NCBI GenBank assembly: GCA_017647975.1
Contig: JAGCJL010000035.1
Span: forward strand, 1 to 33,616
Source: Bacteroidaceae bacterium
Lineage (GTDB): Bacteria > Bacteroidota > Bacteroidia > Bacteroidales > Bacteroidaceae
DNA: 33,616 nt
Reading direction: 5' to 3'
Shown: positions 1 to 33,616 of the stretch, piece by piece
How the letters are laid out: each line of letters starts with the position of its first letter
Position numbering within the stretch: the first letter of the stretch is position 1
Notes under the pieces: generated by a model
The model's input: only the letters and a program-made list of their open reading frames with translations
What the model was told of the DNA's origin: nothing
Database searches by the model: none
Program-made: the position numbers and the translations under genes

Positions 1-1
1 T

Positions 2-535
2 CACCTCACAGCACTCGACAATATCAGGCCGGGTATTGAATACCGCGAGGTTCATAAGTTGGTACTTACAGAAATTGCAAAGGGCATGATTGACCTTGGA
101 TTGATGAAGGGCGACCCAGTTGAGGCTACAATAAAGGGTGCTACATGTATGTTCATGCCTCATGGCCTTGGTCACATGATGGGACTCGATGTTCACGATA
201 TGGAGAACTTTGGTGAGGTATATGTTGGTTACGAGGAGGGACGCACAAAGAGCCCGCTGTTCGGTTGGAAGTCGCTACGTTTGGCCAAGGCTCTTGAACC
301 GGGATTCGTGTTTACCGTAGAACCGGGAATATATTTCATCCCCGACCTCATTGATAAGTGGCATGCCGAGAAACAATTTACCGATTTCATTTGCTATGAC
401 AAGCTTGACGCATGGAAAACCTTCGGTGGAATGCGTGGCGAGGAGGACTACTATGTATTTGAAGGCGGTGCTCGTCGTTTGGGTAAGTACAAGCCGATGT
501 CTCCCGAGGAGATTGAAGCCGAGCATAACAAATAA
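2..535 (+). CDS. Xaa-Pro aminopeptidase, M24 family (5' end outside window)
   Basis: Only the C-terminal ~177 residues are present; the frame is open from base 2, so the start lies upstream. This is the metal-binding half of a creatinase/aminopeptidase-P fold that removes N-terminal residues preceding proline, normally in the cytoplasm with two Mn or Co ions. Visible metal-site motifs are HGLGH followed by GLDVHD, then VEPGIYF (glutamate ligand), then a late glutamate in GEEDYYVFEGG, in the order expected for M24 peptidases. The insert between HGLGH and VEPG, containing GYEEGRTKSPLFGWKSLR, is longer than in minimal M24 enzymes and fits aminopeptidase P. The family is clear; the exact substrate is inferred. 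Confidence 0.9.
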   Translation, partial: HLTALDNIRPGIEYREVHKLVLTEIAKGMIDLGLMKGDPVEATIKGATCMFMPHGLGHMMGLDVHDMENFGEVYVGYEEGRTKSPLFGWKSLRLAKALEPGFVFTVEPGIYFIPDLIDKWHAEKQFTDFICYDKLDAWKTFGGMRGEEDYYVFEGGARRLGKYKPMSPEEIEAEHNK

Positions 536-715
536 ATGTGATAGTAGATTTGCAAGGGATTTTTTTAACTGAAAGTAAAAATAAAAAGATATAATGGAGA
601 TGTGAGCTTTAAAAGAAACAAGAATTCCATTATTTGAGTTTAAGCAAATAGAAATATACTATATTCGTAATATTAAGTAGGAAAAATAATTTGACAAAAG
701 AAAGTTTGTTGTTTT

Positions 716-923
716 AAGTCCGGAACAGAAATTCGCCAAAATTTTAAACCAAGGATTGAAACAATTTATCTTCATTCTGTTAATATGCAGGCAGTGTACA
801 TTTGTACACCGCCGTTGCGTATATTACGGCGTGGGAATATTGTTTCTTTATTGTTCATTTGGTTAAGGCGTTTGGCGATGCCTCTGTTTCATGGACGTAA
901 GACACAAGTCTCACGTCTTTTTT
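716..923 (+). ncRNA. Rod-shaped structured RNA, 6S-like candidate
   Basis: The 455-base gap between the peptidase and the BspA-type gene holds no convincing ORF but shows nested complementarity. 718-721 pairs with 893-896. 722-729 pairs with 883-890 (8 bp, one G-U). 733-740 pairs with 871-878 (8 bp). 758-765 pairs with 839-846 (8 bp). Between the last two helices is a large internal bubble (741-757 facing 847-870). The tip carries two small hairpins: 794-799 with 804-809, and 810-815 with 826-831. The 3' end is an intrinsic terminator. A long rod with a central bubble and a length near 200 nt is the general plan of 6S RNA, which binds RNA polymerase by mimicking open promoter DNA. The upstream promoter is weak: TTTG at 690-693 and AAAGTTTG at 701-708. 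The pairing is seen; the 6S identity is inference. Bases 536-715 show nothing else supportable. Confidence 0.6.
894..923 (+). terminator. Intrinsic terminator of the 6S-like RNA
   Basis: GACGT at 894-898 pairs with ACGTC at 913-917, and AGAC at 900-903 pairs with GTCT at 908-911 around the loop ACAA; A899 and C912 are mismatched. Six T residues follow at 918-923. The bases GGAC at 893-896 can instead pair with 718-721 at the 5' end of the RNA, so the terminator stem and the closing base of the rod compete. Confidence 0.8.
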
Positions 924-990
924 ATTGTATAACTTAAATAAACGGTGTGAGACTATACATGGATTATTTTTAATCTAAATATATAGTTCT

Positions 991-2364
991 ATGAAAAGAC
1001 ATTATTTAAGTATGCTGTTTACAACATTGTTGATACTTTGCAACATAGTTGTAAAAGCTCAGGAATTTGAAGCGAATGGAATATGTTACAAAATTACCGA
1101 TGCAACAAATAAAACAGTTGAGGTGGTTAGAGGTAACTATTCAGGGAGTTTAAAAATCCCTGCAACAGTTGCATATTCCGGTAAGAGTTACAATGTAACA
1201 GCTATTGGAAACAACGGTTTTAATAGTTGTGATATGATAACAGAAATTGAAATACCTAACAGTGTAACAACCATAGGAAATAATTCTTTTGTAATGTGTA
1301 CAGGACTTAAAAGTATTATAATTCCTAACATTGTTACAGAGATAGGAGAATATGCTTTCTATGGATGTTCAGAACTTGAATATATCAATTTACCTGAAAA
1401 TATTACAAAAATCAATGGTTATACATTTTATAATTGTTCAAAGCTTACCACTATTAAAATTCCAAAAAATGTTGTAAAAATTGGAAACAATGCATTCAGT
1501 GGTTGTACCAATCTAAAAGATGTCATAATTCCAGGGAGTGTAACTGCGATTGAATCAAATGCATTTAGTAAATGCTATAACATTACCAGCGTGACATCTC
1601 TTATTCCTGCCGAAAAAATATTTGAAATAGGTACAAATGTTTTTACCTCTACAAGCTATACATCATCATCGCTTTATGTCCCTTACGGGGCAAAAGATGT
1701 ATATTTAAATACGTCTGGTTGGAATTCCTTTAACAATATTATTGAGTTGGAGGGAGAAGTAGAAACTGTTACAGAGGTAACAATAAGTATAAATCAATAT
1801 GGTAGTGCTACATATTGTTCTCAATATGCTCTTGACTTTAGTAATGTTGCCGGTTTGAAGGCTTATACGGCAACGGGTTACAACACCGGTACGCAGGTGG
1901 TAACACTTACAAGAATACAGACAAGCAAAGAGGGTACAGGTCTGTTCCTTGTTGCCGAACCGGGTGAATACATTGTTCCGGTGATTGAGGCTTCAGAAGA
2001 TTATTCATTAAATATGCTTGTTGGTACATTGCGGAACACCGCTGTAAGCAGCAAAAGCAATGACGGTTATTACTTCAACTTTAAATATACTGTAATAGGT
2101 GAAAACCACCCCTCGTTCTATCCGTTTGAGGATGGTTCAATACTTAGTGCCAACAAGGCCTATCTACAACTGCCGGCATCATTATTTCCTGCAACAGCAT
2201 CAAAATCGGTTAGTGTACGTCTTGATGATGGAACAACGACAGAGATTTATGAGATGAACGATAAAGGAACTGACAGTAAAACAATTTATGACATGCAAGG
2301 CCGCATAGTAGAGAATGTTATAAAAGGTATTTATATAATTGACGGCAAAAAGGTAGTAAAGTAA
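991..2364 (+). CDS. BspA-type leucine-rich-repeat secreted protein
   Basis: 457 aa. Residues 1-23 form a signal peptide (basic start, hydrophobic core, VKA before QEF). About residues 60-235 contain roughly six LRR_5/BspA repeats of ~23 residues, with the pattern IGNNAFSGC-x-NLKDVIIP. About 255-400 is a β-rich module (SATYCSQYALDFSNVAG, GTGLFLVAEPGEY, ANKAYLQLPASLF) that recurs in Prevotella-like surface proteins. The last ~28 residues (IYDMQGRIV, then KGIYIIDGKKVVK) resemble a type IX secretion sorting tail. BspA-family repeats often bind host or matrix proteins; the ligand here is unknown. The 67 bases before the start, after the RNA terminator, contain no clear promoter or Shine-Dalgarno sequence. 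The gene is AT-richer than its neighbours, which fits an accessory surface gene. Confidence 0.85.
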   Translation: MKRHYLSMLFTTLLILCNIVVKAQEFEANGICYKITDATNKTVEVVRGNYSGSLKIPATVAYSGKSYNVTAIGNNGFNSCDMITEIEIPNSVTTIGNNSFVMCTGLKSIIIPNIVTEIGEYAFYGCSELEYINLPENITKINGYTFYNCSKLTTIKIPKNVVKIGNNAFSGCTNLKDVIIPGSVTAIESNAFSKCYNITSVTSLIPAEKIFEIGTNVFTSTSYTSSSLYVPYGAKDVYLNTSGWNSFNNIIELEGEVETVTEVTISINQYGSATYCSQYALDFSNVAGLKAYTATGYNTGTQVVTLTRIQTSKEGTGLFLVAEPGEYIVPVIEASEDYSLNMLVGTLRNTAVSSKSNDGYYFNFKYTVIGENHPSFYPFEDGSILSANKAYLQLPASLFPATASKSVSVRLDDGTTTEIYEMNDKGTDSKTIYDMQGRIVENVIKGIYIIDGKKVVK

Positions 2365-2382
2365 ACTAAAGGGATTAAGCTA

Positions 2383-2559
2383 ATGAAAAAGATATATTCA
2401 ACCCCACAAATCATTGAGATAGAACTGAACTCAGAGCCGTTGATGAATGTAACATCGGGTGAACAGGCCGGTGTTGGTGTTGGTGGTGGCAGTGCTGGGG
2501 ATAAAACCCCCGATCTCTCTGCCGGCAGACGAGGTACATGGGGAAATTTGTGGAAGTAA
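2383..2559 (+). CDS. Small 58-aa protein of the MKKxYxxPxI type
   Basis: An ATG 18 bases after the BspA-type stop opens a 58-codon frame ending in TAA. The protein begins MKKIYSTPQIIEIELNSEPL, continues MNVTSGEQ, has a glycine/valine-rich middle, and ends RRGTWGNLWK. From memory, very short Bacteroidales proteins with this layout (basic start with a Tyr-x-x-Pro motif, a hydrophobic strand, an LM-x-x-SG step, a Gly-rich stretch, then an RRG-x-W tail) are common beside secreted-protein genes. No function is established to my knowledge. It has no obvious signal peptide or membrane segment. Close spacing implies co-transcription with the BspA-type gene. Codon use and family-like ends argue that it is real. 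Confidence 0.65.
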   Translation: MKKIYSTPQIIEIELNSEPLMNVTSGEQAGVGVGGGSAGDKTPDLSAGRRGTWGNLWK

Positions 2560-2600
2560 GTAAGAGGAGGAACATAATACACCTTTATATTGTTCTCTAC

Positions 2601-2618
2601 GCCGAGATGCATCTCGGC
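2601..2618. repeat. Perfect 18-bp palindrome
   Basis: GCCGAGATGCATCTCGGC is fully self-complementary and directly abuts an A8 run that leads into the neighbouring terminator hairpin. As RNA on either strand it would fold into a 7-bp stem with a UGCA loop. It lies in the 3' region shared by two convergent transcription units. No T-run follows it in either direction, so it is not a standard terminator alone. It could be an RNA-stabilising hairpin or a protein site. Confidence 0.6.
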
Positions 2619-2653
2619 AAAAAAAACACCGTTAGCCGCAGCTAACGGTGTTT
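2619..2653 (-). terminator. Intrinsic terminator for the fabK-type gene
   Basis: A 13-bp perfect stem pairs 2624-2636 with 2641-2653 around the loop CGCA. Read on the minus strand the stem runs into eight T residues (the A-run 2619-2626), so it ends transcription coming from 3621 to 2677, 24 bases after that stop codon. On the plus strand only a short interrupted T-run follows, so termination of the BspA-type operon here would be weaker. Confidence 0.85.
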
Positions 2654-2676
2654 GTATAAATATATGTTATAAACAA

Positions 2677-3621
2677 TTAAAAAAGTCTCTCCACTCTTTC
2701 CTTTATAACTTTTTCTGCACCAAGAATGATATCTTCAACTATTGCTGCAGCTGGTTCAACCTGCTTTATAAGACCAGCACACTCACCAGCCATGTAGCTG
2801 CCGTCGATATCACCTTCCTGTACTGCTTTGCGTAGTGCACCGCCACCGAATGCAAGTATCTCCTCGGGTGTTACATTGGGGTCGGTTTCCATCTTGGCAA
2901 ATGTTCTTGAGAACGGCGTCTTTAGTGAACGTACCGGGTGGCCCGATGCTTTTCCTGTTACAATTGTTGAGATATCAGTTGCTTTTACAAGTTTGTCTTT
3001 GTAGTTATCGTGTGCATTGCACTCTGTTGCTGTTATGAAGCGTGTACCCACTTGTACGCCTTCGGCTCCAAGCATGAATGCCGCTGCGGCTCCTCGGCCG
3101 TCGCAGATACCTCCTGCTGCAATTACAGGGATTGTTACTGCATCAACAATCTGTGGGATAAGTGGCATGGTGTGTAGTTCTCCTACGTGTCCTCCCGATT
3201 CTGCACCTTCGGCAACAATGGCATCAACACCGGCAGCCTCCATCTTTACGGCATGGGCAACGCATGCTATTACGGGTATGACCTTTACGCCATTCTCTTT
3301 CCACATAGGAAGGTATTTTGCAGGAGAGCCGGCTCCTGTTGTCACAATCTTTACGCCCTCTTCAACAACCATTTCGGCAATTTCTGCCGCATTGGGTGCC
3401 TGTAGCATGATGTTTACACCGAAAGGCTTATCGGTCAATGTCTTGCACTTGCGTACCTCATTGCGTACAGCCTCGGTTCCGGCGTTGATTGCCGAGATTA
3501 GTCCCAAACCGCCTGCGTTTGAAACGGCTGCTGCAAGTTCTGCGTCGGCAACCCAGGCCATTCCTCCCTGAAAGATTGGATATTTTATTCCAAGAATATC
3601 ACAAATTCTACTTTTAATCAT
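2677..3621 (-). CDS. fabK: FabK-type enoyl-ACP reductase II / nitronate monooxygenase family
   Basis: 314 aa, a flavin-dependent TIM barrel. FabK reduces trans-2-enoyl-ACP in the last step of fatty-acid elongation with FMN and NAD(P)H. The N-terminus (IKYPIFQGGMAWVAD), the PFGVNIML strand, VTTGAGSPAKY, the catalytic-type histidine in EGAESGGHVGEL (H145), IPVIAAGGICDGRG and LGAEGVQVGTRF closely follow the pneumococcal FabK pattern as I remember it, including the spacing of that histidine. Related nitronate monooxygenases share the fold but usually lack this FabK-like N-terminus. The gene follows a small membrane-protein gene on the same strand and ends at its own terminator. No transfer signature is seen. 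Confidence 0.85.
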   Translation of the reverse strand: MIKSRICDILGIKYPIFQGGMAWVADAELAAAVSNAGGLGLISAINAGTEAVRNEVRKCKTLTDKPFGVNIMLQAPNAAEIAEMVVEEGVKIVTTGAGSPAKYLPMWKENGVKVIPVIACVAHAVKMEAAGVDAIVAEGAESGGHVGELHTMPLIPQIVDAVTIPVIAAGGICDGRGAAAAFMLGAEGVQVGTRFITATECNAHDNYKDKLVKATDISTIVTGKASGHPVRSLKTPFSRTFAKMETDPNVTPEEILAFGGGALRKAVQEGDIDGSYMAGECAGLIKQVEPAAAIVEDIILGAEKVIKERVERLF

Positions 3622-3660
3622 AATATGTGTGTTGTTAGGTTAATATTCCGAAAACGGCGG

Positions 3661-3694
3661 CAAGTTATAGAAAAAACCATTAACCCGCAACAAA
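3661..3694 (-). promoter_or_regulatory. Possible promoter of the fabK-type gene
   Basis: On the minus strand TTTG (3694-3691) is followed after 21 bases by TATAACTTG (3669-3661), a loose match to the Bacteroidota pattern TTTG-N(19-21)-TAnnTTTG. The fabK start is ~40 bases further on. The -7 match is imperfect. Confidence 0.35.
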
Positions 3695-3721
3695 GAATGG
3701 AAGATATTGAGAAATGTTTTT

Positions 3722-3937
3722 TCAATCGCCTACCCCCTCGAGGTGGCGAAAGCGATTGACAAAACGCAGACGTTTCTTACGTGTGTTTATGTTGGGGTGG
3801 TAGTTTCCCGCATATTTTCTTCTACTAAGTTTAATAAGTGCCTTTGCACCGAAGGAGATTACCAAGACGCCTCCTATTACTATCCATACAATCATAATTA
3901 TCGGTTGTTTTGGGGTTAATAATGAGGTATTTGCCAC
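3722..3937 (-). CDS. Small single-pass membrane protein, unknown function
   Basis: 71 aa starting at an ATG. Residues ~13-31 (IIMIVWIVIGGVLVISFGA) form one transmembrane helix. The tail is strongly basic (KLSRRKYAG, NTRKKRLRFVNRFRHLEG), giving a predicted N-out, C-in small protein. I do not recognise the family. It lies 100 bases upstream of the fabK-type gene on the same strand and is divergent from nrdD. On the minus strand TATCTTGC, just upstream of the start, is a weak -7-like element. The opposite-strand ORF here (3707-3919) has no coherent features, which favours this reading. Moderate confidence that it is a gene. Confidence 0.5.
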   Translation of the reverse strand: MANTSLLTPKQPIIMIVWIVIGGVLVISFGAKALIKLSRRKYAGNYHPNINTRKKRLRFVNRFRHLEGVGD

Positions 3938-4053
3938 GCTAACGCTTGCAAGATAGTGAAAAGTTTTATAACCCCCAATTATTTTAATAACTTTTACAAC
4001 AAGTTGTTAATGTTAAAATTTTCATCCTGTTGATATCTTTATTGTTTTTTCAT

Positions 4054-4083
4054 TTTGCCATTTAATTAGAATGATTATTTTTG
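4054..4083 (+). promoter_or_regulatory. nrdD promoter
   Basis: TTTG at 4054-4057 (-33) and TATTTTTG at 4076-4083 (-7, matching TAnnTTTG) are separated by 18 bases, so transcription should begin near 4090. This places the TTG at 4081 inside the promoter and decides for the ATG at 4117 as the nrdD start. Upstream, 3994-4010 holds a near-dyad (ACAAC, AA, GTTGT) centred about 75 bp before the -7 box, a possible operator. Confidence 0.7.
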
Positions 4084-4116
4084 CAATGCATTCATTTTTT
4101 TAAACTCCAAACCAAA

Positions 4117-6324
4117 ATGATTCAGACAGTTGTTAAGCGCGACGGACGTATTGTCGGCTTTAATGAAGAGAAAATTATTACAGCTATTCGTAAGGCGATG
4201 CTTCACACCGACAAGGGTGAGGATATGTCGCTTATTCACCAGATTGCCGACCACATCTCTTTCAGAGGTGATGCACAGATGACCGTAGAGGATATCCAGG
4301 ATATGGTTGAGATGGAGCTGATGAAGAGTAGTCGCAAGGATGTGGCTCAAAAGTACATCGCTTATCGTAACCAGCGTCGTATTGCTCGCAAGGCTAAGAC
4401 ACGCGATATTTTCCAGGAAATCATAAACATTCAGTCAAACGATGTGACTCGTGAGAATGCAAACATGAATGCCGACACTCCTGCCGGCATGATGATGAAG
4501 TTTGCCAGCGAGACAACAAAGCCTTTTGTTGATGACTTCTTGTTGAGCGAGGAGGTAATGGATGCCGTTCGACACAACTATCTGCATATACATGACAAGG
4601 ATTATTATCCTACCAAGAGCTTGACATGCTGTCAGCACCCTCTTGATAATATCCTTATCAATGGATTCAATGCCGGTCATGGCGAGTCACGTCCTGCAAA
4701 GCGTATTGAAACAGCAAGTATCATCGCTTGTATCTCTATGGAGACTGCACAGAATGAGATGCATGGTGGTCAGGCTATTCCGGCTTTTGACTTCTATCTC
4801 GCTCCTTATGTACGTACAAGCTTTATCGAGGAGGTAAAGAGTATTGAGAATCTTACCGGTGCCGACTATTCTCATTTGTATAACAAGAATATTGAGGATT
4901 ATATCCAGCAGCCACTTGATTTCTTGAGTGGTGATGAGCGTATCCTGCAACATGCCATAAACAAGACTGTTGCTCGAGTGCATCAGGCAATGGAGGCGTT
5001 TATACACAATATGAACACAATACATTCAAGGGGTGGAAATCAGGTTGTGTTCAGCTCTATCAATTATGGTACAGATACATCGGCCGAAGGTCGTTGCATC
5101 ATCCGCGAGTTGCTTAACAGTACCTATCGCGGTGTAGGTAACGGCGAGACAGCTATATTTCCTATACAGATATGGAAAAAGAAACGTGGTGTAAGTTACT
5201 TGCCCGGCGACAGAAACTATGACCTTTATCAGCTTGCATGTAAGGTTACAGCACGTCGTTTCTTCCCTAACTTCCTGAACCTTGACGCTACATTCAACCA
5301 GAGTGAGGAGTGGCGTGCCGACGATCCCAAGCGTTATATGCATGAGGTTGCTACTATGGGTTGTCGTACTCGTGTTTATGAGAATCGTTTTGGACCAAAG
5401 ACATCTGTTGGCCGTGGTAACCTCTCGTTCTCAACAATCAATATCGTGCGTTTGGCAATCGAGTGTATGGGTGTTGAGGATAAGGAACAGCGAATAGCTC
5501 TATTCTTTGCAAAGCTGGATAATCTGCTTGATATTACAGCACGTCAGTTGCATGAGCGTTTTGAATTCCAAAAGACTGCTTTTGCAAAGCAATTCCCATT
5601 GCTTATGTCATCGCTTTGGGTAGGTTGCGACAAAATAAAGCCAAACGAGACTATCGCTTCTGTCATCAATCAAGGTACATTGGGTATCGGTTTCATTGGT
5701 CTTGCCGAGTGTCTTGTTGCTCTTACAGGCAAACATCATGGTGAGGATGCCGAATCTCAAGAACTTGGTGTACGCATCGTGACATATATGCGTGACCGTG
5801 CCAATGGCTTTGCTGAGCAGTATCAGCATAACTACAGTATTTTGGCTACACCAGCCGAAGGTCTGTCGGGGCGTTTTACCCGTGGCGACCGCAAGCAGTT
5901 CGGTGTTCTTCCCGGCATTACTGATCGCGACTATTATACTAACAGTAATCACGTGCCTGTATATTACAAGTGTAGTGCACGCCACAAAGCCGAGATTGAG
6001 GCTCCTTATCATGCACTGACAGCCGGTGGTCACATCTTCTATGTTGAGATTGACGGTGATGCAACACATAACCCCGAAGCTATCATGCGTGTTGTTGATA
6101 TGATGGATGCATACAATATTGGTTATGGTTCGGTAAACCACAACCGTAACCGTTGCCTTGACTGTGGCTTTGAAAACTCCACAAAAGATTTGCAGGAGTG
6201 TCCCAAGTGTGGCAGCAAGAACCTTGACAAGTTACAGCGTATTACAGGTTATCTTGTAGGTACTACCGATCGTTGGAACAAGGCCAAGCTTTCGGAACTT
6301 AACGATCGTGTAATACACGAATAA
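4117..6324 (+). CDS. nrdD: Anaerobic ribonucleoside-triphosphate reductase
   Basis: 735 aa. A class III reductase converts NTPs to dNTPs without oxygen, using a glycyl radical formed by NrdG. Residues 1-~95 are an ATP-cone allosteric domain (VVKRDGRIVGFNEEKI). The middle is the ten-stranded barrel (HIHDKDYYPTKSLTCCQHPL; METAQNEMHGGQA). The C-terminus has a zinc site with C680, C683, C695 and C698, then RITGYLVG, where G711 is the expected radical glycine. Length is normal for the family. The TTG 36 bases upstream was rejected as the start because it overlaps the -7 element. nrdG begins 5 bases after the stop, so the two are almost certainly co-transcribed. Confidence 0.97.
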   Translation: MIQTVVKRDGRIVGFNEEKIITAIRKAMLHTDKGEDMSLIHQIADHISFRGDAQMTVEDIQDMVEMELMKSSRKDVAQKYIAYRNQRRIARKAKTRDIFQEIINIQSNDVTRENANMNADTPAGMMMKFASETTKPFVDDFLLSEEVMDAVRHNYLHIHDKDYYPTKSLTCCQHPLDNILINGFNAGHGESRPAKRIETASIIACISMETAQNEMHGGQAIPAFDFYLAPYVRTSFIEEVKSIENLTGADYSHLYNKNIEDYIQQPLDFLSGDERILQHAINKTVARVHQAMEAFIHNMNTIHSRGGNQVVFSSINYGTDTSAEGRCIIRELLNSTYRGVGNGETAIFPIQIWKKKRGVSYLPGDRNYDLYQLACKVTARRFFPNFLNLDATFNQSEEWRADDPKRYMHEVATMGCRTRVYENRFGPKTSVGRGNLSFSTINIVRLAIECMGVEDKEQRIALFFAKLDNLLDITARQLHERFEFQKTAFAKQFPLLMSSLWVGCDKIKPNETIASVINQGTLGIGFIGLAECLVALTGKHHGEDAESQELGVRIVTYMRDRANGFAEQYQHNYSILATPAEGLSGRFTRGDRKQFGVLPGITDRDYYTNSNHVPVYYKCSARHKAEIEAPYHALTAGGHIFYVEIDGDATHNPEAIMRVVDMMDAYNIGYGSVNHNRNRCLDCGFENSTKDLQECPKCGSKNLDKLQRITGYLVGTTDRWNKAKLSELNDRVIHE

Positions 6325-6329
6325 TAAAG

Positions 6330-6824
6330 ATGATAAAGTTATCCATACTGGAGATTGTGGAAGATACCACTGTTGACGGTCCGGGCTTCAGAACTACGGT
6401 CTATTGTGCCGGTTGTCCGAACAGATGTCCGGGATGCCACAATCCTCAGTCGTGGGATATAAACAACGGCACAGAGGTTGATATTGAGGATATTATAAAA
6501 AAGATCCTTGACGACCCCTTTGCCGATGTTACTTTTTCGGGTGGTGACCCCATGTTTCAGCCTGTTGGCTTTGCTGCTCTTGCCAAGGGAATCAAGCAGC
6601 GGAGCAATAAGAATATCTGGTGTTATACAGGGTGGCTGTTCGAGGAGTTGTTGAAAAATCCTCAACAAAAGGAACTGCTGGATTATATCGATGTTCTTGT
6701 TGATGGCAGGTACATCGACTCTCTCAAGGACGAGACACCGCGTTTTCGTGGTAGCAGTAACCAAAGAATCATTGATGTACAAGCCTCGCTGCAACAGGGG
6801 AAAACGGTTATAATGAATATATAA
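6330..6824 (+). CDS. nrdG: Anaerobic ribonucleotide reductase activating protein
   Basis: 164 aa radical-SAM enzyme that uses a 4Fe-4S cluster and S-adenosylmethionine to generate the glycyl radical on NrdD. The N-terminal stretch VDGPGFRTTVYCAGCPNRC contains the cluster motif C29-x3-C33-x2-C36, preceded by an extra cysteine C26. TFSGGDPMFQP is the SAM-binding GGE-like motif, here GGD. Length is slightly above the ~155 residues usual for NrdG. It directly follows nrdD (5-base gap) and precedes a nitroreductase gene by 6 bases, giving a three-gene run. Confidence 0.95.
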   Translation: MIKLSILEIVEDTTVDGPGFRTTVYCAGCPNRCPGCHNPQSWDINNGTEVDIEDIIKKILDDPFADVTFSGGDPMFQPVGFAALAKGIKQRSNKNIWCYTGWLFEELLKNPQQKELLDYIDVLVDGRYIDSLKDETPRFRGSSNQRIIDVQASLQQGKTVIMNI

Positions 6825-6830
6825 TATCTC

Positions 6831-7463
6831 ATGGCAGACAACTATCTTGAAAAGAAAATGGAACAATACCGGGGTGGTTCTGCCACTGTGGCAAAGCTGA
6901 AGAACTCCTTGGCAGGGTTGTTGCTTAAAAACAGGAGTACCCGTGGTTACGATTCTACATTCAAGGTACGTAAGGACCAGTTGCAGCGTATAGTTGCCGT
7001 AAATACCAAATTGGCTTCGGCACGTAATCGTCAGTTGTTGCGTTTCAAGTTGGTGACCGGTGAAGATGCCGGAATGGTATTGCCGCATATCTCAATGGGT
7101 GTTGGTTTGAGCGAACTCTCTTTGCCGTTGCCTGGCTGTGAACCCAATGCTTTTATCGTAGTATGCTCTGCCGAGGAACCGCGTAATAGTACATATATCG
7201 ATTTGGGTATTTCGGTACAGAGTATGTTGTTGCAGGCTGTTGAAATAGGTTTGAACGGTTTGTGCATAATGTCTTTTGATGCCGAGGCTATTACAAAGGA
7301 ACTGGCGTTGCCTTATAAGCCTCTTATGGTGGTGGCTATAGGTAAGGGTGCCGAGAAGATAGAACTTGTGGATATCCCGGCCGACGGGAATCATGGATAT
7401 TTTCGCAAGGATGGTGTGCATTATGTTCCCAAACTTACCGTTGATGAACTGATAATAGAGTGA
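6831..7463 (+). CDS. Nitroreductase-family flavoprotein
   Basis: 210 aa. The NRSTRGY motif at about residues 34-40 is the classical FMN-phosphate-binding R-x-S-x-R start of nitroreductases. DLGISVQSMLLQAVEIGLNGLCIMSFD matches the helix that packs against the flavin and forms the dimer, and LMVVAIGKG is the late strand typical of the family. Such enzymes reduce quinones, nitro compounds or flavins with NAD(P)H in the cytoplasm; the natural substrate cannot be told from sequence. It is last in the nrdDG run, so it is probably expressed under anaerobic growth. A decayed gene follows 3 bases after the stop. Confidence 0.85.
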   Translation: MADNYLEKKMEQYRGGSATVAKLKNSLAGLLLKNRSTRGYDSTFKVRKDQLQRIVAVNTKLASARNRQLLRFKLVTGEDAGMVLPHISMGVGLSELSLPLPGCEPNAFIVVCSAEEPRNSTYIDLGISVQSMLLQAVEIGLNGLCIMSFDAEAITKELALPYKPLMVVAIGKGAEKIELVDIPADGNHGYFRKDGVHYVPKLTVDELIIE

Positions 7464-7466
7464 TTT

Positions 7467-7725
7467 ATGGAAAAGAGAAGCGGACGCCTTTTATCACTTG
7501 ATGCTTTGCGTGGTTTTGATATGTTCTTCATTATGGGGGCGAGACTGTGCATGCTTCTTGCGGCGGTACTTCGATTTTCACACCCCTGTAAAAACCGTTT
7601 TTAGCGGTGTGTTAGGGTTGCTTCCCGAAGAAGGTTGTACTTTGGGGTATTGGTGCTCTTATGTTGCCGTATGTTGGGTGTTTTTGCATTTCTTGTATAA
7701 AAAGAAGATATTTTTGAAAATATAA
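7467..7725 (+). pseudogene. Remnant of a DUF5009/YeiB-like membrane acyltransferase gene
   Basis: The ATG at 7467 opens MEKRSGRLLSLDALRGFDMF followed by FIMG, the typical N-terminus of the large multi-pass acyltransferase family related to heparan-α-glucosaminide N-acetyltransferase. After ~24 codons this similarity stops and the frame closes at a TAG near 7602. In another frame, the last ~45 residues before the stop at 7725 (FSGVLGLLPEEG, then [20 protein letters not shown]) match the usual C-terminus of the same family. About 270 or more central residues are missing and the two ends are out of frame, so a large internal deletion left both ends behind. No functional product is expected. The junction lies around 7538-7570. 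Confidence 0.75.
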
Positions 7726-7730
7726 TAATA

Positions 7731-8336
7731 ATGAAAACTAATCTTATAAAGACCGCACGCTTTGTAATAAGCAATTCTGATATTAAGAAGTGTCCCACCG
7801 ACGGAAAGCCGGAATATGCTTTTATCGGTCGCTCTAATGTGGGAAAATCAAGCCTTATCAATATGCTTACCGGTCATAATAAACTTGCCATGACATCGGC
7901 TAAACCGGGAAAGACACTTCTTATAAATCATTTTATAGTAAATAATGAGTGGTATCTTGTCGATTTGCCCGGATATGGTTATGCAAAACGCAGCAAGACA
8001 CAGCATGAACAGTTGCAGCATATTATATCAGATTATATTCTTGATCGTGAACAGATGACTTTGCTGTTTGTACTGATTGACTCGCGTCATGAACCGCAGA
8101 AGATTGACCTTGAGTTCTTTCAGTGGCTTGGTGAGAACGGTGTACCTTTCTCAATTATATTTACAAAAGCCGATAAATTGACACGCAGCAAACTTGCCGA
8201 GAATGTTGAGGCCTACAAGAGACGATTGCTCGAGGAGTGGGAAGAACTGCCACCGGTATTCATAACATCATCGGAGACAGCTTTGGGTCGCAACGAGGTT
8301 CTGCAATATATTGATGAAATAAATAAAACTCTTTGA
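7731..8336 (+). CDS. engB: Ribosome-biogenesis GTPase EngB (YsxC/YihA)
   Basis: 201 aa, a single-domain GTPase of the TrmE-Era-EngA class needed for large-subunit ribosome assembly. G1 is GRSNVGKSS (33-41), the G2 threonine is T62 in [10 protein letters not shown]3 is DLPGYGYA (78-85), G4 is TKAD (145-148) and G5 is ITSSE near 180. Length is standard. It starts 5 bases after the pseudogene remnant. Its stop overlaps the next ATG (TGATG), so translational coupling to the lipoprotein gene is likely. Confidence 0.96.
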
Positions 8337-9478
8337 TGAAAAAGTTATTATATCTGTTTCTGCTGCCGTTCATCTTCTCATGTATGCCAAAGAACGGTTA
8401 CGTTATTGAAGGTGACTATCCCGATGCTAAAGACGGAACTGTTGTCTATCTGTCAAAATATATGGTGTTTGACCTTGATGAGATGCTTGTTCCTGTTGAT
8501 TCGGCTATTGTTAAGAATGGAAAATTCAAGTTCAAGGGTGTTACCGATGCTTTTGAGGTCTGTTTCTTGTCATCATCAAAAATTGTTGACGGCGGCTTTG
8601 TGGTGCTTGAAAATGGTGTTATTGAATATACTTTTGATGGTGCAAAAGGCGGCGGAACTCTCTGGAATAAGGAGCTTTGCAGGTTTATGTATGAAAAGGA
8701 GAAGATAATGAGTCTGAAACAGATGACTTCTCCGGCAATGCAGAAGAAGCTGTTGCTTGAACCGGCGATGATTGACAGTTTGAATGAATTGGCTGTTTAT
8801 GGGGCAAAGATATTTGACTCGTATGCAACGGGTCTTGTAAGAAAGAATTCCAACAATAAACTTGGACACTTCTTCCTGACTCAATCGGTGGGTGCTGTTA
8901 CTCCGGGCAGGTTATTGCCTCTTTTCCCTTTGATACCCAATGAATATCGCGATAAACTGTATGCAGGAAAGAAAACTCAGCTTGAAAACGATTTGAAAGA
9001 GAATATTCATGTTGAGAAATATTCCATTGATGCTCAGGAAGCTGCAGCAGAGACTTCGGTTGGCAAAAAATATAAGAACTTTGAATTGAATGATATTGCC
9101 GGTGGAAAACTGTTGTTCTCCGACAAAGTTCAATCGGGTAAATACACTCTGTTGCTTTTTTGGGCGGCTTGGGATGATATGTCGGTTGATTTTGCCAAGG
9201 AGTTGAGTGCAATCTGTTCCAAATATGGCGAAAAGGAACTTAATGTTGTAACGGTTTCGCTTGATGGCGATGTAAAGGAGTGTACTAATGCTGTAAACTC
9301 CTTGAATCTTTTGGGTACACATCTGTGCAATCCCTCTCAGGGTAGTGCAGAACTTGCATCGGCATACGGAGTTTATGAACTCCCTCTTTGCCTTGTTGTG
9401 AACCGCAACGGTGTCATAATATCCAGAACGTCATCGCTTGACGATATAAAGAGTAAATTGAAAGAGATTTTACCTTGA
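8336..9478 (+). CDS. Lipoprotein with DUF4369-like and cysteine-less thioredoxin-like domains
   Basis: 380 aa. The ATG at 8336 shares one base with the engB stop; an earlier TTG was rejected. The signal sequence ends in FIFSC, giving lipidation at C16. Residues ~22-120 resemble the DUF4369 β-domain seen in Bacteroidetes TlpA/AhpC-type lipoproteins (VIEGDYPDAKDGTVVYLSK). Residues ~245-380 are a thioredoxin/TlpA fold: NFELNDIAGGKLLFSD, LLLFWAAW, then YELPLCLVVNRNGVI with the usual cis-proline. The position normally reading WCxxC is WDDMS here (W279-S283), so no redox-active pair exists. A thiol-disulfide role is unlikely; a binding or structural role in the periplasm is inferred. Confidence 0.8.
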   Translation: MKKLLYLFLLPFIFSCMPKNGYVIEGDYPDAKDGTVVYLSKYMVFDLDEMLVPVDSAIVKNGKFKFKGVTDAFEVCFLSSSKIVDGGFVVLENGVIEYTFDGAKGGGTLWNKELCRFMYEKEKIMSLKQMTSPAMQKKLLLEPAMIDSLNELAVYGAKIFDSYATGLVRKNSNNKLGHFFLTQSVGAVTPGRLLPLFPLIPNEYRDKLYAGKKTQLENDLKENIHVEKYSIDAQEAAAETSVGKKYKNFELNDIAGGKLLFSDKVQSGKYTLLLFWAAWDDMSVDFAKELSAICSKYGEKELNVVTVSLDGDVKECTNAVNSLNLLGTHLCNPSQGSAELASAYGVYELPLCLVVNRNGVIISRTSSLDDIKSKLKEILP

Positions 9479-9535
9479 AGGGGTTAAAATAAAGTTTTTT
9501 TTAGTTTATATCTTTAAAAAAACGATATATCTATG

Positions 9536-9564
9536 TTTGTTTTAGAACAAAATATCTATATTTG
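9536..9564 (+). promoter_or_regulatory. rho promoter
   Basis: TATATTTG at 9557-9564 matches the -7 consensus TAnnTTTG, with TTTG at 9536-9539 seventeen bases upstream. A second -7-like box, TATGTTTG, overlaps at 9532-9539. Transcription would begin near 9571, leaving a leader of about 113 bases before the rho start. Confidence 0.65.
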
Positions 9565-9578
9565 CATTATAAATAGTG

Positions 9579-9697
9579 CAGATGCTTTCCCCATCTGTGG
9601 TTTCAATCTTGAATTATCATAATCTTTATAGGTCTAAATAATGAACTTTTTCTCGTTAGAGAATAAAAGTGTCATATCTCATTTATGTATCATATAG
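9579..9697 (+). promoter_or_regulatory. rho leader with hairpin and overlapping upstream ORF
   Basis: CAGATG (9579-9584) pairs with CATCTG (9592-9597), a short hairpin very near the predicted 5' end of the transcript. At 9641 an ATG opens an 18-codon frame ([18 protein letters not shown]) ending at 9697, 12 bases inside rho in another frame. rho is autoregulated by attenuation in other bacteria; whether this leader does so is inference. Confidence 0.3.
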
Positions 9698-11643
9698 AAC
9701 AATTAAGAAGCAAGGAGATTGCCGATTTGCAATCTATTGCTCAAGAGTTAGGTTTAAAAGGTGTTAAATCGCTTGACAGAGATTCTTTGATATACAAAAT
9801 TCTTGATGGTCAGGCTATGCAGAACAGCAAGACCGGTGCTCCCGCTGTTGTGAAAGAGGAGAATAGAATGAATCGTCGTGAACATCGTCGTAACAGAATT
9901 CATACCGATTCTTCAAATAAGGCTGTTTATACAGCAACCGGCGATAAGGCTGTTAAACTCGAAAAAACAGAACAGAAGGTTGAGGCAAAAGAGGTTGTCG
10001 AGGTTCAGACAATACCTGTTGTAGAGGCTCCGACAAAACCTGAAGCTCCGGTACAACAAGAGGCTGCACCTGTTGTAGAAAACAGAGAAAAGGAGAATGT
10101 GAAATCAAAATCCCGCGGTCGTAAACCCAAGAAAAATAATACCGAGAAACAGCAGCAAGCCGCAGAGAGTGTTGTTGTAGAAGAGGCTAAGGCCGACGCT
10201 GTTATCGAGGCAGAAAAAACAGCAACACCGGTTGCCGAAACACCTAAGAAACGTGGTCGAAAGCCTAAGGCTAAAGCAACTGTTGAACAACAGCAAACGG
10301 CTGATGTAAAAGAGGTTAAGAGTGAAGAACCGGTTAATGATGGTGAAACATTCGTACCTATAGAAGAGTTGCCAAGCGAGGCTAAGGAATTGCCCGTTGA
10401 ACTTGTTGACAAGTTTGAGAAAACAGGCAAGAACCATAAGAAAAACAATGATAAGAATCATCAGCAACAGCATCAGGAGAAACGTCATGAGAACCATGTC
10501 GAAGAGTCTGTAAAACAGTATGATTTTGCCGATGTCCTTCGTGTTGAAGGTGTACTTGAAATTATGCCCGACAACTATGGTTTCTTACGTTCTTCGGATT
10601 ACAACTATCTTGCTTCGCCTGATGATGTATATGTATCGCAGTCGCAGATTAAATTGTATGGACTAAAGACCGGTGACGTTGTCGAGGGTATTATTCGTCC
10701 GGCATCAGCAGGTGAAAAATATTTTCCGCTTGTAAAGGTTAATCGTATCAACGGTGCTTCGCCCGAACTTGTACGTGACCGCGTGTCATTCGATAATCTT
10801 ACTCCTCTCTTCCCCGAAGAGAAATTCACTCTTTGCAGTGGCAGTTATGACAACTTGTCGGCACGTGTTGTCGATTTGTTCTCGCCAATAGGAAAAGGAC
10901 AGCGTGGCCTTATCGTGGCACAGCCTAAGACTGGTAAGACAATGTTGCTCAAGGATATAGCCAATGCTATTGCGGCTAATCACCCCGAGGCATATATGAT
11001 TATGTTGCTCATTGACGAGCGTCCTGAGGAGGTTACCGACATGGCTCGTTCTGTTAATGCCGAAGTTATTGCATCAACTTTTGATGAGCCTGCAGAACGC
11101 CATGTAAAAATTGCCGGAATAGTTCTTGAACGTGCAAAACGTATGGTGGAATGTGGACATGATGTGGTTATCTTCCTTGATTCAATAACACGTCTTGCAC
11201 GTGCTTATAATACTGTTTCTCCAGCGTCGGGTAAAGTGTTGTCGGGTGGTGTTGATGCAAATGCTCTTCACAAGCCAAAACGCTTCTTTGGTGCAGCACG
11301 TAATATTGAAAATGGAGGTTCGTTGACAATTATTGCTACAGCTCTTATTGACACCGGCTCTAAGATGGACGAGGTTATTTTTGAGGAGTTCAAGGGTACC
11401 GGTAACATGGAATTGCAGCTTGATCGCTCGTTGGCAAACAAACGTATATTCCCTGCTGTGAACATCATAGCGTCATCAACTCGTCGCGACGACTTGTTGC
11501 TTGACCGTCAGACACTTGACCGCATGTGGATACTCCGTAAATATCTTGCAGACATGACACCTATGGAGGCTATGGAGTTTGTCAAGGACAGACTTGAAAA
11601 GACAAAAGATAATGGAGAATTCCTTATGAGTATGAATTCATAA
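9685..11643 (+). CDS. rho: Transcription termination factor Rho with long disordered insert
   Basis: 652 aa, against ~420 in E. coli. Residues 1-~45 are the Rho N-terminal helical domain. About 46-278 is a low-complexity segment rich in K, E, Q, V and A, with two RGRKPK motifs (144-149 and 190-195). About 279-365 is the cold-shock-like RNA-binding domain ([12 protein letters not shown]). The rest is the hexameric RNA-dependent ATPase with Walker A AQPKTGKT (412-419), Walker B VVIFLD (494-499), and the later SGGVDANAL and DRSLANKR segments. In Bacteroides the comparable disordered insert has been reported to drive phase separation of Rho. The gene is monocistronic, with its own promoter and a strong terminator. 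Confidence 0.97.
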
Positions 11644-11656
11644 AAGACAGTCAGAT

Positions 11657-11694
11657 AAAAAAAAGATGCAAACCTGGTTTGCATCTTTTTTTTT
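11657..11694. terminator. Bidirectional terminator between rho and the DUF3127 gene
   Basis: GATGCAAAC (11665-11673) pairs with GTTTGCATC (11677-11685) and is followed by nine T residues. An A-run at 11657-11664 precedes the stem, so the element also works on the minus strand. It closes rho on one side and the convergent DUF3127 gene on the other. Confidence 0.92.
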
Positions 11695-11708
11695 GTATCA
11701 TCTCATGT

Positions 11709-12077
11709 TTAGAACGGAAGATCATCGGGATCATTCTCCGACTTTGAAAAGTCGGGAACTTCAACTTTGGGTGCATCGATGACGGGCGTGTCTGTAGGAA
11801 CAGGTGCTGTTCCGCGTTCTACTCTCCATGCACGGATATCGTTGTACCAACGGCCGTTGTACTCACGTGCATTGATGTCGAATGATACTGTCATCTCTTC
11901 GCCAGCCTGTATGTTGAACTGAGCAATCTTGTCTGCTCCAAATACGTTAAAACATAATTTCTTGGGATACTGCTCGTGTGTTTCAAGAACATACTCCTGC
12001 ATTTTCCACTCGTTACCAGTCTTTGATGTACCACCTCTTTCGGGCAATACTGCAATAATTTTTCCTGTAATTTCCAT
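11709..12077 (-). CDS. DUF3127 protein with SSB-like acidic tail
   Basis: 122 aa from the ATG at 12077; a TTG four codons upstream is possible but family members start at MEI-x-GKI. The core (WKMQEYVLETHEQYPKKLCF, FNIQAGEEMTVSFDINARE, GRWYNDIRAWRV) matches the Bacteroidetes DUF3127 family, which looks like a small β-barrel (OB-like) domain. A disordered linker leads to an acidic C-terminus, NDPDDLPF, that mimics the tip of single-stranded-DNA-binding protein, used there to recruit repair and replication enzymes. A role on nucleic acid is therefore plausible but unproven. It is divergent from dnaN and convergent with rho. Confidence 0.8.
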   Translation of the reverse strand: MEITGKIIAVLPERGGTSKTGNEWKMQEYVLETHEQYPKKLCFNVFGADKIAQFNIQAGEEMTVSFDINAREYNGRWYNDIRAWRVERGTAPVPTDTPVIDAPKVEVPDFSKSENDPDDLPF

Positions 12078-12097
12078 AGCTCTATTCAAATTCTTGG

Positions 12098-12105
12098 CGA
12101 AAATA
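12098..12105 (-). promoter_or_regulatory. Probable -7 element of the DUF3127 gene
   Basis: On the minus strand TATTTTCG sits ~21 bases before the ATG at 12077 and differs from TAnnTTTG at one position. No clear -33 TTTG is seen. Confidence 0.4.
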
Positions 12106-12171
12106 CATCAATTCTTCCCGAAAAGCAATAAATTCTCTCTTTTTTTGTATGGCTTTTATATATTTTCGCTG

Positions 12172-12206
12172 TATCTTTGTGACTAATACGCGTACACATG
12201 CACGCG
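12172..12206 (+). promoter_or_regulatory. dnaN-operon promoter with 5'-terminal hairpin
   Basis: TATCTTTG at 12172-12179 matches the -7 consensus exactly. TTTG at 12144-12147 is 24 bases upstream, slightly far for a -33 element. Transcription would start near 12186, immediately before a dyad CGCGT (12189-12193) and ACGCG (12202-12206). The mRNA would thus begin with a small GC-rich hairpin, perhaps protecting its 5' end. The leader to dnaN is ~70 bases. Confidence 0.6.
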
Positions 12207-12257
12207 AGTGTTATTTTTATTTAAATCTCTAGTAAATTAACATTAAACTATAATATT

Positions 12258-13382
12258 ATGAACTTTACAGTATCAAGTTCCTTGCTGTCGTCTCGTTTGC
12301 AGACAATTAGCCGTGTAATCAATTCTAAAAACACAATTCCAGTTCTCGATTGTATTTTGTTTGAACTTGAGGGTAACAAACTTACTCTTACTGCATCAGA
12401 CCCTGACAATACATTGAACACCTCTATCGAGGTCGTTGATTGTTCTGAGGATTTCAGCTTTGCAATTTCTGCAAAAATTCTTATTGACTCTTTGAAGGAG
12501 ATTTCGGAGCAGCCTCTCCGTTTCGAGGTAAAGAAAGATACTCTTGAGACAACAATTTTCTACCAGAACGGTAAATATGGTCTTGTTGGTCAGAATGCAG
12601 ACGAGTATCCCGGTGCTGCGGTTTTGGGTGAAGGTGCGGTTTCAATCTCTGTTCCAACAAAGGTGCTTTCAAGCGGCATTTCTTGCTCTTTGTTTGCAAC
12701 AGCCGATGATGAGGTCCGTCCTGTAATGTGCGGCGTGTATTTCGACTTTACACCTGAGAGCATTACACTTGTAGCATCAGACGGTCACAAACTTGTACGT
12801 TGTCGTGACTATTCTGTTACCGGTGCTGAGAAGTCTGCGTTCATCCTTCCTAAAAAACCTGCAACATTGCTCAAGAACCTTCTTGGCAAAGAAGAGCAGG
12901 AAGAAGTTGTTGTTGAATTCGACGGCCGTTTTGCAACATTTGATATGGGTGAATACAAGTTGGTATGTCGTCTCTTCGATGGTCGTTATCCTAACTACAA
13001 CTCTGTAATTCCTCAGAATAACCCACATAAGCTGACAGTTGACCGTGCGGCTCTTATCAGTACTTTGCGTCGTGTCGCTATCTTTTCATCACAGGCAAGT
13101 CTTATCAAATTGCACTTAGAAGAGAATAAAGTTGTCATCTCGGCTCAGGACACCGATTTCTCAACATCGGCCGAAGAGAGCATGGCATGCAGCTACGAAG
13201 GTGCATCTATGAACATCGGTTTCCGTGCTTCATTCTTGATTGATATTCTTCACAATATCCCAGGGCAGGATGTGGTTGTTGAGCTTGCCGATCCATCACG
13301 TGCCGGTGTTATCGTTCCTGCCGAGCAGGTTGGTAAACAGGAGTTGCTAATGTTGTTGATGCCAATGATGCTTACTGAATAA
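12258..13382 (+). CDS. dnaN: DNA polymerase III β sliding clamp
   Basis: 374 aa, the normal length for the three-domain clamp that dimerises into a ring around DNA and tethers the replicase. It opens MNFTVSSSLLSSRLQTISRV. The three repeated domains are visible from recurring strand patterns (LEGNKLTLTASDPDNTL; GVYFDFTPESITLVASDGHKL; KVVISAQDTDFSTSAEE). The C-terminal LLMLLMPMMLTE corresponds to the final strand and tail. dnaN here is not next to dnaA; it heads a ~9.7-kb run of genes with gaps of 1-32 bases, led by the promoter at 12172. Confidence 0.97.
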   Translation: MNFTVSSSLLSSRLQTISRVINSKNTIPVLDCILFELEGNKLTLTASDPDNTLNTSIEVVDCSEDFSFAISAKILIDSLKEISEQPLRFEVKKDTLETTIFYQNGKYGLVGQNADEYPGAAVLGEGAVSISVPTKVLSSGISCSLFATADDEVRPVMCGVYFDFTPESITLVASDGHKLVRCRDYSVTGAEKSAFILPKKPATLLKNLLGKEEQEEVVVEFDGRFATFDMGEYKLVCRLFDGRYPNYNSVIPQNNPHKLTVDRAALISTLRRVAIFSSQASLIKLHLEENKVVISAQDTDFSTSAEESMACSYEGASMNIGFRASFLIDILHNIPGQDVVVELADPSRAGVIVPAEQVGKQELLMLLMPMMLTE

Positions 13383-13384
13383 TC

Positions 13385-14152
13385 ATGGAACTGAACCTTA
13401 AAAAGCCTGTAATATTCTTTGACCTCGAAACAACGGGTACAGATATCTCAAATGACCGTATTGTGGAAATTTGTTATATCAAGGTTTCGCCAGACGGTAA
13501 AGAGGTGGAATATACAAAGCGTATAAATCCGGGAATGCATATCCCCGAAACTGCATCGGCTGTGCATGGCATCTATGACGAGGACGTGAAGGATTGTCCT
13601 ATGTTCAAGGATGTGGCACGTGATATTGCCAAAGAATTTGAAGGTTGTGATATTGCCGGTTTTAATTCAAACCGCTTTGACTTGCCTTTGCTTGCCGAAG
13701 AGTTCCTGCGTGCACAGGTGGATATAGACCTGTCACGTATGAGAGCGATTGATGTTCAGGTACTTTATCACAAACGTGAGCCACGCACACTCTCTGCAGC
13801 ATATAAATTCTACTGCGGAAAGGTGCTTGAGGATGCCCACAGTGCCCTTGCCGACACTCGTGCTACATACGAAGTGTTGAAGTCTCAACTCGATTTCTAT
13901 GATGACCTTGAAAATGATATGGAGAAATTGTCAAAAGAGTCTTCATTCACAAATAATGTCGATTTCGCGGGACGTTTCATTTATGATGAAAATGGCAAGG
14001 AGGTGTTCAACTTCGGTAAGTATAAAGGAATGCCTGTGGATGCGGTTCTTGATCGTGATCCCGGATATTACGGCTGGATGATGAACGGAGAGTTCCCATT
14101 GAATACAAAACAGGTGTTGACACGTATCAAACTGCGTGGTATCAAGAGATAA
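13385..14152 (+). CDS. DnaQ-like 3'-5' exonuclease with C-terminal DUF3820-like module
   Basis: 255 aa. Residues ~8-165 form a DEDDh exonuclease: D13 and E15 in FFDLETTGTD, D99 in GFNSNRFDLPLL, and H152 and D157 in DAHSALADTR, so the active site is complete. Residues ~205-250 (FNFGKYKGMPVDAVL, then DPGYYGWMMNGEFP) match the short DUF3820-type module often attached to such exonucleases. It may serve as a proofreading subunit or as a repair exonuclease. It lies 2 bases after dnaN, which supports a role at the replication fork, but it lacks an obvious clamp-binding tail. Confidence 0.88.
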   Translation: MELNLKKPVIFFDLETTGTDISNDRIVEICYIKVSPDGKEVEYTKRINPGMHIPETASAVHGIYDEDVKDCPMFKDVARDIAKEFEGCDIAGFNSNRFDLPLLAEEFLRAQVDIDLSRMRAIDVQVLYHKREPRTLSAAYKFYCGKVLEDAHSALADTRATYEVLKSQLDFYDDLENDMEKLSKESSFTNNVDFAGRFIYDENGKEVFNFGKYKGMPVDAVLDRDPGYYGWMMNGEFPLNTKQVLTRIKLRGIKR

Positions 14153-14184
14153 AGACTGTTTGTAACAGTATAAAATTTATCCAA

Positions 14185-16266
14185 ATGCTTAAAGGAAAAA
14201 AAATAGTATTGGGAGTAACCGGAAGTATTGCTGCTTATAAGGCAGCGATGCTTCTGCGTCTTTTGGTAAAAGAGGGTGCCGAGGTACAGGTTGTGATGAC
14301 TCCTTCGGCCAAGGAATTTATAACTCCGCTCACAATGTCAACATTGTCGGGCCGTCCTGTGGTTAGTGAATTCTTCAATAACACCGACGGGACATGGCAC
14401 AGCCATGTGGAGATTGGTCTATGGGCCGATGCGATGATTGTTGCTCCGGCAACAGCGTCAACTCTTGGTAAAATGGCGAATGGTGTTGCCGACAATATGC
14501 TTGTAACAACATATCTTTCAATGAAGGCACCGGTGTTCATAGCCCCGGCGATGGACCTTGATATGTATGCCCATCCTTCAACACAAAGAAGTATTTCCAT
14601 TCTTAAGGAGTACGGCAATCACATAATAGAGGCAACTTCTGGAGAACTTGCAAGTCATTTGAGCGGTAAGGGACGCATGGAGGAACCCGAAAAGATTGTA
14701 CAGTGTCTAAAAGATTTTTTTTTTAGCAGTAAGGAACTGACAGGAAAAAAAATCCTTATCACCGCCGGTCCTACATATGAAAAGATTGACCCGGTGCGTT
14801 TCATAGGCAACTACTCTTCGGGTAAGATGGGATGTGCCATAGCCGACGAGTGTGCGTCACGTGGTGCCGAGGTTGTGCTTGTTGCCGGTCCAATGTCAAT
14901 AAGATGTGAACAGAAGGGCATTGAACGAATCAATGTGGAATCGGCAAGGGAAATGTATGATGTCGCAATGGAAACATTCCCTTCGTGTGATGCAGCGATA
15001 CTGACAGCGGCTGTTGCCGATTATCGCCCGGCAGTACAGGCTGACGAAAAGATAAAGCGTTCAGGTGATAGTATGACAATAGAACTGGAACCTAATAAAG
15101 ATATCGCAGCATCGCTTGGTAGGGAGAAGAAAGAGGGGCAGTGTCTTGTAGGTTTTGCCCTCGAAACGAATAATGAGTTCGCAAATGCCAACGAGAAACT
15201 TTCCAAGAAGAATCTTGATTTCATTGTCCTTAATTCTTTACAGGATAAGGGTGCCGGTTTTGCTCATGATACAAACAAGGTGACAATCATCGACAGGATT
15301 TCTTCAACGGAATATCCGTTGAAAAGCAAGAAAGATGTTGCTAAGGATATTGTATCGCATCTCTCAAAACTGTTGTTGATGCTGGTGTTGCTCTTTCTGC
15401 CGTCAATGGTAAAGGCCGACGGGGAAGAACTGAATGCAACGGTGACGCTTAACGCGTCAAAGGTACAGGGTTCAAATACCGAGGTTTTTGAGTCGCTTGA
15501 AGAGGCTCTTGTGGAGTTTATCGGTAACCGCAAGTGGACGGCAAATACTTATGAAGAGGAAGAACGGATTCTCTGTAATTTCAACTTTGTAGTAAACTCA
15601 TACACCAACGACGGCTCTTTTGACTGCTCGTTGATGGTTCAGGCTTCACGCCCCGTGTATGGTTCGTCTTATATGAGTACTCTGTTTAAGTTCGAGGACA
15701 AAAGCATAAAATTCAAGTTTCAGCCATTTGATCGTCTTGATTTTGTTGAGGACAATCTTGACAACAACTTGACAGCGACCATTGCTTTTTATGTTTATCT
15801 TATAATTGGTCTTGACTTTGATTCTATGGGCGAGCTTGGTGGCAGTGAATTCCTTAACAAGGCTTTGAATATTGCCAATAATGCTCAGAATCTTGGGGAT
15901 ACCGGTTGGAAAATCGGTGGTGGAAACAATAATAGATATTCCATTATCGATGATTATATGAACGGTGCAATGGAGCCTGTACGCAAATTGATGTATCAAT
16001 ATCATCGTTTGGGGCTTGACACAATGTATAAAAATGCCGAAAATGGCCGAAAGGTAATTACAGAGAGCATGTCCCTTTTGAAAAAGGCTTATGAAGACCG
16101 CTCGTTGGCATATTTCCCGAAACTCCTTGTCGAATATAAGGTTGACGAGATTATAAATATTTATTCAAAGGGAACACCGGAGGAGAAGAAAACCGTTGTG
16201 GATATATTGTCCGACATAAACCCTTCGCTATCTTCGGAACTTGAAAAAATTACACGAAATAATTAG
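14185..16266 (+). CDS. coaBC: CoaBC fused in frame to a PorD-like (DUF4835) domain
   Basis: 693 aa with no internal stop. Residues 1-~392 are a complete CoaBC: CoaC flavoprotein part (VTGSIAAYKAA, SHVEIGLWADAMIVAPATA, PAMDLDMY), then CoaB (ILITAGPTYEKIDPVRFIGN, NYSSGKMG, TAAVADYRP). It makes 4'-phosphopantetheine from phosphopantothenate and cysteine in the cytosol. The flap region reads GELASHLSGKGRM (153-165), without the cysteine found there in E. coli. Residues 396-411 (LLLMLVLLFLPSMVKA) look like a signal-peptide core with a cleavage site. 413-693 match DUF4835, annotated PorD-like in type IX secretion (ELNATVTLNASKVQGSN, GNRKWTANTYEEEERI, YKVDEIINIYSKGTPEEKK). In relatives these are, from memory, two adjacent genes. 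Alternatives are internal initiation near M399 or an assembly error. Confidence 0.85.
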   Translation: MLKGKKIVLGVTGSIAAYKAAMLLRLLVKEGAEVQVVMTPSAKEFITPLTMSTLSGRPVVSEFFNNTDGTWHSHVEIGLWADAMIVAPATASTLGKMANGVADNMLVTTYLSMKAPVFIAPAMDLDMYAHPSTQRSISILKEYGNHIIEATSGELASHLSGKGRMEEPEKIVQCLKDFFFSSKELTGKKILITAGPTYEKIDPVRFIGNYSSGKMGCAIADECASRGAEVVLVAGPMSIRCEQKGIERINVESAREMYDVAMETFPSCDAAILTAAVADYRPAVQADEKIKRSGDSMTIELEPNKDIAASLGREKKEGQCLVGFALETNNEFANANEKLSKKNLDFIVLNSLQDKGAGFAHDTNKVTIIDRISSTEYPLKSKKDVAKDIVSHLSKLLLMLVLLFLPSMVKADGEELNATVTLNASKVQGSNTEVFESLEEALVEFIGNRKWTANTYEEEERILCNFNFVVNSYTNDGSFDCSLMVQASRPVYGSSYMSTLFKFEDKSIKFKFQPFDRLDFVEDNLDNNLTATIAFYVYLIIGLDFDSMGELGGSEFLNKALNIANNAQNLGDTGWKIGGGNNNRYSIIDDYMNGAMEPVRKLMYQYHRLGLDTMYKNAENGRKVITESMSLLKKAYEDRSLAYFPKLLVEYKVDEIINIYSKGTPEEKKTVVDILSDINPSLSSELEKITRNN

Positions 16267-16275
16267 TATAGCATA

Positions 16276-17940
16276 ATGCTGAAACATATAACAATACGGA
16301 ACTTTGCACTCATAGAGCACGTGGAGGTTGATTTCTCTTCGGGCTTTTCGGTTATTACTGGTGAGACTGGTCATGGTAAATCGGTCTTTCTTGGTGCTAT
16401 ATCAATGTTGCTTGGGCAACGTTCCGATGTAAAATCCATTCGTGAAGGAGCCGACAGATGTATAATTGAGGGTTGCTTCGATATTTCTGATTTTGACCTT
16501 AAACCATTCTTTGAAGAGAATGAACTCGATTATGACAACGAATGTATTATTCGTCGTGAGGTTGCTTCAACAGGGCGTAGCAGGGCTTTTGTGAATGACA
16601 CTCCTGTTGGTGTGTCGCAACTTAAGGAACTTGGTGCAAGACTCATAGATATTCATTCTCAGCATCAGAACCTGTTGCTTGGTGACAAGAATTATCAGCT
16701 TGGAGTACTCGATGTACTTGGTGGTGACAGCACTCTTCTTGGCGAGTATCGTGCAATGTATGAAAAATATATCTCATTGCATCGCGAGGTGTGCCGAATG
16801 AGAGAGGAACTTGAAAAGAGCCGTCACGATGAGGAATGGCTGCGTTTCCAACTTGATGAATTGGAGGCAGCTAAGCTCAAGGAGGGGGAATTTGATGAAC
16901 TTGAACAGGAGATACAGGAACTCTCGCATGCCGAAGAGATAAAGTCGGCACTTTATGGAGCATATAACAATATCGACGGTTGTGAAACACAAAGCCCGTT
17001 GCAATTGTTGCGTGAGGCATCTCATGCACTTTCTCGTATAGCAAGCCATTATAGTGCGGCAGGAGAATTGTCGGAGCGTCTTGAAAGCAACTATATTGAG
17101 TTGAAGGATTGTTGCGATGAGATATTGCAACGTGCCGAGCGAATAAACTTTGCACCGGACCGTCTTGAGTTCGTTGAGAACCGCATGGCATTGCTCTGTA
17201 ACTTGCAGAAGAAACATCGTGTTGCATCGGTTGATGAACTTATTGCTGTACAGAAAAGCGTGAGTGAGCGTCTTGATACAATAACATCGGGCGATGACAA
17301 CATAAGGGATGCCGAAAAGAAACTTGAAGCTTTGCGTCTCTCTTTGTCGGAGTTGGCAGGCAAATTGACCGAGGTGAGAAAATGCGGTGGAAGCAAGTTG
17401 GAACGTGAGATAAAAGAAATCCTTGTGAATCTTGGTATGCCAATGATTCGTTTTGAGGTGGATTTTACTGCAACCGATGGATTTACGTCGCATGGATGTG
17501 ATGTCGTTACATTCCTCTTCTCGGCCAACAGCAGCAGTGCTCCGCAACCGCTTTGTGATGTTGCATCGGGTGGCGAGATGGCACGTGTGATGCTTGCATT
17601 GAAATCGCTTGTGGCATTTGAGGTGAACCAGCCAACATTGATTTTTGACGAGGTGGATACCGGTGTTTCGGGTGTACTTGCCGAACGTATGGGACGTCTT
17701 ATGGCTCAAATGGGTGGAGAAAAACGTCAGGTACTGAGCATAACCCACCTGCCACAGGTTGCAGCACTTGGCAAGCAGCATTACAAGGTATATAAGGAAG
17801 AGACCGAAAAGGGAACAATAACAAATATGGTAAAACTTGAACAGCAGGAACGTGTTCGTGAAATTGCACAGATGATGAGTGGCGAAGTACTCACTGACGC
17901 GGCAATGGACAATGCGGCACTCTTGCTTTCGCAATCATAA
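16276..17940 (+). CDS. recN: DNA repair protein RecN
   Basis: 554 aa SMC-like ATPase that acts early at double-strand breaks. It starts MLKHITIRNFALIEHVEVDF, with Walker A GETGHGKS (29-36; the usual alanine before the last GKS is histidine here). Residues ~155-230 and ~285-385 form the two coiled-coil arms. The C-terminal half contains the signature DVASGGEMARVMLALKSL, Walker B PTLIFDEVDTGVSG, and ITHLPQVAALGKQHY with the switch histidine. Length is standard. It begins 9 bases after the coaBC-PorD fusion and is followed 6 bases later by rlmB. Confidence 0.96.
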   Translation: MLKHITIRNFALIEHVEVDFSSGFSVITGETGHGKSVFLGAISMLLGQRSDVKSIREGADRCIIEGCFDISDFDLKPFFEENELDYDNECIIRREVASTGRSRAFVNDTPVGVSQLKELGARLIDIHSQHQNLLLGDKNYQLGVLDVLGGDSTLLGEYRAMYEKYISLHREVCRMREELEKSRHDEEWLRFQLDELEAAKLKEGEFDELEQEIQELSHAEEIKSALYGAYNNIDGCETQSPLQLLREASHALSRIASHYSAAGELSERLESNYIELKDCCDEILQRAERINFAPDRLEFVENRMALLCNLQKKHRVASVDELIAVQKSVSERLDTITSGDDNIRDAEKKLEALRLSLSELAGKLTEVRKCGGSKLEREIKEILVNLGMPMIRFEVDFTATDGFTSHGCDVVTFLFSANSSSAPQPLCDVASGGEMARVMLALKSLVAFEVNQPTLIFDEVDTGVSGVLAERMGRLMAQMGGEKRQVLSITHLPQVAALGKQHYKVYKEETEKGTITNMVKLEQQERVREIAQMMSGEVLTDAAMDNAALLLSQS

Positions 17941-17946
17941 AAAATC

Positions 17947-18693
17947 ATGGTAAATACAAATGAGATGATATTCGGCGTTCGTGCCGTATTGGAGGCTCTT
18001 GAAGCGGGTAAAGAGGTCGATAAGATTTTGGTTAAGCGTGATATCCAGAGCGAGTTGTCACGCGAACTTTTCGCGGCGTTGAAAGGCAGGACAATTCCTG
18101 TGCTGCGAGTTCCGGTGGAGAAACTTAACCGTATAACACGCAAGAATCACCAAGGTGTGATTGCCTATATTTCGGCGGTGGAGTATGCTCATGTTGATAC
18201 AGTTGTTCCTACGCTTTACGAGGAGGGAAAGATGCCTTTCCTTGTTTTGCTCGATGGTATAACAGATGTTCGTAATTTTGGTTCTATTGCAAGAACTTGT
18301 GATTGTGCAGGTGTCGATGCTATAATTATTCCGGCACATAACAGTGTTACTGTAAATGCCGATGCTGTAAAAACTTCGGCCGGTGCTTTGCATACATTGC
18401 CTGTTTGTCGCGAGAAGAACATAACAGAAACTTTGAAATTTTTGAAAGACTCCGGTGTGAGAATCGTCTGTGCAACCGAAAAGGGCAAGATAAACTATAC
18501 ACAGACATGCTTTACCGAACCGGTGTGTGTTGTTATGGGTGCCGAGGATACCGGTATTCCTCATGAACATCTTGCTTTGTGCGACGAGTGGGTTTCTATT
18601 CCACAATTCGGTAACATTGAGTCATTGAATGTCTCTGTTGCGACAGGTGTTATTTTATACGAGGCTGTACGCCAACGTCATTTGCTGGAATAA
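17947..18693 (+). CDS. rlmB: 23S rRNA (guanosine-2'-O-)-methyltransferase RlmB-like
   Basis: 248 aa of the SpoU/TrmH family. N-terminal substrate-binding domain: MIFGVRAVLEALEAGKEVDK at ~6-26. C-terminal knotted SAM-binding domain with motif 1 LDGITDVRNFGSIARTCDCA, motif 2 VVMGAEDTGI, and motif 3 VSIPQFGNIESLNVSVATGV. It modifies 23S rRNA near the peptidyl-transferase centre, G2251 in E. coli; that exact target is inferred. The stop is one base before the next start, so coupling to the downstream TPR gene is expected. Confidence 0.92.
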   Translation: MVNTNEMIFGVRAVLEALEAGKEVDKILVKRDIQSELSRELFAALKGRTIPVLRVPVEKLNRITRKNHQGVIAYISAVEYAHVDTVVPTLYEEGKMPFLVLLDGITDVRNFGSIARTCDCAGVDAIIIPAHNSVTVNADAVKTSAGALHTLPVCREKNITETLKFLKDSGVRIVCATEKGKINYTQTCFTEPVCVVMGAEDTGIPHEHLALCDEWVSIPQFGNIESLNVSVATGVILYEAVRQRHLLE

Positions 18694-18694
18694 G

Positions 18695-20368
18695 ATGAGA
18701 AAGGTTCTGTTGCTTTTTCTTGTTGTGGCTTTGTCGGCACATGCTCAGATAAAGATACCCAAGGAGGTTTCAAAAGCGAAACGCTCTGTTGTAAGTGTTA
18801 TAACATATAAGAACGGGCTTCTTTATGGAGACGGTTCGGCTGTTCTTGTCGGTGATGCCGGCGATATACTTGCTTCGAGTACAATATTTCAAGGTGCCGA
18901 CAGTGCTGTAGTAATAGGCACTGACGGAAAAGTACATGCTGTTCAACGAATTGCCGGAGTGAACACTACACTTGACTGTCTTAAGGCACGAGTGTCGCAG
19001 AGCAAGAAACTTATTCCGTTACTTCCCTCTTCGTCACCAGTTAATGTGGGAGAAGAACTTTATTTGATGTCATACGGAATAAAGAATAGTGGTACTATTG
19101 AAGCTGTCAAAGTTACTGCAGTTGATTCTGTTTATTCGTGTGCATACTACACCATTGACAAACCAAAAATGGAACAGACTGTTGCTTTGCCGTTGGTGAA
19201 TACGAATGGAGAACTTGTTGCTGTTATGCAACCTTCTTCAGCAGGCGATACCATCAGCGGTTATGCGGTAGGAGTATCTGTGCTGAACGACCTTGAGGTT
19301 ACAGCCATGAATTATGGCAAAGGATTCTTTCGCGGCATGAAGATTCGTTCTGCTCTTCCTGCAACAAAGAACGAGGCTGTCTCTTCTCTCTATATGCAGG
19401 CTGTGATAGGTGATAGCTTGTCCTATATAAATGCAATAAATGATTTTATAGCAACATATCCAAAAGCGTATGAAGGTTATCTCTCTTTTGCCGAATTTGC
19501 AGCGGTTTACAACAGGGATATGGATGCAGCGAACACAGCATGGGATAAAGCCCTTACGTTAGGCGAAAAACCTGGCGAGATATTCTTTGCTAAGGGAAAA
19601 GTGTTGAATACAATTGTGCAGAGTGGTGACTCCCTGTCACATGCTATGCTCACATTTGACAACGCGTTGTGTGAAATTGATAATGCCATAAAAAGCGATA
19701 ACCAACCACTATATGTAAGTTATAAGGCCGACATGCTTTACGGAAGGGGCGATTTTGCTGGAGCTTATGCTTGCTATGAACTTGTAGCCGGAAGTGATCT
19801 TGCTTCTCCCGAAATCTATACCAAGGCGGCACAATGCAAGATGGCTCTCAAAGAGTATGATGCCGCCATTGTAATGCTTGACAGTGCGGTGAATTATTAC
19901 AAGGATTATAATCTGCGTAATGCCGCACCTTATATGTTGACACGTGCATTGTTGAAAGTCTCGGCAAAGAGATTCCGCGAGGCTGTCATTGACTACAACA
20001 CCTATGAGGAGATTATGGGTAACGGGCAAAATGCAGAATTCTATTACATGCGTTTTCAGGCCGAACTTAATGCAAAGATGTACCAGCAGGCATTGAATGA
20101 TATTGACAGGGCTATTTATGAGGATGACTCCAACGTATCGTACTATATTGAAAAAGGTATGCTGTGTTACAGAGTGAAATATACCGAGGAGGGAATACGT
20201 GCAATGCTTGAAGCGAGGGAACTCGCTCCCGATGTTGCCGATGTCTATTATCTGTTAGGTCATTTGTATCAGCAGGGCGGTCAGGGTGAGAAGGCAAAGG
20301 AGGCTTTTGAAAAAGCTCTCTCTTTAGGCCATCAGGATGCCGAAAACCAACTTAAAATAATTAAGTAA
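18695..20368 (+). CDS. Secreted protein with degenerate trypsin-like domain and TPR repeats
   Basis: 557 aa from the ATG at 18695, one base after rlmB; an upstream in-frame start inside rlmB was rejected because the ATG gives a clean signal peptide (MRKVLLLFLVVALSAHAQ). Residues ~26-200 follow the order of an HtrA/trypsin fold (SVVSVITYKNGLLYGDGSAVLV, LDCLKARV, GEELYLMSYG, PLVNTNGELVAVMQP). The catalytic histidine region reads ASSTIF and the GNSGGP serine motif reads TVALPLV, so it should be proteolytically inactive. Residues ~230-555 are TPR repeats (AEFYYMRFQAELNAKMYQQA; ADVYYLLGHLYQQGGQGEKA). Likely a periplasmic scaffold. A Sel1 protein follows 7 bases later. Confidence 0.8.
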   Translation: MRKVLLLFLVVALSAHAQIKIPKEVSKAKRSVVSVITYKNGLLYGDGSAVLVGDAGDILASSTIFQGADSAVVIGTDGKVHAVQRIAGVNTTLDCLKARVSQSKKLIPLLPSSSPVNVGEELYLMSYGIKNSGTIEAVKVTAVDSVYSCAYYTIDKPKMEQTVALPLVNTNGELVAVMQPSSAGDTISGYAVGVSVLNDLEVTAMNYGKGFFRGMKIRSALPATKNEAVSSLYMQAVIGDSLSYINAINDFIATYPKAYEGYLSFAEFAAVYNRDMDAANTAWDKALTLGEKPGEIFFAKGKVLNTIVQSGDSLSHAMLTFDNALCEIDNAIKSDNQPLYVSYKADMLYGRGDFAGAYACYELVAGSDLASPEIYTKAAQCKMALKEYDAAIVMLDSAVNYYKDYNLRNAAPYMLTRALLKVSAKRFREAVIDYNTYEEIMGNGQNAEFYYMRFQAELNAKMYQQALNDIDRAIYEDDSNVSYYIEKGMLCYRVKYTEEGIRAMLEARELAPDVADVYYLLGHLYQQGGQGEKAKEAFEKALSLGHQDAENQLKIIK

Positions 20369-20375
20369 GTATAAT

Positions 20376-22013
20376 ATGCTACTCTTCAAATGCTTCATAT
20401 CTATATTGTCAATGTTGTCTATGAATTTATATTCTATAGAAACGGCTGACGTTGTCGTAACATCTGCAACTGATAAAGATGAAGAGTTGTATAAGGCAGG
20501 TGTTGAAGCATTTAAGATTGCAGAATATTATAATGCTGTAAGGTTTTGGCGTGAGGCTGCCGGGAATGGTCATGCAAAGGCACAGTGTAACTTGGGCTCG
20601 TGTTATTCTAAGGGTCTTGGTGTTATAAAAGATGACAACAGGGCTTTCAAGTGGTATAAAAAGTCGGCAGAGCAGGGTGATGCCACAGCACAATGTAATC
20701 TTGCAAACTGTTTTCTAAATGGTGTTGGTGTGCGTCAGGATGTTGAAAAAGCTGTCGATTGGTATCTCTTATCGGCCGAAAATGGCAATTTACAAGCGTT
20801 GACCTCTCTTGGTATATGCTATCGTTTGGGTTGTGGAACAACGCAAGATATAGATGAGGCTGTTAAATGTTTTCAACAGGCTGCACAGGGTGGTTTTGCC
20901 GAGGCACAGAATGAACTTGCCGACTGCTATTACAACGGGAACGGTGTATTGCAGAATTATAATGAAGCGTTCAGGTGGTACAATAGTGCTGCCGCTAAAG
21001 GGCATATAATTGCCCAACGCAGTCTTGGCGTGTGCTATGAAAACGGTCATGGTGTTCCTGTAGATAAAAGTGCCGCAGTGGAGTGGTATAAGAAAGCTGC
21101 ATTTCAAGGTGATGCCGAGGCACAGTTCTATTTGGGAGAGTGCTGTTATTGGGGAATAGGAATGAAAACCGATTGGGGCGAGTCTATTCTCTGGTACGAA
21201 AAAGCAGCCAAGCAGGGTTTTGCTGATGCTCAATACAGGCTTGCCGAGTGTTATTTTGCTGGCGAGGGTATCGATGCCAATTACAAAATGGCTTACTCGC
21301 TGTTTCAAAAAGCAGCTTGGCAGAAACATCCTGCTGCAATTTGTCAGCTTGCCGGGTGTTATTACACCGGTCTTGGTGTAGATATGAATCTTGAAAAAGC
21401 CTTTGAATTATATACAACGGCTGCAGAACTCGGTAATGCCGATGCCCAGTATTATCTTGGTGAGTGTTACCAGAACGGAGAAGGGGTAGAGTCCTCTATT
21501 GAAAAGGCTGTGGATTGGTATGAGAAAGCTGCAGAGCAAGGACAACCTGCCGCAATGAATAATCTCGGGGCACTCTTCTTTCATGGCATAGTCTTTAAAC
21601 AGGATTATGAGATAGCGATGGAGTTTTTTACTCATGCCGCTGAAAAGGGTAATCCTGAGGCTTTTTTTAATCTTGGTAATTGCTACTATTGGGGCTATGG
21701 TGCCGAACAGAACTATCTTACTGCAGCAAGATATTTTATAAGGGCTGCAGAACGCGGTAATGTCGGTGCCCAATATAATCTTGGAATATTATATTATCGA
21801 GGAATGGGTGTGACACAGAGTTATAGCGAGGCTGTTATGTGGTTGACAAAGGCCGCTGATAATGGATATCATCAGGCACAATATGATTTGGGAGTTTGTT
21901 ATTATAATGGTCAGGGTGTTGCAAAAAACTTTAATAAAGCAGCCGAATTATGGAAACAGTCGGCAAGGCAGGGTAATGAGGATGCTATAAAAGCTCTGCG
22001 AAGTATTAAATAA
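20376..22013 (+). CDS. Exported Sel1-repeat protein (13 repeats)
   Basis: 545 aa. Residues 1-~20 resemble a signal peptide (MLLFKCFISILSMLSMNLYS). From ~55 to the end there are 13 Sel1-like repeats of ~36 residues, each centred on A-x-AQ-x-x-LG-x-CY-x-x-G-x-GV, plus a terminal partial helix (DAIKALRSIK). A cysteine occupies the same position in 11 of the 13 repeats. Sel1 arrays form curved solenoids that bind proteins or peptidoglycan-modifying enzymes; the partner is unknown. It closes the dnaN run and is followed by a strong terminator. Pairing with the TPR protein upstream suggests a shared envelope scaffold role, by inference. Confidence 0.9.
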   Translation: MLLFKCFISILSMLSMNLYSIETADVVVTSATDKDEELYKAGVEAFKIAEYYNAVRFWREAAGNGHAKAQCNLGSCYSKGLGVIKDDNRAFKWYKKSAEQGDATAQCNLANCFLNGVGVRQDVEKAVDWYLLSAENGNLQALTSLGICYRLGCGTTQDIDEAVKCFQQAAQGGFAEAQNELADCYYNGNGVLQNYNEAFRWYNSAAAKGHIIAQRSLGVCYENGHGVPVDKSAAVEWYKKAAFQGDAEAQFYLGECCYWGIGMKTDWGESILWYEKAAKQGFADAQYRLAECYFAGEGIDANYKMAYSLFQKAAWQKHPAAICQLAGCYYTGLGVDMNLEKAFELYTTAAELGNADAQYYLGECYQNGEGVESSIEKAVDWYEKAAEQGQPAAMNNLGALFFHGIVFKQDYEIAMEFFTHAAEKGNPEAFFNLGNCYYWGYGAEQNYLTAARYFIRAAERGNVGAQYNLGILYYRGMGVTQSYSEAVMWLTKAADNGYHQAQYDLGVCYYNGQGVAKNFNKAAELWKQSARQGNEDAIKALRSIK

Positions 22014-22030
22014 TTATTGATAACAAAAAA

Positions 22031-22060
22031 AAGTTTGGTAAAATTACCAAACTTTTTTTT
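22031..22060. terminator. Bidirectional terminator after the Sel1 gene and tRNA-Cys
   Basis: AAGTTTGGTAA (22031-22041) pairs with TTACCAAACTT (22044-22054) and a T-run extends to 22060; an A-run precedes the stem at 22024-22032. It ends the plus-strand operon and the minus-strand tRNA transcript. Confidence 0.92.
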
Positions 22061-22061
22061 G

Positions 22062-22133
22062 AGGTACCTGGCGGATTCGAACCGCCGTACATGGTTTTGC
22101 AGACCACTGACTAAGCCACTCATCCAAGGTACC
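22062..22133 (-). tRNA. tRNA-Cys (anticodon GCA)
   Basis: 72 nt on the minus strand. The acceptor stem GGTACCT pairs perfectly with AGGTACC, followed by U as discriminator base, as expected for cysteine tRNA. The T arm is GGCGG-TTCGAAT-CCGCC. The anticodon stem GTGGT/ACCAT encloses the loop CTGCAAA, giving anticodon GCA. The CCA end is not encoded. It has its own promoter upstream and the shared terminator directly downstream. Confidence 0.97.
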
Positions 22134-22149
22134 GGCTTATTTGCGATGA

Positions 22150-22180
22150 CAAAGGTAAGACTTTTTTTGTGAAGAACAAA
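22150..22180 (-). promoter_or_regulatory. tRNA-Cys promoter
   Basis: On the minus strand TTTG (22180-22177) is followed after exactly 19 bases by TACCTTTG (22157-22150), a full match to the Bacteroidota pattern. Transcription would start ~10 bases before the mature tRNA. Confidence 0.85.
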
Positions 22181-22262
22181 TAAAGATGTGCATTTTTTGC
22201 ATTTTCTACCTTATTTTAAGTATTTATTTACCTATTTAACCGTTTATACGACATTATTATCC

Positions 22263-22270
22263 TATCTTCG
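22263..22270 (+). promoter_or_regulatory. Probable -7 element of the tilS operon
   Basis: TATCTTCG, one base off TAnnTTTG, lies 12 bases before the tilS ATG, implying a very short leader. The same octamer precedes prfB at 30139. No good -33 TTTG is seen at the right distance. Confidence 0.45.
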
Positions 22271-22282
22271 CAGGTACAAATT

Positions 22283-23602
22283 ATGATATACAAGGTAGAG
22301 ACATTCATTGCAAGACATCATTTGCTTGAGGCAGGCGATAAGGTTCTTGTGGCATTGAGCGGTGGAGCCGACTCGGTGGCACTGCTTGTTGCGTTGTTGA
22401 AATTGAACTACCGTTGCGAGGCTATACATTGTAACTTTCATTTACGTGGCGATGAGAGCAATCGCGATGAACTCTTTGTAAAGGAACTATGTTCAAGGAG
22501 AGATGTTCAACTGCATACAGTTCATTTCAATACCACTGAATATGCCGCAGAGAGAAAAATCTCTATTGAGATGGCGGCACGTGAGTTGCGTTATGCTGTT
22601 TTTGAGGAGTATAGATGTAAAATAGGTGCAAAGGCCGTTGCAGTGGCACACCATAGCGATGATAATGCCGAGACGCTTTTGCTGAATCTTATTCGTGGGA
22701 CAGGTATAAAGGGTTTACGCGGAATACAGCCCCGAAACGGGAATATTATTCGTCCTTTGCTCAGTGTTTGTCGTAATGATATTATTGAATACCTAAAGTG
22801 GCGTGGTGAGAGCTATGTGACCGACAGTACCAATCTGACCATAGATTATACTCGTAACAAGATACGTCTTGAACTAATTCCCAAGATGTCCGAAATAAAC
22901 CCCTCGATTGGCGAGACGCTTGCTGCAACAGCACAACGTATGAGCGAGGCCGAGAGAGTCTATCGTCATGCGATAGAGGAGAGTATTTCCAGAGTCAAGA
23001 AAGGTAATTTAATAAACATAGAGGAACTGCAGAAAGAGGTAGCACCGGCAGTTGTGTTGCATGAGATATTGTCACCACTCGGTTTTAACGCCACGCAGAT
23101 AGAGAATATTGTATGTTCGCTCAATGGTGATAGTGGTAAATGTTTCTATGCCGGAAACAATCTTCTTGTCAAGGATCGTGAAACACTTGTAATAACCACT
23201 GATGTTACTGACAAAAACGAATCTTTCGTTCTTCCGGCTGAAGGTGTTGCAGAAACGACGTCGGGTGTATTCAATGTCTCTCTGTTAGAATTTGACGGCG
23301 TAATATCAAAACAGAGTAATATTGTCTATCTTGATGCCGACAAATTAGAATTGCCATTGACAGTACGTCATCCAAGAAACGGAGAACGCTTTCAACCTTT
23401 TGGAATGAGAGGAACAAAACTTGTCAGTGACTATCTTACCGACAAAAAGAGAAGTGTACTTGAAAAGCGTGAACAACTTGTTGTGGTTGACGCTATGGAT
23501 AAAATGGTATGGCTTGTGAATGAGCGTCCTGCTGCACCGTTTTGTGTCAATAAGGCGACAAAGAGAGTTCTTGCCATAGAATACATTGCATCTTTAAAAT
23601 AG
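22283..23602 (+). CDS. tilS: tRNA(Ile)-lysidine synthase
   Basis: 439 aa. It attaches lysine to C34 of the CAU-anticodon tRNA-Ile so that it reads AUA; this is essential in most bacteria. The N-terminal PP-loop ATPase domain carries SGGADS (26-31). CNFHLRGDESNRDELFVKEL, AVAHHSDDNAETLLLNLIRG and TDSTNLTIDYTRNKIR are characteristic TilS segments. The C-terminal domain has LPLTVRHPRNGERFQPFGM and KLVSDYLTDKK, typical of the long TilS form. It leads a three-gene run with the membrane protein (7-base gap) and ybeY. Confidence 0.95.
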   Translation: MIYKVETFIARHHLLEAGDKVLVALSGGADSVALLVALLKLNYRCEAIHCNFHLRGDESNRDELFVKELCSRRDVQLHTVHFNTTEYAAERKISIEMAARELRYAVFEEYRCKIGAKAVAVAHHSDDNAETLLLNLIRGTGIKGLRGIQPRNGNIIRPLLSVCRNDIIEYLKWRGESYVTDSTNLTIDYTRNKIRLELIPKMSEINPSIGETLAATAQRMSEAERVYRHAIEESISRVKKGNLINIEELQKEVAPAVVLHEILSPLGFNATQIENIVCSLNGDSGKCFYAGNNLLVKDRETLVITTDVTDKNESFVLPAEGVAETTSGVFNVSLLEFDGVISKQSNIVYLDADKLELPLTVRHPRNGERFQPFGMRGTKLVSDYLTDKKRSVLEKREQLVVVDAMDKMVWLVNERPAAPFCVNKATKRVLAIEYIASLK

Positions 23603-23609
23603 TTGAACA

Positions 23610-24842
23610 ATGGTACTGAATTATATCTGGATAGCATTTTTTCTTCTTGCCTTTGTCATAGCATTGTGCAAACTTGTCTTTTTGGGAGATACTACAGTCT
23701 TTCCCGAAATCATGAATTCTACATTTGTACAGGCCAAGACAGCCTTTGAAATTTCTTTGGGTTTGACAGGTGTCCTTTCGTTGTGGATGGGAGTGATGAA
23801 GATTGGCGAGAAGGGAGGTCTTGTAGCTGCTCTTGCTAAAATACTCAGTCCGGTACTGTGCAGAATTTTCCCCGATATACCAAAAGGGCATCCCGTTATG
23901 GGAACTATGTTCATGAATTTCTCAGCAAATATGCTCGGGCTTGACAATGCCGCCACCCCTATGGGATTGAAAGCGATGCAGGAACTGCAAGAGATAAACG
24001 ATAAGAAGGATACCGCAAGTAACCCCATGATAATGTTTCTTGTGCTTAACACTTCGGGGTTGACGCTTATTCCTATAACAGTCCTTTTGTATCGTGCCGA
24101 GCTTGGAGCGGCAAACCCAACCGATGTCTTTATACCAATTCTTTTGGCTACAACAGTCTCAACTATTGTGGGGCTTTTGATAACAAGTATATATCAGCGT
24201 ATAAACTTATTCAATCGCACATTGTTGCTTTTTCTGCTCTCGATATCTCTGTTGCTTGCAGGTGGAACATGGGGAATGATGCAACTCTCGCAGGTGCAGA
24301 TAGAGATGTTCTCGACATCGCTTGCAAATATCATACTCTTCTCGGTAATAATACTCTTTATCGTTGCCGGTATCAAGTCAAAGATAAATGTCTATGAAGC
24401 ATTTATCGAAGGTGCAAAGGATGGTTTTACCACAGCTGTGAGAATAATCCCATACCTTATAGCCATTCTTGTTGCAATAGGCGTGTTCAGAGCATCGGGT
24501 GGCATGGATATTATAATGGATGGCATGGCGTGGTGTGCTAATGCTGTTGGTGTAAGTGATGATTTTGTGGGTGCTCTGCCCACAGCCATTATGAAACCTC
24601 TAAGTGGTAGCGGAGCAAGAGGCATGATGATTGATGCCATGAAAACATACGGTGCCGACTCCTTTGCCGGCCGTCTTGCCTGTCTGTTTCAGGGTGCAAC
24701 AGATACAACATTTTATATTCTTGCAGTCTATTTCGGCAGTGTGGGAATACGCAAGACACGCCATGCTGTTACATGTGGCCTGCTTGCCGATTTTGCGGGA
24801 ATCCTTGCCGCAATATTTATTGCATATATGTTTTTTGGATAA
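23610..24842 (+). CDS. Nucleoside-recognition (SpmA/SpmB-like fused) membrane protein
   Basis: 410 aa, multi-pass inner-membrane protein with ~9-10 hydrophobic segments. The first half matches spore-maturation protein A (NFSANMLGLDNAATPMGLKAM; FLVLNTSGLTLIPI). The second half matches SpmB (RIIPYLIAILVAIGVFRASGG; PLSGSGARGMMIDAM; GATDTTFYILAVYFGSV). In Firmicutes these are two genes needed for spore-core dehydration; in non-sporing Bacteroidetes the fused form is common and its substrate is unknown. The conserved gate-like halves suggest a transporter. Co-transcription with tilS and ybeY appears incidental. Confidence 0.88.
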   Translation: MVLNYIWIAFFLLAFVIALCKLVFLGDTTVFPEIMNSTFVQAKTAFEISLGLTGVLSLWMGVMKIGEKGGLVAALAKILSPVLCRIFPDIPKGHPVMGTMFMNFSANMLGLDNAATPMGLKAMQELQEINDKKDTASNPMIMFLVLNTSGLTLIPITVLLYRAELGAANPTDVFIPILLATTVSTIVGLLITSIYQRINLFNRTLLLFLLSISLLLAGGTWGMMQLSQVQIEMFSTSLANIILFSVIILFIVAGIKSKINVYEAFIEGAKDGFTTAVRIIPYLIAILVAIGVFRASGGMDIIMDGMAWCANAVGVSDDFVGALPTAIMKPLSGSGARGMMIDAMKTYGADSFAGRLACLFQGATDTTFYILAVYFGSVGIRKTRHAVTCGLLADFAGILAAIFIAYMFFG

Positions 24843-24854
24843 TACTTATTGCTT

Positions 24855-25274
24855 ATGATTACATACCAGACCGATGGCGTTAAGATGCCAACTATCAAGC
24901 GACGTGAAATTACTGCGTGGATAAAAGCCGTTGCGGCAAGTTATGACAAGAAAGTAGGAGATATCGCATACATCTTTTGTGATGATGAGAAAATCCTTGA
25001 GGTGAACCGCGAGTATCTTCAACACGACTATTATACAGATATCATAACCTTTGATTATTGTGAGGATAATATCATCAGTGGCGACCTTTTCATCTCGCTC
25101 GACACTGTACGTACCAATAGCGAAATGGTAGGAGCTACATACGAGCAGGAACTACATCGCGTGATAATTCATGGCATACTTCATCTTTGCGGTATCAACG
25201 ATAAAGGAGAAGGAGAGCGTGAAATCATGGAAGCTTGTGAGAATAAAGCACTTGCAATGATTACAAGAGTGTAA
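24855..25274 (+). CDS. ybeY: Endoribonuclease YbeY (rRNA maturation)
   Basis: 139 aa from the ATG at 24855; a TTG two codons earlier is less likely. YbeY is a single-strand-specific metal-dependent RNase involved in 16S rRNA 3'-end maturation and ribosome quality control. ITFDYCEDNIISGDLFISLDTV and HGILHLCGINDKGEGE are the family signatures. The metal motif is H106-x3-H110 followed by NDKGEGE rather than the GYDH of proteobacterial YbeY, so the third histidine ligand is replaced. From memory, Bacteroidetes homologues show a similar GxKDK variant. Confidence 0.93.
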   Translation: MITYQTDGVKMPTIKRREITAWIKAVAASYDKKVGDIAYIFCDDEKILEVNREYLQHDYYTDIITFDYCEDNIISGDLFISLDTVRTNSEMVGATYEQELHRVIIHGILHLCGINDKGEGEREIMEACENKALAMITRV

Positions 25275-25337
25275 ATAAAAAGTGTTTTGTTCAACTTCTT
25301 ACAAACGAGGATGACTCAAAAGTTTTTTTACAAAGAA

Positions 25338-25372
25338 AGCAATCCCTGTTAGAATACTCTACCGGGATTGCT
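25338..25372 (-). terminator. Probable terminator of the serpin gene
   Basis: AGCAATCCC (25338-25346) pairs with GGGATTGCT (25364-25372), with an inner TAGA/TCTA pairing (25350-25353 with 25358-25361). On the minus strand the stem is followed by TTTCTTTG, a moderate T-rich tail; on the plus strand no T-run follows. It lies 43 bases past the serpin stop. Confidence 0.65.
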
Positions 25373-25415
25373 CATTCAAAAAGTGGCTTTTGTGTCAGCC
25401 TCTTATAAATTATAT

Positions 25416-26621
25416 TTAAATTTTACCGATTTTGCCAGCGAACAGAATTGTGCCGGTACTCTGTTCTTGTACAAAGAATATGAATGGACGGTCAACAACA
25501 AGTTTTATCTTTTCATGATAATTCGCAGTTATCTCTCCTTCGACCGATGTCACAGCCGATGCTTCAGCACCCAATTCGTCAACCTTGAATGTTGTTGCTT
25601 GAAGTACTTGAGAGATAGCAACGTTACCTTCGTTGAAGATTCGGGGAAATTCTGCCGCTTCTGAGAAGGCCTTATTTATACCCATATATTTTAGAGCTTC
25701 AACAAGGTCGGCTTTAAAGTTTGTCTCATACATTGGCATTGTGAGGTTGAGGTCTACAAATCCTTTGAACATTGCATTTTCTATTGTGGTTGCATCGTCC
25801 CATGAACCAGTTGCAAGTTCTGCAGTACACTCGTTCATGCTTACACCTTCATTGGGCATTGCTATATAGTATGTAAATGCCTCATTACCGTATGGTATGC
25901 CGTAAATATTGAATTTCCCACACTCATAATATTTAGCATAGTGTTTGCCATTCATGAATGGCACTATCTGTTTTTCTCCGTTCTCTGTTATAAACGTTGC
26001 ATCTTCTATACTTGTGAACGGTGTTGCCCATGAAGCCTTGAAATATATTGCGTTGAGAAGTAGGAATCTTAGATCTTCGGCAAGTTTAGAATACATACTT
26101 CCAATTTTCCCATTTGTTGCCTTTGAACACCATCCGTTGATTGCATCAAGCGTAAAGTCTTGGGTGAATATTTCGGCATCATACATTTCTGTTATAGTTT
26201 GCTTGTAGGTATCCAGAGCTGTTATATTGTTAAGCCATAAAGAATTTGCAATATTTATTTTTGCTGTATTGTCAAGTTGTACAAGCCCTTTCATGAGCTT
26301 ATTGTTGAATGTATTTACTTCGTTGATTGTTGTGCCATTAAAGCCTAATATATCCATCATTTCATTGAGTGTTTCACCATTGGCTCCGTTCATGGCCATT
26401 GAAAGAGCCATGGATGCACTAAGTGGTGATACAACAACTTGTGAGTTATTGGCAAGGGTAGTGTTTGTCGCGTCAAGCAGCCCGAAAGCAAAGTTATTGC
26501 TCTGCTTTGAAATTACTTTCTCTGTTGGTGACAGGTTTATAATGCCACGTTCATTTTTACCACCATCAGGTGTACAAGCCAAAAGTGTCAGGCCAAGAAT
26601 AAAAAGAAATGACTTTTTCAT
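25416..26621 (-). CDS. Serpin lipoprotein (serine/cysteine protease inhibitor)
   Basis: 401 aa. The signal sequence ends LTLLAC, so lipidation is expected at C16 and the protein is probably outer-membrane anchored. The body is a full serpin: NNFAFGLLDA, VVVSPLSASMALSMAMNGANGET, LLNAIYFKASWATPF, MPMYETNFKADLVEALKYMG. The reactive-loop hinge VDELGAEASAVTSVEGE (~347-363) has the small residues needed for loop insertion, so inhibition is plausible. The target-binding stretch (ITANYHEKI) is unusual and gives no firm prediction. DRPFIFFVQEQSTGTILFAG is the standard C-terminal end. Gut Bacteroidetes serpins may block host or competitor proteases. Its promoter resembles that of the neighbouring regulator. 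Confidence 0.93.
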   Translation of the reverse strand: MKKSFLFILGLTLLACTPDGGKNERGIINLSPTEKVISKQSNNFAFGLLDATNTTLANNSQVVVSPLSASMALSMAMNGANGETLNEMMDILGFNGTTINEVNTFNNKLMKGLVQLDNTAKINIANSLWLNNITALDTYKQTITEMYDAEIFTQDFTLDAINGWCSKATNGKIGSMYSKLAEDLRFLLLNAIYFKASWATPFTSIEDATFITENGEKQIVPFMNGKHYAKYYECGKFNIYGIPYGNEAFTYYIAMPNEGVSMNECTAELATGSWDDATTIENAMFKGFVDLNLTMPMYETNFKADLVEALKYMGINKAFSEAAEFPRIFNEGNVAISQVLQATTFKVDELGAEASAVTSVEGEITANYHEKIKLVVDRPFIFFVQEQSTGTILFAGKIGKI

Positions 26622-26678
26622 AATTGTATTTATTAAAGATTAGTTTATATATTCCACTTTTGTTGTCATGAGTTTATA

Positions 26679-26724
26679 CAAAAATAGCATCCATAAAATA
26701 GATTGCGAAATATTTCTTGTCCGA
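26679..26724 (-). promoter_or_regulatory. Serpin promoter with TCGGACAA upstream element
   Basis: On the minus strand TATTTTTG (26686-26679) is a perfect -7 box, continuing TATTTTTGTATAAACTCAT. Exactly 30 bases upstream is TCGGACAA (26724-26717). No TTTG is present at -33, which suggests an activator-dependent promoter. The arrangement and flanking bases match the regulator's own promoter at 28616-28662. The leader to the serpin ATG is ~50 bases. Confidence 0.6.
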
Positions 26725-26888
26725 CCAAGTCCAAGTTCTGCTTTTAAAGATAATCAATATTCAAAAGTTTCTATCTAAAGGGAAGATTGCTATTAGACAT
26801 TTGCAAAGTAAATAAAAAGTTAGATTTTACCCCCCCATTAGTTAATTTATATTAAATTTTCAAATACCATTCGGTAGGTGAATTCTTG

Positions 26889-28592
26889 TTAGGAATTCAT
26901 TATCTTTTCAATACGTTTTATTCTATCCCACACAGTTTGTCTTGGATAGTCGGTCAGGTTGACAATTTCCGGTCCCGAGAGTCCTATTTTTAGCAAGTAG
27001 CATACGCGAAGCATGGGTTCGCTTATCTTCTTGAACTTGAGTTGTACTTCGTATGTAAACTCCGGATACAGTTTGTCAACAGCACCAAGCAACTCTTTCC
27101 ACTCTTCGTCATTGAGATGATATTTTCCTTGTGACGTTTTTTTTATCTTGTCAACAATGTCCTTTGCATTTTCCGAAATGTTGTTCATAAGCGTGAGCTT
27201 TGTCAGTTCTCGGTTTTGTGCAACAAGCATTTTAAAATCCTTCTCGGCACAATGTAACTGTCCAGCGAGACGTGAATTGCTTGTTGTGAGTAGTCCAAGT
27301 TTATTTTCCATCTGTTCTAATTCTTTCTTTCCACAAGCAAGTTCTTTTTCCTTTTCCTCAATAATACTCCTCACTTTCTTTATACTCTGTTCCTTGCTTA
27401 TTATAATATCGAGCAACCTCTTCTTGCGGTAGAAATAGAATATCACACCACTAAGCAATATAATTACCGAAACAGCAATGGTTATTGTAAGGTTTTGCCT
27501 GTCCTGAGCGGCTTTTTGCATTATAGACAGTTCTTCTTCCTTGTCTCGTTGATACTGAAAGAAATTCTTGGCGTTGGTAGTATGTTCAAATTGTCTTTTT
27601 TCAATCAACTCATTGTTGGCATTCATAAAGTTAATTGCCCACATGGTTGCCTCTTTATACTCTTTTTTATGTGCATAATAATGTGTAAGCCAACGGGTTG
27701 CATCATACTTTGATTCAACCATATCTGTTGTATTATAAAGTTCCAATCTTGCCAATGCTGCACTATCTATAGATACAAAATTGGTAAGATAGTATGTGAG
27801 ATTTGTGAGATAGTTGAACGGCATTGATGTTTCCGGAAGTTGTTTAAGCATTTTGTAGCAAATATCTGCATTGTTCTTATAGCCATAAGCTGAGAATATC
27901 CCCATGGCAGATGATAAAATATCTGCATTGTTTTTGCTAACACCTCGCTTTTCAATCATTTGCAAAACAATATTTGCATACTTTATTGACAGTAATGTGT
28001 CATTTAAATCTGAATAACGGTGACAAACACTCATATACAACCTTTCGTCTTCTAGTCCGTTTTTTTCAGCAACAGCAACTCCATCAAGAATGATGTTTAG
28101 GGCTTCTTGATAGTTTAATTGTTGCTTGTAAATGAATGATAGTTGTGAATAAGCACAATTTAATATGGCTACGTCAAAATTTTCGTTTTTTTTAGAGATT
28201 GATATCGATTTTAAAAAACTAGTAACGGCATTAGGATAATCATTGATATCTCTGTAAACACTTCCCATGTAGTAATATGCCTCTTGCCTCTCTATTGCTG
28301 TTCCATGCTTATCAAAAAACGAACAAATAGCTTTAATTGAATCATCTTTGGTATGCATTATATAAGCTTTGTCTCTTAATCTTGTATCAAGCAATGCAAG
28401 TTTATTTTTCATATAACTACTTTCTTTATCGAAACATGATTTTATAGAATCAAGTTTCTTTATTGCTTGTCGTGGATATTCCTCGCCTAAATCTTGAATT
28501 TGACTTAGAGACAAAAGAAGAGCTTCATTCTGTTGAGAACATGAAGTGAAAAATAGAATTACAATAAATAGCAAATGGACTAAATATTTCAT
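26889..28592 (-). CDS. Membrane-spanning TPR regulator with C-terminal HTH
   Basis: 567 aa. The lipobox-like FFTSC puts a lipidated C18 outside the inner membrane. Residues ~30-340 are TPR helices (AYYYMGSVYRDINDYPNAVT; SQLSFIYKQQLNYQEALNII). 367-388 is a transmembrane helix followed by RKKR. About 395-470 is a coiled coil. About 495-562 is a cytoplasmic helical region ending in an HTH-like segment (LLKIGLSGPEIVNLTDYPRQ, TVWDRIKRIEKIM). This is a recurrent Bacteroidetes layout in which a periplasmic TPR sensor is joined directly to a DNA-binding domain. The signal and targets are unknown; shared promoter elements suggest it controls itself and the serpin. An inverted repeat TGAATTC/GAATTCA covers the stop region (~26879-26899). 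Confidence 0.8.
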   Translation of the reverse strand: MKYLVHLLFIVILFFTSCSQQNEALLLSLSQIQDLGEEYPRQAIKKLDSIKSCFDKESSYMKNKLALLDTRLRDKAYIMHTKDDSIKAICSFFDKHGTAIERQEAYYYMGSVYRDINDYPNAVTSFLKSISISKKNENFDVAILNCAYSQLSFIYKQQLNYQEALNIILDGVAVAEKNGLEDERLYMSVCHRYSDLNDTLLSIKYANIVLQMIEKRGVSKNNADILSSAMGIFSAYGYKNNADICYKMLKQLPETSMPFNYLTNLTYYLTNFVSIDSAALARLELYNTTDMVESKYDATRWLTHYYAHKKEYKEATMWAINFMNANNELIEKRQFEHTTNAKNFFQYQRDKEEELSIMQKAAQDRQNLTITIAVSVIILLSGVIFYFYRKKRLLDIIISKEQSIKKVRSIIEEKEKELACGKKELEQMENKLGLLTTSNSRLAGQLHCAEKDFKMLVAQNRELTKLTLMNNISENAKDIVDKIKKTSQGKYHLNDEEWKELLGAVDKLYPEFTYEVQLKFKKISEPMLRVCYLLKIGLSGPEIVNLTDYPRQTVWDRIKRIEKIMNS

Positions 28593-28615
28593 TTTTTGTT
28601 TGATGAAGTTTATTA

Positions 28616-28662
28616 CAAAAATAGTATAAAAAGAATTAAAGAATAATCTCTTTTTTGTCCGA
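28616..28662 (-). promoter_or_regulatory. Regulator promoter with TCGGACAA upstream element
   Basis: On the minus strand TATTTTTG (28623-28616) is a perfect -7 box, continuing TATTTTTGTAATAAACTTCAT. TCGGACAA (28662-28655) lies 31 bases upstream and no -33 TTTG is seen. The leader to the ATG at 28592 is only ~15-20 bases. The match to the serpin promoter in element, spacing and downstream bases indicates a shared regulator. Confidence 0.6.
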
Positions 28663-28767
28663 TTGTGTCTAACATTTGTTTTCTTGCATCATACATATAG
28701 CGCTTTGTCGATTTGTAACACATTGTGTATAAATGGTTTAAACAGGGGGGTAAAATATTTTTTTAAA

Positions 28768-28918
28768 TCGGACATGCTCGGGCATTGAAAACTTTATGAA
28801 AAATTTTACTGATTTTAACTTTGCTGGCAGCAAGTTTGCTTAGTTGCAATTTAATATTAACTGTAAAATTACATCAAAATGAGAATCTGTTTTTAAGCAA
28901 TAATTATGATATAAAAAA
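28768..28918 (+). pseudogene. Possible lipoprotein-gene remnant with TCGGACA site
   Basis: Within the 349-base gap 28593-28941, plus-strand TCGGACA (28768-28774) is followed by an ATG at 28796 whose frame stops after 15 codons. Shifting by one base just after the ATG gives a typical lipoprotein start, ILLILTLLAASLLSCN, that runs on for ~30 AT-rich codons into the terminator. This reads as a signal peptide left from a frameshifted and truncated gene. TAACTTTG at 28816-28823 is a perfect -7 match 41 bases after the TCGGACA site, so a ~110-nt untranslated transcript ending at 28943 is the alternative. The rest of the gap also has a dyad ACACA-T-TGTGT (28718-28728) and a G6 run (28745-28750). Confidence 0.35.
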
Positions 28919-28943
28919 TAGCGACCGAAGTCGCTATTTTTTT
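28913..28943. terminator. Bidirectional terminator downstream of argE-type gene
   Basis: TAGCGAC (28919-28925) pairs with GTCGCTA (28930-28936) around CGAA, with A6 before and T7 after. It overlaps the stop codon of the minus-strand deacylase gene (28942-28944) and would also end any plus-strand transcript from the 28768-28823 region. Confidence 0.9.
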
Positions 28944-30015
28944 ACAATCTTAATCCGTCAAGCAGTTGTGCATAAAGCTTTATTCCTTCTCTTATCTCAC
29001 TTATTCTAATATACTCGTTTGCTGTGTGTGAGCGTGAAGAGTCGCCGGGGCCCAACTTTAGTGTGGGTATGTCAAGGAGTGCCTGGTTTGAGAGGGTTGG
29101 TGAGCCGTAAGGCTTTAGTCCCATCTCTACTGCCCGTTTTACAAGTGGGTGGTCTAGTGGAATTGATGATGAGTTAAGCCTTGTTGAACGTGCCTCTACA
29201 TCGCTTTTTATATTCTCTTTGATAATTTCCAACAGTTCTTTGTTGCTGTAATATTCATTGCTGCGTACATCGACAACGAATTTGCATTTGTCGGGGATGA
29301 CATTGTGCTGCTGTCCGGCTTCAATTTGTGTCACGGTCATCTTTACATTGCCCAGCAAATCAGAACTCTTGGTCTCTTTGTAATTGCGGAACCAATAGAT
29401 GTCATCTATAGCATTGTATAAGGCATTCACACCTTCGTTACGTGCTGCATGCCCCGCTGTACCATGGGCTGTACAGTCAAGTACCATCAGTCCTTTCTCG
29501 GCAACAGCCGGTTGCATGCCGGTAGGTTCTCCTACAATGGCACATGATATTGGTGGCAGGTGAGGAATGACGGCTTCAATGCCGTTCTTGCCCGAAACCT
29601 CTTCTTCGGCCGAAGCCAAGAAAATGGTATTGTATTTTTGTGGTTTTAGACATATTGCATAAAAAACTTGTAGCATTGACACAAGCGATGCTCCATCGTC
29701 ATTTGTTCCAAGACCGTAAATGATATCTCCATCTATTGTTGGTATAAAAGGTGGATTGCTCCAGCCTGAAACTGGTTTTACTGTGTCTATGTGAGCGTCG
29801 AGCAATAGGGTTGGGCGTGACGCATCAAATCCCGGTGCTATGCACCACAAGTTGTTCATGTGGCGATGTATCTCGAACTGTATTGGTGCACTGCGTTCGA
29901 TGAACATTTGTAGTTTGTCGGTGGCATCACCTTCCTCGCAACTAATAGAAGGGGTGTTGATGAGTACTTTCAACAACTCTACAGCCTGATTGATATTTGC
30001 TTCAGTTATATTCAT
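28942..30015 (-). CDS. argE: M20 deacylase, N-acetyl/N-succinyl-ornithine deacetylase type
   Basis: 357 aa from the ATG at 30015; the longer frame upstream was rejected because a -7 box lies at 30042-30035. Zinc-site residues are H75 and D77 in LLDAHIDTVKP, D106 or D107 in GTNDDGA, the catalytic pair in ASAEEEVSG (E137, E138), E163 in VGEPTG, and a late histidine in SRSHTANEY. It removes the acyl group from acylornithine in arginine synthesis. Bacteroides is known to use succinylated intermediates, so N-succinylornithine may be the true substrate; this is inference. DapE-like and peptidase relatives share the fold. No arg genes adjoin it here. Confidence 0.85.
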   Translation of the reverse strand: MNITEANINQAVELLKVLINTPSISCEEGDATDKLQMFIERSAPIQFEIHRHMNNLWCIAPGFDASRPTLLLDAHIDTVKPVSGWSNPPFIPTIDGDIIYGLGTNDDGASLVSMLQVFYAICLKPQKYNTIFLASAEEEVSGKNGIEAVIPHLPPISCAIVGEPTGMQPAVAEKGLMVLDCTAHGTAGHAARNEGVNALYNAIDDIYWFRNYKETKSSDLLGNVKMTVTQIEAGQQHNVIPDKCKFVVDVRSNEYYSNKELLEIIKENIKSDVEARSTRLNSSSIPLDHPLVKRAVEMGLKPYGSPTLSNQALLDIPTLKLGPGDSSRSHTANEYIRISEIREGIKLYAQLLDGLRL

Positions 30016-30034
30016 CTTATTGAATCTTTGTGTG

Positions 30035-30042
30035 CAAAGGTA
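30035..30042 (-). promoter_or_regulatory. argE-type gene -7 element
   Basis: On the minus strand TACCTTTG, an exact TAnnTTTG match and the same octamer as in the tRNA-Cys promoter, lies 19 bases before the ATG at 30015. A -33 TTTG is not evident. Confidence 0.6.
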
Positions 30043-30114
30043 ATGCTTTATAGGTAATAAGAGTAATGTTTTATGCAATATAATGTTATTTAATAGATTT
30101 AACACTAATACTTA

Positions 30115-30146
30115 TTTGCTTATTTTTGAATATCGTTGTATCTTCG
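30115..30146 (+). promoter_or_regulatory. prfB promoter
   Basis: TTTG at 30115-30118 and TATCTTCG at 30139-30146 are separated by 20 bases, the expected spacing; the -7 box differs from consensus at one position. Start of transcription is near 30153, about 20 bases before the ATG at 30174. This places the upstream in-frame start at 30126 inside the promoter, so it was rejected. Confidence 0.65.
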
Positions 30147-30173
30147 CAGAGAATTTCAGAAGAACACAAAAAG

Positions 30174-31289
30174 ATGATAACAGCCGATCAACTAAAAGAC
30201 ATTAAGGAGCGTACAGCTGCTCTTAAACAGTATCTCTCTATCGATGAGAAAATCATTCAGGTCGAGGAAGAACAACTACGTACTCAAGCCCCCGGTTTTT
30301 GGGATAATGCAAAACTGGCCGAAGCTCAGATGAAAAAGGTTAAGGCTCTTCAGGCTTGGATAGATGGTTACAAGGAGGTTAATAACCGTACCGAGGAGAC
30401 CGAAATGGCGATGGAACTGTTCCGCGAGGAGATGGTTGAGGAGAAAGAGGTTGACGATGCGTATGCTCGTGCTTTGGCTGCCATAGAAGAACTTGAGCTC
30501 AAGAATATGCTTCGTGGCGAGGCTGATGAGATGGACTGTGTGCTCAAGATTAACTCGGGTGCTGGTGGTACTGAGGCTCAGGACTGGGCAAGTATGCTCA
30601 TGCGTATGTACATGCGTTGGGCCGAGGCTAACGGCTATAAGGTGGCTGTTGCCAACTTGCAAGAGGCCGAGGATGCCGGAATTAAGACTGTTACCCTTGA
30701 ACTTCAGGGCCCTTATGCCTATGGTTATCTAAAGGGCGAGAATGGTGTACACCGTTTGGTGCGTGTGAGTCCTTATAATGCACAAGGTAAACGTATGACA
30801 TCGTTCAGTTCTGTGTTCGTGACTCCTCTTGTAGATGATAGTATCGAAGTTGTTATTGAACCGGCACGTATTTCATGGGATACATTCCGAAGCGGTGGTG
30901 CCGGTGGTCAGAACGTGAACAAGGTTGAGTCGGGTGTTCGTTTGCGATATCAATATAAAGACCCTTATACCGGTGCCGAGGAGGAGATTCTCATTGAAAA
31001 TACTGAGACACGTGACCAACCAAAGAACAAGGAGAATGCTATGCGTCAGTTGCGTTCAATCCTTTATAACAAGGAGATGCAGCATCGTATGGAAGAGCAG
31101 GCAAAGGTTGAGGCCGGAAAGAAAAAGATTGAGTGGGGCTCGCAGATACGTAGTTACGTCTTTGACGACCGTCGTGTGAAGGATCACCGTACAAATTTCC
31201 AGACATCAGATGTGAACGGTGTTATGGATGGTAAGATAGATGGCTTTATAAAAGCCTACCTCATGGAGTTTGCCGAAAAGGGCGAGTAA
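30174..31289 (+). CDS. prfB: Peptide chain release factor 2
   Basis: 371 aa. RF2 recognises UGA and UAA and triggers peptide release. The N-terminal helical domain runs from MITADQLKDI. The codon-recognition region reads HRLVRVSPYNAQGKRMTSFS, where the E. coli tripeptide SPF is SPY. The catalytic GGQ is in RSGGAGGQNVNKVESG. The C-terminus has TRDQPKNKENAM. In many bacteria prfB needs a +1 frameshift at TAT CTT TGA C near codon 25. Here the equivalent place (30231-30239) reads TAT CTC TCT with no stop, so the gene is translated straight through. A CYTH gene begins 2 bases after the stop. Confidence 0.96.
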   Translation: MITADQLKDIKERTAALKQYLSIDEKIIQVEEEQLRTQAPGFWDNAKLAEAQMKKVKALQAWIDGYKEVNNRTEETEMAMELFREEMVEEKEVDDAYARALAAIEELELKNMLRGEADEMDCVLKINSGAGGTEAQDWASMLMRMYMRWAEANGYKVAVANLQEAEDAGIKTVTLELQGPYAYGYLKGENGVHRLVRVSPYNAQGKRMTSFSSVFVTPLVDDSIEVVIEPARISWDTFRSGGAGGQNVNKVESGVRLRYQYKDPYTGAEEEILIENTETRDQPKNKENAMRQLRSILYNKEMQHRMEEQAKVEAGKKKIEWGSQIRSYVFDDRRVKDHRTNFQTSDVNGVMDGKIDGFIKAYLMEFAEKGE

Positions 31290-31291
31290 TA

Positions 31292-31762
31292 ATGGCGGTT
31301 GAGATAGAGAGAAAATTCCTGGTCACAGATGACTGTTATAAGGCTATGGCGTTTCATTGCGACCGGATAGCCCAAGGTTATATATGCCGACAGGGTGGTA
31401 ACTCTACACGTGTGCGTGTACGTGGCGATAAGGGGTTCCTCACTATCAAAGGTGCTTCTAATGATGGTGGTGTAAGCCGCTTTGAGTGGGAAAAAGAGAT
31501 TCCTGTTTCCGAGGCTTGGGAGCTTATGAAGCTCTGTCCAACACCTATAATTGACAAAACTCGTTATTTGGTTGATTTTAAAGGCCATGTTTTTGAAGTC
31601 GATGAATTTTATGGCGATAATGAGGGCCTTGTTGTTGCCGAAGTGGAACTGAATAGCGTTGATGAGGCTTTTGAAAAGCCGTTGTTCTTGGGCAAAGAGG
31701 TGACCGGTGAGGGAAAGTATTATAATTCAAGTCTCTCACGCTTCCCTTATAAATGTTGGTAA
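31292..31762 (+). CDS. CYTH-domain triphosphate tunnel protein
   Basis: 156 aa. The N-terminal EIERKFLV gives the E-x-E-x-K signature of CYTH (adenylate-cyclase-like/thiamine-triphosphatase) proteins. TRVRVRGDKGFLTIKG supplies the basic residues that line the tunnel, and FEVDEFYG with LVVAEVEL supplies acidic metal-binding residues. Bacterial members of this short type mostly hydrolyse inorganic triphosphate; the substrate here is not determined. It lies 2 bases after prfB, so it is in the same transcript. Length and motif order are normal. Confidence 0.92.
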   Translation: MAVEIERKFLVTDDCYKAMAFHCDRIAQGYICRQGGNSTRVRVRGDKGFLTIKGASNDGGVSRFEWEKEIPVSEAWELMKLCPTPIIDKTRYLVDFKGHVFEVDEFYGDNEGLVVAEVELNSVDEAFEKPLFLGKEVTGEGKYYNSSLSRFPYKCW

Positions 31763-31797
31763 AGAATCTATTTCCCGGAGGGATAAACAATAACAAT

Positions 31798-33084
31798 ATG
31801 AGACGCCTTTTTTTGTTGTTACTTATGATTGTTGTGTTGACGAATGTAACGTTGGCTCAAGAAAATAAAATACAACATGTGCGAAATGAAAAGTTTGCTG
31901 TTAAGGCACAAGCTTTTATGGGTTTTTATATTGGTAAGGGGGCTAATCTGGAAAATATAAACCCTTCAGCACCTGCCGGTTTTAATTTAGGTGTTGAAAT
32001 TCCATCATCACAACAACGTCCTTGGCAACAATATCTCAATAATCCAACTGTTGGTTTTGGATTGTCTTATATCAATTTTGGTGCCGATGTTATGGGACAT
32101 GCTGTTGCTGCTTATCTATATATAATGTTTAATGCTGTGCGTACAAGACATTTCGAGATGAAGGTAAAACTTGCATCGGGTTTGGGCGTTGTGAGCCGAC
32201 ATTATTATTCGCACGAAATAGATGAGGATTATTATGATTCTCCTGTTAATAACACAATTTTCAGTACTTATCTCAATGTCTATCTCGCTACGGGCTTGAA
32301 TATGGATTTTCTCATTACTCCTAATTTTAAGGTGAACAGCGAACTGGGATTTTTCCACATGAGCAATGGCCGAACAAGAGTGCCAAATCGTGGATTAAAC
32401 ACGTTATATGGCAGTCTAGGTTTTATTGCAGCTGTAAATTCGGAGAAAGAGTTGCAGCCTGTTAATTTCCCCGATTTACCATATAAATGGAGCTTGAATA
32501 TTACCGGCTCTGTGGGAAAGATGCACCTGAATCGTGCCGATAAACATAAGTTTTTCATGGCATCGTTTCATACCGGTGCAACTTATAGCGTGAACAACTG
32601 GTATGCTGTGGGTCCGGGTGTTGATATATTTTACAGTGGTGGTGTCAGTGTCAATACTCACAGTGGCTTTTATCGCAAAGATCTTGAATATACTACCATT
32701 GACAAGATGCGTGTAGGCGTAGCGGTAAATAATGAATTTAAGTTCGGGGTTCTTACTGCAATTCTTGATTGGGGTATATATGTCTTTAACCCGTCACGCA
32801 ACTATTTCTATGAGCCGCATCCTGTGTATGGCTATAATCGTCCTATGTTTTACAAGTATAAACCCGGCGGTGATGATGATGGGTGGAACTATTTCCGTTT
32901 TGGTCTTAGATGTCTTGTCTGGGACAATATATATTTGCAGGCAACAGCCAAGACGCATCTTCAGGTCTGCGAGTATATCGAATTTGGCATAGGTTATCAG
33001 ATACCTTTTCTTGGAAGAAACAATCGTACTGCCGGAAGAAGCATAGTTTTCCACCATCGTAAAAATTGGTGGAGAAATTATTGA
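31798..33084 (+). CDS. PagL-like acyloxyacyl hydrolase (outer-membrane lipid A deacylase)
   Basis: 428 aa from the ATG at 31798; an upstream in-frame ATG (31753) overlaps the CYTH gene and would spoil the signal peptide. Residues 1-20 (MRRLFLLLLMIVVLTNVTLA) are a signal peptide. The β-barrel domain has alternating strands and the PagL active-site motif FFHMSNGRTRVPNRGLN, with H187, S189 and N190. PagL removes the 3-O acyl chain of lipid A. The other ~220 residues are additional β-strands, longer than Pseudomonas PagL but usual in Bacteroidetes homologues as I recall. A GGAGG at ~31777-31781 lies 16 bases upstream, too far for a normal ribosome site. Confidence 0.82.
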   Translation: MRRLFLLLLMIVVLTNVTLAQENKIQHVRNEKFAVKAQAFMGFYIGKGANLENINPSAPAGFNLGVEIPSSQQRPWQQYLNNPTVGFGLSYINFGADVMGHAVAAYLYIMFNAVRTRHFEMKVKLASGLGVVSRHYYSHEIDEDYYDSPVNNTIFSTYLNVYLATGLNMDFLITPNFKVNSELGFFHMSNGRTRVPNRGLNTLYGSLGFIAAVNSEKELQPVNFPDLPYKWSLNITGSVGKMHLNRADKHKFFMASFHTGATYSVNNWYAVGPGVDIFYSGGVSVNTHSGFYRKDLEYTTIDKMRVGVAVNNEFKFGVLTAILDWGIYVFNPSRNYFYEPHPVYGYNRPMFYKYKPGGDDDGWNYFRFGLRCLVWDNIYLQATAKTHLQVCEYIEFGIGYQIPFLGRNNRTAGRSIVFHHRKNWWRNY

Positions 33085-33090
33085 AAATCT

Positions 33091-33501
33091 TTATTTTCTT
33101 ATTATTGGTTTGATGATAAAAACACCCACAAAGGCTGCCGATACAACACCCAAAATGTTGAATATAAAATCAAAAATGTCTCCGCTGCGGTAAGTGGTCA
33201 TTATCGCTTGTGCCATTTCCATTGCTCCGCTGAAAAGTATAGGTCCTATTATTGCTCCCCAAAAGAGTTTGCTACGCACAATGTCGGGGTGGCTACGGTA
33301 GTATTCAAACCATAGAACTACACAAAATCCAAAATACATCATAAAGTGTGCAAACTTGTCGAAATGTGGAAACATTTTTGGCAACTCTTCACCGTCGGTA
33401 TTGTAAAAAGTCAGAAACAATATGGCACAGATGACAGCTAATGACAAGGGATATCGACAGAATATGTTTCTAACTCTTTCCAATAAAATATTTATTATCA
33501 T
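33091..33501 (-). CDS. VanZ-family membrane protein
   Basis: 136 aa with four hydrophobic segments. FPHFDKFAHFMMYFGFCVVL and FSGAMEMAQ with a following RSGDIFDFIFNILGV match the VanZ-like family (conserved D-K-x-x-H-x-x-x-Y and the S/G-x-x-x-E-x-x-Q and D-x-x-x-N motifs). VanZ gives low-level teicoplanin resistance in enterococci, but most members, including those in Bacteroidetes, have no proven function. It converges with the PagL-like gene, with only 6 bases between the stops and no intrinsic terminator visible. Its promoter box is in the palindrome at 33530-33553. Confidence 0.88.
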   Translation of the reverse strand: MIINILLERVRNIFCRYPLSLAVICAILFLTFYNTDGEELPKMFPHFDKFAHFMMYFGFCVVLWFEYYRSHPDIVRSKLFWGAIIGPILFSGAMEMAQAIMTTYRSGDIFDFIFNILGVVSAAFVGVFIIKPIIRK

Positions 33502-33529
33502 AATGTGTACTTCTATTCGTTTGTTTCGT

Positions 33530-33553
33530 TATATTTGCATTGATGCAAATATA
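33530..33553. promoter_or_regulatory. Palindromic double -7 element upstream of the VanZ-family gene
   Basis: TATATTTGCA (33530-33539) and TGCAAATATA (33544-33553) form a perfect inverted repeat around TTGA. Each arm contains TATATTTG, an exact TAnnTTTG. The minus-strand copy can start the VanZ-family transcript (ATG at 33501); the plus-strand copy points out of the window. The two promoters would overlap face to face. The remaining bases to 33616 are AT-rich with no feature seen. Confidence 0.55.
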
Positions 33554-33616
33554 CTGTAATAATTGTTAAACATTTTATATAAAGTAATTAAATGCCAAAT
33601 AATTATTTTAATTTCA

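Follow-up and report, generated by a model that had tools for sequence, protein, structure and literature searches.

PorD is an accessory, periplasmic subunit of the extended translocon of the type IX secretion system (T9SS), and CoaBC is an essential vitamin-pathway enzyme inside the cell. The cytochrome b-c1 precursor FbcH of Bradyrhizobium is encoded by one gene and made as one chain, from which cleavage at an internal signal peptide yields two proteins; both belong to one complex, and the N-terminal one is an integral membrane protein. In P. gingivalis, PorD was reported to bind PorW, and its deletion to lower secretion efficiency (PMC8754138), while F. johnsoniae PorD is described as binding SprE, with no detectable effect of its absence in that account (PMC10994853). 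Both reports place PorD at the outer-membrane translocon (PMC8754138, PMC10994853). M. smegmatis CoaBC has been described as a dodecamer with CoaC at its core (PMC7794376). In Thermus thermophilus dnaX, transcriptional slippage on a run of nine A residues is reported to give a product shorter than the standard one (PMC1088944). Our literature search returned no paper treating PorD and CoaBC together.

A single reading frame joins CoaBC to PorD

The window, the whole stretch of 33,616 nucleotides of Bacteroidaceae DNA that was analysed, carries on its forward strand an unbroken frame of 693 codons followed by a stop (14185..16266; ATG at 14185, TAG at 16264-16266; 693 aa). The CoaBC model TIGR00521 covers residues 2-392 (442.3 bits against a cut-off of 219.7), and both domains of the enzyme are present: the CoaC domain (phosphopantothenoylcysteine decarboxylase, Flavoprotein; residues 5-178, 14197..14718; PF02441, 7.8e-36) and the CoaB domain (phosphopantothenate-cysteine ligase, DFP; residues 185-369, 14737..15291; PF04127, 1.6e-71). 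A probably helical C-terminal tail of CoaBC follows (residues 370-395, 15292..15369). The Pfam domain DUF4835 occupies residues 415-689 (PF16119, 332 bits, 2.8e-99), and the NCBI T9SS_PorD model NF052317 spans residues 397-689, which includes part of a signal peptide (346.4 bits against a cut-off of 170; 1e-103). The predicted mature periplasmic domain of PorD is residues 412-693 (15418..16263). The original prediction, which had read a full CoaBC and a full DUF4835/PorD-like domain in one frame, was thus borne out, with its domain boundaries correct to within a few residues.

On the same strand, the gene is preceded by an RNase_T-type exonuclease (13385..14152; PF00929, PF20600) and followed by a RecN/SMC-type ATPase (16276..17940; PF02463), which we took as RecN. 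Fused PorD lies between CoaBC and recN, the same place as in those unfused relatives that have porD there. Matches to SprA (44 of 44 genomes of the window's genus and 37 of 37 of its sister genus; 0 of 14 control genomes), GldM (43 of 44 in the window's genus; 0 of 14 controls) and Por_Secre_tail (44 of 44; 2 of 14 controls) indicated that a T9SS is present in the genus carrying the fused PorD. A search with the PorD profile against solved structures gave no match at E≤1.

Compared with other members of its family, the CoaBC half retains a full-length match above the cut-off, most of the invariant columns and a single copy per genome; it differs in that no stop follows its last residues and a signal peptide and PorD are appended. 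The PorD half shares with PorD elsewhere its full-length match, its coaBC/recN position and the T9SS context. In unfused relatives, however, porD is a separate gene that nearly always has its own signal peptide, whereas here its start and n-region are gone. Fused PorD is therefore not a separate gene with an N-terminal signal peptide, which is an architectural difference and not a loss of the domain.

The fusion is conserved in two sister genera

In the window's genus the gene was matched in 42 of 44 genomes, at full length and without a stop in 41 and in two pieces at contig ends in one. In the sister genus it was matched in 36 of 37 genomes, 33 of these at full length without a stop. Two of the other three genes were broken in the CoaC/CoaB linker (genomes G676 and G678, one with an N gap within a poly-A stretch and the other with a frame-changing deletion) and one stopped at a contig edge; the CoaBC/PorD joint was open in all three. 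No match was found in genomes G016 (75% complete) and G031 (55% complete) of the window's genus, nor in G156 (90% complete) of the sister genus. Genes in pieces aside, each genome of both genera with the fused gene has one copy at E≤0.001. The original prediction had named the joint as the place where a stop might turn up in related genomes; none did, and all 78 joints examined across both genera were open in frame.

This bears on whether a sequencing or assembly error could have erased a stop codon. The window comes from a draft genome (79.7% complete, 95 contigs), and the two broken linkers, one of them inside a homopolymer, are the kind of damage that would favour such an error, but the open joints come from separate genomes of two genera and the joint of the window lacks any long homopolymer. 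All these genomes would need to share one error, and we rejected this explanation as having a negligible chance of being true.

In a gene tree, the sampled fused genes (n = 27) formed one clade against 32 unfused genes (SH-aLRT 94), and a single origin of the fusion is the simplest reading of this tree. The family was sampled with 301 genomes (286 with a match; 27 of 30 genera). Among the matches listed, stop-free full-length frames occurred only in the two sister genera; the list was sorted, which should bring any intact fusion close to its top, although one interrupted by contig ends may have escaped it. Across the order (198 genomes sampled, 174 with a match), a frame longer than 369 aa around PorD was found only in the window's genome among the matches listed. 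A class sample (149 genomes, 139 with a match) contained two other frames above 400 aa, neither showing a fusion: at the 548-aa frame, PorD starts at an ATG of its own and is read in another frame than CoaBC, and no CoaBC was found in the 5-kb stretch fetched for the 406-aa frame. Long CoaBC frames in six Bacteroidaceae were likewise rejected, being explained by an in-frame neighbour behind the CoaBC stop or by an overlapping frame. No fusion outside the two sister genera was seen in the family, order and class samples. Measured end to end by tblastn, the CoaBC-PorD joint is 54-66 nt in fused genes versus at least 80 nt in the unfused rows.

Both halves are under constraint, since dN/dS is low (~0.05 for CoaBC and ~0.04 for PorD over 16 pairs) and invariant columns are largely kept. 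For CoaBC, 111 of the 120 columns invariant in 85 unfused genes are retained in at least 97% of 60 fused genes, and the other nine differ in 2 to 23 of the 60. For PorD, 23 of the 29 columns invariant in unfused genes are also kept in fused genes. This clade-wide state, like the conserved linker homopolymer described below, is beyond what the single sequence behind the original prediction could show.

The joint resembles an internal signal peptide

We judged signal features by hydropathy and residue rules. A hydrophobic, signal-peptide-like segment had been predicted at the joint, and we found one at 15370..15417, within a joint of about residues 393-411, with a core at about residues 396-406, a c-region at 407-411 and a predicted signal peptidase I (SPase I) cut after Ala411 (VKA|D). 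A hydrophobic core is retained in all 78 fused joints (15-aa Kyte-Doolittle mean 2.46, minimum 2.06), and the 12-aa maximum averages 2.87 in fused versus 2.59 in unfused genes. Small residues at -3/-1 are kept in 78 of 78, under a rule that is permissive, and 44 of these have AxA. Gln at +1 after the cut, the Q-rule described for Bacteroidetes (PMC5837995), is found in 53 of 78 fused versus 71 of 72 unfused genes, and in 25 of 78 fused genes the +1 residue is no longer Gln. The classic short, charged n-region at the protein's N-terminus is absent. Some 395 residues of CoaBC precede the core instead, and positive charge comes from the CoaBC tail: the 16 residues before the core carry a net charge of +1 to +4 in 77 of 78 fused genes and 0 in one, so the Lys-rich end of the tail may replace the n-region. 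The best reading of these features is that the joint resembles a type I (Sec/SPase I) signal peptide.

Three outcomes had been offered for the frame: a chimera that stays tethered, one that is cut at VKA, or ribosomes restarting near M399. The chimera stands, most likely in its cleaved form given the -3/-1 residues, and the start counts disfavour restart. Under one rule applied to all genes (an ATG lying 15-40 codons ahead of the cut and followed by K/R within 6 codons), a usable ATG-started charged signal is present in 4 of 78 fused genes versus 67 of 72 unfused genes, 5 of 72 of the latter failing the rule. PorD's own ATG start and charged n-region are thus lost in the fused genes, bar a few. 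No ATG column is conserved over the 60 aligned fused genes; the best reaches 21 of 60 and lies inside the hydrophobic core, and that of M399 (15379..15381), a candidate restart codon also within the core, reaches 7 of 60. With these counts we rejected restart at M399 as the main route. When GTG and TTG are counted too, 48 of 78 fused genes have a codon from which a charged signal could start, so internal starts might be used in some of them, and the TTG share of Leu codons is somewhat higher at the joint (0.208 versus 0.158 elsewhere). However, the GTG share of Val codons is not enriched (0.365 at the joint versus 0.363), and 30 of 78 genes have no candidate start of any kind. It is unlikely that two proteins are made from the frame by restart near M399 or at another ATG, GTG or TTG, with PorD starting on a signal peptide of its own.

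Restart aside, the single chain could stay uncleaved, with the joint as a permanent transmembrane anchor between a cytosolic CoaBC and a periplasmic PorD. ToxR- and CadC-like proteins have this N-in/C-out bitopic form, the topology is identical to that of our preferred explanation, and the greater hydrophobicity of the fused core would suit an anchor. Yet a near-invariant Pro (59 of 60 aligned fused genes) limits the core to only ~11 residues, which is short for a permanent anchor, and an anchor would have no need of the -3/-1 residues. An inner-membrane tether would also be awkward for PorD if, as reported, it acts at the outer-membrane translocon (PMC8754138, PMC10994853). We regard the uncleaved form as improbable, to the same degree as restart.

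A conserved homopolymer separates CoaC from CoaB

The CoaC/CoaB linker of the window contains a run of ten T (14715..14724; GAT TTT TTT TTT), a candidate transcriptional slippage site. Runs of T8-10 are present in 30 of 41 genes of the window's genus, the runs being shorter than 8 in the other 11, and runs of A9-11 in 33 of 33 genes of the sister genus; runs of at least 9 occur in 26 of 41 and 33 of 33, respectively. The 30 genes with T≥8 compare with a mean of 4.7 and a maximum of 10 in 300 synonymous shuffles, shared ancestry being uncorrected. TTT fractions at columns 178-179 are circular, as the set was chosen by its T run, and the non-circular comparisons are the separate codon counts and the shuffles. 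Of 47 genes with KKK, 46 encode it as AAAAAAAAA and the single exception still gives A10, whereas xKK at the same place is written AAAAAA in 18 of 67 genes. Runs of A≥9 are also found in 15 of 115 unfused relatives; because of these, and of the 11 short runs in the window's genus, the homopolymer is not tied to the fusion.

Stops in the shifted frames come soon after the run. In the window's genus they lie 5.1 codons after it versus 15.6 in shuffles, and in the sister genus 1.4 and 9.0 codons versus 7.8 and 17.6. In both fused genera, none of the 200 shuffles closes the shifted frames as early (shared ancestry uncorrected), while in the unfused KKK genes (n = 15) the nearness of shifted stops is within the shuffle range. 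The linker of the fused genes therefore has two features of a slippage site, a conserved long A/T run beyond codon need and stops soon after it in the shifted frames. Single folds of the 30 genes with T≥8, compared by eye, showed no shared stem downstream of the run, for which reason we provisionally prefer transcriptional slippage over ribosomal -1 frameshifting (U-UUU-UUU). In transcripts one base longer or shorter the frame would close directly behind CoaC, and CoaC by itself is therefore a probable further product of the locus. The likeness to T. thermophilus dnaX lies in a run of about nine A inside a gene; here slippage is a candidate only, and the tract, which is T8-10 or A9-11 depending on the lineage, lies between CoaC and CoaB-PorD. 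A literature search on coaBC and slippage matched a Blochmannia genome paper, in whose accessible text coaBC appears in a figure legend and slippage concerns frameshifted genes generally; no such route to CoaC alone in Bacteroidales was found by this search.

The run might instead be a repeat that is neutral or driven by the amino-acid sequence, or else a functionless, hypermutable tract. Such runs can arise by replication slippage, not all genes of the window's genus have a long one, and early stops in the shifted frames might be mere damage control. The excess of long T runs over the shuffles, the codon choice at KKK as compared with xKK, and the early closing of shifted frames in both fused genera all argue against this. 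We take a tract without function to be a serious possibility, though a rather doubtful one.

Discussion

We propose that, in the ancestor of the two sister genera of gut bacteria, coaBC was joined in frame to the neighbouring porD, an event that would have cost coaBC its stop and PorD its start and n-region, together with the DNA between the two genes. Ribosomes would make a single chain, of which the CoaBC part folds in the cytosol. The short hydrophobic core, with the Lys/Arg-rich tail of CoaBC serving as n-region, would be read as a Sec signal in N-in/C-out orientation. PorD would then cross the inner membrane, and signal peptidase I would cut after the A-x-A-like motif to give periplasmic PorD for the T9SS. 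CoaBC would be left with a hydrophobic C-terminal stub of ~16 residues, which may tether it to the inner membrane unless trimmed by an intramembrane protease. Slippage on the homopolymer, by one base more or less, would yield transcripts that end just after CoaC. We infer these steps, from translation as one chain to the slippage products, and consider the explanation as a whole to be likely.

Beyond this, we suggest with some hesitation, as a reading whose chances we put a little short of even, that one chromosomal gene gives three products by two different means: CoaC from slippage at the conserved T9/A10 tract, CoaBC anchored in the inner membrane by its tail, and periplasmic PorD freed by SPase I, with CoaBC as an obligate N-terminal passenger of a Sec signal. 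If so, CoA synthesis would be placed at the membrane, and a mixed dodecamer could form in which free CoaC subunits make the tethered arms sparser. Unlike in FbcH, the N-terminal part here is a soluble metabolic enzyme without a known tie to the C-terminal part.

Annotation with one family model alone, CoaBC or PorD, would miss half of this gene. That the linker homopolymer recurs, as T8-10 or as A9-11, and is found in certain unfused relatives too, suggests a Bacteroidales route to CoaC apart from CoaBC. The locus has the look of a stable, naturally occurring arrangement where an exported protein has lost its start and its signal peptide now follows a soluble enzyme of ~390 residues, in which case PorD would have to pass via the internal signal. 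If this is correct, the handling of N-terminal cytosolic passengers by Sec and the fate of signal-peptide stubs would become testable in a conserved system.

The fused gene is one conserved open frame

The fused gene (14185–16266, + strand) is a single open frame of 693 codons. Its product matches the Pfam and NCBIfam models for the Flavoprotein/CoaC domain (residues 5–178), the DFP/CoaB domain (residues 185–369) and DUF4835 (residues 415–689). The coaBC model TIGR00521, spanning CoaC and CoaB together, matches residues 2–392 (442 bits) and the NCBI model T9SS_PorD residues 397–689 (346 bits); all scores exceed curated cut-offs. This bears out the original prediction that one frame encodes CoaBC and PorD/DUF4835, both of which are known families. 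Adjoining genes encode a DNA polymerase III beta subunit, an RNase_T-type exonuclease, a RecN/SMC-type ATPase and a SpoU methylase, and the gene order is recognizable in unfused relatives when translated frames are compared by eye. The window also encodes a BspA-type leucine-rich-repeat protein (991–2364) and, at 20376–22013, a protein containing 13 Sel1 repeats.

A match was found in 42 of 44 genomes of the window's genus (g1), 41 of them with a full-length frame uninterrupted by a stop. In genome G035 the gene lies in two pieces at contig ends, and the two genomes that gave no match have a completeness of 75% and 55%. The sister genus g24 has matches in 36 of 37 genomes (the other is 90% complete), 33 being full length without a stop; the remaining three comprise one cut by a contig end, one interrupted by an N gap within a poly-A run, and one carrying a deletion, the last two both in the CoaC/CoaB linker, away from the joint. 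The junction, for which comparison with related genomes had been suggested, is open in 78/78 genes (42 in g1, 36 in g24), and we therefore rejected a sequencing or assembly error.

Among the matches listed from the rest of the family sample, those of full length are broken by one or two in-frame stops; others end near residue 400. No further fusion was found among the matches listed for the order sample (198 genomes), or in the class sample (149 genomes). In a CoaBC and PorD tree built by a short search, 27 of the 78 fused genes were sampled and fell on one side of a branch, opposite 32 unfused genes (SH-aLRT 94); the outgroup did not form one side of a branch. A single origin is the simplest reading. 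Matching genomes have one copy each (E ≤ 0.001), except for three genes in two pieces, so that CoaBC must come from the fused gene as far as the drafts are complete. Six Bacteroidaceae stretches were fetched for long CoaBC frames; in five (loci L166–L169 and L171) PorD gave no match (tblastn, E ≤ 1e-5) and CoaBC is followed by a RecN-like frame, so PorD seems to have been lost from that place in some lineages.

The joint shows no conserved start and keeps signal-peptide features

In unfused relatives the CoaBC stop is followed by the PorD signal peptide. In fused genes the Lys/Arg-rich CoaBC tail leads directly into the hydrophobic core, and aligned CoaBC and aligned PorD are 54–66 nt apart, against at least 80 nt in unfused rows. 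The original prediction had also raised a ribosomal restart inside the frame, which would make PorD separately. One rule was applied to both sets: a start codon 15–40 codons ahead of the cut, with K/R among the six positions that follow. By this rule 67/72 distinct unfused genes but only 4/78 fused genes could encode a signal beginning with ATG; when GTG and TTG are allowed, a start is possible in 71/72 and 48/78, respectively. Eleven of the 78 fused genes lack any ATG up to 30 codons from the cut, and the commonest ATG column at the joint (21/60 aligned genes) lies inside the hydrophobic core. In the same 60 genes GTG makes up 0.365 of Val codons at the joint and 0.363 elsewhere, and TTG 0.208 and 0.158 of Leu codons. 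These columns and start counts show no conserved restart, and we consider production of PorD by this route unlikely; weak or lineage-specific starts may still act in some fused genes.

All 78 fused joints reach a best 15-aa hydropathy of at least 2.06, and the 16 residues preceding the core carry a net charge of +1 to +4 in 77 and 0 in one. The fused core is somewhat more hydrophobic than the unfused one (12-aa maximum 2.87 in 60 rows versus 2.59 in 79 rows, rows not being independent). About 11 hydrophobic residues are followed by a near-invariant Pro (59/60), which looks like a cleavable signal rather than a permanent anchor and makes an uncleaved bitopic protein improbable. Where the old cut aligns, the −3/−1 residues fit signal peptidase I in 78/78 (AxA in 44) by a permissive rule. 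For the h-region the summed dN/dS is 0.19 (15 pairs); the values for CoaBC and PorD are 0.05 and 0.04 (16 pairs).

Most substrates of signal peptidase I in Bacteroidetes are described as having Gln after the cut (PMC5837995). This residue is kept in 53/78 fused versus 71/72 unfused genes. In a g1 subgroup, 24 of 60 genes (loci L001–L020, L024, L025, L027 and L029), QEL at the mature PorD N-terminus (residues 412–415) has become (E/D/other)GEEL or similar, for example EGEEL or DGEEL, a departure from this rule.

A homopolymer marks the CoaC/CoaB linker

The CoaC/CoaB linker contains a T10 homopolymer (14715–14724). At this linker g1 genes carry T8 or more in 30/41 and T9 or more in 26/41; synonymous shuffles (n = 300), which like the shifted-stop shuffles below take no account of shared ancestry, gave a mean of 4.7 genes with T8 or more (maximum 10). 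Phe codons are 70 TTT/15 TTC inside the linker and 495 TTT/599 TTC outside, and in locus L007 an Asp to Gly change retains the T. The g24 genes have A9–A11 at the same linker in 33/33. KKK is encoded as AAAAAAAAA in 46/47 genes (32 g24 and 15 unfused), the exception reaching A10 via a neighbouring codon, while xKK at the same place uses AAAAAA in only 18/67. Unfused genes show A9 or more in 15/115 and T8 or more in 0/115. The homopolymer (T8–10 or A9–11) occurs in most fused and some unfused Bacteroidales coaBC genes; the fused loci are L001–L036, L126–L144 and L216–L229, and the unfused ones are L038, L040–L042, L088, L092, L160, L162, L232, L235, L236 and L241–L244.

Adding or removing one base in 30 g1 genes closes the frame after a mean of 5.1 codons (later of two frames), compared with 15.6 (minimum 11.0) in 200 shuffles. 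For 32 g24 genes closure comes after 1.4 (−1) and 9.0 (+1) codons versus 7.8 and 17.6 shuffled, both below all 200 shuffles; 15 unfused KKK genes lie near the low end of the shuffles, within their range. After slippage these 30 g1 genes would yield products of 179–198 aa, the whole CoaC domain. The homopolymer is a candidate transcriptional slippage site yielding CoaC alone. The closest precedent is Thermus dnaX, where slippage at a run of nine A is described as making half of the product shorter (PMC1088944). Conserved runs, codon choice, nearby shifted stops and this precedent make slippage likely, although the early stops could instead be damage control. The homopolymer is a companion of the fusion, not its cause, because the run is shorter than 8 in 11/41 g1 genes and some unfused genes also have it.

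A mechanical test of 34 other A/T runs of at least 9 in the window's genome (G000) placed six inside frames of at least 200 codons, of which four are no more than 12 codons from one end of the frame. A T9 run (locus L201, contig 56) lies well inside a frame of at least 361 codons whose product looks like a multi-helix membrane protein, by eye resembling a polysaccharide flippase, and is another possible slippage site. A run of A8 or longer also occurs at 14196–14203 and at the start of related ORFs (LKGKKI), within 40 nt of where the CoaBC gene begins; it is found in 12/41 g1 genes versus a mean of 1.2 (maximum 4) in 100 synonymous shuffles, and is perhaps linked to translation initiation.

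Proposed maturation of the CoaBC-PorD chain

Both halves are conserved: taking columns that unfused genes share at 97% or more as invariant, at least 97% of 60 fused genes retain 111/120 in CoaBC and 23/29 in PorD. The type IX secretion system is present, with SprA in 44/44 g1 and 37/37 g24 genomes, GldM in 43/44 g1 genomes and Por_Secre_tail, which also matches 2/14 control genomes, in 44/44 g1 genomes. PorD is described as a subunit located in the periplasm, binding PorW/SprE at the outer-membrane translocon (PMC8754138, PMC10994853). Its loss is reported to reduce secretion efficiency in P. gingivalis (PMC8754138) and to have had no detectable effect in F. johnsoniae (PMC10994853).

Synthesis as one chain followed by cleavage is, on the sequence evidence, the probable course. 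A single CoaBC-PorD chain would be synthesized, with CoaBC remaining in the cytosol while the internal signal takes PorD across through Sec, and signal peptidase I would release PorD. We infer these protein steps. FbcH is a precedent for a precursor that is processed and contains an internal signal peptide. To our knowledge, an architecture in which the start is erased and a soluble enzyme precedes an internal cleavable signal has not been described before, and we found no account of it in the open-access literature searched.

The hydrophobic stub left on CoaBC would be either a tether or trimmed off. The CoaBC of M. smegmatis is described as a dodecamer with CoaC in its core (PMC7794376); such a dodecamer, if tethered, would carry 12 membrane tails, an unusual load.
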